This document shows positions 1 through 64,000 of a stretch of DNA of 64,000 nt, piece after piece. Source of the stretch: Clavelina lepadiformis (lineage: Eukaryota; Chordata; Ascidiacea; Aplousobranchia; Clavelinidae). The first letter of the stretch is position 1. Each line of letters begins with the position of its first letter. Below the pieces are notes generated by a model. The model was not told the origin of the DNA, did not search any database, and saw only the letters and a list, made by a program, of their open reading frames with translations. The translations under genes and the position numbers were made by a program. The stretch is taken from the NCBI RefSeq assembly GCF_947623445.1, contig NC_135245.1, forward strand, positions 131,501 to 195,500, written 5' to 3'.

Positions 1-1534
1 ATAAACCAAACCACAACTCACTGATAACAAATTTTTAGTTAGCAAGTTTAAAACTGAAATATTTTCCTTTAAAATCAGCACCATCCATGCGATGCGTTCC
101 TTTCAAATAAAAAGTTGGTTTGAAACACGTTTTCCCAAAAAACGTCGAAATGCTTAGCCAAAACATTGTATGCCAAACGTCATAAATATGCCAACGTTGA
201 AGAGTTTGGCAGGAAAATATCAATATGACAACCCTGTGCGTGATAAGATTGCCTATTCCCATACGTCATCGCCGTTTTCTTTTCCTTTTTATGCCTGAAT
301 AAAAGATGAGTTTAACGTACAGTGGCAGAGTAAGTTGTAGCCACGATAAAACGAAGGTAATGATTACACCGAACCACCAATAGGTTGCCTTTAATTGGAA
401 CAAGGGGCGAGCTAATACTCCAGCTTATGCGGTAATTGCTAATTTTCTGCTGTATTTGCAAAAAAACTATTTTTGAGAGACCATTGGAGAATTTCAAGGG
501 ACGTTTCGGACGTTGCTACTCGAACTTCAGCTTCTTTTATTTCAACCCAGATACAATTTCATAATTTTCCCACAACTGCTATTTAAAGCAAGTCCAATTT
601 TTCTAAACTTTTCCCGTCAGACAACTTTACCGTCACCATTGGTGAAGGAACCGGTAAATTGCCCGCCATTTTGTATTCCCTGGGCCTGGTGCTCGCAAAA
701 GCTTAGCGAATGAAAAAGGGCTGTCACCATGTTTTATTATTGTCCTCTTTCTTGGTGCTCGGAGTTTGCAAACTAAACTGGTTACGATTGAGGCACAAGC
801 AAGGCCACATACAATTGCCACATAATCGTGGTAACCGTCACATAAGTCATAACATTGTGGCATTTGTAATGATACAAGTTGTGCATATTATTAAGAAAGT
901 TGTACTGTCTTTGGTTAGTCATCTTATTCAAACATTTAGGCTAATTCTTAAAAACGTAAATAGTTTCCGTATTTCAATCAATAGATGGTTTTGGGAAATG
1001 CTTTTCAAGTGCTTGTAGTGCATTTGGAGTGTTACGAAGTTATAAGTGTTCTTGTGACATAGTTTTGTGACGTAAGTAGTGTTGTCAAATTGTTGCTGGT
1101 TAGAAAGGAGTTTTTTTGTAGCACGTCGATTTGTAGAAGGGGCGACCTTAGCTGATTGGCTGTAGCAAAAGGATAACTAGAATTGACTTTGGTTTAATCG
1201 TTCTCTTCTGAAAAAAAGCTCTTTTTTGGGGAAAATCTGGGTTTATGAAAATGTCTATTTCACAAGTGTGTTTTTGGGAATGACATAATAATTTCTTCTG
1301 ACGTGATTGCTACCACATTTTGGAATAAAATAATTTGGACTTTGAGTTGTGTTGAACGTTGTGCTGACTTAAAGAAGCAAGAAGAAATAACATAAGCAAC
1401 GGAGTCAAAAGTAAAATAAACAAAAGGAGTTCTAAACGAGCAATTAAAGCCTTTGGCTTTGTGTCGTCCAAAAACATTAATATAATCCCAACCATCGCCA
1501 CAACATAGAAATAAACTGTACTGTAAAGCAATCA
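1..1534. other. Intergenic stretch with no recognised gene
   Basis: No conserved domain or convincing exon was found on either strand. The longest open frames are under about 100 codons, AT-rich, and lack splice or family support. Confidence 0.5.
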
Positions 1535-2240
1535 CACAAATACTTTTCACATCCACTGATGTACAGCATTTAACAGTATTGTAATGACTCGAGTCACGTT
1601 TTTTGATGACTCGGTTTGACTCAAGTCAAAAGTCCTAAATGATTCGACTTAGATTGAGTCAAAGTCCAGAATTACCTGAATCACGTTATGACGATTGTGA
1701 CGGCTAGAAAGGACACTTTATGTATCAAAAATGGAGCATTTTCAAAAATATTACATCTCTTCGTAAAGAATATCAACCAGACTAATTTGTTGACAGTTAT
1801 TACCTTTTAGCAACCAATTTAACGCAACGCATAATGTGACGTCAAAATAATTTTTACGTTGCAAGGTATTGACTCGAATCACAATTTAAATTGACTCGAT
1901 ATGAGTCGAGTCACAACTCTAAATGACTCGAGTCAGAAAGAAATGACTTGGTTACAACTCTGGCAATGATTGCTTAAACACACCACCTGTTCGTCTGTTA
2001 ATTAAGTTTTTTTACTTATGTTGTATAGATTTAACTATTTATGGGTTAGTGGCCGTGCTAGTTGTTACCAGCAAACATAACCTTAATTATTTTTGAGCAC
2101 ATTTTAAGCCTTTTTGGTTTTGTCAAATTTCCCGTTCATTGTTAATAACAACTGGTCCGTGCTGGTAACAACTGGCTTGATTTTTTCGACCCCACCGCGC
2201 CTTTGACGAAAAATAAAATGATTGATTGATGCAAACATTC
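1535..2240 (+). repeat. LINE-like 3' repeat, copy 1, split by a MITE
   Basis: This shares long stretches with 12545-13170 and 61502-61790, including a block ending in GACGAAAAATAAAATGATTG followed by a short GATT-type microsatellite, a tail typical of LINE or SINE 3' ends. The copy is interrupted by the hAT-like MITE at 1574-1962; the uninterrupted version of this junction is seen near 12880-12925. No coding part of a LINE is visible. The family name is an inference; what is seen is a three-copy dispersed repeat with a shared 3' tail. Confidence 0.6.
1574..1962 (+). mobile_element. hAT-like MITE, copy 1
   Basis: The left end reads CAGTATTGTAATGACTCGAG and the inverse of the right end reads CAGAGTTGTAACCAAGTCAT, giving imperfect CAG-type terminal inverted repeats as in hAT elements. 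The interior repeats TGACTCGAGTCA-like dyads near both ends. A diverged second copy lies at 7924-8875. The 8-bp flanks do not match well, so the insertion is probably old. No coding capacity. Confidence 0.6.
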
Positions 2241-2273
2241 TTATGCGTCGTATTTTTCTAACACGCCACATGT

Positions 2274-2618
2274 CTAAGTGAGGCCAATTTGCACACGCCA
2301 GCTTCTCTGGAATGAGTTGTTCGTGGCCGTAGGTGCAGCGCAATAGTCGAAACTGGAAAGTAAACTTTCTTGGCTAGGTCTCACTCTCAGGTATTCGAAG
2401 GTGCGGTTACCGCCAGCTGTTTCCATAGACTTGATCACAGGGTTTATGTCGTAGGTTAGGATGGAAATTTTGTTGAGGAACTTCTGTTTATTCAGCTCTG
2501 CTTCCGTGCATCCTCGTTCCCTTCGTTTGCAGAGGTTCTGTTTTTCACTGACTGCATTGATACTGTATGATGCGCACACTACAAAGTTTGCATTGTGCGT
2601 GATATAATAGTTGCTCAT
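2274..2618 (-). CDS. Unrecognised open frame of about 114 codons
   Basis: An ATG-started frame on the minus strand, noticeably richer in G+C than its surroundings. I do not recognise the product. It has no clear signal peptide or membrane segment, and contains several cysteines and an EAELNKQKFLNKIS stretch. It ends just beside the tail of the repeat at 1535-2240. It may be one exon of an unrecognised host gene, a fragment carried by a repeat, or chance. No intron borders could be assigned with confidence. Confidence 0.22.
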   Translation of the reverse strand: MSNYYITHNANFVVCASYSINAVSEKQNLCKRRERGCTEAELNKQKFLNKISILTYDINPVIKSMETAGGNRTFEYLRVRPSQESLLSSFDYCAAPTATNNSFQRSWRVQIGLT

Positions 2619-2718
2619 TTTGACGACGTTCGTCTTGTTTATTTTTTGCCAGACTGTATTTTTAGAAAAAAACAAAGTTTCTTTTTTGACAGAATCTTCA
2701 GTGCAGAAAATATGCACA

Positions 2719-3573
2719 GTAAGAGCGCAACCACTTCAAGGTGTGGGTTTTGATCCTTTAACAAGCCCCTGTATGTTATATACATGTATGGTATGCCACT
2801 AAAATATGTGGAAATTTTCATGGTTTAACCTGCACACCATTTCTTTTTTCATTCGTTTTGATTGCACTGAGGATTTCTGACCCAAAAACAGCAAACTTTC
2901 CAATTTGACTTTTTATGAGCTTCAGTGCCGCACTCCTGCTTTATTTTGCACTTAATGACTCGGACAAAACTTCTGTGCACTCAATTTAAAGACTGAAAAA
3001 TGTTTTTCACAGAAAGCTGATTTATAAATGCACAAATTTCCTGATGCAAAATTGCCATTTTGCAATATTTTCTATATGTATTATTACATTAGCAGTGTGT
3101 TTGTGTGACACAAATTTTGGCATTACATTTGATTTATTGGCATATTCATCTAGCGCAATGAAAACAAACTTTCTAAGAGAAACTCATCTGGGTGAAACCT
3201 TTTTAATTCCACGCCAAAACAGTTGCAATTTTGAAAAAGAACCTAAGTGGGTTGATAATTTCTATGGTTAACTTTATATCGACAATAGAAAAAAAATTGC
3301 CACTAAAAATGGTGGCCATAATTTGGGAAGGATTTATTATAACTTGGCATGCTTTGTTGGCTCTGTAGCAATATGGTTAGAGCACTGTTTCAGATTTGAG
3401 CAATTCGCTGTACCAGATATAAAATAAAAAACCTAATAAAATTGTTTATCCATCTGATATATGCATTGAGGTAAAAGGATAAACATTGGTCACACACTTT
3501 GCAAACTTTCCAGTCTGAGCATTGATTGTTCAAAACAAGATTTTACAACAATAAGGTTGCATTGTATTTCTAG
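2719..3573. other. Region upstream of MRPL14
   Basis: The first exon of MRPL14 should lie here but was not found. Exon 2 begins with the third base of a codon, so exon 1 must end two bases into a codon. A short ATG frame at 3044-3271 has a hydrophobic, secretion-like start but no other support. Confidence 0.35.
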
Positions 3574-4096
3574 GTTTGCATTCAGCACCACGCAGTGCAG
3601 TTGGCTTCCAGACCGCATGCGTTACGACAACCAAACATTTTACGACAATGTACAAATTGGGTACAAGCGAGGACACAGCAACATCCGCAACCGTGACAGA
3701 GACATTAAGAAATTGCAGACGAGAGCTCTCCAAAAATTGACCAGAGTTCGTATTGTTGACAACGGTCCAACTGCGTTACAGCCGGTAATACGTTCCGCTA
3801 GGATCATTGAGATCTACACGAAGACAAAAAGACACGTTGGGGGGGTTGGTGATTTGTGCCTCATCACCAAGAATGGAGCCATGAAGAGAGCATTCATTGT
3901 GGGACAGAGGCAGAGCATGGGAATATTGAAAGCAAGAATGGATTCAAATAATGTCATAATTTTGGATAAAGATGGAAATCCTGAGGGAACAAGAATCACC
4001 GTTCCGATCCCGGCTTGGTTGCGTGGTTACGATCCAAAAAAGAAACATCCCATATCAATGTCTAAACTGGTTGCAATTGCCAGTTCATTTGTTTAA
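3574..4096 (+). CDS. MRPL14: Mitochondrial large-subunit ribosomal protein uL14m (3' part; first exon not located)
   Basis: MRPL14 is a component of the mitochondrial 39S ribosomal subunit. The segment LTRVRIVDN, followed by GVGDLCLITKNG, RMDSNNVIILDKDGNPEGTR and a C-terminal SKLVAIASSFV, follows the uL14m family from the start of the L14 fold to its end. The exon begins after the acceptor TATTTCTAG, and an FSTTQ segment near its start resembles the end of vertebrate MRPL14 targeting peptides. Between FSTTQ and the L14 fold there are about 40 extra basic residues compared with the human protein. The upstream exon carrying the start codon could not be placed; an in-frame ATG at 3617-3619 is an alternative start but would lose the targeting peptide. 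It is convergent with WRNIP1, whose stop lies about 570 bp away. Confidence 0.88.
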
Positions 4097-4663
4097 AGAT
4101 ATTCTTGTGGCTAGAAAACTGCCGCAGTTTCTTCATTTTAAATTTTGCCCAAACATTGTTTAACGATGTGCGTCTTTGCGTAGTAAAACATCTCTGTAAT
4201 AACATTGAAATATTTCAAGTACATTTTTTTATGAGCTGGCTTATGCTTAGCAGTCTGCTAAAATTATCAATTTTACAAAGAGAGCAAGGATAAAGTATCA
4301 ACAATATTAAGATTATTACTATAAAGGACTATATTATTATTACTCGAGGATATTATTTTCAAGACAGATGCATGTATTTGTGTAAATACAGATACAATAG
4401 AAAGAAAAAACATTAGATTCTCTTAAATAATGGAAACTGAGTTTATGAGTTGCGTTAGGTAGAACAGCCGGTAAGATTCTATCATAGTATTCCTTAGTTG
4501 ATGCCATCACCACATAGTTGGCTGTAATTAATCATTGATAAAGTTGAAGCACAGCTGACTGGAAAACAAGCTCCATGTCAAAATACTAAGCCCTTGCGTC
4601 AATACATGGTCGCAGCGGAAATTTTTATTACAAGTCAGAATGGAGACATTTTGTGAAGAGAAA
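4097..4663. other. Convergent intergenic region, MRPL14 and WRNIP1 3' ends
   Basis: This holds the 3' untranslated regions of two convergent genes. No other gene is seen. Several AT-rich runs could serve as polyadenylation signals on either strand. Confidence 0.5.
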
Positions 4664-6662
4664 TCATCCAGTGACAAAGAAATTAACGCCTTTAAGTTCA
4701 GCGGGAAGATAAGTTTGGTCGGGGTCGTATTCATATTTGTATCCAGCCCCATAACCGAGGTCCTTCATCAGTTTCGTTGATGCATTTCTTAAATGTAACG
4801 GAACCTAACATAGAAATCAATGTCATGCTACCGGGAATATCAAGGAGAAAACGTTGAACACTTACACTTGGAATAGCTCCCTTGCAATCTTTTATACATG
4901 ATTTTGCCTTTTCTAGGGCCAAATATGCTTCGACTGATTTTGGTGCACGAGACAGATAAACAACACATTGCGCAAGTGAAGCCTGTTAATGGAAACAATA
5001 CACCAGTGATTAGTGTGTGCTTTGCAAATAGAACTGGATAAATTAAGCTCTTACATCACATTCAGGAAGCCCTATGTAGATGACTGCATGGTAGGTAGAG
5101 ACTGCCAGGTTTAAAGCATTTGAATCAGCAAGACCTGAAAAATATTTTCAAGGAAATTAATTATTTGATATTTATTGGAATGTAGGTACAAAAAATCTCA
5201 AGCCAGGACACCAGCCATTAAAAGCAACCACATAACACCAGTCAAGGTAATATTAAAAATACACAAAACAAATTGAGCATGACAACCCTGCAACACAAAA
5301 AGCAAAATAAGTTTGACAAAAAATTTTCCTGGAGCTGAAGTGAATGATCTCACCAACGTCTTCACTTGCGATTCGAATCAACCTCCTGGCAATGAACTTT
5401 GGATCCTCACCTCCAACAATCATGCGCGTCAGCCAATACAGAGCCGCGTTGTCATCACCGCCACGGATAGACTTATGCAGGGCGGATATTACTTCATAGT
5501 GTTGGTCACCTGTAATATTCTTATTTGTACACCTCAATTATATGATTCAGAGTTACAACATGCTTCTACCCGAACGATCGTAAAGCACGTGACTTCTTTC
5601 CAAACTTTTATTGATGAGAGCATCATCAATGACTTGTTTTCCGTCACTTGATTTCAAGGATTCAACGGCGATTTGCAGTCCATTAAGGGCAGTGCGAGCA
5701 TCACCGTCACACACATTTGCCAGTAGTTGAAGTGCTGACTGATAAATCACAATCTCCTTATCGCTCCCCGTATCGATCTCGTCGGTTGTAAGTTTGTGAG
5801 AGATCACATCAGCATTTGGAAGAAGCATTTTGACTGCTCTTGTAAGAACAGACTCAACATCTGATGGTGACAGCTTGTTAAGCACAACCACCCTGCACCT
5901 GCTCAGGAGAGCTGAATTGAGGGAAAATGACGGGTTCTCTGTGGTGGCCCCTAGAAGAACGATCGTCCCATTTTCAACGTGGGGCAAAAATGTGTCTTGT
6001 TGAAGCTTATTAAATCTATGGATTTCATCAATGAACAATATTGTTCTACGTTGAAACATTTTTTTTTCATTTGCTGCCACTCTAATGATGGCCTGCACGT
6101 CAGCTTTGCCTGTATTTGTGGCAGACAACTTCACAAACCGAACAGGATTCTTATTGGGTGAAGCGCGAGCTTTGCAGGCAATAATATTTGCCAACGTGGT
6201 CTTCCCACATCCTGGAGGTCCCCAAAATATCATCGATGGAGTGATGTTGTTGTTGATCAACTGAAAAAGAGAAGTCTCTCTTCCAACCACCTTGACCTGA
6301 CCTACAAATTCTTCCAACGTGGCAGGCCGGGCCATCTCAGCCAGAGGTCGGGGAAATCCTGTGGTTTGCAACTTGCTGGTTGTTGAAACGTTCAGAGTGT
6401 TCGGACCATGACAGCCCACGCCTGCATTCTTGCTCGATGTTTCTGCCTCCTCTTTCTTGCCCAACTTTCTAGAATTAGGGAATTGGCTCCATGGTGAAGA
6501 TCTTTTAAGAAGATTTGGTGCACTTGTTTTCTCAGTGGCATGCCCACTACTGGTCTCATTACTTTTTGTTCCATTGCAATGTTGCACGTGACTGAAAATA
6601 AGAGGAGATGAAAAGTGTTTAAAGCACATGGGGCATTTTACAGCATTTGCTCTCTCCGACAT
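4664..6662 (-). CDS. WRNIP1: WRNIP1, AAA+ ATPase with ubiquitin-binding zinc finger
   Basis: WRNIP1 is a nuclear AAA+ ATPase of the RarA/Mgs1 family that acts at stalled replication forks and binds ubiquitin. Five exons: 6662-5570, 5509-5354, 5134-5055, 4982-4866 and 4804-4664, totalling 1587 bases (528 residues) in one phase. The N-terminus has a UBZ4 finger with C10, C13, H25 and C29. Then come Walker A ([11 protein letters not shown]), Walker B ([10 protein letters not shown]) and a sensor-like GATTENPS. The C-terminal RarA-type domain ends with [19 protein letters not shown]. The start is the first ATG, one base after the acceptor-like TTTTGTCAG. The UQCC3-like gene ends only 41 bp upstream on the same strand, suggesting a shared polycistronic transcript. 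Length is somewhat shorter than human, mainly in the linker. Confidence 0.95.
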
Positions 6663-6703
6663 TCTGACAAAATATTGGGATGTTTCTTTTTATTCCTTTG
6701 CCT
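6663..6703 (-). promoter_or_regulatory. Candidate operon junction: poly(A) signal and trans-splice acceptor
   Basis: Read on the minus strand, the 41 bp between the stop of the UQCC3-like gene and the ATG of WRNIP1 contain AATAAA and end in ATATTTTGTCAG, directly before A-ATG. A promoter would hardly fit. Both signals are those expected where an upstream mRNA is cleaved and a spliced leader is joined to the downstream one. This is inferred from sequence only. Confidence 0.65.
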
Positions 6704-6910
6704 TTACTTATTTTTTTTAAATCCAATAAGTTGAGCAAACTGGTCGGTTTGATTCTGGCGATCTTTGAGATCACTGGAAGACAATCTCTGTCCCTTCAGT
6801 ATTTCTTGAGATATTTGGCTTTGGACAGACTCTTGAGTAACATAAGCATACGAGATTACACCAACCAAAGTTATTGGAACTGCTGCTCTCAGAAATTCTG
6901 CAAGTCCCAT
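6704..6910 (-). CDS. Small membrane protein, UQCC3-like (complex III assembly)
   Basis: A complete 68-residue frame starting MGLAEFLRAAVPITLVG. Residues about 8-26 form one hydrophobic segment, followed by a charged helix (SQISQEILKGQRL, then a KDRQNQTDQ segment). Size, single N-terminal membrane segment, the GxxSYAxVT-like turn and the helix after it resemble UQCC3, a mitochondrial inner-membrane factor for cytochrome bc1 assembly. The match is short and was judged by eye, so another small mitochondrial protein is possible. Placement 41 bp upstream of WRNIP1 on the same strand, as the first gene of a candidate operon, is the strongest sign that it is a real gene. Confidence 0.55.
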   Translation of the reverse strand: MGLAEFLRAAVPITLVGVISYAYVTQESVQSQISQEILKGQRLSSSDLKDRQNQTDQFAQLIGFKKNK

Positions 6911-7923
6911 TTTAGAAAAATCACAAATTGGTTCCTAGAGTTAACAGTCATAGATGTTGCAAAATATCTGAAGATCACAATTTTATTCGATAAATCGTTG
7001 TAAGGTTCACATTCTCTTCAACCTCTATATTCTTTGAAATAAAGTCTTAACAGGGTGACCAGTCAATCAAGGTCGAAAATGTGGCACGCGTCAACCACGT
7101 GCGCGCCACACTTTATCATCAGACAAGGCAAACTAAAACTAGCATGTATGAGTGATCAGCATTCTTTGAACTATGCTGGGTTGTCGGGGCAGAAGCCCGA
7201 CTGGAAAGTCTAACAGCAGTTACTATCACGCGCCACATTTTTATGCCTAGTGGCGCGGGAAATTGTCGGTGTCGTCACCAATGCTGGCGCGTATTGCGAG
7301 TAAGTCGCATGTGTCGCGTTACATCATAAAGTTATGCTTCAAGTAAAATATGAAACAGGATATAGTTTGGCGCTCTTAAGGTTAACTTTATATTTCTCAA
7401 CACGAGCTTTCGCAAGCATAACTTTGCTTCTTCGGGTGTACTCTGAAAAAAACGTATAATGTAAGCATGCATGCATGTATGTATGCTGGTAACATTCGTA
7501 ATCTAACAAGCTAAACCTACCAATTGTAGGCCTATAAAGAAAGTAAAAATTTTTGAAGAATTAATAAGATTAAAGAAAAAAGCAACGAATCCTTCTTTCG
7601 AGTTACAGTAGGTGTGACTATTTCTATTGCACAGTGTGCCATAGGCGTTTAGGCTTACTTTGCGCACATACAGTAACAGAAATAATAAAATTACCACGGA
7701 ATAGGATGTGAAAGTATATTTGGCAGACAGGTATGTGTATTTGCATAAATAGGAATACTTATAAGTGCACGTGCAAATAAACATGGCTGACCAAACTAAA
7801 ATGCTCAGCACATAAGCCTACCTGGAATTTCACTAAAAAACATCAACCTTGTTATGCTCATATAAAAGATGTATATACGTGTCATAATCAATTTATACGT
7901 GATCAAATATTAATAGCCTACAC
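6911..7923. other. Intergenic region with repeat fragments
   Basis: No gene seen. It holds the Penelope-like 3' fragment at 7351-7440 and GC-rich patches with GCGCGCCACA-like words that recur near 13470-13530. Confidence 0.4.
7351..7440 (-). repeat. Fragment of Penelope-like element 3' end
   Basis: On the minus strand this matches the end of the Penelope-like remnant near 55105-55190: the block GCTTGCGAAAGCTCGTGT, then AATATAAAGTTAA, then GAGCGCCAAACTATATCCTG. It is a truncated 3' end with no coding sequence. Confidence 0.65.
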
Positions 7924-8875
7924 CAGTGTTGTAATAACTCGAGAAACTGACTGGACTCGATTCATATTTTTTGATGACTCAACTTAAAATGACTCTAGTT
8001 ACGTTATGACAATGGTGACGGCAAGAAGGATAACTTTCGGTAACAAAAACGGATATCTTTCTAAAACCTTGCAACTCCCTGGAAAAACTATCTACCAGAT
8101 AAGTTTGTACACATTTATGAAGTCATATTAACCAATTTCATGCAAAGCAAAATGTGACGTGAAAATAGTTTTTACGTTAAAGGCATTGACTTAACTTGAT
8201 TAGAGTTGTAAAGGAATGATTGGTTGTTGTTGTTGTTGAACTTGACTGTTCCAGTCACTCCAATACAATGTTCGTTTGTCCTAATGTTTATGGCGCTCGA
8301 TGATAAATGAGCCTCAAGGTCGTTAATTGCTTTATCAACCCTAGACCGATTGTTCAGCTAAAAGCTGATTGTCTTGTGAAGCCGACAAGCAAAGTTGTCT
8401 AACTTGACACTGAACTTCTTTAATTTGTATTCATCAGTAGATTGCACAAGAATGTTGATTGTATAAACTGGTTATATTGTTTCTTGTTTAAACGATTACA
8501 AATTGACAGAACATTGGCACATCAACAGCATTTCATTCAACAGTTAATACTACCGTATAGCATTTAGACTAGTAGACTTCAGCTATTTTCAACTGTATTA
8601 AGTTACTGGTTGCTGGTAATTCTTAATGCAACTGTACGACTTTTTACAGCAGGCCAAAATACATATGAAAAAAGGCATGACGAAATATGATCGCATAAGT
8701 TGCAGCGGCAATCAGGAAACTGTCGTGACGTAGAGTTAAACTTTACTGATACGTCACTTAACGACGAGAATTCTATGTTTTACACAATTTTATATTACAT
8801 TAATTCATAATATTATCACAGAGTCACAACTCAAAATGACTCGAGTCAGAAAAAAATGACTTGGTTACAACTCTG
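7924..8875 (+). mobile_element. hAT-like MITE, copy 2, interrupted by an LTR
   Basis: The ends CAGTGTTGTAATAACTCGAG and, inverted, CAGAGTTGTAACCAAGTCAT match the element at 1574-1962, as does the interior. The copy is split at 8206/8821 by a solo LTR with its own target duplication. The MITE at 1574 serves as an unoccupied homologue of the insertion site. Confidence 0.62.
8207..8820 (-). mobile_element. Old solo LTR inserted in MITE copy 2
   Basis: Bounded by TGTAAAGG and TTATCACA in + orientation (TG...CA), with the 4-bp target duplication GAGT at 8203-8206 and 8821-8824. It is homologous, in reverse, to the LTRs at 9656-10038 and 11194-11597; its outer half is closest to the 11194 LTR. A fossil solo LTR, more diverged than the others and therefore probably older. 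Confidence 0.72.
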
Positions 8876-9651
8876 CAAATTAAAATGATATTTATAAACT
8901 TCATATGAATGAATAAGTGAAGAGAAAACAAATTTCGGTTACTTTGTTCACGACAACTATTTTATGGATCGGTCAAGTTGTCGTCGTAACTGATGTTGAA
9001 GATGTTTTCTTGACTTAATTTGTTTCAGCAGGATGAGTTAACTTTGCGTGTTCACGATCGGAAAACAAATAAGCTTAATATCCAAAATTTATTTAGATAA
9101 TCCAGTAATGCAAATCCTTAATCCAACAAACTATTCGACATATTGGAACAAAATTTTGGATTTCTCTGCCTAATGATTCGAAACTTTTGGAAAATAAGAC
9201 AATTTCTTATCAAAATTAAAAAGTTATTTTGCTTCATCATCACACTGCGTGACACTATGCGACAATTGCAATTATGCGCTGTGTGAATCTGCACTCCAGC
9301 ACCAAGCACTTTCGTACATTTTATTGCACTATGCACTTGTTTTTCTCTTTATTATTTACATATTTTCAATTGTATTTCACTAATGGATGTTTATTGGCTT
9401 TAAGTCAAATTCTGTTATTGAGTGTAGGCAGCATTTAGTAATACTGGAACTGTAATTATATTGACGAGGTTTCACTGAATTTTTAAAAACAGTTCACTTG
9501 CTTTATTTTTCTTTAAACTTCAAAATAGTTAGCCTAAAGCTTTCCTCAACCACATGCCACAAAATTTGTTGCTGCCAAACTCTAGACATAGGCAGTAAGC
9601 ATCCAGCATGCGCACGGCAAGTAGGCTACCTTTCGATAAAGCACTTTGATA
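8876..9651. other. AT-rich intergenic stretch
   Basis: No gene or clear repeat boundary was seen here. Confidence 0.4.
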
Positions 9652-9655
9652 AGAT

Positions 9656-11597
9656 TGTGATAAATATATCACTTAATATAATATAAAATTGTGTACGACA
9701 TAGAATTCTCGTCTATCGAATCAGCGAAGCATAACACTGCGTGACGTAATCGATGCTTCCCTCTTACTGTGCGTGCATTTTGATTCATTCAGTCCCTTTT
9801 GGTTTCTACGTTCAACGCCGCAACATGTCTTTGTGCTGTTGCTGTCACAGTGTTCTATCTTGATGTATTCGTTCAAAGAAGCTTCAAATATAATCAGATT
9901 ATACAGTAGTCATTCCTGTGTCATTATTGCTGAAGTCTATCAAAGTTCACTGTTAAGTTATACACAAGGAAACAGACTTTGTAGTGTAAGTGGGTAAACC
10001 TTACAGGCAAAGGGATCAATATACCACTTTTCATTACAAAATGGTGCCCCGAGTGAGGACGAATTGACGATAAAAAAAAAGACATTTCCATTACAAGTGT
10101 GGTGGAGCCGAAATCGCTGAGAACTACGCTTTTCTTTTTTGAGCAACCTATGAACAATTAAATTTGAGGTTGAGAGAAGTCTAGTGATCTCAGACTAGAA
10201 GTTTCGAAGATATGTATCGTCTAAAACCCATGCAACACTCATTGGATCCAGCCAACGGACATCTCGACAATATGACATTCGAACAAATGAACTACAACGA
10301 CGGTGACGAAGAATCGCCTGGACTTGTTCAACCAACTTCAAATGCAAGAATGACCGACGAACAAAGCACTCCAGTGAAAACACTTTGTCGGTATTTGGAC
10401 ATTCAGTAATGATTTTTGTTTGTTTTTTTCTCTATATAGTATATATCATAGCGTTATTGTGTAGTTTACCTTAATTGATGGTGGCTTAGTTGCCATACTC
10501 TCTAACGGTTCAGCAATGCCGGAGAGAAATTTTTCTTTGTGTTAATTTGTTATGCTTTAAAACATAGCGGTTGTTTTCGAAGGTTAAACAAATGCCCAAG
10601 GCTAACACCGATACACTATGTTGAATGTCAATTACAATACGTATTTGACTAATTTTATATATATGTTTCGTAATACGCGTATTTCCAAGTGAAATATTCA
10701 CACAGCTATACTGGTAAAACCAGATGCTGAAATCGCGTGAGCATAAGAGAATTTTGTACTATAAGTTGCTTACGGAAATCGGCGTCACGACATGTGAGAT
10801 GAAAAATTTGCCGACGTTTCCTCATTTTGCTATCCTGCGCAAAGAAACCGCAGCTAGCATACGCGTGATGTGTCAAATGACATCCTGCGTTCTGTTTTCT
10901 GTTTAAAGTCGTGACATAGTCTAAATGTCATCATTGTTTGTTTTGTATACTAATTTTGCCTTATGTGTTACAGAAAACATATTACTATCTTTTTGCGAAT
11001 GTACTGCCAATATGAATTGTATTGTAACTATGTTTCAACGTTTATTGTTATGTGATCTACATTTAACGTGTTATATTGACTTTTGTTATCAACACTATTG
11101 TTTTAATTATTGTTCACCGAGAATTGTTTTTATCATGATCAGAAAATATCGTGAGTTTTTTCAAAACTTACGAAATTTTCTTGCGGAAGGTTATGTGATA
11201 AATATATCACTTAATATAATATAAAATTGTGTACGACATAGAATTCTCGTCTATCGAATCAGCGAAGCATAACACTGCGTGACGTAATCGATGCTTCCCT
11301 CTTACTGTGCGTGCATTTTGATTCATTCAGTCCCTTTTGGTTTTTACGTTCAACGCCGCAACATGTCTTTGTGCTGTTGCTGTCACAATGTTCTATCTTG
11401 ATTTGTTCGTTCAATGAAACTCCAATATAACCAGATTATACAGTTGTCGAGGTGTACAATTGATTCTAAGATTAAGAGAAGCGAAACAACGACCTGAGAC
11501 TCATTTATTATCGAGGACTACAATTCAACAGACAAACATTGTAATTGAAGTGGTCATCCTTACAGGATAAGTAACGATAAACAACCATTTCATTACA
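9656..11597 (+). mobile_element. Short LTR retrotransposon fossil (non-autonomous)
   Basis: The 5' LTR is 9656-10038 and the 3' LTR is 11194-11597. Both start TGTGATAAATATATCAC and end CATTACA, and the pair is flanked by the 4-bp duplication AGAT (9652-9655 and 11598-11601). A tRNA primer-binding-like site follows the 5' LTR. The internal region is only about 1.15 kb, too short for gag-pol, so this is a non-autonomous derivative of a Ty3/gypsy-like family; the 4-bp duplication fits that group. One short open frame (10212-10409) lies inside with no recognisable domain. The first 210 bp or so of the two LTRs are nearly identical but the rest belongs to two sequence subtypes. Confidence 0.75.
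10042..10059 (+). other. Primer-binding-like site of the LTR element
   Basis: TGGTGCCCCGAGTGAGGA lies three bases after the end of the 5' LTR. A TGG-start sequence at this position is typical of a site complementary to a tRNA 3' end. The tRNA was not identified. Confidence 0.55.
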
Positions 11598-11639
11598 AGA
11601 TGATGTTATTGGAAATTTTAAATCGGATTAAGAAAACTA

Positions 11640-12438
11640 AGGTACCTGTGCTTAATAAGGCCCGGTCCCAAATAAGGCCCATTGCTCATATTTCGCAAAC
11701 CCGTGCAAAATAAATGAAAAATTGTAACCCTATATAAAAACTAATATAAATTCATGATGGTTTACCAGATTTCATCCTTGTCACGTGATCAACCGATTCG
11801 CTAGAGCACAACAAAAATTTGATATTTGCAGTTAAGGTGGTTTTGTTAATTTATAAAAAAAGTAAGTGAGAATTTGGCCGGTTAAATGAACTGTTGTCAG
11901 CCGGTTGAAGTTTTCATGTAACAACCAACTTAGTATTGAAAAGGATAATGCACTTTTTTTTGCTAAAATTTTTCTGATAATAAAAATGTGACATTTTTTT
12001 CGTGGATGCCACATGCGCCTAATAAGGCCCATGCAAGATGCTTGGCTAATTGATTTCCAGACTTCAAGAGTGGTTCCAGTCATCAGTTGGCAAGTTGTTA
12101 CGGTTACTTTTTTTTTTTCAACCCACGTTTGTTGGTCGTTGTCTTACACAAATTGGTGGTTTTATTTGCTTAATACGATTTTTCAGCTATGTTTTGAATC
12201 AAAATACTCACAAAATTGGTGGGCCTTATTAGGAGCCTATGCTCCTAATAAGGCCCATTTTTTGAAATTTTTAATTTCTTTATAAAAATTTTTTGGGGAT
12301 TGTCAGATATTGTGGTTTCAATATGTTGTAGTCATATACCCTTACTAATAGAATACGATTTTTCAGTCTATTCTCATTTGTGGTTCTTGAGTTATTTTCA
12401 AAAAAGTGTTAGGTGGGCCTTAATTGGTACAGGTACCT
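11640..12438 (+). mobile_element. TA-flanked MITE with AATAAGGCCC motifs
   Basis: The ends AGGTACCTGTGCTTAATAAG and, inverted, AGGTACCTGTACCAATTAAG are terminal inverted repeats flanked by TA on both sides, as for Tc1/mariner-type elements. The word AATAAGGCCC or its inverse recurs near both termini and at several interior points. There is no transposase frame. It sits about 40 bp after the LTR fossil. Confidence 0.68.
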
Positions 12439-12544
12439 TATACGTCAGTCTGTTTATTTATTAACTTGTAAACTTACAACACTTATTACACAACTATTTC
12501 GGATAATTACTGCAATTACTGCAGATCGTTTTTAAATATTTTCA

Positions 12545-13170
12545 AAATAAAAGACTGGAACCAGTTACTGGATTGAAACGTCACCACCAGCACCACTCAA
12601 GTCTTTAGTTTCGGACCAGGAGGAGTTTTCTTTCAGCAATACCATCTATTGGACAGCATTGGCATCTTTTTCCGTACATCACTGAAGATGTACCAGAGAT
12701 TTTTCCATCTTGCAACGAGCAGTATTTTTATCACATCTTCCAAAGAATATTTATCATTGCTGTACAAACTCGGGCTAATCAACAACGCCCTTCCTTAGTG
12801 CTATGGCAACCAAAAATTGGGCTCTTGCCCGGGATGGGGTTTATTTTACAGTGGGTTTCTTTTCCCATCTACTGATGTACAGTATTGAAGCAATTTTCAT
12901 TCATCAGTTGCTTGAACACACCACCTGCTTGTCTGCTTAATTTTTGCTTTTTCAACTTATGTTTTATGGATTTAACTAATTATAGGTTTAGTGGTCGTGC
13001 TACTTGTTACCAGCAAATACTAACGTTATTTCTCTTGAGCACGTTTTAAGCCTTTTCGGCTTGGTCACTTTTTCCTGTTCATTGGCGCGTGTTAGTAAAA
13101 ACTGGCTTAATTTTTCGTCCCCACCGCGCTTTTGGCGAAAAATAAAACGATTAATTGATTGATTTTGATG
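12545..13170 (+). repeat. LINE-like 3' repeat, copy 2 (longest)
   Basis: Shares GGAACCAGTTACTGG, then AGGAGTTTTCTTTCAGCAAT, with the copy at 61502, and the downstream half with the copy at 1535-2240. It ends with a GATT/TGATT microsatellite after ACGAAAAATAAA-like sequence. No coding frame was recognised. Confidence 0.6.
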
Positions 13171-13965
13171 AACGTTTTAATTGCCACAGCGTTTTCGTTT
13201 TTTCGCAGCGCTTATAGGCTCCTTTGCTTTACAAGTGATGTTACATGTTACAACATTGCACATCATCTTATGACGTCATCATCATGTAAGCATTCTACCG
13301 GTTCTTTTTTGCTGCAATAAAGTTACGACTATGGTAGAGTTATACAACCTGGCAATCAAAGTTGACAGCGAAAACTAAACCACTTGTTTTCGTAGCATTG
13401 CTAAATATAGGCTACCTTTATATTTATACAAAGTAAACAATTTTCACGCACAGTACATGCCATCATTTTATGATGTAACGCGCCACCTATTTATGTGCCA
13501 GTGACACCCGATTGTGGCGCGTTCAACGCTTGTGACGTCATGTCATCATGTCGAGAATGGCGCTAAAACTGATTGCTTCGCATAAAGGTACTGTCCTATT
13601 TACGGCAATGATACAGCATCGTGTGATATACGTTCCGTCATCGCTTCTGGGAGCTAAAGTTTTATTTCAATAAATCTTGCAGCTTTATAAAATATTTCAA
13701 TGAGTTGAATGGTGCTCTGCTTGAAAGTTGTGAGTAACAGCGCCGGATTTTCAAACTGGTGGTGTGCCCTGTTGTTAGAAAATTTCTCTCGATGCTTGAT
13801 AACCAGACCGACAAGCAATCTGTCGTGTTTCATCATCAATCGATTATGTTCTTGACTTTGGTCCTTGTTTTATAACAATGCTGTGTGAAGCTTCCATGTC
13901 ATAGCATTGTACATAATGTACAGAGTTGCGGTGGTTATCAGAGCAATATAATAGGCCTATAGACT
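13171..13965. other. Intergenic stretch
   Basis: No gene recognised. GC-rich words around GCGCGCCAC recur from near 7100-7260 but element borders are not clear. Confidence 0.4.
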
Positions 13966-14340
13966 TGTAATGAAAGTGGTGTATGGTACCTTAACCTGTA
14001 AGGTTTGCCCACTTCCTTACAAAGTCTGTTTACTTGTGTATATCTTAACAGTGAACTTTGATAGACTTCAGCAATAATGACACAGGAATGATAACTGTAT
14101 AATCTGATTATATTGAAGCTTCATTGAACGAATAAATCAAGATAGAACATTGTAACAGCAACAGCATAAAGACATGTTGCGGCGTTGAACATACGACTGT
14201 TAATTGATGACTCGTAATGCACGCACAGTAACAGAGAAGCAATCGATTACGTCACAAAGTGTTATGCTTCGCTGATTCGATAGACGAGAATTCTATGTCG
14301 TACACAATTTTATATTACATTAATTGATATATTTATCACA
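13966..14340 (-). mobile_element. Solo LTR
   Basis: A 375-bp LTR in reverse orientation, same family as 9656-10038 and close to it over its whole length. Ends TGTAATGA and TTATCACA in + orientation; flanked by the 4-bp duplication GACT (13962-13965 and 14341-14344). A solo LTR left by recombination between two LTRs. Confidence 0.8.
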
Positions 14341-14344
14341 GACT

Positions 14345-16550
14345 ATAGCCGATGATGAGTCACAAAGGAAAATGGCAGTTAACAAAAAGACGTTGAAACA
14401 ACTATGGTCCCCAGACATTGAGACCGTTATAGGGGGCTACGTCCCAATTTTGATCCCCTCCGTAAAAACGTCAGTCTTAGTAAATCCATTTTGGGTTATC
14501 GACGTATGCAGTTGGATTTCAATAAGTTTTACTTGTTTGAAACTATTTAAACGAAATAAAAATGTTGTAAAAATAAATGAAATAAATGTTGGGAAAATTA
14601 AAGGTAAAGTTTAGGTAAAACTTTAAATTTGTGGTTTATTTTTCCAAAAAATTGTGCACTGTGTCACATTATTTTTGCTCATTTTGTGGCACAATTTAGT
14701 TGGCCAAAAAATGTTGGGACCCTTACCCCATTTGCTTCCTAAATCCGGCCTAATTGACCACAAACTCTGCGACATCACTGGGAACAATCAAACATACCAT
14801 CTGTCATCAAATCACAAACCATCGAACCATCAACGTCAACAATCATGAAACCATCAACGTCAACAATCATGAAGCCATAAAACAATCAACAACTACCAGC
14901 AACAATCAACCAAAACCATAACAGATAATTGTATGGTCATGTCCGCAAGATTTGAATTTTCATTTTCCGTGCACTTTTTCCATAAACGATTAGCCAACAT
15001 ATAAATATTCATTTCACAATTTATTTTAACATTTATTCGTTTGTATTTATTCTGATAGGGACAAATGTTTGTATCGAAAGCATGTTGGTTTTAACCGGTA
15101 AATAAACTTGGTTTCTGCGTTTGTTGCTTTAATTCGAACTTAATAGTTGCAGCCATTTTACAGTTTCCTTTTGAAACAAATTTACGAAACAAAAAACTTT
15201 ACGAGGGTTTTTGTTTCTTTCATGTAGTTACCATTTTGCAAACAATCATTTAGCATTAACCCAAGTAAACTAGTTATGATCAATTCAGGCAAACGCCAAA
15301 TCTTACTGTGCCTTCGAAGACTGTGTGGCGCCTATGTTTGCAATCACATGATAGCACCACCTTCAACCAACCGTAGCGTACATAAAACACAAAGTGTATG
15401 CAGTTATTGCAGTACATTGTTAGCTGGATTCGGTATTAGGTAGCCTAGTACTTCGAGTAAAGACGTGAAATATGTACCGGTGCTTACTAAATTAGAAGCC
15501 AACCTAATAATCCATATATTTTGTCTGCCGACGAGAATATCAAGTCTACACTTAAGTTAAATGTTGTTTTAACGGTTCTCCATTAGCACTCCCGTACTTT
15601 GGCACTCCCGTATCAGGACAGAGTATTTAAGAACTTTTGTGTCATAAAATCATAAGTTATCGTGTATTACCTCATACAGTCATATCTCTTTGCCATTCAG
15701 GCTTTCAAGTAGGGGTGCGAGAGACCCGATATCCCATACGTAGGGGAAAGCATGGCTAATGAACCCCCAGATTTTTAAAGACTATGCTGGCTGCATCCTG
15801 TCCTACCGGACTGCAGAGTATGGCCGTATGGCCAAACAACCAAAAATGAGAAGTGCGGTGCGTAAAAATGCTCAGGTGCAATGCTGCAGTTATGTGCACA
15901 GCCAAACTACAGTCTGAGCATATTTGCTCACTGCACTTTGGTTGTTGAAAACAGTGGCCATGAAATTGTACCTATACAGGATTGCATCCATGTGCAATTG
16001 CAGGGTTTGCAGCCACAAGAGATTTTAATCAAATTTTCATCTTTCATCTAAGAAAATTGAATAGAGTCATTTAAGCAAAAAAAAATAGGGTGGTTTCAAA
16101 AGTTGAAGTTTTTGTTCCAATTATAATGAAATGACCCTTAAACCAATACAAAATTGCACCGACATGAGAAATAGATATACACCTCACGCAATCAGAGTTG
16201 TACCTAAGGTTTTAGAGCCCCGGAACAGAGGAAACATTCGCTCTCCTACTTTTCAAAAACATAAGAAAAATAAACACTACCGGAGCAAACTATAATGGAA
16301 TTTGCTTAATTTCCATGTTTGACAACCCCGTCCCCCACCCAATAAGAGGAAATTATGAAATTGATTCTGACATTTATTTGTACAAGAAAAGCTGGGAATT
16401 TATAGAGTATGATACAATTTTGAAATGCCATATAAAACGATTTTGGTTTCGTGTAACCATAGATATAGACAAGATTTATAAACGATATAATGTTTATAAT
16501 ATATCTATGCGGATAACTCACCTGTTAAGTTAAATATGTTTTCCTTAATC
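14345..16550. other. Intergenic stretch, AT-rich
   Basis: No gene recognised. A short direct repeat (CCATCAACGTCAACAATCAT twice) lies at about 14828-14872. The region around 15806-15905 has a relative near 29150. Confidence 0.45.
15806..15905 (+). repeat. Dispersed repeat copy (pair with 29150)
   Basis: Shares GCAGAGTATGGC, AATGAGAAGTGC and TGCGTAAAAATGCTCAG, in the same order, with 29150-29265. Inverted versions of the GCAGAGTATGGC word occur at about 29655 and 29960, so these may be ends of an undefined DNA element. Confidence 0.45.
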
Positions 16551-16558
16551 ATTTAACC

Positions 16559-16864
16559 CAGGGGTGGCCAACCAGTCAGAGACTAATAGCCTCACTTCTT
16601 ACTGCGTTAACCGCAAAGAGCCACATCATACACATTATGATTTATGACGCTTTTTCTTATTACGTCATAATAGTGCATGAAATATTGTTTCAGTTTCATC
16701 ATCTTTATTCTGGGTGGAAATCTAATGTAATCAGTCATTATTTAGCTAATATCAATTGAACATTAGCCAGTAGAGATTACTTTTCTGTATTATTTATCTG
16801 CCTAAAATGTGCTCTCTTTCGGAGGTTCAGTATGAACGAAAGAGCCGCGGGTTGGCCAGGCCTG
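16559..16864 (+). mobile_element. hAT MITE with perfect target duplication
   Basis: A 306-bp element. Left end CAGGGGTGGCCAACC; inverted right end CAGGCCTGGCCAACC. Flanked by identical 8-bp duplications ATTTAACC (16551-16558 and 16865-16872), the hAT hallmark. The end sequence is of the widespread Charlie-like type. Non-coding. Confidence 0.88.
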
Positions 16865-16947
16865 ATTTAACCATTATCCATGGTACGTACGAACTTGTCG
16901 AAAAGTGTCATGCTTTCCAGTCTTGTCGATATTGCTTCCATCTATAG

Positions 16948-17257
16948 TAGCGGTTCCCAAACTGGGGTCCGTAAAGCAGTTTTAGAGGGTCCGCAATGAG
17001 AATTAGTCTTTAAAGCAGTTTCAGAGAGTTGCGCTATCCAAAACCAAACCAAACATCGATGAGTTAATTGCAGCAAAACAAGTGCACCCATCCCATTAAA
17101 CGTTTACCGTATTTGTTAGTTTTTGCTTTTTCTTCCATTGGTGTGGTTTTTGCATTTTTTCCTATAGCATTCTTTGATTTTTATTGGGCAGCAAAATATC
17201 AAAATAATTGCAAAGGGTCCGCCAGGCAAAATTTTTCGAAAAGTTTGGGAACCGCTG
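16948..17257 (+). mobile_element. hAT MITE, second type, with perfect target duplication
   Basis: A 310-bp element. Left end TAGCGGTTCCCAAACT; inverted right end CAGCGGTTCCCAAACT. Flanking 8-bp duplications ATCTATAG at 16940-16947 and 17258-17265 are identical. Non-coding; an open frame within it is fortuitous. It lies less than 100 bp from the previous MITE. Confidence 0.87.
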
Positions 17258-17605
17258 ATCTATAGGTTAATGGAGCAGCGTAATGATTAAAATTGTAACA
17301 TGAAAGTGACTATTTCACCGTGAGCAGTCAGCTATTTAGAGTAGAACTGTAGAAGGTATATTTAGGTTATTATGTTATAATAAACTGTAGCTGTTGTATA
17401 TATAAAATATCGGCCAATCAAAATTGAGAAATAGGAAGTTTTGTGTGTTGCTCTGAAGGAAATGTCTGAATGTGCAGATATCAACCAATGATCAAAATAT
17501 TTGGCCTCAAATCAAATTAAATGTTGTGTTTTTTACAGAATCACTTACACAGTAGCACTGATTGGTTACTTCAGCTCTTGATTTTGCACTTCAAAGCATT
17601 TAAAT

Positions 17606-18701
17606 ATGACGTCACATGAAAGAATAGACATCTTTCCATCTCGAATGTAAGTCACGTACAAGTTCCTGTCAGGACAAATTTAGTTAATTTTTTTCTCATG
17701 ACGATTATTTCCCAGGAATTTAACGATAATGAAGACTCGACTGAAGGGGGCGCACAAAGGACACAGCTTGCTCAAGAAGAAAGCAGATGCTCTTAAAATA
17801 AGATTTCACTCTATTTTGAAAAAAATAATTGAGGTTGAACAATGCTGCGAATGAATTAAAGTTTTGTGGTTTGCTGACCGCATAATTGTTCCTTCATCCA
17901 GGCAAAGCAGGAGATGGGTGAAGTGATGAAGGAAGCTTCATTCTCACTCGCAGAGACTAAATTTTCTGGAGGAGATTTCAGTCCGGTGGTTTTACAAAAC
18001 GTCAGCAAAGCTCAGATGAAAGTGCGAAGTAAAAAAGAAAACGTTGCTGGGGTGAAGCTGCCAGTGTTTGAAGTCTACGAGGTCTGGCCACTTCAAATGC
18101 TTGATACTTCAATGTTTAATTGTGAGAAACTTGCAATAAACTAAAAACCTCTGCTCAGGACGGCACAGACAGCTATGAGCTCACCGGCTTGGCAAGAGGT
18201 GGTGAACAACTAAACAGACTGAAGAAAAATTATGCGAAAGCCGTGAAACTGTTGGTGGAATTGGCTTCTTTGCAGGTTCTCAAGGCATTATAAGTTTAAG
18301 CTTCAATCACAGACTGACAACATCTCATTTGTTTCTCAGACAGCTTTTGTCACACTCGATGAAGCGATCAAAATAACAAATCGACGAGTGAACGCGATTG
18401 AGCACGGTAGGTGGTGGGTTGCACAAAACTCATAATCAGGCAAATTGACAAAACTGAATTGTTTTTAGTGATCATTCCTCGCATCGAGCGAACAATCTCT
18501 TACATCGTCACCGAGCTCGATGAAGGAGAGAGGGAAGAATTCTTCAGGTTGAAGAAGATCCAGCAGAAGAAGGAGGTGATGAGAAATAAGCAGGATAAGA
18601 TTCGAAGGAAATGGCAGGAGGAGCAGGAAAAAGAGAATCTTCCTGTCAATCAAACCCCCAACCTGCTGGCAGATGACGAGGACGAAGATTTGTTGTTTTA
18701 A
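17606..18701 (+). CDS. ATP6V1D: V-type proton ATPase subunit D
   Basis: Subunit D is the central-stalk rotor protein of the V1 sector of the proton pump that acidifies endomembrane compartments. Six exons (17606-17646, 17716-17833, 17902-18081, 18159-18275, 18340-18406, 18469-18701) join to 756 bases, 251 residues, against about 247 in human. The product begins [14 protein letters not shown] and continues with [41 protein letters not shown] and [12 protein letters not shown], as in the family, forming two long coiled-coil helices. It ends with the family-typical acidic DEDEDLLF. Introns are all about 60-80 bp. The start is the first in-frame ATG, with an acceptor-like TTACTTCAG about 35 bp upstream. 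Confidence 0.97.
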
Positions 18702-18846
18702 AAATTTCTACTTATTTGTTCATGATGACTACAGAGAGTTGTTTGCTTACAATAACAGTTGTTTATTCATTTTGCTGTCTACCACGGCACCACATATACG
18801 AGTAACTGTATAATAATTCATGATATGGGAGGTTGCAATAATCTTG

Positions 18847-21800
18847 TTATTTTGCTGGAAACCTTTCATAGATCCTGAAATATAAAAGATATTTTGTGAG
18901 TAATTGCACAAAGGGGCTGATAGCAGTAAATAATTGGACCTGTCATATATCGCAATGTCCACAGACGCCTCCTCTATGACATCAAGCCTATCTGTGATGT
19001 CATCACCATAACAGGCAAACAAGAGATTCGCTTCATGAGTTTTCCTCACAATGCTACGATCAGAATAAACATCTTTGTCGAGGGTGTTGATCCCGACGAA
19101 ACCCTCCGCCAATGCAGCACCTGTCACGCACGTGACGCTCATCCTCAGAAACTAACCATATATACATAAGTGACGTCACAATACCTATTGCCATTTTGTT
19201 TGAACTTTCGCGGAGGTCAAGCAAGGGCGTGTAATGCTTCGTGTCTCCATTTGTCAGAAAGATGACAGGATAATGGTTTTGCTTTCGCCTGACCCTGCAA
19301 AGATATGAAGGTTTCAACACCTGAGTGAGATTGTGTGACGCAGGCGAGCTTACATCGAGCAAATGTCAACATCAAAAGAGGAGAAAATTATTGCCCTTGA
19401 TTTTGCGCATCTGCAAACGACATCTAATATTTTGTCCACAAAGAAATTTGCATCGAAGTAATGTTTCATTCCATCTTCGTACTTGTGGTTCTACAAGATC
19501 AAAATTATTTAAGAATAACGTTCTACACAATCTCTGAAACTTCACTTTGCATAATCACACCTCATCAAGAGTAGGCCATTTTATTTCAATGTTAAATCCA
19601 GTTTGAATTGGCACACTTTCAAAAAGTTCTTCAAACGTTGGAAAGGGCTCGTTACATTTTCTGAAATCCTCTTCATTAAATTCTAATCAAAATTTCTCTT
19701 AGTTCGCACGTTCTTGCCATGAGCAATCTTAGCAGTTCCTAGCATTACTTTAAACCCGTGCGGTACCTAGCTTCCTGGTGCTATTGTGGCGACTCTTGTG
19801 GTAACAGCGCAGCATTTTAAGGTCATTCAAGGTTAAAGCGTTTACAGGAAGCTCGATAAGTTGAGTGTTTCCCTCGTCTTTCTGAAAAATAATAATCACA
19901 AAAAATAGGAACCCCTAAATATTCTCAAGTTCCTTTATATCAAATAATCTACTGTATCTTTGCGTTTATGAACATCGTGTCCTGGAAACCAGACCTTTAC
20001 TAGAAGCATTCAAAATAATGTTGTCAAAAATTTTACCTGGAAAGGTTTTATGAGAGTGGTTAGGTCATGGTAGACAACCGGAACTCCATCCCTCGTGAGG
20101 TGGACATCAAACTCAACGTACGCCGCACCCTGAAAGTGTTACGTTTAACTAGAAGCTTACACTATCAAGATTAAAGTTAAATCTTACGCTTTCTCCAGCT
20201 TGAAGAAATGAAGCGATAGAATTTTCGCGAACGTTGCCAAGTCTGAAAATGTGTCACATAAATTTCTTAATGAAGTTGTGTAACAGTTGTAATTTTTTTA
20301 AAGTATAGTCATCAAGACTAACTTTTCTGAAGTGAATGAGTTTCCACTGCCCCGGTGGCCCACATGAACCATCGTAGGAAAATCCCATGACTTGAGACAA
20401 CTTGCCTCCATAGACATCTCATGCAGACAAGGTTTGATGCATAAGTAAGGAACTGAAATTTAAATTATGACATTTGCGATTTAATTCTATTCTTCATGCA
20501 ATATAAGATGTTTATTGCTATCAAACAAGCATAAAGAAACAGTTGAGTTTGTGCATAAACATCAGAATATCATCACTGGAAAAAGGTTTAAATGGTTTAA
20601 ATTCAGTATATTGTTGTCAAGGGATGATTTAAAAATAATAAACAGACCAGAAGATAACACGCCGGGATTATCCAAAACTAATAATTGTTCAAACTTATAT
20701 ATACAAACTCATAAAAACCTCTCAGCTCTCCAATAACCATGAATCTGTGGTCGAGAAGCGGCAGACGCACGATGCCTTTTGAAGAATTTAAGCACGACAT
20801 TGATAAAATGGCGACACCGAGTGGACACTTTTTTGGTGAAAGTATCTATAAAAACAAAAGCTTGATAAGGTCTTGTAATAACTTTCGAAGATATTTGCTA
20901 GCAGAGGACAAACATTGAACTTGATGTAAGATGTTTCAAGATTTGAAGTTTCCAGCTGAAACGTTGCGTGCACTTCGCTTGAGAACGGGACTTTTATCGT
21001 CATCGATGATTTTACTGAGCAAAGAAACAAGAATGAGAGAAGTCGACCACTTGAGGTCAGGTTATAGTTGGAATTTAACCTGTCTCTTTAGAATGTGAAT
21101 ACGGGGTTATGATGGAAAGTCGCTGATTTGCACAACCAGGAGACGTCTCTGGCTCAACATAGACATCATCTAAATCAGGCCTAAAACCAATAACAAACGT
21201 GAGGACTGGCAAACAAAATAAGAAGTTCAAAGAAACTCACCTGAAAGTTTTCACATAAGTGTCATTAAACTTTAGAAATGGAGCATTTTTTGGTGAACTC
21301 AAATGAACTCTAACTTCAGTAAACTTTGTTAATGGGCTTTGCTCTAGAAACTGCGGCAATAATTAGAAATATGCAAACCCCAAGTTGAAAATCCAATCTA
21401 TCAAAAACATCACATAAACAAGCAACCTTTCTACCTACTCTTGATTCAAAAGCATTTTCCTTTATAATCGAGTCGTTTTGGTCTGAGTTGGTGAAAAGTC
21501 TACTTTGGGCAGACGCCTCCCAGCAGGTGACCTTCAATTTCTGAACAATATTTTCTCAATTATTTTCAAACAGCAGAACGATCCGAGACCATCTTACCTT
21601 ATCTGCGAGGGCTTCCGGCAAGACAACACAAGTAAAATATCGATATCTTATTCTGGTTTGACTCGCTTCGATCGTGCCGACCCATTCATCCTCCCTTGTG
21701 AGAAAACAAGCAATTAATGACATCACGAAAGCTATACGATGCATCCAGGAACAGAATTTGATATTAATGACTTCATGAACCTGTTGGTTAGAATGAGCGC

Positions 21801-21989
21801 TTGATCGAAACTCCAGGAGCCCAGTTGCGCCAAATCTCCCACAACCCCAACCACTTCGTTGCTTTCTAAACAGACAATTTATTCAGACTACTGAACTACT
21901 GAACTTAACTACTGAAATCAAACTTCTGCACAAACAGAAATACCTAATTTTCTTGCAGGCAACAGCGCATGGAAGTGGACCTTGGTCAT
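18847..21989 (-). CDS. GPCPD1: Glycerophosphocholine phosphodiesterase GPCPD1 (GDE5)
   Basis: This cytosolic enzyme hydrolyses glycerophosphocholine to glycerol-3-phosphate and choline. Seventeen exons could be joined from 21989 down to 18847, totalling 1740 bases (579 residues; human 672). An N-terminal CBM20 starch-binding domain starts MTKVHFHALLPAR and includes EVVGVVGDLAQLGSW and IRYRYFTC. The GDPD catalytic domain holds VGHRGSGNS, ENSIASF, GAAYVEFDVHLTRDGVPVVY with HDL, GFNIEIKW, IFSSFDVDICSM and GINTLDKDVYSD, ending CYGDD and IAIYDRIYERFPAK. Catalytic and metal residues expected in HRG, EFD and HD are present. It is shorter than human mainly between CBM20 and GDPD and at the C-terminus. 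TRMT11 ends 197 bp upstream on the same strand. The gene is convergent with ATP6V1D. Confidence 0.95.
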
Positions 21990-22186
21990 CCCATGCACAA
22001 GTAATGGCACGATACAAAACTAACAGCGCTAACCTACCCAGTACCAGGAAGAATTTCCAAAATTCTTTCAACTGCAAGTCAAAGATACAAAGCACATTCA
22101 GATGAAAATTTAATTTTGCACCAACAATAAAAAGATTCTCTGGTGAGAGAAAGTTGCAACAAACACTACAAAGTTTAGTGGGTGCT
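21990..22186 (-). promoter_or_regulatory. Short TRMT11-GPCPD1 junction
   Basis: Only 197 bp separate the TRMT11 stop from the GPCPD1 start on the same strand. Read on the minus strand the junction contains a pyrimidine-rich tract ending TTTGACTTGCAG, about 80 bp before the GPCPD1 ATG, usable as a cis- or trans-splice acceptor. A second candidate operon, weaker than the UQCC3-like/WRNIP1 one because the gap could also hold a promoter. Confidence 0.4.
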
Positions 22187-23878
22187 TTACACTTTAAAAT
22201 ATCTGTCTCGAAACGCATTGTGACCAGAATAAATTTTGCTTTTTATGACACAATCAGAGTTTATTCCATTTTTCAACGGCAATTTTTCCATGACAATGAG
22301 TCTCCGAGCAGAGTGACTGTTGAGAATTTGCTCGCAATTATAAACCAATCTGAGCATCGGATGTCTCGGGATGACATCATCGCTGTAATCAGCTCGATGC
22401 ACCGGCAGCCAATAAACAAGCCTGCCACCTGGTGTTAATGTTTTCACAGAAAAATTTATCAGGTCTTTAAAAATATCATCTAAATGATACGCAGTTTGTT
22501 CCGGAATGTGAAACTGTCCGTCAGGTAACGAAGGAACGGACGGCTCCTCCCTCTTTGACCCCACCCGCTGGCAAGCTTCTCGGATACCATATGGGGGGTC
22601 AGTAATTATCCCGTCAAATAAATTTTTGCCCCCGACATTCCAAGCATGCCTGGCACAATCGCAGACCAATACGTCGACGAACTTATCACCGAGCTTGTAG
22701 CCGGCCAGGCTCTGACGGACCGTCTCGTCTTTCTCCCGCCATCCTTTGAATAAACTCAATTTCAATATTTGCTTAATTATGTCATTGAGAAAATAAACTG
22801 GTGAAATTTTGACCGAATTGAAGTTAAATCATCATAATAACCGTCACCAAAACAGATGCTGCTGCATATTTACTCTAAAAGTTTGAAATGTCTGAAAAAG
22901 ACAACTTCTCACAGCAATAAAACCTTATTTGTAATTTATATGAGAAGTACCACCCACTTAAACCAGTGGTGGTTTGCCACAGCATGTTGCCAAATGTGCC
23001 GCAAAACTTTGCCTTAAAATTTACACTCACTGTTCGACGATAAAAAAATACAATCTAGGCAAAGACTCAAACCATTTTTCATGATGAATCTGCTCACCTG
23101 CGCCCTTCCTCGAAGACTTCCCCTGTGCGTGAAGAATATTGTAGTTGATGTCTCCACCAATCACGTGGGATCCAAAGTGGGCAGCAGCCACGAGCAAGCT
23201 GCCAGTGCCAACAAACGGGTCACATGTCAGGTGGCCGTGGGTGGAACACGCCAAGTTGGCCATCACCATGGCAAGTGTTGGATCCATGGAAGTATTGCCG
23301 ATAAATTTTCTTTTCTTCAAACTGTAGCGGTCAATCAAACTTCGCTGCCCGTGGCACACGAGCCGACCAAAGTACATGGCTGAAGGTATTGCAGGAGACT
23401 GCCCGTCCACCCGATCCAAATAATCTTCGATGATGTAAAACTCAGCATCGGGACAAGTGAGATTTACTTTACCGTGGAAAGGAAGAACGTCTTCCAATGC
23501 GTCCATCTTAGAAACTTGCTCAGACAGTGAAACCTTCTTTCCAATCCCTTTCACTCTGACCGCGAATGTCTTCGATTCATCAAAATGTTTCAGTTTAAAT
23601 GTGTCAGGAAAAGCGCAAATTGACACTTTCAATTCTGATAAATTTCTTCCAACTCCCCAAATTTCAAATGCACTTTTGGTGAGGACGGATCTTGACATCA
23701 CATTCTTGACATCCTGCTCATTGATGGAGCCCAGCAGTCGCATCGAGGATGAATCGACCTGGTTCTTGGCCCATTTCTCAGCAAGGTTAATCCCAAATAT
23801 TCTCCCAATCGATTCAAGCTCTGGCACAGCGCACTTGAGCTTTTCTTGGGCAAATAACATGAGGTAATGAATTGACAT
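22187..23878 (-). CDS. TRMT11: tRNA (guanine-N2) methyltransferase TRM11 homologue
   Basis: With TRMT112 this enzyme makes N2-methylguanosine at position 10 of cytosolic tRNAs. Two exons, 23878-23098 and 22743-22187, total 1338 bases (445 residues; human 463). The N-terminal THUMP-related part begins MSIHYLMLFAQEKLKC. It is followed by IYFGR-like MYFGRLVCHGQR and KKRKFIGNTSMDP. The Rossmann methyltransferase has SAM motif I DPFVGTGSLLVAAAHFG and the catalytic TDPPYGIRE. It ends YSGHNAFRDRYFKV, closely matching the human end. The ATG chosen follows an acceptor-like TACATTTCAG about 20 bp upstream. The intron of 354 bp contains nothing recognisable. It lies between MED25 and GPCPD1, all on the minus strand. 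Confidence 0.96.
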
Positions 23879-24275
23879 GATTTTGCTGCACTTCACTGAA
23901 ATGTAAACCATAGAGACGCAAATATTAATATAAACCAAGATAAATTTCATCGCAAGTTTTGATGTAAAACCACCAACCAGGTTAAACAAATCACTTAATG
24001 AAACAAAACTGATGCATGCCAGTCTCACCGATAAACAACAGAATCTTCCTTATAATAAAATTCCATCAACATTCGGTAATTACGTAGATAAGAACCATGA
24101 TACAGATACAAAAATTAAATAAAGCATTCTATAACATCAACCTGAACCAACAACAAATCATTTTCATCTTTTGCCAAACATAGCAGGTACTTTAAGATAG
24201 TATTTAAGAAGATACACAAGGGACCGTGACGGCAAATAGTTTGCACTTCAGGCCATGTTCTTGTGATTATGCTGT
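23879..24275. other. Gap between MED25 and TRMT11
   Basis: About 400 bp of AT-rich sequence holding the MED25 3' untranslated region and the TRMT11 upstream region. No further gene seen. Confidence 0.5.
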
Positions 24276-26654
24276 CTAAAATCTGCGTTGCTGGTTCTGC
24301 ATTGTGTTCATCATGTTGCCGCGTTGCATAAAGTTTTGCTGCTGCTGCATGTTATTTGCTGTTACTTGCCTCAAACGGGGATTCCCCTGTTGCATTGCCG
24401 AGTTATTGTTGCTTAGCAAGTTACGCAGCTGCTGTTGATCTTGTATCACTTGGGGATTTCCCTGCATGGGCATACTTCTTACCTGGGGTATTCGGACAAT
24501 ATTTGTTTTATTTCCACTTGAGATGGGCATACCAGCCGGGACCACTCGCTGTCCACCGCTCATGGCGCTGCCGGCATTACCGGTCATGCTGACCGACCCC
24601 GAGGTCATGTTGCCGATACCAATCTGCAAGTTTGAGTTTCCCTGAGGCAAGTTTCTGCCGGCACCCATCACTGCACTGCTCTGCTGCTGCCTCACTCCCA
24701 TCTGTGACGTCGACATCGGCACATTCGTGATTCTTGTTATGGTTGACATGGCAGGACCTGTGTTCACTTGCTGTTGGGCAAGCATTGTGTTCTGGTTGCC
24801 AGCGACTTGCGGCATGACAGCCTGACCCTGCGAGAACTGACCTTGCTGTGAGTACTGTGGCCTCGACTGGAAACCCTGCTGCTGCATTTGCATGTTCATG
24901 TTGCCTGAGTTTGCCATGTTCGGCTGCATCGGCTTATTTGTGGTTATTGATTTGCGTAACGCCTCCATAAACACAGCAGGATCGCTTGGCAGGAAACCAT
25001 AAAATTGACTTTCCTTTGAAGGTTCTTTGTTTTTAAGTAAGATTATAATTATAACCTTTGCATCCTGGTGTCTGGGAGCGGTGTTTATCAAACCACACAT
25101 CGGCTTCTGCATGTGGGCCATCAACTCTTGTGCAGATGACGGCGGATAGAAGCGGAAGATGACTTTTCGAGCCTGGCGGAGGAAACTGGAAACGCCGTTT
25201 ATAACATACTGAGGTATCATCTGCAGGTTCAAGGGATTTGGCCAACTGCTGGTATCAACCGGCGGCAAAATATTTGTGTTGGGGGCGGGGGATACCTCGC
25301 ACTGGAGCTGGTGGACAGACTTGGTATAGGCCGGGTTGGGACCAAGTTGCTTTTTCTTTTCTGCCCATTCAAGACGTCCACTCCATAAAACTTTATGATC
25401 GGGTTGTTGCGCTTTTGCAATATTTAAGACTTTTTCAGCTTCCTTCTGTGCCTCTGCGTACTGTGGCTGGGGCAACTGACCACCCATTGATGATGATGAT
25501 GGGACGTCTCCCATCACATGCCCCGGCATGCTGGGGAGCTGCTGGGCACCAGTGGTGCCTTGAGTGTAGCTGGATGTTGTTGGAAGGGGCAAATTGGTTG
25601 CCCGTGTTGGCTGATGGATGATGGTGTTTGGCAGGGCAGGGGCAATATTAGTCGCTGTGTTCACGACCGGTCTTATTGTGGTGACAGAGCTGCTGCGTGG
25701 TGAAGTCATCACAAATGATTGCTGGGCTTGTGGGGTACTAGCAAAGTTTTTCTGAGAGATGACCGCTGCTGAAGTGATCTGGATCGAAGCACTTGAGCTT
25801 GGCAGGGGATTGATAGTCTGAGTGTTTGTCAATTGACCTGGCACCGACACACTGGGAGGTTGTGGAAAGGAAAGATTCTCTCCTACAATTGTCTCTCGTG
25901 CAATGGGGGGGACTTCGACTGGAGGTCCAACCTCCATAGGGGCAGGAGAGTCAACCAACGTAGGTTGATGCGAGAACGACTTCTCTTCTCCTTGAACTTC
26001 TGACACAAGAACCGGTTCCCGCTCCGTAGGCAGCCGAAACCCTGATATCAACACAAGATGGCGCCTGTCTTGTGCATAGTTCATCAGTGGCGGCTGGTTG
26101 TTGTTGTTGGCCAAATATATCTGCTGGAGTTCAGCAATGTGCCGCGGGCATATCACCGACAACTTTACTTGCATTTCTTTCAGTTTCTCAGCAAGTTTAT
26201 GAGCGGTTAATCCAGTATAGTTATAACTTTCCATGCAAGCCATTTCGTAGGGTGGAGTGTTGGAGATCAAGAAGCAATATTTGCCGACGCTTCCACTTTT
26301 GTGAGTAGCACTCATGTCCACAAACAGCTGCAACGTGGTGGCGAGGCCCTCAGCTATAAAACTGAAGTGCTCTCCCCCACCTCCACTAAATTGAATCGAA
26401 TCCAACATTTTTAGGAAATTATTCACATTTCGAGTTGGAGTTATACATTGCGTGGATAAATCTGGAGCCCTGTCTGCTGCGTGGAAAAGCACAAGCCCGT
26501 AACGACTTCTATGTGTGGCTGAGTTCAGGTCTGTTGGATTCACAGATTGCCGATGGAAGTATTGAAGAGCGGGAATTAAATATTGTTTCTTGATGACATC
26601 CCAATGAGAAACCATATTGGCAGTGGCTTCAACACAAACAACAAATTCTACCAT
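24276..26654 (-). CDS. MED25: Mediator subunit 25
   Basis: MED25 links activators to the Mediator complex in the nucleus. The reading frame is uninterrupted, giving about 792 residues if it starts at MVEFVVCVEATANM (26654). The N-terminal von Willebrand type A domain (residues about 1-210) includes FSGGGGEHFSFIAEGLATTL. The central region is proline, serine and threonine rich. The activator-interacting ACID/PTOV domain begins LWSGRLEWAEKKK and includes NPLNLQMIPQYVINGV and FYGFLPSDPAVF. The tail of about 200 residues is rich in glutamine, methionine and asparagine. The frame is open for 32 more codons upstream and includes another ATG; an acceptor-like GGTTATTTCAG just before favours the start given. 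The lack of introns is unusual next to its multi-exon neighbours. Confidence 0.94.
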   Translation of the reverse strand: MVEFVVCVEATANMVSHWDVIKKQYLIPALQYFHRQSVNPTDLNSATHRSRYGLVLFHAADRAPDLSTQCITPTRNVNNFLKMLDSIQFSGGGGEHFSFIAEGLATTLQLFVDMSATHKSGSVGKYCFLISNTPPYEMACMESYNYTGLTAHKLAEKLKEMQVKLSVICPRHIAELQQIYLANNNNQPPLMNYAQDRRHLVLISGFRLPTEREPVLVSEVQGEEKSFSHQPTLVDSPAPMEVGPPVEVPPIARETIVGENLSFPQPPSVSVPGQLTNTQTINPLPSSSASIQITSAAVISQKNFASTPQAQQSFVMTSPRSSSVTTIRPVVNTATNIAPALPNTIIHQPTRATNLPLPTTSSYTQGTTGAQQLPSMPGHVMGDVPSSSSMGGQLPQPQYAEAQKEAEKVLNIAKAQQPDHKVLWSGRLEWAEKKKQLGPNPAYTKSVHQLQCEVSPAPNTNILPPVDTSSWPNPLNLQMIPQYVINGVSSFLRQARKVIFRFYPPSSAQELMAHMQKPMCGLINTAPRHQDAKVIIIILLKNKEPSKESQFYGFLPSDPAVFMEALRKSITTNKPMQPNMANSGNMNMQMQQQGFQSRPQYSQQGQFSQGQAVMPQVAGNQNTMLAQQQVNTGPAMSTITRITNVPMSTSQMGVRQQQSSAVMGAGRNLPQGNSNLQIGIGNMTSGSVSMTGNAGSAMSGGQRVVPAGMPISSGNKTNIVRIPQVRSMPMQGNPQVIQDQQQLRNLLSNNNSAMQQGNPRLRQVTANNMQQQQNFMQRGNMMNTMQNQQRRF

Positions 26655-27652
26655 AGTCTCCTTTTCTTCTGAAATAACCATCCCGGCCAATGAAGTAAGT
26701 TCTTGAATTACTGCAACAATAATTACACACACTACAGGTTTAATCTGCAACCTGACAATAAAAATTAAGGATAGAACTTTAGAAAGTGATCATTTCACCC
26801 CAAAATGGTTACCATAGTTTGAAAATCGCACTTGAGGAATCGCAGAATGGGTTGGCCTTGGTGCCGTAAAACACTTGAGTTAGGTTGATGAAAAATAACT
26901 TCAACCACAGTACAAATTGTTTACTGGTGAAATAGTGACAGCCGAGAGAAAAATCTAAAACAGCATTTTACCTAAGAGAGCTCCTATCACTGTAATTAAG
27001 TTATGCGGTCGCGGCCCACTGTTAAAGTTTGGCGGCTTGGAGAGCAAAGAATGGGTAAAAAGCTGACTTTAGCCGAGTTATTTACGATATCATACAAGTC
27101 TGAGATTGTAATCGAAGATGGTGGCTTAACAGTCTTAATCCAGTATATAATAATGTACAATTACATAACGAATATATATGGTAGCACTCCGAGGATAACT
27201 TTTGCTTACTCAACTTCTATGTCGTGTGTGAGAATTTGTTCATGTTCAATCACAAGGCTTAAAACTGGTTGGCAGCGAGAATGTTGAAGCAAAAAATTAG
27301 ACTTGGTTTAAAACTGAAGTTTTTCGGTTGGGGTAGATTTTTTCCTCAAAACAACCTTTAAAGGGAAAAATGGGTTTGAATAACGAACATTTGAATACTA
27401 AAAATAATACGGCTTTGCGAGAGAGTCTCTTTCTCAGAAAGAACTTCATTGACAATTGGAAAAAGCAATGCTAACGAAAATGAATAGAAAGATGATTAAA
27501 GTCGGATTAATGTGCAACTAATTTTCATGCCGACAAGATTTTTTATTTTTCATATGGTTCATCACAACTTCTAATGCATGGACTTGAACATACACATAAT
27601 AGTTCAGTACAGGAAACTGAGTGTTGGCCTGAGTTAAAATTAGCTCGATTTT

Positions 27653-27988
27653 CAGAGCTTCTCAAGCTTTTTCCTTTTGCGACCCCATTCTAGAAAAGAA
27701 ATTTCTGCGCGACTCCTTGATAGAAAACTTCCACATTAAAGATATTAAAACAATAAACGTTAAATCAGAAATCTCAAGTGGTGTTTTTGTCTCTTGCAAA
27801 ATTATACAAATGCACACAATCCACCAAAGTACAGTAACTTTAGCCTACATTAGTGAAAGAACTGCGTAATGGAAACAGTAAAACGAATAAAAAACTAAGA
27901 AACAACAATCCAATTTATAAAATCTGAATTTGTTTCACAACACTAAAACATTTTGTGGGAGTCGCGACCCACAGTTTCAGAAGCCCTG
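27653..27988 (+). mobile_element. hAT-like MITE, old
   Basis: Left end CAGAGCTTCTCAAG and inverted right end CAGGGCTTCTGAAA are imperfect terminal inverted repeats; GCGACCCC near the left end and TCGCGACCCA near the right reinforce them. No 8-bp duplication could be matched. Non-coding. Confidence 0.5.
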
Positions 27989-28319
27989 CTCCAGACAAAA
28001 GCTATTGATTCATTACGATACGAATATACGATTGCACTGTTGCGAGCTCGAAAATAAGCCGAAACGTGACGTCACTACCATAAGAAATGACCGAGGTAGA
28101 TTGGTAACGTTTGGATTCTGTGCGGAGAATTTTAATAGAAAAAAAAATTTGTGCGGATTTCCCATACACATCCCTTATATATTTTGCATTCGATTGTTGT
28201 AGTTGTCGAGTCGCAATTTTTGTTTTACGGAGCCTGTAAGTACCACAACAATTACAATTTGGGTTCCCAACATTTCTGCACACTCCACTTAAAATATTTC
28301 ACGTTCGCGCAAAATATTT

Positions 28320-28410
28320 ATAATCACCACAACATTTTTAAATCTCACCGCAACATTTTAAAATATCATTGCAACATTTTAAAATATCATTGCAGCATCT
28401 TCAAATATAA
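28320..28410 (+). repeat. Short tandem repeat, unit about 22 bp
   Basis: About four units of CAACATTTTAAAATATCATTG with small differences. Non-coding minisatellite. Confidence 0.6.
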
Positions 28411-29149
28411 TAAGAACATTACTTGGGAACCAGAACTGGTGCACCATTAAACTGCAGTGAATGATTAATTGTCTACAATTCTAGATGTACTAACCTAAAG
28501 GCCAGCAGTACTTGAGCTATGCTTACCATAAGGTAGTCGATGAGGTCTTCTGGAAAGGAATAAGGTTACCGGTCACAGCCACAAATAGTCTGAGATAGTA
28601 AGCTTTTGCAAGCCTTAACAAGCTTAGGTCTAGGCTACATGTTAAACATTGGAAGGTCTTTCGCAAGTGCAGTATGCTTACAGACTCTCGACTCTAGAGC
28701 TTGGCTTGTTTACCGTTCATGTTTTTTTTTTGTTGCAAAGGAAATGACCTCATACAACCGGCAACATGCCTATATGACTATATTGTATTATTGTACCTTA
28801 AATATTGCCGTTTAATCACATAAAATGAAACATGCCGTAATTGCAACATGCTATCGGAGACACATATCTAGAGGCAGGTGGTCTGTCACGGCCCCTCTAT
28901 TTGTGTGTGAAATGGTTTATTTGTTTTACGCTTGAATTGTTTTGTATTGAAGTCACTCATGCTTGCGATGGGTTGGCGAGTTACCAGTAAATATTTTCTC
29001 CAGTTCAAAGTTTCGAACGATCATGGTGTGGGGTTGCTTTTGGCTCAGGACGTTCAACAGTGGCAGCGTCTATTTCACCGGCTGCCGGTTACGAATTTTT
29101 GAAAAAGCTGGCAATCAGTCAAGCAGTTATTTCTTTCTAATTAGGTAAC

Positions 29150-29265
29150 TGCCGGACGGCAGAGTATGGCTGTTTTCAGCAAAAGATAAATGAGAAGTGC
29201 ACTGCGTAAAAATGCTCAGACGAAATGAAAGTGTCAGGTGCGCAATTACAAACTGATGTACACAG
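29150..29265 (+). repeat. Dispersed repeat copy (pair with 15806)
   Basis: Shares GGCAGAGTATGGC, AATGAGAAGTGCA and TGCGTAAAAATGCTCAG with 15806-15905. Inverted GCAGAGTATGGC words lie at about 29655 and 29960. Confidence 0.45.
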
Positions 29266-30747
29266 TTTTACTTATTCTTTCTTTGAATTTGTTTAAATTT
29301 CACTGACATACATATATTAAACAAATTGTACATTGTTGAAAACATCATCATGATGAATACATTATCACTGAAACAGCGCCTTATACTTTCTATTGCAAGG
29401 AGTTTTTCCCACAACAAAAATATGGTGCTCCAATGCTTTGCTTGGTTATCAAGTAGTGAGTGAGTACACAGAAGTGCTGTCCAAGTCATTTAGTGCAAAG
29501 TAAGTACAAGTGCACAACCAGATGATGTCATAATTTGAGTAGCTGAAGTCTAGTATACAAAGGGATCCTGTGGTTGTGCACTTGTACTCTAGACCGACTG
29601 TGTTTATATCTTTTTGTTTGGAGAACCGATTTGTTCTGGTGTGTGGTGTCATTATGCCATACTCTGCAGCTTGGGCTAAATGGATGATGGCAGCCTTGCT
29701 CATTCTTCACACTTAATGGTTCTAAGCATCAAACTTCTTATGATCTTCTCCTTTCTATCATTTTGTCTTTACTCTATTTTTTCCGCAAAGCATTGTAGGG
29801 TCTTGCTTGCCGCTACCACTTTGGAAGGTTCCCCAAATGCAAAGTCTACACAATTTAGTTATGGGCTATAACACTCGGATGTTGTCAGTAAAGTATCGAA
29901 TTGTGAGTTACGATCCTTGTAAAACTTAATTTGGCTTCTGCACTCCCGACATCAAAAACTGCCATACTCTGCACTCTGGGCATTATACGGCAATTTGGCT
30001 AATTAGTCAAATGAAATAGGGATGAGTAGCCAGTTTCACCAAAAAATCTCTATTTTAGTATTGATTTGTGGTCCAGTTTAATGGAGGTTTTTGCCCACGA
30101 ATCAAAAAACGGCAAAGTCAGCATGAGTATGTTTTTGTACACTGGCGGAAATTTCGTTGACTGCCTCCACTCAAGGAGAAACTGAGTAAACTTCGAAAAA
30201 GTTTAAAATATTTTTGGCAAAGTGACGCAGTTACAAGTATATTATGCAGAATGAAATTCTGGATGTTATAGTATAAATTTTGTTATTGTACGTTGAGTAT
30301 AACTTGTTCTATTTGGGTTTGAATCGGCAAGATCGAGCCTTTTTTCATATACCTATATGACAACTTTCAAACTGGTTTTGTTATCTTCTAAATAAGTAAT
30401 TTAAAAAATTCCACTAAAAATCAACAATATTAATCCTTAAAAACGCTGTCATCAGCAGGATTCAAATCCTACACGTCCAGTCACCAGTCCTGATGCCTAT
30501 CACTAGGTGTCAGGTATTCTTTTTCCTCAACTACAAGACTTATTTTTCAAGTTGGTTCGTACGATATTCAACGAACGCTGGTCAAATATTCCGTTCGTAA
30601 AAGTTTTAATTTTTCAACTATTTTTATAACTTAACGACAGAGCGGCGTCAATGTAGTCTGATAATAAATAAGACAATGCTGTTATTTTGGCTCGCTTAAA
30701 ACAATTTTATCTTTTTATTCAGATAGAGGGAACTATAGTAAAGCACG

Positions 30748-32085
30748 ATGGATCTTATTAATCGTGGCTATGAATTTTATAACTGGGCCGAAACATTTTC
30801 TGACCCGCGGGTCGTAGATTGGCCGCTACTTGCTTCACCTTGGCCAACGGTCGCGATCGTGCTCTTCTACTTCTTGTTTATTCTTGTAATTGGGCCGAGG
30901 TTCATGGCTAACAGGTATTCACTTATTTTAGTGTAGTTCTATACATTTTTATGAAAGATTCTGACAACAACCATGGTTTGCAGAGCTCCAATAGACTTTG
31001 GCACGTTCCTGCCCGCTTACAACTTTGCACTCGTTGCACTTAATTACTACATTGTCAAGGAAGCTTTAGTTGGAAGTTACAGGGCGGGTTACAGCTATGT
31101 TTGCACACCACTCCGGATGCATTCCTATGATCCCAATGATATGATGGTATTAATATGATTTAGAAATTTGCCATCACTAGAAATATTGCAATATAACATG
31201 AGACTTGCATAACTTTGGTCGCTTCCATGTGTTCAGGTTGCAAACGCCGTCTGGTGGTATTACTTCTCCAAGATCATTGAGCTCTTTGACACAGTTTTGT
31301 TTGTTTTGAGGAAACGTGAGCGTCAGATTTCATTTCTTCATGTCTACCACCATTCGACGATGCCGTTGATCTGGTGGATTGGAGCTAAATGGATGCCTGG
31401 TGGACAGGGTTAGTGGTCACATATCTGAGTTTCTCTTAATCAACTTTCAATCATACACTTTGTGTTTGTGCAGCTTTTGTCTGTGTCATGTTGAACTCTG
31501 GCGTCCATGTCGTGATGTATTCCTACTATGGTCTTGCTGCGTTTGGACCGAAGATGCAGAAATATCTCTGGTGGAAGAAATACATAACCATGCTTCAACT
31601 GGTGAGTGAAGATGTTAATTATCGGGGCGTTATATCATGAAAAAACATTCTCATTTTATAAGATTATTCATTAAAATAATCAGCATGGTCAACTGGATAA
31701 ATGTTGAAGCGAACCACATGAGAACTATGATATAAAAAAGATTGGTCCGAAGCTTCATGTCATGTGGTGAAGCTTAATGTTGTTTTGTTAGGTTCAATTT
31801 TGTCTTGCCATATACCACACATCCCAGTCGTTGTATGTGAGTTGTCGCTCCCCTGGTTGGATGCACTGGTCACTTATATTCTATGCATTCTCCATGATCA
31901 TCCTCTTCGGCAACTTTTACGTTCAAGCTTACCTCAAAAAGTCAAAGAAGAAATCGGATAAAGTTGACAACTTCACCAGTGGTTGTGAAGATAAAATGTT
32001 GAGAAATGCAATGAAGCGTGATGAGATGTCGCTTCGTATGAGAACGAGGAATGGAACAAAACCATCCAAAAGCAAGTCTTCGTAA
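30748..32085 (+). CDS. ELOVL4: Very-long-chain fatty acid elongase, ELOVL4 type
   Basis: ELOVL proteins are ER membrane 3-ketoacyl-CoA synthases that extend fatty acids by two carbons. Five exons (30748-30914, 30984-31146, 31237-31408, 31474-31601, 31792-32085) join to 924 bases, 307 residues, near the 314 of human ELOVL4. Key motifs are the catalytic HVYHHS box, [20 protein letters not shown] before it, [20 protein letters not shown] after it, and [15 protein letters not shown]. Several hydrophobic helices span the protein. The C-terminus is lysine-rich but lacks an obvious KxKxx signal. Similarity runs closest to ELOVL4 over its length, though a related ELOVL1/7 position cannot be excluded by eye. 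The acceptor-like TTTTTATTCAG lies about 27 bp before the ATG. Confidence 0.9.
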
Positions 32086-33091
32086 AATTTCCTGATTCAT
32101 AGTCCCAATGGTTCAGCAAAATCTTATTTTGAACGAACTGAAAATTTTTTGCTAAATCAACGCAAACGTTTCAGTTGAATAAACCATTGTTGTAACCTTC
32201 TTCAAAATATCCAGGCAAAGACAATTTTGTAGATGTTTTAGCGATTTTCCATTGTTTTCCTTCATATTTTGTTAAACAGGTAGATTTGTGACGTTTGGCA
32301 ATTATGATGTCACTGACTTTATTGCACTTACTGATAAAAATAGGCACAAGTTTTTGTATGAATTGCAAATTTCTTCACAAAATGTTCCAACACATTGTAT
32401 CTTTTGTTGTGGTTTCTAGAAAGTTCTCTACTGTATCCAATATGCAGGTATTACCTAACCATTATTACTTGTATGTGTTTTCTTTAAATTGATTTATGTA
32501 TGCAGCGTTTTGTAGTTGGTAGCAATCTCTACAATAAAAAAATCGAAGTTGTTTTGAAGCACATTGAGGTAGATTTTACAAACATTGTAATACTTCAGGC
32601 CTGCAATTCTTAACCAGGGGTGCTAAATAGATACATGGCAAGTAAATGTCAAATTAAAACTCTTCTATATTTCGAGGGTTTTCTCGTTTTGTTTAGAAAA
32701 TAGTCGGGCGCTAGGCATGTGCCAGGCCGCTGAAACTGGAAAACACTTTGTGGTTATTACTAGAATCCATGCCTCGCTCATCTTATGTGAACTAGACCAA
32801 TGCGGTTGGGAAAGAATTATTTATGAAGTGGATGATAACTGAAATTGCTTGTATCAACAGTATTATGCAGGTACGTGCAGTGCATAGAAATATCGTATTC
32901 TATCCTTAAGCAAATCAGCAGAAGATTAACTGACAAGTGGGGATTATTCCTCTTCTAGTGGATTATGATAAGACTGTGGAATAACATCAAGCTAAATTTT
33001 ATTAACATTGCATCATAATAACTTTACTGCGAGACTTGAAACTGGGCTGAGAATAGTTCACTGCAAATTTGTTTGTTTGATCGAGTGTCTC
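32086..33091. other. Convergent intergenic region
   Basis: Holds the 3' ends of ELOVL4 and FKBP2. No other gene or defined repeat was recognised. Confidence 0.5.
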
Positions 33092-34256
33092 CTATAATTC
33101 ACTCTTCCTGTTCACGATGTCGATGAGCTCAATCGTAAAAACCAGAGTTGCTCCCCCGGGGATGTCCCTGCCAGCTCCCCGATCACCATAACCTGGAAGA
33201 AGATGAATAAATTAAACGTCTTTCACTCCAACACTCATCAACATCCGATCCCTACCCAGATGAGGAGGAATGACCAACTTCCTCTTCTCTCCGATGCACA
33301 TCCTGCAACAGCATCATGTTGATGTAACAATTGCAAGAGATTCTTCAGTAAATCACTTAATTGCAACAAACCCGAGCAAGCCTTGGTCCCACCCTTTGAT
33401 CACTTGACCCTGACCAAGAACAAATTTAAAAGGTTCTCCTCTGTCAAGGCTGCTGTCAAACTTTTTCCCATCCTTCAGTGTTCCCTATAATTAAGAATAC
33501 AAGTACAAGCATGATTTGTTGAAAAATGAGCCCATATCAAACTTAAAGCACTCATCCTAAACCAGACTAAAAAGTTTTCCAAATGAGCAGAATTTCTTTG
33601 ATAACTGCAAAAGCTTAATTTTTAAGTCACTGCGTAAGACAACGCACGGAAAGATGACAGGCCTTGATTGTCTTCTTCATTGTACAAACTTACACACATT
33701 ATGCAAAACATTTGTTTGTAAAGTTTCCAAAAACTGGTACAAACTTTTTTGCCAATTGTTATATTACAGTTGTCACTGTAAAATAGCAGCACCTGCCCAG
33801 ACGATTAATCTTTGAAAACTATTATTTTGATATTTTCTACTTTGGGTCCATAGCCTATGTAGCAATATTTGTGTGTTTCGAACAACATGTCATTGCTGAA
33901 TCTACCCATATAAAAAACTTCTGGAACGTGGTTAGGTTTTATGCACGGTGAATAGGTTGCATATTTTCTTGGAAAGAAAATGGGAACGGCAGCCGTTAAT
34001 TCCTGTACTTGGCAAATCTTCAATTGCGGCCTAGGCCTATAGTGACCCATTCAAATAGAAAACAATATAAACATGCGTAATGAGCAATTTAAAAATCATC
34101 TGCACATACCGTGTAATGGACTGCTAACTGGTCATTCTTGCGAGCTGTAATTGCGCAATTTCCAACTTTTTTTGTGACACCGATTTGCAACTTGGCTTCT
34201 TTACATAACGCTCCGCACAAACAGCCAAATAAGAACGCAATAGTTGCAAGCTTCAT
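33092..34256 (-). CDS. FKBP2: FKBP-type peptidyl-prolyl isomerase of the ER lumen
   Basis: FKBP2 (FKBP13) catalyses proline cis-trans isomerisation in the secretory pathway. Four exons, 34256-34110, 33484-33372, 33302-33256 and 33192-33092, total 408 bases (135 residues; human 142). An N-terminal signal peptide, [18 protein letters not shown], is followed by [15 protein letters not shown]. The FKBP core contains [52 protein letters not shown] and [16 protein letters not shown], covering the usual ligand-pocket residues. The end NRKSEL resembles the RTEL-type ER retention tail of vertebrate FKBP2. The cysteine pair expected in the family is present (GNCAI, MCIG). Confidence 0.96.
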
Positions 34257-35027
34257 AACAATTTTGTATAAAATATCGCAAATAACCTGGAAACTTCAAA
34301 CCAAGACCAGCAATGGCGGGACACTGCAGTTACTGACAAATTGCTGAACCAGAGCCACGTAAAAATGTTTCCATAAACCCGGAAACAACGGCAAATTACA
34401 AAAATTTTTCTCAAGATGTTTGCTGCCACTTGTTGGTAAAAGTTAGATGATTCGTTTGTGATTGTGACGTCACATTCGATTATAAATGTTGATGACTTCC
34501 AATATCATTTCTTTAACTTACCTTTCTCTCTCCCGCACAATAGCGAAGATAGATGAAGTTGAGGGCTTATTTGTTGTTTATATTAGAAGTCTATTAAAAT
34601 AGTTCTAATAATAATTGGCTTTGATTCCTTTATCAGCAAGGGAGCGCTAGGCAGCATTATTTTATGACAAATATTTGTTCGTTGTATTATTACTTATGTG
34701 AAGTACATATTACACAACAAACATCTCCGCCACGAAAACCGACTACACTGGCGGTTATTGTTACAACATGAGCGAGGTACAATTGAAGATGATAACTTGT
34801 TTTACTTCTGCTACGATGGTATGAGTTCTCATTCCTCAAACGGCGTGACTATTGCTGTTAGTAGTTTAAATTCTGTCTATACAAATTACTAAATGATAAA
34901 GTTCTCATTTTTATTTATTATCAGACACAATGGCTTACGCCTTTGGGCAAAGCTTACTGAATGTTACATTGCGCAGTGGTAACCAGTAAAATCGATAACG
35001 TAAAAAACGGTTCGTTTAACTCTAAAC

Positions 35028-35142
35028 CATACGTGTCAAACTCCCGGCCCGCGGGCCACATCCAGCCCGCTTCACAATAAAACTTGGCCCGTGTAGTTAT
35101 TTCATACATTGAACTATTTCCGGCCCGCGAGATCATTGTACA
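35028..35142 (+). repeat. hAT-type element fragment
   Basis: CATACGTGTCAAACTCCCGG followed by CCCGCGGGCCACATCCAGCC is the left end of a widespread hAT type (CAGGGGTGTCAAACTC...). The far end was not found. Confidence 0.45.
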
Positions 35143-35150
35143 GTAGCCTC

Positions 35151-35300
35151 CCAGATAGCACGTAGTTGTCGGCCCGACGGCTACAACGAGCTATTCTCGC
35201 TATAGCGATTGTAGCTCCTCTGCCGCTGACGAGTAGCAAGCTAGACGTCGCGTTTTTACGCCGTCTAAAGCTCTTTGTCGGGCCGACAGAGGTCCATTAG
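35151..35300 (+). repeat. Dispersed repeat starting CCCAGATAGCACG
   Basis: Shares its end CCCAGATAGCACGT and a GC-rich interior with words such as TCGGCCCGAC and TTTGTCGG with the inverse of 47995-48194. Family unknown. Confidence 0.4.
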
Positions 35301-35781
35301 TGAAGTTAGATGATAGCCTACCGTAAAAATGTTTAGAACAAAATAATGATTATACATACATAAGTAAGTTATATTTAATATGTTTAAAATATAAATTTTA
35401 TTATTTAATGATGTTTGTAACAGTCTGAAAGGTTTTATCACTAAATGTTAGTAACAATTATAATAATTATGGTAATTGCTATAGTAATAACGCCTTTGGT
35501 TTTTTATTGAAATAGTTTAAATGTAACACGTATTATACTTTTTTGTACATTCTGCGTTTTAATTAAACAGTTAATTAAAAAAACATTTTTAAGTAATCAA
35601 ACGACGTCATTATGATGTTTTTTCTGCTTTGAGACTATATATTCTACCTTCTCCTCGTAGTCTAGTCTGAACAATGTGGTATTGCGGTTGGTGCAGTACC
35701 GTATAAAGTTTGGATCAAGGTTGCCACTCGTAGGAATTTTACCCTACGGTAGGTTTTTTTGGCCCCTTGTAGGGTGTAGGG

Positions 35782-36260
35782 TAGGGGTGGCCAAACTGCA
35801 GCTCTTTGAGCCTTTGATTGCGGCTCTTTAATGAATTAGACATGCATTTTCCCGGTCTAGACGAGTTGTTTGATCAGATTATGAAACAATATGTTCTGTC
35901 ACACGTAGTAACAATGGACTCATTGTTAGTAATAATCAAATTACACACCAAAAAGTACATTATTGTACAGAAGTGTGCTAACTTGTACACTGTAGTTACG
36001 TAAACTGTCAGATTGAAGCTGTACGTCAGGGCTGACCTAGTTTTAAGTGTAATGTTATAGCCTACTAATAATTGCAAAAAGAGTTGGTGAAGCCCAGGTG
36101 GAGACTCATAGTATCACCACGCAGCACTAATGTTAATCAATAGCTACACTTCGTTGTAAGTGAATAAATTCGTGTTTTTTATTGTGTTTGTGTTGTGGCT
36201 CTTTTAAAACTGGAATTTGTTATATGCGGCTCGAGCATGAAGCAGGTCTGGCCACCCCTG
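35782..36260 (+). mobile_element. hAT MITE with perfect target duplication
   Basis: A 479-bp element. Left end TAGGGGTGGCCAAACT, inverted right end CAGGGGTGGCCAGACC. Identical 8-bp duplications GTGTAGGG at 35774-35781 and 36261-36268. A partial copy of the same element lies at 41255-41530. Inserted into the outer hAT element. Confidence 0.86.
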
Positions 36261-36369
36261 GTGTAGGGTGACCCTACGGGTTTTTCACCTTTATTCATAG
36301 ATTTCCTTTTGTTTAAAGTAAAATAAAAATAAATTCAAATAATAAATTTACTGAATAATGACAAAAACA

Positions 36370-37560
36370 GGGACTGGGTAAAACCTGGACACGACGCAAT
36401 CCGCGGATCGTCCATGGACGGTTGAAAATGGACGATTTTTGCGTAAGCGTCCATGGACGCTTTTACGCAAAACCGACGTTTTCCCGTAATCGTCCATGGA
36501 CGGTTGTTGAAATAGGCTTAAATCAGTTGTTTTTCGAGATCGTCCATGGACGGTTGAAAATGGACGATTTTTGCGTAAGCGTCCATGGACGCTTTTACGC
36601 AAAACCGACGTTTTCCCATAATTGTCCATGGACGGTTGTTGAAATAGGCTTAAATCAGTTGTTTTTCGAGATCGTCCATGGACGATTTTAGGAAAAGCTT
36701 AAATAGCGGATATGAGGAAAGCGTCCATGGACAGTTGTGGGATTAGGCTTAAAAAGCGTCCATGGACGATTTTAGGATAAGCTTAAATAGCGAGATGATG
36801 AAAATGTCCGTGGACAGTTATGGAATAGGCTTAAATAGTGGATATGATGTAGTGTCCATGGACTGTTTTGGGGTAGGCTTAAATAGTGGATATGATGTAC
36901 CGGTAGTGTCCATGGACTGTTTTGGGATAGGCTTAAATAGTGCATATGATGAAGTATTCATGGACGGTTATGGGATAGACTTAAATAGCGGATATGATGA
37001 AGTATCCATGGACGGTTATGGGATAGGCTTAAATAGTGGATATGATGAAGTATCCATGGACGGTTATGGGATAGGCTTAAATAGTGGATATGATGAAGTA
37101 TCCATGGACGGTTATGGGATAGGCTTAAATAGTGGATATGATGAAGTATCCATGGACGGTTATAGGATAGGCTTAAATAGTGGATATGATGAAGTATCCA
37201 TGGACTGTTTTGAGATAGGCTTAAAAAACGTCCATGGACGATTTTAGGAAAAGCTTAAATAGCGAATATGATGAAAGTGTCCATGGACAGTTATGGGATA
37301 GGCTTAAATAGTGGATATGATGTCAGCATCCAGCAAGCATGGACAGTTTTGGGGTGATATGCAGAAATGATAGGACATGCAAAGACGTCCATGGGTTTTG
37401 GGATAGACTTAAATGATGTATTTTGGATTAACGTCCATTTAAGGGTTTTGGGATCTAGGTTTAAAATTAAATGATGGATATTGGAAAAACGTCCATGTAC
37501 GGTTTTGGGTTAGGCTAAAGTGATACAGTTATAGGCATCTATAAGCTGGACACGACACAA
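36370..37560 (+). repeat. Left inverted repeat of the foldback element
   Basis: The outer part has units of about 125 bp containing GTCCATGGAC palindromes; the inner part has a regular 48-bp unit (palindrome starts near 37005, 37053, 37101, 37149, 37197). CGTCCATGGACG, a perfect 12-bp palindrome, recurs in the outer units. Because 48 is a multiple of three, a 161-codon frame at 36762-37247 translates to a 16-residue repeat, MDGYGIGLNSGYDEVS; this is likely fortuitous. Confidence 0.8.
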
Positions 37561-38016
37561 TCCATGGACTGTTGAAAATTTTGAGTAATTATTTCGTGGC
37601 ATGACCAACTTTTTTATTTATGTGTCTTTACTGTAAATTGTTGTTATTATTCTGATTTAGATATAACATTACTGATCTCAATACATATTACTCTGATATT
37701 GTAAGTGTATTTTAGATCATTTTTACGTGCTAATGGCAAATGTTTTTGTGGCACTTGGGATAAATGGATGTTTCAGCATAGCAAACATGAAAGGCAACAA
37801 GACAGTTTGAATTGTGGCTCACTTGCTTTAAAGGTATTTTTAGAAAGGATGAATTCAAATTTGTGAAGATTAAGTATATATATAATCACTATTATTATTA
37901 GTATATATTATCACTAATTCAAACTATTTGACATCACAATGTGTAATCGTGTATATTCCTAAAATCAAATTGGATTGTAAAAAATAGCTTTTCTATCAAT
38001 AAGTGGCATATTGCAG

Positions 38017-39685
38017 GAAGCTCAAAGAATCCTTAATGAAAGTTCTTCCGAGGAATAGATCGATACGGACAGCGAGTCCTGCAAAAAGTATCGCATGGAC
38101 TTTGGCAATTTACTGCTTGATTCCACCGGTGAGAGGCTGTTGGGCTTTTAATTAGAACTGCAGTATTTGTAGCATGTTGTGACCTTGTTGTTGTTTAAGG
38201 TCGTTGAAGTATACCACATAATTTTCCAGAAGAGCACTAAACCATACTTATGTATAAAGTTAATGTAAAAGAGATTTATAGGAAAACCACCAACATTTTT
38301 AACCTGACTTTAAACAGATTAACTATTTTGTTCGTTGTTGTATTTGTAACTGGCACATTGTTGGTCTTGAATTTGTTAACTAAATATTTTTAAAAACTGT
38401 ATACTTCTGTTTTCACAACAAAGTATTTTAATGTAAAAATGCAGATAGATTTATTTCATTTTGCAGACTATGATGTATTGTTGAGTTTTTGCAATATATG
38501 CCACAATCAAGACCCATCTGAAATTGACCAGCAAAAGACAGAATGGGTAAACCTTGTTCATCATATAATATATTAACTTAGGCAGATTTAACCATCATTG
38601 CATACAGTTTAGTAGGTATTATAAGCTGCAACTATTTTACCACTGTAGTGAAACTATTTCGAACTGGGCAGCGGCAGATATCAGATTTTGGAGAAGTTTA
38701 TTTTCAGTTTTACTGTGGTCTAGGCCAAATTTTGAACTTTTTACTTTTAGCTTGATACTTCAACAGGACCATGATAATCTCTATCGTCGTTTCTTCGCAT
38801 GACTTAAACCTGGCACTGATTGTGACATATTTTTTATTGGTTTTTGCATCATATTGCCCAAATTTCAAACTTTTTGCCAGTTTAAATAAAAAGACCTAGC
38901 GTCGTTAATGCATTGCAACTGAGTATCGAACACAAGCCATGCACAAAGTTTGCTCATTTGTTTCAGATGTTACTCTATGTTTCTACATTCAGATAATAAA
39001 TGTCTACGAGCACACAGGTCCAGCAGTGCATAGTTTTATTTTTGTATAATTCCTGTTCTACAACCAAAAATTGTGTACATAAAAATTACTTAACTCAAAC
39101 ACAACTAGAAAATTTAAAATCACTTTTAAAATTCTAGTTGTTTTAATTTTGCACTCGTGGTTCCAAAACACTTATGAAAAAACTAAGTTAATGACTTGTG
39201 TTTTTTTTGATAGGTTGTTTTAACTTTATAGAACACCTATACCATGCTCAAGCATATGTGGGCAGTACTGCGGTACTATAGTACCGAATTACTTTTTTCA
39301 AGAAATTACAGTCAGTCCCGGTAATCAGTACTTTTCGTGTGATTAGTTAAAATTTAACAAGTTTATGTTCAAAAAACACATGTTAATTACTCCTTAATAC
39401 CAATTGTAGCATCTGTTGATCTTTTTTAATCTAGAAGTGTCAAGCAAAATTGCGAACAAGTAACCTTTACCGCAGCAAATATTGCATTTGCTGCAGCATC
39501 TTTTACACGAAAAGTGCTGTCTGTTCACCTCTTTGCTTAAGAGATCACTTTACAGGATTTAATTGTCTATATTGTTTTTTCAGATTGAATGCAGTCTTTG
39601 TTGTCGATGGGTTCATCAGAATTGTGTACCATTAATACAGTATTTGTCGCAGGAATATTTTTGCAGCACCTGCAAAAAAGAATAA
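38017..39685 (+). pseudogene. Spliced PHD-finger coding module inside the foldback element
   Basis: Three segments with splice signals and matching phase: 38017-38128, 38467-38546 and 39584-39685. The joined product reads LLLDSTDYDVLLSFCNIC, a polar linker with KTEW, then IECSLCCRWVHQNCVP and EYFCSTCKKE-stop. Its ligands follow the PHD pattern Cys4-His-Cys3 (CNIC, CSLC, HQNC, CSTC). The 38017 segment has an in-frame TAG at 38056-38058 after NESSSEE, with the serine/acidic run continuing as IDTDSESC; so either the frame begins after it (ATG at 38086) or the gene is decayed. It could be a transposase C-terminus or a captured host exon set. No upstream exons were assigned. Confidence 0.6.
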
Positions 39686-39778
39686 ATGGATTAATACAAA
39701 TTTTTGTGTTTGACGCGAAAGTGAATATATTCAATTTTAAGCAATATATGACGAAATAAAATCGAGATTAGGTGTTAC

Positions 39779-40286
39779 CAGGGCCGGATTAAGGCGGGGG
39801 CTGATGGGGCTGCAGCCCCAGGTCCACACCCAAATATAGGCCCACCACTGCACTAAGTCAATGAAACAACTAAGGTAGCCTAGGCTAATACAAATCTCCC
39901 AGCTATTATTGAAAACACAGTCCATGCACTGTAAAACCCAACCTGGTTATTATGACGCAACAATCAAAATTGCGTAAATAAATAAAAAATCATTTGCGTT
40001 CGTCTATGAGGCAGAAAAGGTTGAATTCCTTAGCTATACTCTGCATCGAAAACGACATTTTGCAAAAAATAGACACCGATGACATTATTAAGAGCTTTGC
40101 ATTGTCTAAATCCAGAAAATGCATCATTTGAATGTGTGCATACAAAGTAAATATATACTTTGTTTATGTATTAATATTTGTTTTTCGTTTCAATTGTGGT
40201 TAGTTTTTAGTACAACGAATAGAATAAAAAATAGGCCTCTGACTATCATAGAGCCCCAGGCCCATAAAAAGCTTAATCCGGTCCTG
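39779..40286 (+). mobile_element. hAT MITE inside the foldback element
   Basis: A 508-bp element. Left end CAGGGCCGGATTAAGG, inverted right end CAGGACCGGATTAAGC. Identical 8-bp duplications GGTGTTAC at 39771-39778 and 40287-40294. It lies just after the PHD module. Confidence 0.87.
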
Positions 40287-40599
40287 GGTGTTACGCTGCT
40301 CACAGTTATAGTAAAATATGTACAATTTAACACATTAAGCTTGAGTGATGATGAAAACAACTTGGTTAAAGTCTTTAATCACATAATTTAAAAAGTTTTT
40401 GGAATTGGAGTTTATTCAGACCCAGATTGGAAAGTTCGCTGTTCTTGGGTGAGAAATCCCCTGTGCTACATTATGAAAGAATAGCCATTGTACGCCCAAT
40501 TAATTATATTCCTCCCCCGCGTTCACATTCAAATACTGAGTGAGTTTTTACTGGATTGACGATGATGGTCACTTCTCTCCTGTCAGCTCATCTTATAAC

Positions 40600-41234
40600 A
40601 AAAATCGTTCATGGATGCTTTTTAAGCCCATCTCAAAACAGTCCATGGACACTTCATCAAATCCACTATTTCAGCCTATGCCATAACTGTCCAAGGATAC
40701 TTTCATCATATGCACTATTTAAGCCTATCCCATAACCATCCATGGATACTTCATCATATCCACTATTTAAGCCTATCCCATAACCGTCCATGGATACTTC
40801 ATCATATCCACTATTTAAGCCTATCCCATAATGGTCCAGGGATACTTCATCATCTCGCTATTTAAGCTTTTCCTAAAATCGTCCATGGACGCTTTTTAAG
40901 CCTATCCCACAACCGTCAATCGACGATTTCCCTATTTCCGCTATTTAAGCTTTTCCTAAACTCGTCCATGGACGCTTACGCAAAAATCGTCCATTTTCAA
41001 CCCTCCATGGACGATCTCGAAAACACTGCTTTAAACTTATCCTAAAAACTACCCATGGACGCTTTGTTAAAAAATAACTCATTTAAGCCTATTTCAATAA
41101 CCGTCCATGGACGATTAAGGGAAAACGTCGGATTTGCGTAAAAGCGTCCATGGACGCTTACGCAAAAATCGTCCATTTTCAACCGTCCATGGACGATCCG
41201 CGGATTGCGTCGTGTCCAGGTTTTACCCAGTGCC
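40600..41234 (-). repeat. Right inverted repeat of the foldback element
   Basis: Inverse of the left repeat, about half as long, with the same unit types and ending in the inverse of CTGGGTAAAACCTGGACACG. The outermost 100 bp or so are nearly identical to the left end. Confidence 0.8.
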
Positions 41235-41254
41235 ACAAAAACATAGTCTAAGCC

Positions 41255-41530
41255 AGGGGTGGCGAAACTGCGGCTCTTTAATGAATTATCATTGTTGAAT
41301 TAGACATGCATTTTCCCGTCTAGACGAGTTGTTTGATCAGATTATGAAACAATGCGTTCTATCTCATGTAGTACCAATGGACTCATTGTAGTAATGATGG
41401 ACACTTTAGTTAAGTAAATTGTCAGATTGAAGCTGTACTTCAGGGCTGACCTAGTTTTAAGTCTTGGTTATGGTTATACTAATAATTGTAAATTGCAAAA
41501 AGAGTTGGAGAAGCCCAGCAGGTGGAGACT
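41255..41530 (+). repeat. Truncated copy of the 35782 hAT MITE
   Basis: Starts CAGGGGTGGCGAAACTGCGG and follows the left part of 35782-36260 in the same orientation (TTAGACATGCATTTTCCCG, GACGAGTTGTTTGATCAGAT). The right end is not found. It starts about 20 bp outside the foldback element. Confidence 0.65.
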
Positions 41531-41807
41531 GGAGAGTGAGATAAAAGTGAGTGAGAAATTTTCTGATAATTTTGACTTCACACCAAGACTAGGCTAGCTC
41601 GGTTGCATGCAAATGCTAGACGATCATATATGAATAAATATTGTGCTCATGATCGTGTTGCTGCGGAAGAGGTGGAATTTATGGACAATGATGATTTTCC
41701 TTTTTGTTTTTGATCTCAGAAGATCACTGCCTAATTAGTTTCTTAGACAACTTTGTGATTTATATTCATAAATGTTTGTCATTTGATAATGGTACAGTAA
41801 CTGTGGG

Positions 41808-43058
41808 CATAGGCGCCGAAGTTTACAAAATGTAGGGCGGAAAAGTTAATGGGTTCATATGTTTGGGAATTCCCCATGTCAAGGATTGTTGTAAAAACAC
41901 AAAATAACATAAAATATACTTCTAATCAACGTTATTTGCGACAACAACCATGCTACAAGTTTTTGCTTTTTATAAAAATTCTAGACTTGTTGGTTATGCT
42001 AACCTAACACTTATAGCTCAATTGTATTTATCGTCCGTGATTTTCTGCACCTCTTCTAGTTTTGCTCTCCCTATTCTCTTTAAACACTTCGCATGCGTCG
42101 TCCCAAGGTTATTTTTGGTCATTATGTTTGTCTGTACAGACGTAACACCAGAGATGGGAAAACACTTCCAACAAAAGCATATCAGTCGAATCCGGTTAAT
42201 TGCATAGTCAATTTGCCAAGCCTTTTTATGCGATTAAACGAATTATGCGTTTATGCAAAGGTGCAAATTCCACTTATTTTCTTACTTGACGTGCGATGCT
42301 GGTCACGTGTAAAAACGTCAATACGCAAAACACTAACGTTTATTGTGTATAGCGATCATTCATTCATTCAAGCACGCAAAAGATGAAAACATGCTTTCTT
42401 GCATTTGTGTTTTTAAGCGAACAAATGTGGCCATGTCCGCCCCTTCAAACTGTAGTCGTTGGCGAATTGTATGAAGTACATGCAGAACTTCTTTATTTTT
42501 TGGTGTTGTCACAACGATTGCGTCAGCAGAGCTTTCTTTATTGTTCTCGTCTTTTTCAACTTGTATGTTTCGTAAAACTTCTTCACATATTACGGCATCA
42601 TCTTAACGCAATGCTTAAATGAAACTAAAACAGTGCGAATGTTAATATGAGCGTATTGATAGCCACATGTTAATACTTAAATTGAGCATTGTTGGTTTCA
42701 TTGTTTCATAACAAAGCGCAGTACAAGTCACAAAGCTTATGCATTGCGTGTGCGCTCCCAGTGCGCGTTGTTTTCAATTTTATCTTTTAAAAACTTTTGA
42801 ATAATCGAATAAATTATCTTCATTTTTATTCAATTAAGCGGATTATGCAATAAACCGTTATGCGATAAACCGAAGTATTGTCTTTATAAATGATAGACTA
42901 CGCCTACGGTTTGGGACTTGCGCCCTTTATGCGATAAAACGAATTATGTGATTATCCAGAATGCAATTAACCGGATTTGACTGTATAACCTTTTGAACAT
43001 AAAATCGCTATTATTTGTTAGAAAAATCCACCCTGTCCACCCAAGTTCGGCGCCCGTG
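41808..43058 (+). mobile_element. hAT element with perfect target duplication
   Basis: A 1251-bp span. Left end CATAGGCGCCGAAGTT, inverted right end CACGGGCGCCGAACTT. Identical 8-bp duplications ACTGTGGG (41800-41807 and 43059-43066). About 800 bp of it is a nested TA-flanked element, so the original was about 450 bp and non-coding. Confidence 0.82.
42182..42983 (+). mobile_element. Tc1/mariner-pogo-type MITE nested in the hAT element
   Basis: Left end TCAGTCGAATCCGGTTAATT and inverted right end CAGTCAAATCCGGTTAATTG, with TA dinucleotides beside both ends. Subterminal words (TTTTATGCGATTAAACGAAT left; inverse near 42935 right) extend the inverted repeats. No transposase frame. Confidence 0.6.
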
Positions 43059-43767
43059 ACTGTGGGTATGAGACACTGTGTTAACATTGCCTATTTGCAC
43101 GTATGATACGGTAACTAGCTTATTTGTTGTAATTTATCATTTCCTTGATTTTAACACTATGAGTCTATGACAAGTGCTTCAATGTTTTGCAGACAGTATT
43201 CCACTAACTGTAAAATTAATATTGCAATTTTTTAATGTTTTTGTGATGTTAGTTATGACATTTGGCAGCCTAATGTACTTGTAAAGGAATATTTCGCACT
43301 GTGAGTTGTTTACTGTGATGCTGTATCGTACTGTGAGTTGTTTTTTTTTTTTAAATAATTTTTCGGTTAGAAGATGTCTTATGATGGCTTGCTTTAGTTT
43401 GATAGAGTTTGCTTGGTGTATATAGGGTATGATAACATGTATGGCTCAGCTTCACCACTAAAATTCAGATAATTGAGGTAAGATAACCCTGGTGGTTTAT
43501 ATTCTGACTTAGTTGTTGAGTATAAGCACCAAAGAATGTTATCTGCTATTGCTCTTGTTATAAATTCAACATTACTGATATATTCAATTAGTGGAAACAC
43601 AAACGTCAGTAAATGTTGAACTACTTTAGTTCTGGTGCTTTTGAACTGAAACTAAAGTAGCTATAAAGTGCTATAAAACTGCCAAAATTTCTTTTTTTTT
43701 TTGTTCAAACTGCGTAGGGAGATATAGGGTTTTGTTAGGTGTTTTGAGTGGCAACACTGGTTTGGAT

Positions 43768-45150
43768 TGAGGATGTAACATTCAGAAGATAAGAAGGCAC
43801 GCAAAAACTGGTGTTTTGGTGGATTTTAAACTGTAGTTTGGTTTATTAGTAATGCTGCTGAAAAGCGGTTATAGACTTGACGCAAATGCAAGTGCTACAT
43901 GCACCAATTGCAGTTCAGTTACATCGTAATATGAAACAGGCGCATGCACATGACTCGTTGATCGGTTGATGTGCATCTCTGTCTCACACCAGACTACGTA
44001 AAGAGTTTGGAATAAGCTAATGACCTTTGTCACTGTGTGTTTTGCAGAGTTAATGCTGCGTCATTTTACGTAAGGCAGTTTATTTTCTGTTTCAAGATTA
44101 TGAATCAATATTCAACAAAAGTATAGTCTATAGTTCAAACCATTTGGCACGAAAAAGATATCCACTATATTTTGAGTGCTCGGCAAAAATTCGATATAAA
44201 ATGTGCCCTGTAAGAACGAAATGCATACGAGTCGTGCAAGCAAAGTCAATATCTGAAGAGGTTCATTAATAGGCTAGGTGTCCAAGACTGCCAAGTTTTG
44301 TAACTTTATCTTGAGCGAAACATGTATTTTAGACGGGGTGGTCAAAAAGCCCCTCATGTTTTTTTTGAGTGTCTCTGGCACTCGCGAAAATAGAGTTAAG
44401 GTGTGTAATTTTGCACATGTATTGTACAATAGTTTCTAATTTGACTAATAACAACATTTAACACCACCACCTGTTCCAGAAATGCCTAACACCCAGGAAA
44501 TAAGGAATATATTATTCTTGATATTGCTGTTATTATAAATTTTATGTAATGTTTTAAAACAGATATGGGCTACGTATGAGACAATCTTCATATTAATATT
44601 CAAGGTGAAAAAATGAAAGTATTTTGTCTTTTCCAAATTTAGAGGTGATAAGCTATGCTAGGCCTATCAATTTTTTGTTTTTGCAGTGCAAATACTTCTT
44701 TTACGACACCAATCCTAGTATCAAGGTAGATAACCTTGATATGCAATGTTTATATAGTACTGTACTGACTGCAATCTTTGTTTTGTGGTGCCAATATCAG
44801 AGCAATATAGTATTCGTATTTCACTAAATGCAGCATTTGATACTAACAATATACATTTCATGTTTTTTGCAGTTCTGTGACTTTTCAACAAACCGATAAT
44901 CAGGCAAGTGCTTCACATCAATTGCTCACAGAATGGTAAGTTCAAGTTGTACTGAACTAAATAAATTTTCCTAGAAAAACTAGATGTAAAAAGGAGTAAA
45001 GTAAAAGTTTTTTTGTAAAATACTTTGGTGGGATACCAATTATTATCATATGTCACAAGCTCTTGGTAATGTTGTGCAAATATTTGAACAGTGATAGACA
45101 ATCTACTATTCTTTTACTGGAAAGAATTTGGGGACAAGCATAACAAAACA
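43768..45150. other. Intergenic stretch before the DUF4806 exons
   Basis: Upstream exons of the DUF4806 gene may lie here but none could be assigned. No other gene seen. Confidence 0.35.
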
Positions 45151-45155
45151 CTCTA

Positions 45156-45944
45156 ATGCTCCAGTCTCTTCATCGCCGATTTGTTGAAGGGCAGATACCA
45201 TCAACTTCTTCGGTGGAACACTTCAACTTGCCGATTGGTTCATTTGAAGATTTTGATAGGGTGGAGCCACTGCTGGCAGAGAAATCACAAGCGAGTGTTC
45301 TTGTAAGTGCAATATTTAGGTTAATATCCAAGTTACTGATAATACAGTAATACGAATATCGAATATTTTCATCTCTATAATCTAATTGCTATGGGGGACT
45401 ACCCTGACATTTTTTCACTTACAACTTTGATAATGCTTCCATGTAAAAGCATGGTTACAACACAGTAATTACTTGAATGGTCACAATAAACTATGCCTTT
45501 GTAAACAGTAACATAATGCCACCAAACAACTGATTCTTATCAGGATTTATTTTGATTTCCTATCTAGCAACAATAGGTGACATAACAGGGAAAGTTGTTA
45601 TCAGCACGATTCTGAGCAAATTGTTGACATCTGAACTGGCAACCAGTCTTAATTGGATGGGAAAGGGTCACAAGAGAGGAATGCATTCATCACAACTCGC
45701 AAAAGCTGCTATAGGTGAATAAGTCAAAATTGAGTTTGCTAAGTCCTGTTTTGATTTTTTTAGGTTGCTTACTGCTTCATTGTTTTAAGATGTATTGTGA
45801 TTGTTATTTACTATTATCTGTCCATGATGTTTACTCCAATACAGTATTTAGTTTTGATGTCATTATACTTTAGATGCTGCCAAGAATTCTGGTATCAAGG
45901 AAGCAGAGAGTATCTGCGAGGTCAAGAAATGTGAAAAACGCTAG
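45156..45944 (+). CDS. DUF4806-domain protein, C-terminal exons
   Basis: Three segments join in phase: about 45156-45306, 45568-45714 and 45874-45944. The product includes FNLPIGSFEDFDRVEPLL, then VTTIGDITGKVV, TILSKLLTSELATSLNWMGK and a stop after KKCEKR. The pattern LP...F...E..L, then a TIGxD-like turn, ILxxLLTxxLAxxxNWxGK, is that of DUF4806, a domain of unknown function common in invertebrate proteins often linked to transposon-rich families. The donor of the first exon (GTGCAA) is weak, although phase requires it; an alternative GTAAGT three bases upstream would break the frame. The 5' part was not found. The Mutator-like element begins only 40 bp after the stop, so the gene's 3' region may be disrupted. 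Confidence 0.5.
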
Positions 45945-46149
45945 TGACAGGAAAGGGGGAAGTCGAAAAAGAATGAAGAATAAGGGGATCACGTCAATTG
46001 ACCGTGAACAAATTCACCGGCGACAACTGGTAGTGGTCAACTGACCGGCAACAAATTGGCCGGCGATCAAATTAACCGTGACGTAAATTGGCCGGCGATG
46101 AAATTAACCGTCGATAAATTGGCCGGCGATCAAATTAACCGGCGACAAA

Positions 46150-47187
46150 TTGGCCGGCGGTCTAGGTCAAAATTCTAATTCACTATCTAGTCGCGCATCA
46201 GCTTTAATCCCAGCCAATTTAGTATGTGTATTGCAGTCTTTCGCACAACTTTTTTTGCAGTATGACTCAGGAGCTGAAGAAAATAGGATATTAATTTTTG
46301 GCACCGAAGAGAGCAAAAGAGTACTAGAATTATCAGAAAACTGGCAAGCTGATGGGACGTTCAAGGTTACCGCGCCAATATTTTCACAGGTTTACTCTAT
46401 CCATGCTTCACGACATGGCGACCTTGTCCCAGCGTTGTACTGTTTACTACCGAACAAAGCACAAGAAACATATGAGCGGTTATTTCGCGCAGCGTGGCAA
46501 CTGATACCAAATGCACATCCAACAAGTTTTTTGGTTGATTTTGAAATGTCTGCAATAAATGCAATTCGGATGGTTTTTGACTATGATGACCTCACAGTAA
46601 GTGGTTGCTTTTTTCATTTAAATCAAAATGTCAGGAAGCACATGCAGCAAATCGGACTTCACAGAAGGTATCAAAATGATCCAGAATTTGCACTACTGCT
46701 GCGTCACATACCGGCTTTGGCATTTGTTCCAATACAGCATCTGATTGAGGCTTTTGAAACATTAGAGGAAGTTGTGCCTGATGAAATGCTTCCGCTTCTC
46801 GACTACTTTGAGCGTACTTACATCGGGCGTCGCTTTCGGACTCTCCGACGAGACCCGCCATATTCACATGACTTCTGGAACGTCCATGTTCGGGTGTTAA
46901 ATGGCGACGCCAGAACCAACATCAAAGTTGAAGGTCACCACAATCTAATAAACAAGATGTTATCAATGCAACACCCAACCATTTGGAAATTTATAGAAGC
47001 TTTGAGGAAATTGCAGAACATAAACAAAAACAAGATTGAGGCGCTCTGTGCCCAAGGGCCTCCTGCCAAAAGGAGAAAATACAAGGATCTGGATGCGCGA
47101 CTTAAAACCATCGTTGAAGATTTTGCAAACCGTGACATATTAGATTTTCTCAGAGGCATCGCCCACAACCTACAATTTGCGCAATGA
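46150..47187 (+). CDS. MULE transposase, catalytic domain
   Basis: An uninterrupted 345-codon frame with the Mutator-like transposase fold: LILIF-like ILIFGTEESKRVLEL, then WQADGTF with the first catalytic Asp (residue 68), FLVDFE with the second (130), the CFFHLNQNVRKH zinc-like motif (C153, H156, H164), and KVEGHHN with the Glu (261). It ends DILDFLRGIAHNLQFAQ, the usual family end. All three DDE residues are present. No ATG occurs in frame before residue 133, and the first 12 or so codons lie in the terminal repeat, so the N-terminal FLYWCH-type DNA-binding part is missing. A good splice acceptor (TCACTATCTAG, ending near 46190) could join it to an unseen upstream exon. Confidence 0.85.
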   Translation: MAGGLGQNSNSLSSRASALIPANLVCVLQSFAQLFLQYDSGAEENRILIFGTEESKRVLELSENWQADGTFKVTAPIFSQVYSIHASRHGDLVPALYCLLPNKAQETYERLFRAAWQLIPNAHPTSFLVDFEMSAINAIRMVFDYDDLTVSGCFFHLNQNVRKHMQQIGLHRRYQNDPEFALLLRHIPALAFVPIQHLIEAFETLEEVVPDEMLPLLDYFERTYIGRRFRTLRRDPPYSHDFWNVHVRVLNGDARTNIKVEGHHNLINKMLSMQHPTIWKFIEALRKLQNINKNKIEALCAQGPPAKRRKYKDLDARLKTIVEDFANRDILDFLRGIAHNLQFAQ

Positions 47188-47994
47188 ACTTCCTTATTTG
47201 TCAAATAACAGTTTGTGTAAATTTTAGTGCCCTTATTATGTAGTGTCATATGTGTTTTGCGGTGAAGTTCTTTTGATGTTGTTACTCGTATTTCCGGAAA
47301 TATTTCTGTTTATTTCAATAAATGTTTCAATTTGTATTGAAATAAAAACAAATTTTGTTAAAAAAAGGAAATAGTTACAAACAAATATTTACTTTACATA
47401 TCACATACTACCATCAACTTAAACACAATAATTCAGCACTTGCACGGTCAATTTACCTCCCGGTCAATTTTCATTCCGGTCAGTTAGTTGGTTCTAGGTC
47501 AATTTCGTCACGGTTAGTTTGTTCGCGGTCCCTTTACATCACGGTCAGTTTGTTCGCGGTCAATTTACGTCACGTTCAGTTGTCCCGGTGAGTTTGTTCG
47601 CGGTCAATTTCCCACGGTCAATTGTCATGGAACCTGACGCAGATGAATCGAAGTTCATAAAATATACTTGTTTGTCTTCATCTTTCCGTTCTTTATCTAA
47701 AACATTTTTGTAATCAAAATTATTGCAATATGTTTCTTTACCAACTACAAAAGTTAAACGCTCTGCAATACATGATATGAACATCAAGCACGTATGCCAC
47801 ACAGCTTACCCAACTTATTCTTGGTTCCACGACAATTGACCGCGAACAAACTCACCGGGGACAACTGATTCATTCGATTCATCTGCGTCAAGTGATGATA
47901 GCGATGCTTTGCAGTAAAATATTGTGTTTGCTGTTTCAAGATTGAAAAAATAAACTTTTGCTCAAATGCATAAAAACGCTGTGTGTTAGTGATT

Positions 47995-48194
47995 GTTGGT
48001 AGGCCCAACGTCGGCTCGTGGGAGATCGTAGCTAGCGCGCCAACCTAGGTCCGACAAAGATTTTGTAGCCCTCTACCCGACGTAAGCCCGCTGGACAAAA
48101 AGGCGTTGGCCCTTCAGCGATTAATTATTATCGGTAGTGGGCCGCCAGAAGCAAGCTATCGGCCCGTGTGCGCGAGCGACGTGCTATCTGGGCT
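47995..48194 (-). repeat. Dispersed repeat, inverse relative of 35151
   Basis: The inverse strand starts GCCCAGATAGCACGTCG and is GC-rich, as at 35151-35300. Family unknown. Confidence 0.4.
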
Positions 48195-48623
48195 ACTATT
48201 AGACTTGCCAAAATTAAACTGAGGCTGCTGAATAAGAGCAGTTTTGACTGGGCTATTTATAAAAATTCTGCTGGTGCAGCCCACGTTACAAGCGATAGAA
48301 TAAATGCATTTATATCTATCTATCTATGTATCTATCGTATGGTGGGGTAAGTGCTGCTGCGATTTGTTATAATTAGGACGATTATTCTTTGATTAAAAGT
48401 CAAAAATTTGTAAAATTTACAGGGTTAGGTCAAAAATTGTTTACAAATTGCATTGTCTTGGTGTCATAGAGGTTGCACTGTAGGTGAACTTGTCATTTTA
48501 CATTGTACACCTTGTAACCTACTTTATACTGTTGTAAATGGCCCATGGTCTACTTATTGTGAATCAGCTCTTGCTTCGGTTTTGCTTTAGATGCTTCATG
48601 TATCTTTAGTTTACAGTCTAGAC

Positions 48624-48925
48624 CAGTGGTTCCCAAACTTTTTCAGCTTGTGGCACACTAGAAAAATTAGAAAACGCTTGCGGCACACTTACAAGAGAAG
48701 AAATGTTGCTTTAAAAAATTACCCTACTCTATCGACAATGCCATAATTGGTTTCATCGTCACATGTGCTTATTTCTCAGCTATTGAAGCAGTTAGAAAGC
48801 TTTTAAGTCGCATATGCTTGTCTGCATGCCTTATTTTAAATATTTATACAGTTCTTTCCCAAAATTCCACAAAGATTCGCGGCACACCTGAGAATCTGTG
48901 GCGGCACACAGTTTGGGAATCACTG
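48624..48925 (+). mobile_element. hAT MITE with perfect palindromic target duplication
   Basis: A 302-bp element. Left end CAGTGGTTCCCAAACTTT, inverted right end CAGTGATTCCCAAACTGT. Identical 8-bp duplications GTCTAGAC at 48616-48623 and 48926-48933; the target itself is a palindrome. Related in end type to 16948-17257. Confidence 0.88.
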
Positions 48926-49330
48926 GTCTAGACAAATGTATTTAATAGTTTTTGTTGTGTCTTAGTTGCAGCTTTTTTTGGCAGTGATTTGTAATTAGCT
49001 CATTTCCCTTTTTAGAATAGGCAAGGTCTGTGTTCAGATTTTTGCCCTTCTTTGCTTCAATAAATTTTAAATTTTTGTACAAAATTGCGGAATTAAATTG
49101 TTTGCAAAGTCAATAAGCTGAACATCGGTTATTACTTTGAAGCCTATCTATGAACCATGCCCATAATGAAAGCTTTTGCTTCGCCAATTTATCGACGGTT
49201 AATTTCATCGCCGGCCAATTTGTTGCCGGTCAGTTGACCACTACCAGTTGTCGCCGGTGAGTTTGTTCACGGTCACTTCTCGTGATCCCGCTTTTAACCA
49301 CGACGCAATGAAAACTTTTCTCTACAGCGG

Positions 49331-49403
49331 CTTCATGGCCGGAAAGTGAACCCGCTACCTTCATGCTATAAGGCACAACTTTCACAATCAAGCTAAACTA
49401 CCC
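49331..49403 (-). repeat. tRNA-like module 1
   Basis: Minus strand GGTAGTTTAGCTTGATTGTG resembles an A box; the B-box position reads GGGTTCACTTTCC, degenerate. It is a near relative of module 2, sharing CATGAAGGTAGCGGGTTC and the neighbouring AAATATATATCATTC. Likely tRNA-derived SINE or tRNA pseudogene. Confidence 0.5.
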
Positions 49404-50959
49404 CTTTTGTTTTGGTTCAAATTTTAAATATATATCATTCAATATGCTCTATACGCGGCCGGGTCATGGCTGGATAAGGAACGATATCAGGAGAAAGTAA
49501 CTCGGTCCAGGGCCTTAAGCCACCACCTTCGTTCCATCACGAACCATCACGACCGGTCCACTTCATCTTTTTATCGGAGCTTAAAAGTCCAGGTCGATTC
49601 AACCGATCCCTTATTTAATTAACATGGGAAATATGAACGCAAATTTAAGGAACTCGTATGACGTTTCCACAAAAGAGCTGATTGGAAATTTGGCGATGAT
49701 TAATCGCGAAGACGTTTGATTGGTTAGTTGAAAACATCTGTAATTAGCGCGCGACGCGCGGAATGTAAGGCGACGTCACAAGAGCATAAAGAAGCTTGTG
49801 GTCATTTCATTTTGACGGTAGCTGAGAAGGTCGCAATTGAGAGGACTTATGCGTTGGCTTGATCAGCTCAGTATTACAGTGCAAAGTGAAAGCTTTCCTT
49901 GGTACATCTGTAGAGTTGAACGTTCAATATTTTGTTGATAGTGATGAATATGTTTATAACAAAAATAATTCAAAAATAAGCTTTACATCTGCACTTGCAG
50001 TATATACATATAGTATAGTATATTATACGTATTAACATTATTAGGTCTTAGACGATTGAGAAGTCTGTAAGACTGTCCATTTGATATTTTTATTTGATTG
50101 TAAACAATTCCTGTCGACTTATATTTAAACTGGTGTAAATCTAGCCCAGTTATGTACTGTAATTGCAAGTTATCTTTCAAACTGGTTTGATACGACCTTA
50201 GCTGGTTATATTTTTGTAACAAAGCCAGCACGTAAATTAACTTTATTTCGGAAGTATAAATACCGGTTTAGCTTTGATCAAAATTATCAAAATTTTAAAA
50301 TGGAAAAAAGTTCTTAACTCGAGCAATTAATATTTTTACAGGTCCAGGCAATGGTTCTCCGATCAAATCTCAACATTCTGGCACTTCCTGGGAAAGTTCC
50401 TTTTTTCAGCACAGTAACGTTTCCATATTTATACACAGGGGCGCCGGAAAGAAAGGTTGAATGGGTTTATGCAGCTTGTGACTTATGAATAACACTAAAA
50501 CAGGTTCTTGGTAAATATATACCACAATAAGTTTACAGCGTATTCATAAAAAATTTGATTCATAAACAACTCGCAAAAATAAATTCTGTCCTTTGTGGTG
50601 AATCCATTCTATTCATGTGTTCAGTGGAATAGTTCAATCATAATGTTTTTGTTGAATTTTATATTCTTAAATTATTTTACGCTGTAACTATTTCGCTGAA
50701 AAACCATTACTTCAAAGCTACATTTTCCTTAACCTAACCGGTATAACATATAGTTAAGTTTATTGATCATCTGTTTAATAAAATGTGAAGTAACTTATTA
50801 ATTAATTATGGTACCGAAGTATTAGTGGCATAGTAAAGTGATTTTTATTATAAACTCTTGGACACTGATTTATAAAACGTTTTCGCACTAAACGGTGCTA
50901 ATGATTAAACTCCAACTGAGCTTTCAACCACGATGCAATGAAAACTTTTTTCTCTGCAA

Positions 50960-51034
50960 TTGCTGCATGGCCGGGAATCGAACCCGCTACCTTCATGCTG
51001 TAAGGCAAAACTTTTACAACCAAGCTAAACTACC
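50960..51034 (-). repeat. tRNA-like module 2
   Basis: Minus strand GGTAGTTTAGCTTGGTTGTA (A-box-like), then AGCGGGTTCGATTCCCGGCC with an exact B box and a T stem. The anticodon arm is irregular, so a functional tRNA is unlikely. Confidence 0.55.
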
Positions 51035-51149
51035 TGTTTTATTTTGGTTCAATTTTTAAATATATATCATTCGGAATCGGCTTGCCAAGTAAAAAACATC
51101 TTCCCACTAATGTTGCCACTTCACCCGAATCCCCGGCCGGCGCCTCAGT

Positions 51150-51430
51150 CCCAGACATTGTTGGTGGCTTAAGGCCGTTATCTTACTGATGGGGTTGGGG
51201 TTAGGGAAGGGATTAGGAAGGGAGGGTGGGGTTGGGGTGGGGTTTAAAGGGTTTAGAATGGCCCAAGGCCGAGGGATAGGACACAGAGCGACCTAAGGCC
51301 ATGGATTGGTTAAGAGTGGCTTATGACCTTTGTTGGGTTAAGAGCGGCTTACGGTCGGGGTTTAATCTATCGCGGCTTACGGCCGTAATTAAAGCTTAAG
51401 CGGCTTATGGCCTTGAATTGGGCTAGAATG
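51150..51430 (+). repeat. Tandem GGCTTA-GGCC repeat
   Basis: Units of roughly 35-40 bp containing GCGGCTTACGGCC-like words (GGCTTAAGGCC, GGCTTATGACC, GGCTTACGGTC, GGCTTATGGCC), each a short hyphenated dyad. The same word, inverted, occurs near 49510. Followed directly by tRNA-like module 3. Confidence 0.55.
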
Positions 51431-51507
51431 GCTTATGGCCGGGGATCGAACCTGGAACCTATCGCGCCGAGTGCAATGTCGAAGAATACGAGCTACGAAG
51501 TGGCAAC
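51430..51507 (-). repeat. tRNA-like module 3
   Basis: Minus strand CTTCGTAGCTCGTATTCTTC (A-box-like) and AGGTTCCAGGTTCGATCCCC (B box). Closely matches module 6 in inverse orientation, sharing GTTGCCACTTCGTAGCTCGT-like and ACTCGG words. Confidence 0.55.
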
Positions 51508-51571
51508 TGTAGACGAGGGCAAATTTACGTATTTAACCGGGCATCAGGTGTTTGTTCTTCAAAAAAGGAAA

Positions 51572-51647
51572 GGTATCAGCAAGGGATTCGAACCCGAGAC
51601 CCATTACATCGAATGAATTTCAGCTGTAACCGAGCTATGAAACGTTA
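51572..51647 (-). repeat. tRNA-like module 4
   Basis: Minus strand TTCATAGCTCGGTTACAGCT, then GGGTCTCGGGTTCGAATCCC with an exact B box and a paired T stem. A different sequence family from modules 1-3. Confidence 0.55.
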
Positions 51648-51770
51648 TCCTTCAGTTCAGTTGAAAATATATATCACCATAAAACTTTTTTTTAAAGAAG
51701 CGGTTCCTGTAGAACCTATTTCTTCAACTGATAGGAAAGTTTGGCCTGAAGTTTCTCGCGCTGCAATGTA

Positions 51771-51838
51771 GGACTGGGATAGCTCGTGATATTATTCACG
51801 AAACTCGAAGGTAAAGGTCCTGGGTTCAGGTCCTTTGA
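51771..51838 (+). repeat. tRNA-like module 5
   Basis: Plus strand GGGATAGCTCGTGATATTAT (A-box-like) and GGTCCTGGGTTCAGGTCC (B-box-like), followed by an AT run (AAATGTATATA). Degenerate. Confidence 0.5.
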
Positions 51839-51929
51839 AAATTGAAGCCAAATGTATATATTTTCTTTTCAAACGAAACTACCGAAGCGTCGTTCTTGGT
51901 CATATTTGTTAAACTACTTTGTTCGCATG

Positions 51930-52005
51930 TGCCACTTCGTAGCTCGTGTGCATAGACACTGCACTCGGTTCCATAGGTTCCAGGTTCGATCCTGGCCTTG
52001 GTGGA
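51930..52005 (+). repeat. tRNA-like module 6
   Basis: Plus strand CTTCGTAGCTCGTGTGCATA (A-box-like) and GGTTCCAGGTTCGATCCTGG (B box with T stem). Inverse-oriented relative of module 3, about 420 bp away. Confidence 0.55.
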
Positions 52006-52734
52006 ATAAAACGCCATATGGTGGAGGTAGAAACCGGATCCAAGACGTCTAAAGAGGAGGCGCCGAGCAATCCCAGGAGCTGACAGGGTCATGCGAGGTC
52101 GCCAGCCAGGATCGTGGTAAGGGCCATGGAGAGTCAATGCGGGCTATTATACTATTATTATTATATATATTATGCTATTATACTGTAATAATCTCCCACA
52201 CGCGTTGTCATGGTCACTGAGCAGACGTTCTCCGGGCGCATATAATTGACACCAAAGCCATTGCAAGACGCTTCAGGTGTCACGCTTGATTGCTTTTTGA
52301 CGTCCACTTACACCAAAAAACCTGAAATGTTTTTTCATGACGATTTTGTGTTCAATTGTCTTTGTATCGTATTACAAGAATCGTTGCTTGAAAACGACAA
52401 TGTCACCCATTTTTCCTGTATGAAAGACCTGCGGTCGAATATCCGGCTTCTTATAGACCACGACTCCAACCTGCACAGTGCACACCGTATTGTAAACTAC
52501 TCTCTAGCTGTTTGCAATGAAGGAAGCGTCAAACACCAAAAAATGCCTTAAAATTTTTGTTTGTTTTATTATACAGTAAATTTACCGGTACTAAAAGACC
52601 GATTGTCACTTTAGTATGCTTTGGACTACCATTCCATAAAATGCCATCAAAAAAACCATGATTTAAACTTTTTTTTACAGGGGCGCAAAATAAACACTGG
52701 AATTTTTGGTCTAAAAAACCCAATTTTAACCACT

Positions 52735-53610
52735 TAAATGCTAATTTTTACCTAAATTCTGCACGCGACCTGGGACATTGAAGCACGCCAACTGCTAGGG
52801 TAATTTGCAGGCTAGAAAACAACACCAACAGCCAATCACTGCATTGGTCTAAACATGTTTTTTAAAGACCTACGTAGGGCGTCCAACAAAATCATAGAGA
52901 TCTTAGGTTTAGGTTGTAATGAAAAGTGGTGTATGGTACCTTAACCTGTAAGGTTTACCCACTTCACTACAAAGGTTACACAACAATGACAACTGTATAT
53001 TCTGATTATATTGAAGCTTCATTGAACGAATACATCAAGATAGAACATTGGGACAGCTACATAATAAAGTCGACCACTTTCTAGGGTTAACTTAGTAGAC
53101 TGTGACGCAATGAATAGCTATAAATGAAAGAATAACTCACGTCACGATTTATAACGATCCACAGGAAGTCATGCATAGGCGACACGTAACGCAACGCTTC
53201 GCAAAGTAGATTTCTCAAACCAGGAAGTATATATTATTTTCCATCTGTGTGGTATAATATGCACCGTACATCACAAGGTGTTTGACGCCCCCTGAAGGTC
53301 GACTGGTCGATCAATTGAATTCAACCCAGGACGACCAAACTAAGCTCTTTACGTTGAATTGACCAATGCAATTAATCGAAAGATCCAGCATGGTATCCTA
53401 ACAAAATCACATATCTCTTACTCTCTCAATAGAATGTTAAAATCAAGATTGCAATTTTGGGCAAAAAAACTCAAATTTCACCAACAATTTAGGCGAACTT
53501 ACACATTCCACCTGCAAGTTTTTAATGTGCCATTTCCTAGGGTAATCCCCGCACTGAAAAACAACACCCGCCATGCTGTACTCTGATTGGTTTAACACAC
53601 ATTTTTAAGA
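52735..53610 (+). repeat. Pair of direct repeats upstream of the Penelope-like remnant
   Basis: Blocks at about 52735-52870 and 53455-53610 share CTAGGGTAAT, AAAACAACACC and ATTGGT(C/T)TAA in order. They may be tandem terminal repeats of the Penelope-like element. An LTR fragment (52915-53060) lies between them. Confidence 0.4.
52915..53060 (-). repeat. LTR fragment, same family as 9656
   Basis: Begins TGTAATGAAAAGTGGTGTAT and follows the solo LTR at 13966 for about 145 bp before the match ends. A truncated fossil. Confidence 0.65.
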
Positions 53611-53639
53611 TTTTAATCTAATTTATGAAATTTTAAGAA

Positions 53640-55215
53640 TTTTTTAAGAAATCTACTTCTTAACTCAATGCCAGAAACTTAACCTTATTCGTAAGGGACT
53701 TAAAATCAAGAATTCTTTACAATCTACGCATCACACTAAAGAATCTGACAATCTTTGTCGAAAGCTTTCCGTTAAACTAAGAAGTTATCTGCTCAGCACC
53801 ATGTACTACAAACAAAAGGTAATTGTCAAAAAAATACGGAACTAACAAGCAAACTGAACTTGATAAATTCAAACTTTTCCGAAACCGTGTCTGATACTGA
53901 TATACTAAACTTTATGAAAGGCAATTTACGGAGCTCATGATAAAAAAAGAAAAACAAACTCAAATCTCTGACTGCTTTGAGAGAGAATAAGCACGAAAAG
54001 ATGAAGACTGTCAACTCTGATACCACCGCCATGAAAAAAATTGTTAATTTATCCACTTACAACCCCAGTTCCACCGAATTATCAGTCCTATGCAAAGGTC
54101 TGAGCTTCTGCTCCTCTAAGAAGGTGGACAAAGTAGGCCTACGACTCTGTGGTGACTTGGAAACATATTTTCAACGGATAAGACTCAAAAAATTCTTCTT
54201 CGACAAAGAAACATCTGATGATACATCTCCTTCTTTGGCAAGTCTTTATCTCAAAAAACAGTCCAATACTTTCACCTCTCCTGAAGGAGGCAACCCAAAT
54301 CTCGATTTATACATACAATGTTTTCGAAAGCGGGCACATGCAGAAATCAACAATGAAATACAAAACACACCATCTAACCTTACTTAGCCTACGCCGAACG
54401 GTCAGCCATCAAGAACATGAAATCCAACCGCAATATACTCATCAAGCCTGCAGATAAAGGAGGAGCCGTAGTTATACTCAATCTGCAACTAGAAGACTCT
54501 CAATACTACGATAAACTCGATAACGATCCCACTGACGTTTTCAAAAAATAACTGAAAACACTTCTTCGTAGTTTTCCTAGTACCAACGTCAACCTTCTAG
54601 ACGTCATATTTGAGGACCAACGCATTGCATCATTTCATTTGTAACCAAAATTCACAAAACCAATAACCCTGGTCGTCGAATTGTTTTATGGCACCCGCAC
54701 ACTCACAGAGATGATATCTGGCTATGTAGAAGGCGTGTTAAAACCATCTGCATCCGGAAGCAGCAGCTACATCCAAGACACCACTGATTTTCTCAAAAAA
54801 CTTCAATCAGTGGGAGATTTACCTGACGACACCATCCTTGCGACCATGGATGTGAAATCACTATCTACGAACATTCCTCACGAAGCCGGTCTGCGTCGTC
54901 GCCATCCGTCGTAGTCTTCCGCCTAGTCATGACATTTTCTCCACAACTGACACCCATAAAGCGTATAGCTAAAAATCTACAGATGATTCCACACTTAACG
55001 TTATCTTTCCAAACCAACCTCTAATAGCTTATCGACAACCTCTCAGCTTCAAAAATCTCCTGACGTCGAGCAAATTACCCGACACATCTTTTTGACATTT
55101 CAGTGTACGCCTGAAGAAGCAAGCTTATGCTTGCGAAAGCTCGTGTAGAAAAATATAAAGTTAAACTTAAGAGCGCCAAACTATATCCTGTTTCTTATTT
55201 TACATATTTTTAACA
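53640..55215 (+). mobile_element. Penelope-like retroelement remnant
   Basis: Fragments of a reverse transcriptase of the Penelope type are visible: VNLSTYNPSSTELSVLCKGL near the N-terminal part, then ATMDVKSLSTNIPHEAG, corresponding to the DVxSLYTNIPHE core. It is broken in several places and lacks most of the C-terminal half, so it is a fossil. The 3' end carries a hammerhead-like motif at 55111-55138 and matches the fragment at 7351-7440. Confidence 0.75.
55111..55150 (+). ncRNA. Hammerhead-ribozyme-like motif at the Penelope-like 3' end
   Basis: CTGAAGA (55111-55117), a hairpin AGCAAGC-TTAT-GCTTGC (55118-55134), then GAAA (55135-55138) reproduce the CUGANGA, stem II and GAAA core of a hammerhead ribozyme. 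Penelope-like elements are known to carry hammerhead motifs. I could not place the cleavage strand with confidence, so activity is not claimed. Confidence 0.45.
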
Positions 55216-55548
55216 ATCACTTAAGACGTCCAACAAACCTTCAAAAATTTTGTCACCGTAGTACTAGACTAAGTAGAGCTTGTTCTAAACGCACTTGTTT
55301 CCATTTTATTCAAGACAAAAGGGTTGGAACTTTGAATCGACCAATCATGGCGCGGGCGAGGAACGCTTCAATTCATGTTGTCTGATGCAGATTTTCTTTC
55401 TGAAATCTGCTATTTCCTTCAAGCTCGGGCAGACGAGCGAGTGTTCAACTCGTGGTAACAAACAATAACTTAAAAACAATGCACGCTAGGTGGCGCAATG
55501 GGCACAATCCAATGCAAGAAATGACGATATATTTGGACGCATATGACG

Positions 55549-60660
<5,112 letters not shown>

Positions 60661-62859
60661 CTTCCTGCAAGCAACATGGGTCCAAAAATGAAGCAACAAC
60701 CGCGCTGCAGGAATGCAAACTGTAAATCACCGTTGCACAATAATTTGGCACCAGTGAGATTTGTAGCAACAAAGTTACGAGTTGATTTTGTGCCAAACAT
60801 CAGACACAGAATAGGACAGATTATATCACGCAAAACAACACCCTGCTATCAAGTAAAGTAGTGTACAAATTAAAGAACTGCTATAGGCTAAAGTATTTCA
60901 CATAAATTTCTTAAAGGAAAACCCCAGCAGAGTAAATATGTTAAAACAGAAAATCAAGCACAAAAAGAAAAGGCGAAGAAAGAAAACATCAGGTCAGTGC
61001 TTTCCTCCCTGTGTTGTAAAGCAGAAATGCTTTGTAGAAGTATCAGCAAAATCATAATGAACTGAATATTTATGACTAAACCATTTAAACAAAACAAATT
61101 ATGCTCCTGGGCGCAATACTGTGCTTACCATGGACATTATTGCAGAATATTTTTCTAGATCATGTGACATATTAGCAAGGTTTATTTAAATATTCAGTGT
61201 TCTGTGCACTGAGAACAGTTTCTAAGTGAGTTGTTGTTTATCACACATTGTTTCTATTCTTTGCTAATCTTTACGGTATCATAATAAAGGAAAACAACCA
61301 CACACAATCAATAAACAAGAAAACAGCGCTAAAGCATCGAGAGCTTAAAACGTGCAAAATTTTAACTATGTCATGAAGCAAGTAAAGATTAACACAGTCA
61401 CCAAATCCAACATAAAAAACAAATTTACATGCTGTGACATAACGACGCCTCGCCTACTGGTGTGGCGAATACCAGTATAACGACATACCATCCATACCAG
61501 TCTGAACCAGTTACTGCATTCAGACGTCACCACTAGCGCCAATCGAGTCTTCAGTTTCGGATCAAGAGGAGTTTTCTTTCAGCAATACCAATTGTTGGAC
61601 AGTATTGGCATCATTCTCCTTACATCACTGTCAGTGTACCAGAGAAAATTCCATCTTCCAACAAGCAGTAAGCCGTTGTAAGCCTTTTCGACTTGGTCAC
61701 TTTTGCCATTCATTGGCGCATGCTAATAACAACCGGCTTGAATTTTCGTCTCCACCGCGCTTTTGACGAAAAATAAATAGACTGATTGAAGACAAAAGCC
61801 TTCATAGAAATACAAAAACACCTCTGTTTAAATAAATACTGTATCTGACTACCGTAAACTTGATAGCCTAGCAACTTAATAACCTATTCAATGGATAAAG
61901 GCAAAAGTCCCAAGTCAGATACCAACGTTTCAACAGTGTCAGTGCAACAGATGTTTATGGAATAAAAAAATGTGCTTTTATTCAGGGAACTTCCCTAAGT
62001 AATCTTCTAAGATAAAGATCTCACAATATATTTTACTCAGGTTAATTATTTTGTTTATTTTCGGCCATTGATGTAAACTGTAAAGTATACCTTTTAAAAT
62101 CATAAAATTTTTTATTTTGTTATAGATTAAAACACATTATAGATGTGAAGTTTTTGTAAACCTTGATTTATTTTCCAGAGTTTTTGATCACCCCATTTAA
62201 TTTTTTTGCCTGGTTGTATTTCTCACCGAACCACAAGTCGTCATTTGTGCACTTTCTGGGCTGATCGAAGTCTTGCCGTTGGTCGTCCTAATTGTTTCGT
62301 GCAGAGGAGTGGTTGAGTTTAACAGGTTAGTTTGGTCATCGCTCATTTCCGCGTTAGTGTTAAGGTATAGGCTAGCTGAGGGGCCATACACTCGTTTTTG
62401 CGGTTCTGTATCAGACCACACGATTCAGCATCGATGCGTGCCCGGTGGATAGGTTAGAAATATGTAGGTGAAGTATTTTTGATGTTTGATCTTGTTGTAT
62501 GTAGGCCTATTGTTCATTTTCACCACAAACTGTGCGGAGCTAAAGTTAAGATGCTAACCGTTGTAGTTATAGCACAATAAAACACGTGCTCACGAACAGG
62601 AAAAAGTGGCAAAACCCAAAGGGCCATTGGCTTATCTCTATCTGAATATACATAAACTGAAACACCATTTATTTTGTGGGGATTTGGCTTGGCACGTTTC
62701 TTAGACATTCTACTTGGAGTTAGTTAAGTTATTTTCCATTGGTGTTTAGAACGTGCTCTACATGAAGCAATGCACTAAAATGTAGCAGAATGACTTAAAT
62801 ATCTAAGATTTAACCTGTTGCCATTTAAGTTGCATAAAGAAGCGACAATTTCTTTAATC
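60661..62859. other. Divergent intergenic region between IARS2 and REXO4
   Basis: Contains repeat copy 3 (61502-61790). No further gene recognised; promoters of both genes should lie here. Confidence 0.5.
61502..61790 (+). repeat. LINE-like 3' repeat, copy 3, internally shortened
   Basis: The first half matches 12555-12735 and the second half 13045-13165. The middle third is absent, with the join near 61675. Ends with GACGAAAAATAAAT and TGATT. Confidence 0.6.
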
Positions 62860-64000
62860 ATGACCAAAGTTAAAAAGAAAATTGAAACAATAAAGAAAAC
62901 TTCAACCAGGACCAATTGGGAAGCTTTAAAAGCAGAATTAAAGAAAAATGATTCCTTTAAATCGAGTCACGATGAAGGGCCGAGCTCTTCAGTTCATTTG
63001 AACAAGAAGAACGAGGCAAAAAGAATAAAACCATTCAAAGGCTTCACAAACTCCACTCATAAGAGCAAGAAATTAAATGTAACATCCAAAGATATTTGGT
63101 TCGATGATGTGGATGTTGGAGATATAGTCGATGCAGAAGATGACTTAAACGAGAAGAAGTCACCATCAAATAAACTTGTTAAAACCAATGCTTTTGCTGG
63201 CTTGACGAAGGTTTTATGCTTGTTTCAATAATAAGTGTTCCACTCAAAACTAGAAGAAACTTATTCAAAAATTTCCCAGTAAGTTGTTCACCTTACCAGA
63301 TATAATATTTTGGATTCCAGGTGATTGCAATGGATTGTGAGATGGTCGGTGTGGGGGAGGGGGGGAGAGAATCAGTCCTGGCAAGGGTTTCTCTCGTCAA
63401 CCAATTTGGAAAATGCATCTATGACAAGTTCGTCAAAGCTAGGGAAGAGGTGACAGATTACAGAACCTTTGTCAGGTACAACTACATGTGGTGGCATGAT
63501 GAACCATATTTATCTATTTGTAAGCAACTTAAACATTTTATTATGCTGAATGATGCAATCAAACTGTTGAAACAGTCAATACACAACAAAGTGGTGGCAA
63601 TAGTGAGTGAGTCCAACACTCTCATCAAAAGTCAATTGAAACAAAACTTTTGCAGTGGAGTTCGACCGAGTGACCTCACCAACGCAGAAGATTTTCAGAT
63701 CGTGCAAAAGGAAGTGGCCGTAATACTGCAGGGAAGGATTTTGGTAGGCCATGCGCTCTGGAACGATATGAAGGTCTTGTTCCTAGATCATCCCAAGAAA
63801 TGCATCCGTGACACTGCAAAGTAAGTGGCCAGCTACATTCTCATGATAAACATCATATAAACATTGTTTGTTGGCAGGTACAAGCCATTCAAGACGATGA
63901 CTGCAGGAAGATCGCCGTCGCTCCGATTGCTAAGTTCAAAGATTCTCGGAGTGCCGATACAGAGAGGAGAACACAGCTCAGTGCAAGACGCCCAGGCTGC
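62860..64000 (+). CDS. REXO4: RNA exonuclease 4 (partial, runs off the window)
   Basis: REXO4 is a nucleolar DEDDh 3'-5' exonuclease of the Rex4/ISG20 family involved in pre-rRNA processing. Exons 62860-63210, 63321-63475, 63656-63820 and 63878 to beyond 64000 join in phase. The lysine-rich N-terminal part begins MTKVKKKIETIKK and contains the family signature DIWFDDVDVGDI and AFAGLTK. The exonuclease domain starts VIAMDCEMVGVG (first Asp and Glu), followed by VSLVNQFGKCIYDKFVK, VSGVRPSDL, ILVGHALWNDMKVLFLDHP (catalytic Asp) and KYKPFKTM. The last visible part, EHSSVQDAQAA, includes the HxxxxD motif. An in-frame extension to 62818 has no ATG; the ATG at 62860 is preferred. Confidence 0.96.

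Follow-up and report, generated by a model that had tools for sequence, protein, structure and literature searches.

Five insertions of one DNA transposon into another in a nested block of the Clavelina lepadiformis genome, with a candidate Rehavkus-type foldback among them

A stretch of about 13 kb in the tunicate Clavelina lepadiformis is a stack of DNA transposons lying one inside another, in which the sites of five inserts are vacant in sister copies (Table 1). The window, that is, the whole stretch of DNA analysed, comprises 64,000 nucleotides of NC_135245.1 (positions 131,501 to 195,500) and represents one assembly haplotype of one genome. An earlier note on this DNA took the 8-kb hAT element at 35716 for the outermost layer, but this is itself enclosed by a CACTA-like element, now split into a left part (35150-35707) and a right part (43760-45984) followed by a rearranged tail. 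In the genome search the sequence flanking the outer hAT proved to be a dispersed repeat, and CACTA-like relatives match both sides of the block with their order kept. The TIR, which begins with CCC, is present with its inverse as a 14-mer both in the window and in an intact relative (L074). The 2-bp target duplication is CT in the window and AT, on both sides, in L074, and with two copies only it is weak by itself. The exons of the element match DUF4806 (29.8 bits; cut-off 25), and a 645-aa open reading frame in another relative (L075) resembles DUF4218 below the cut-off (E 0.0011; 19.3 bits against 27), a domain that accompanies CACTA transposases. A Pfam search of the L082 reading frame returned nothing at the cut-off. 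In the tail, the relatives break off at 45982-45984, just left of a MULE whose transposase reading frame (46150-47187) matches PF10551 (41.2 bits; cut-off 27.6); direct alignment to L074 and L083 resumes from 47873, after an inverted piece.

Table 1. Coordinates of the nested elements and associated features in the window
Feature	Position	Strand	Remarks
CACTA-like element (TRC-type), outermost layer	35150..48192	.	TIR CCCAGATAGCACGT; 2-bp duplication CT; DUF4806-type exons
Outer hAT target duplication, left copy, 8 bp	35708..35715	+	GTTTGGAT; single copy in L074, L083
Outer hAT, non-autonomous	35716..43759	.	Ends CAAGGTTGCCACTC / GAGTGGCAACACTG; own sequence ~1.42 kb
MITE1, hAT	35782..36260	.	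Buster-like TIR TAGGGGTGGCC/GGCCACCCCTG; duplication GTGTAGGG 35774-35781 and 36261-36268
Foldback, Rehavkus-like	36370..41234	.	48-bp minisatellite arms; duplication ACAAAAACA 36361-36369 and 41235-41243
Exon, PHD finger first half, in foldback	38467..38546	+	Borders read by eye; genome matches
Exon, PHD finger second half and stop codon	39584..39685	+	Borders by eye; genome matches
MITE2, hAT type, in foldback	39779..40286	.	CAGGGCCGGATTAAG...CTTAATCCGGTCCTG; duplication GGTGTTAC 39771-39778 and 40287-40294
"Truncated copy", left ~290 bp of CAGGGGTGGCC hAT	41254..41541	+	Constituent of outer hAT family
Inner hAT (h2)	41808..43058	.	CATAGGCGCCG...CGGCGCCCGTG; duplication ACTGTGGG 41800-41807 and 43059-43066
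TA-type (mariner/pogo-like) element within h2	42183..42983	.	Inherited with h2
Outer hAT target duplication, right copy, 8 bp	43760..43767	+	Exact repeat of left copy
MULE with minisatellite arms, within CACTA-like element	45985..47631	+	Right border tentative
Inverted piece of CACTA-like element beside MULE ends	47632..47822	-	Aligns reversed to L074, L083

The five exact target duplications that the note had claimed are all in place and abut the element ends, and when unoccupied copies were sought in the 209-Mb genome, empty sites were found for all five inserts. Among the fetched loci, joined-flank probes identified empty sites for MITE1 at 26 sister places (24 ungapped), for the foldback at 21 (18 ungapped), for h2 at 11 (10 ungapped), and for MITE2 at 16, all ungapped. 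The site of the outer hAT is empty in both relatives read there (L074 and L083), less cleanly than for the other inserts: the joined probe matched only L083, at 84% and with 7 gaps, and did not pick up L074, whose sequence differs to the left of the insertion site. The single copy of GTTTGGAT was recognised by eye. Because sister copies without each insert exist, a chance origin of the duplications is untenable. Serial nesting, the core of the earlier reading, is thus borne out by exact duplications together with empty sites in relatives: the nest is real, and five element-into-element insertions are demonstrated.

The joined outer hAT ends that the note had predicted do occur elsewhere, about 1.4 kb apart and with their own exact 8-bp duplications (L052, L053, L063), and complete sisters carry both ends, which disposes of the possibility that these belong to unrelated families. 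Exact 8-bp duplications also border the sisters L016, L011+L060 and L015+L054; L013, L018+L055 and L012+L066 lack exact ones. A 204-aa fragment read from sister copies of this hAT gave no Pfam match near the cut-off. For h2, three copies (L079, L080, L081) have their own exact 8-bp duplications and a fourth (L078) has one mismatch, while a full copy of MITE2, L086, shows 3 differences in 508 bases and is bordered by an exact 8-bp duplication of its own. Among foldback copies, in which the two 48-bp arrays (36759-37225 and 40621-40889 in the window) are inverted to each other, 9-bp duplications were read in the window (ACAAAAACA), L030 (CTTCGGTAG) and L033 (AACAAGGAA); they were looked for in L031, L032 and L034, and none was seen.

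Two further components had been listed as insertions at this locus, and here the reading changes, since the same composites occur at many other places. Of 40 scored h2 matches, the window among them, 35 span the TA element in a single alignment. The TA element also occurs without h2 at C1:11829308 and at C8:13290564, the latter being flanked by TA at either end; TA lies on both sides in L077, but in the window copy and in L076 it abuts the right end only. Likewise, the piece at 41254 is found in 29 of the 32 fetched loci that have the left block of the outer hAT (it is absent from L002, L003 and L021). An own right end for this piece was sought in complete sisters, and none was found in the 17 loci scanned.

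We consider that the block was built up stepwise at this place, with a probability of about 95%. The CACTA-like element would have arrived first, as judged from its 2-bp duplication, no empty site being seen for it, and an internally deleted hAT copy then inserted into it. This outer hAT took three separate inserts, MITE1, h2 and the Rehavkus-like foldback, with h2 already loaded with its mariner/pogo-type element on arrival; MITE2 went into the foldback after that. The inserts presumably owed their mobility to transposases produced elsewhere and acting in trans, and no function for the host would follow. Contrary to what had been proposed, the order is not fully readable, since MITE1, the foldback and h2 stay mutually unordered; nor does each target duplication date its layer, as duplications give nesting order and not dates. 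Relative ages may be approached through private substitutions, counted against consensuses of few copies (four for the CACTA-like right part, four for h2 and seven for the foldback, with MITE1 left out): 57/2104 (~2.7%) in the CACTA-like right part, 29/1381 (2.1%) in the outer hAT, 17/1246 (1.4%) in h2 and 2/2083 (0.1%) in the foldback interior. This inward fall suggests that the CACTA-like element is older than the outer hAT, the latter older than h2, and h2 older than the foldback. The left CACTA-like part, with two relatives, has 8/450 (1.8%), lower than the outer hAT.

It could be argued that the composite was assembled elsewhere and came as one unit by transposition of a loaded outer hAT, and there are precedents on a small scale, since the TA element was carried by h2 and the 41254 piece by the outer hAT family. 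However, in none of the fetched outer-hAT sisters does MITE1, the foldback or h2 occupy the same position to the base, the MITE1 site of one sister (L013) is taken by another element of 0.37 kb, and private change in the foldback is 0.10% against 2.1% in the surrounding hAT, so that we regard such an arrival as very unlikely. An assembly artefact fusing unrelated repeats might be suspected in so highly repetitive a region, but every join is bordered by an exact duplication whose length suits the family in question, and matches an empty site that occurs at other places; a QV of 67.4 is, moreover, given in the published account of the assembly (PMC10884593), if this is the same assembly. That explanation appears very improbable.

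The foldback is the most interesting part of the nest. Its two exons, when joined, match a PHD finger (PF00628, 24.8 bits; Pfam cut-off 24). The passages of PMC6446971 on Rehavkus describe an architecture of 9-bp duplications, a minisatellite and a PHD finger, and list only arthropods and annelids as hosts. With these elements, including Rehavkus-1_TC (PMC10218199), the window foldback shares a PHD finger, 9-bp duplications and inverted ends that contain or adjoin tandem repeats, whereas no transposase core was found in it and its host is a tunicate. The passages on Mutator/Foldback Tm1 (PMC3169594) report composite tandem-repeat TIRs, 9-bp duplications and non-autonomous copies, all shared with our element, but the repeats differ and the term PHD finger is absent from the available text of that paper. 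No tunicate host is named in the passages on Rehavkus that were consulted; one of these, which pools "Mutator + Rehavkus" (PMC4438587), is uninformative on Rehavkus hosts. We give about even odds to the reading of the foldback as a non-autonomous member of Rehavkus that was active not long ago in a tunicate chordate, beyond the surveyed arthropod and annelid range; if confirmed, this would extend the reported host range of the group to chordates. The near-identical copies point to recent activity. Because the window foldback and its seven relatives are so similar, with 2/2083 private changes, an autonomous source may still be present in the genome. No Mutator-like DDE transposase of the foldback was found in the fetched copies.

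Alternatively, the PHD finger might be a captured fragment of a host gene (Pack-type) and not the remnant of the element's own Rehavkus-type transposase. This would fit split exons in an element where no transposase was found, as well as the 14 of 60 PHD matches that have no listed foldback end within 6 kb, and a fly foldback with the gene Ssk is known from the passages of PMC8277862. Also in its favour, the exons are no more alike than the introns across the 20 fetched copies, their identities being about the same, which gives no sign of use and led us to reject selection on the PHD exons. Against capture, the PHD finger, 9-bp duplications and minisatellite together make up the architecture described for Rehavkus (PMC6446971, passages cited above), and among the 60 PHD matches no single-copy host parent stood out. 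We hold capture to be a tentative reading, possible and somewhat short of probable. A 192-aa reading frame upstream of the PHD exons in one copy (L045) was tried as the foldback transposase and rejected, as it belongs to another high-copy element: it recurs at 17 other places with 97-99% identity across almost all of the query (150 scored among 1258 candidates); for 15 of them the nearest listed foldback end is 378 kb or more away, and two are on C2, where no such end is listed. Pfam searches of two of the three L045 reading frames gave nothing at the cut-off.

Fully resolvable nests had been called rare. They are in fact routine, as nested elements are known from diverse eukaryotic genomes and are resolved by standard software, REannotate, according to passages of PMC2672092. 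As in those clusters, order is read here from which element interrupts which; the present case differs in that empty sites also back each insertion and all elements are DNA transposons. The nest in the window is thoroughly documented, but the phenomenon that it exemplifies is common. Its value lies in the form of proof, as exact duplications combined with empty sister sites tell local insertions from passengers already in their carriers. A search for published Clavelina hAT elements returned only a match concerning another species.

Two members of the nest resemble elements described in passages of PMC4298943. The outermost layer shares with TRC-type CACTA elements such as Spongebob_HMa a TIR starting CCCAG and 2-bp target duplications, but its TIR departs after CCCAG, it has DUF4806-type exons, and the transposase match of its family is under the cut-off. 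MITE1, whose copies are dispersed in the genome (40 scored among 460 candidates), has a TIR, (T/C)AGGGGTGGCC, similar to that of the Buster-type hAT Buster2, CAGGGGTGGCCAACCT, and an 8-bp duplication, which was read in the window copy only.

The nest of DNA transposons is real, well resolved and ordinary; it is one layer deeper than the earlier note had it, and two of the layers proposed there are passengers. The earlier note held resolvable nests to be rare, a view that does not survive comparison with the available part of PMC2672092, in which nested clusters are common and routinely put in order. What makes part of the nest worth following is a possible chordate Rehavkus.

All five direct repeats that had been claimed are present and adjoin the element ends in the window (contig C6, 131501-195500, in a genome of 209 Mb in 95 contigs).

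Target duplications of the nested elements (window positions of the left and right copies)
Element	Duplication	Positions	Observation
Outer hAT	GTTTGGAT	35708/43760	direct repeat adjoining element ends
MITE1	GTGTAGGG	35774/36261	direct repeat adjoining element ends
Foldback	ACAAAAACA	36361/41235	direct repeat adjoining element ends
Inner hAT (h2)	ACTGTGGG	41800/43059	direct repeat adjoining element ends
MITE2	GGTGTTAC	39771/40287	direct repeat adjoining element ends

Empty sites were sought with probes joining 40+40 bases of flank around a single duplication copy, and were counted as distinct genomic places among the fetched relatives, not the whole genome, with the window's own loci excluded and loci without any probe match left outside the counts. 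The MITE1 site is unoccupied at 26 places (24 ungapped), the foldback site at 21 (18 ungapped), the h2 site at 11 (10 ungapped) and the MITE2 site at 16, all ungapped; the MITE2 probe had no match in four out of the 20 fetched foldback-interior copies (L045, L047, L048 and L082, among L030-L048 and L082). For the outer hAT, the sole match among the fetched loci was L083, with gaps; direct reading shows GTTTGGATTGAGGAT as single-copy in both L083 and L074, preceded by related, partly diverged sequence. At the site corresponding to window 35774-36268, the outer-hAT sister copy L013 (C8:1312586-1316293) lacks MITE1 and carries a different element of ~0.37 kb with ends CAGGCATGCAC and GTGCATGCCTG; L013 is one of the loci without a probe match, and this short GTGTAGGG target was struck twice independently, by MITE1 in the window copy and by the other element in L013.

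The outer hAT had been proposed as the outermost layer but is not, since its flanks (35150-35707 on the left and 43760-45984 on the right) are themselves a dispersed repeat whose order is kept at several places and which encloses the block. In L074, an intact relative, CCCAGATAGCACGT and its inverse form the two ends, each bordered by AT; the window has this 14-mer at 35150 and its inverted form at 48179-48192, each bordered by CT. We file this element as CACTA-like because its CCC ends and 2-bp duplications match the TRC-type CACTA elements of PMC4298943, as far as the accessible text describes them. Its right part holds DUF4806-type exons (29.8 bits, cut-off 25), and the interior is longer by about 3.3 kb in some other relatives; this extra part, in L075, the sole such relative fetched, contains a 645-aa ORF with a DUF4218 match below threshold. 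The CACTA-like element also contains, in the region 45985-47872, a MULE that has minisatellite arms and a 345-aa transposase ORF with a recognised domain; a MULE survey, in the portion available, describes evidence of MULEs in chordates as limited, with one Ciona sequence the exception (PMC6446971). Beside it, ~190 bases of the CACTA-like element (47632-47822) are inverted relative to L074 and L083 and adjoin a short MULE end (47823-47872), an arrangement that suggests MULE ends rearranged with each other. Another dispersed repeat, at window 16554-16848, matches an insert within L074 (1754-2053) at 89%.

The dissimilar outer hAT ends, CAAGGCTGCCACTC and GAGTGGCAACACTG, belong to one family, because sister copies carry both ends between their own exact duplications; the condition under which the earlier note's reading would fall, ends from unrelated families, therefore does not hold. 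L052, L053 and L063 run from one end to the other across ~1.4 kb, each with an exact 8-bp duplication; exact duplications also occur at three further sister copies (L016, L011+L060 and L015+L054), and none was found at L013, L018+L055 or L012+L066. The supposed truncated copy at 41254, one of two items to which the earlier note assigned no duplication, also belongs to this family and did not insert at this site: it is present in 29 out of the 32 fetched loci with the outer hAT left block, several loci of one copy each being counted separately, and absent from L002, L003 and L021. Likewise, the TA element, the other such item, occupies the same base in other h2 copies and therefore did not arrive here. 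One alignment spans it in 35 out of 40 scored h2 matches, window included; the query contained the TA element, and TA-free copies could be among 274 further candidates outside the scored 40. It also occurs alone, outside h2, at L076 and L077. Among the matches listed, seven h2 copies, 92-94% identical to the window h2, lie in ~150 kb at C3:878557-1031374, perhaps a tandemly duplicated region.

The CACTA-like element thus received the outer hAT, which received MITE1, h2 and the foldback, and the foldback received MITE2. The nesting gives this order and leaves MITE1, h2 and the foldback unordered among themselves, as it does MITE2 relative to MITE1 and h2. For a relative gradient, without a clock, we compared the window copy with the majority sequence of its relatives and counted the substitutions found in it alone: 57/2104 in the CACTA-like right part (four relatives), 8/450 in its left part (two relatives, a small sample that falls under the hAT value), 29/1381 in the outer hAT (35 loci, some from one copy), 17/1246 in h2 (four relatives) and 2/2083 in the foldback interior (seven close copies; 5/2019 with 17 copies). 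Between MITE2 and the one full relative known for it, 3/508 positions differ. The higher value in h2 suggests that h2 inserted before the foldback; MITE1, whose nearest relative among the matches listed is 95% identical, has no place in this age order.

The foldback arm tips are 96% complementary across 165 bases and are followed by 48-bp arrays, and the interior encodes an intron-split PHD finger (24.8 bits with exons joined, cut-off 24); the genome has 60 matches to this PHD finger, and for 46 of them one of the 78 listed foldback ends is no more than 6 kb away. The 9-bp duplication, the minisatellite by inverted ends and the PHD finger are features published for Rehavkus, which the consulted portion of PMC6446971 describes from arthropods and annelids; that of PMC10218199 describes Rehavkus-1_TC. 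Among five foldback relatives (L030-L034), two have a 9-bp duplication and three have none. No transposase core was found for the foldback in the fetched copies, so it is a possible rather than an established chordate Rehavkus, and acquisition of the PHD finger by gene capture is a rival. The finger is probably unused in the 20 copies compared, since its exons are no better conserved than the introns.

Two foldback copies 1.9 Mb apart on C4, L031 at 928 kb and L032 at 2786 kb, have the same flanks, pointing to a segmental duplication and not two insertions. The ORF at L045 3658-4459 (C3:22706501-22707073) belongs to a high-copy family and matches nothing in Pfam; 150 of 1258 candidate places were scored, several of them having open frames of 470-612 aa. 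This is an abundant coding element that no curated Pfam family covers. A long open frame at L045 3-1238, encoding a pogo/Tigger-type transposase (DDE_1 124 bits, HTH_Tnp_Tc5, CENP-B_N), adjoins the foldback relative on C3.
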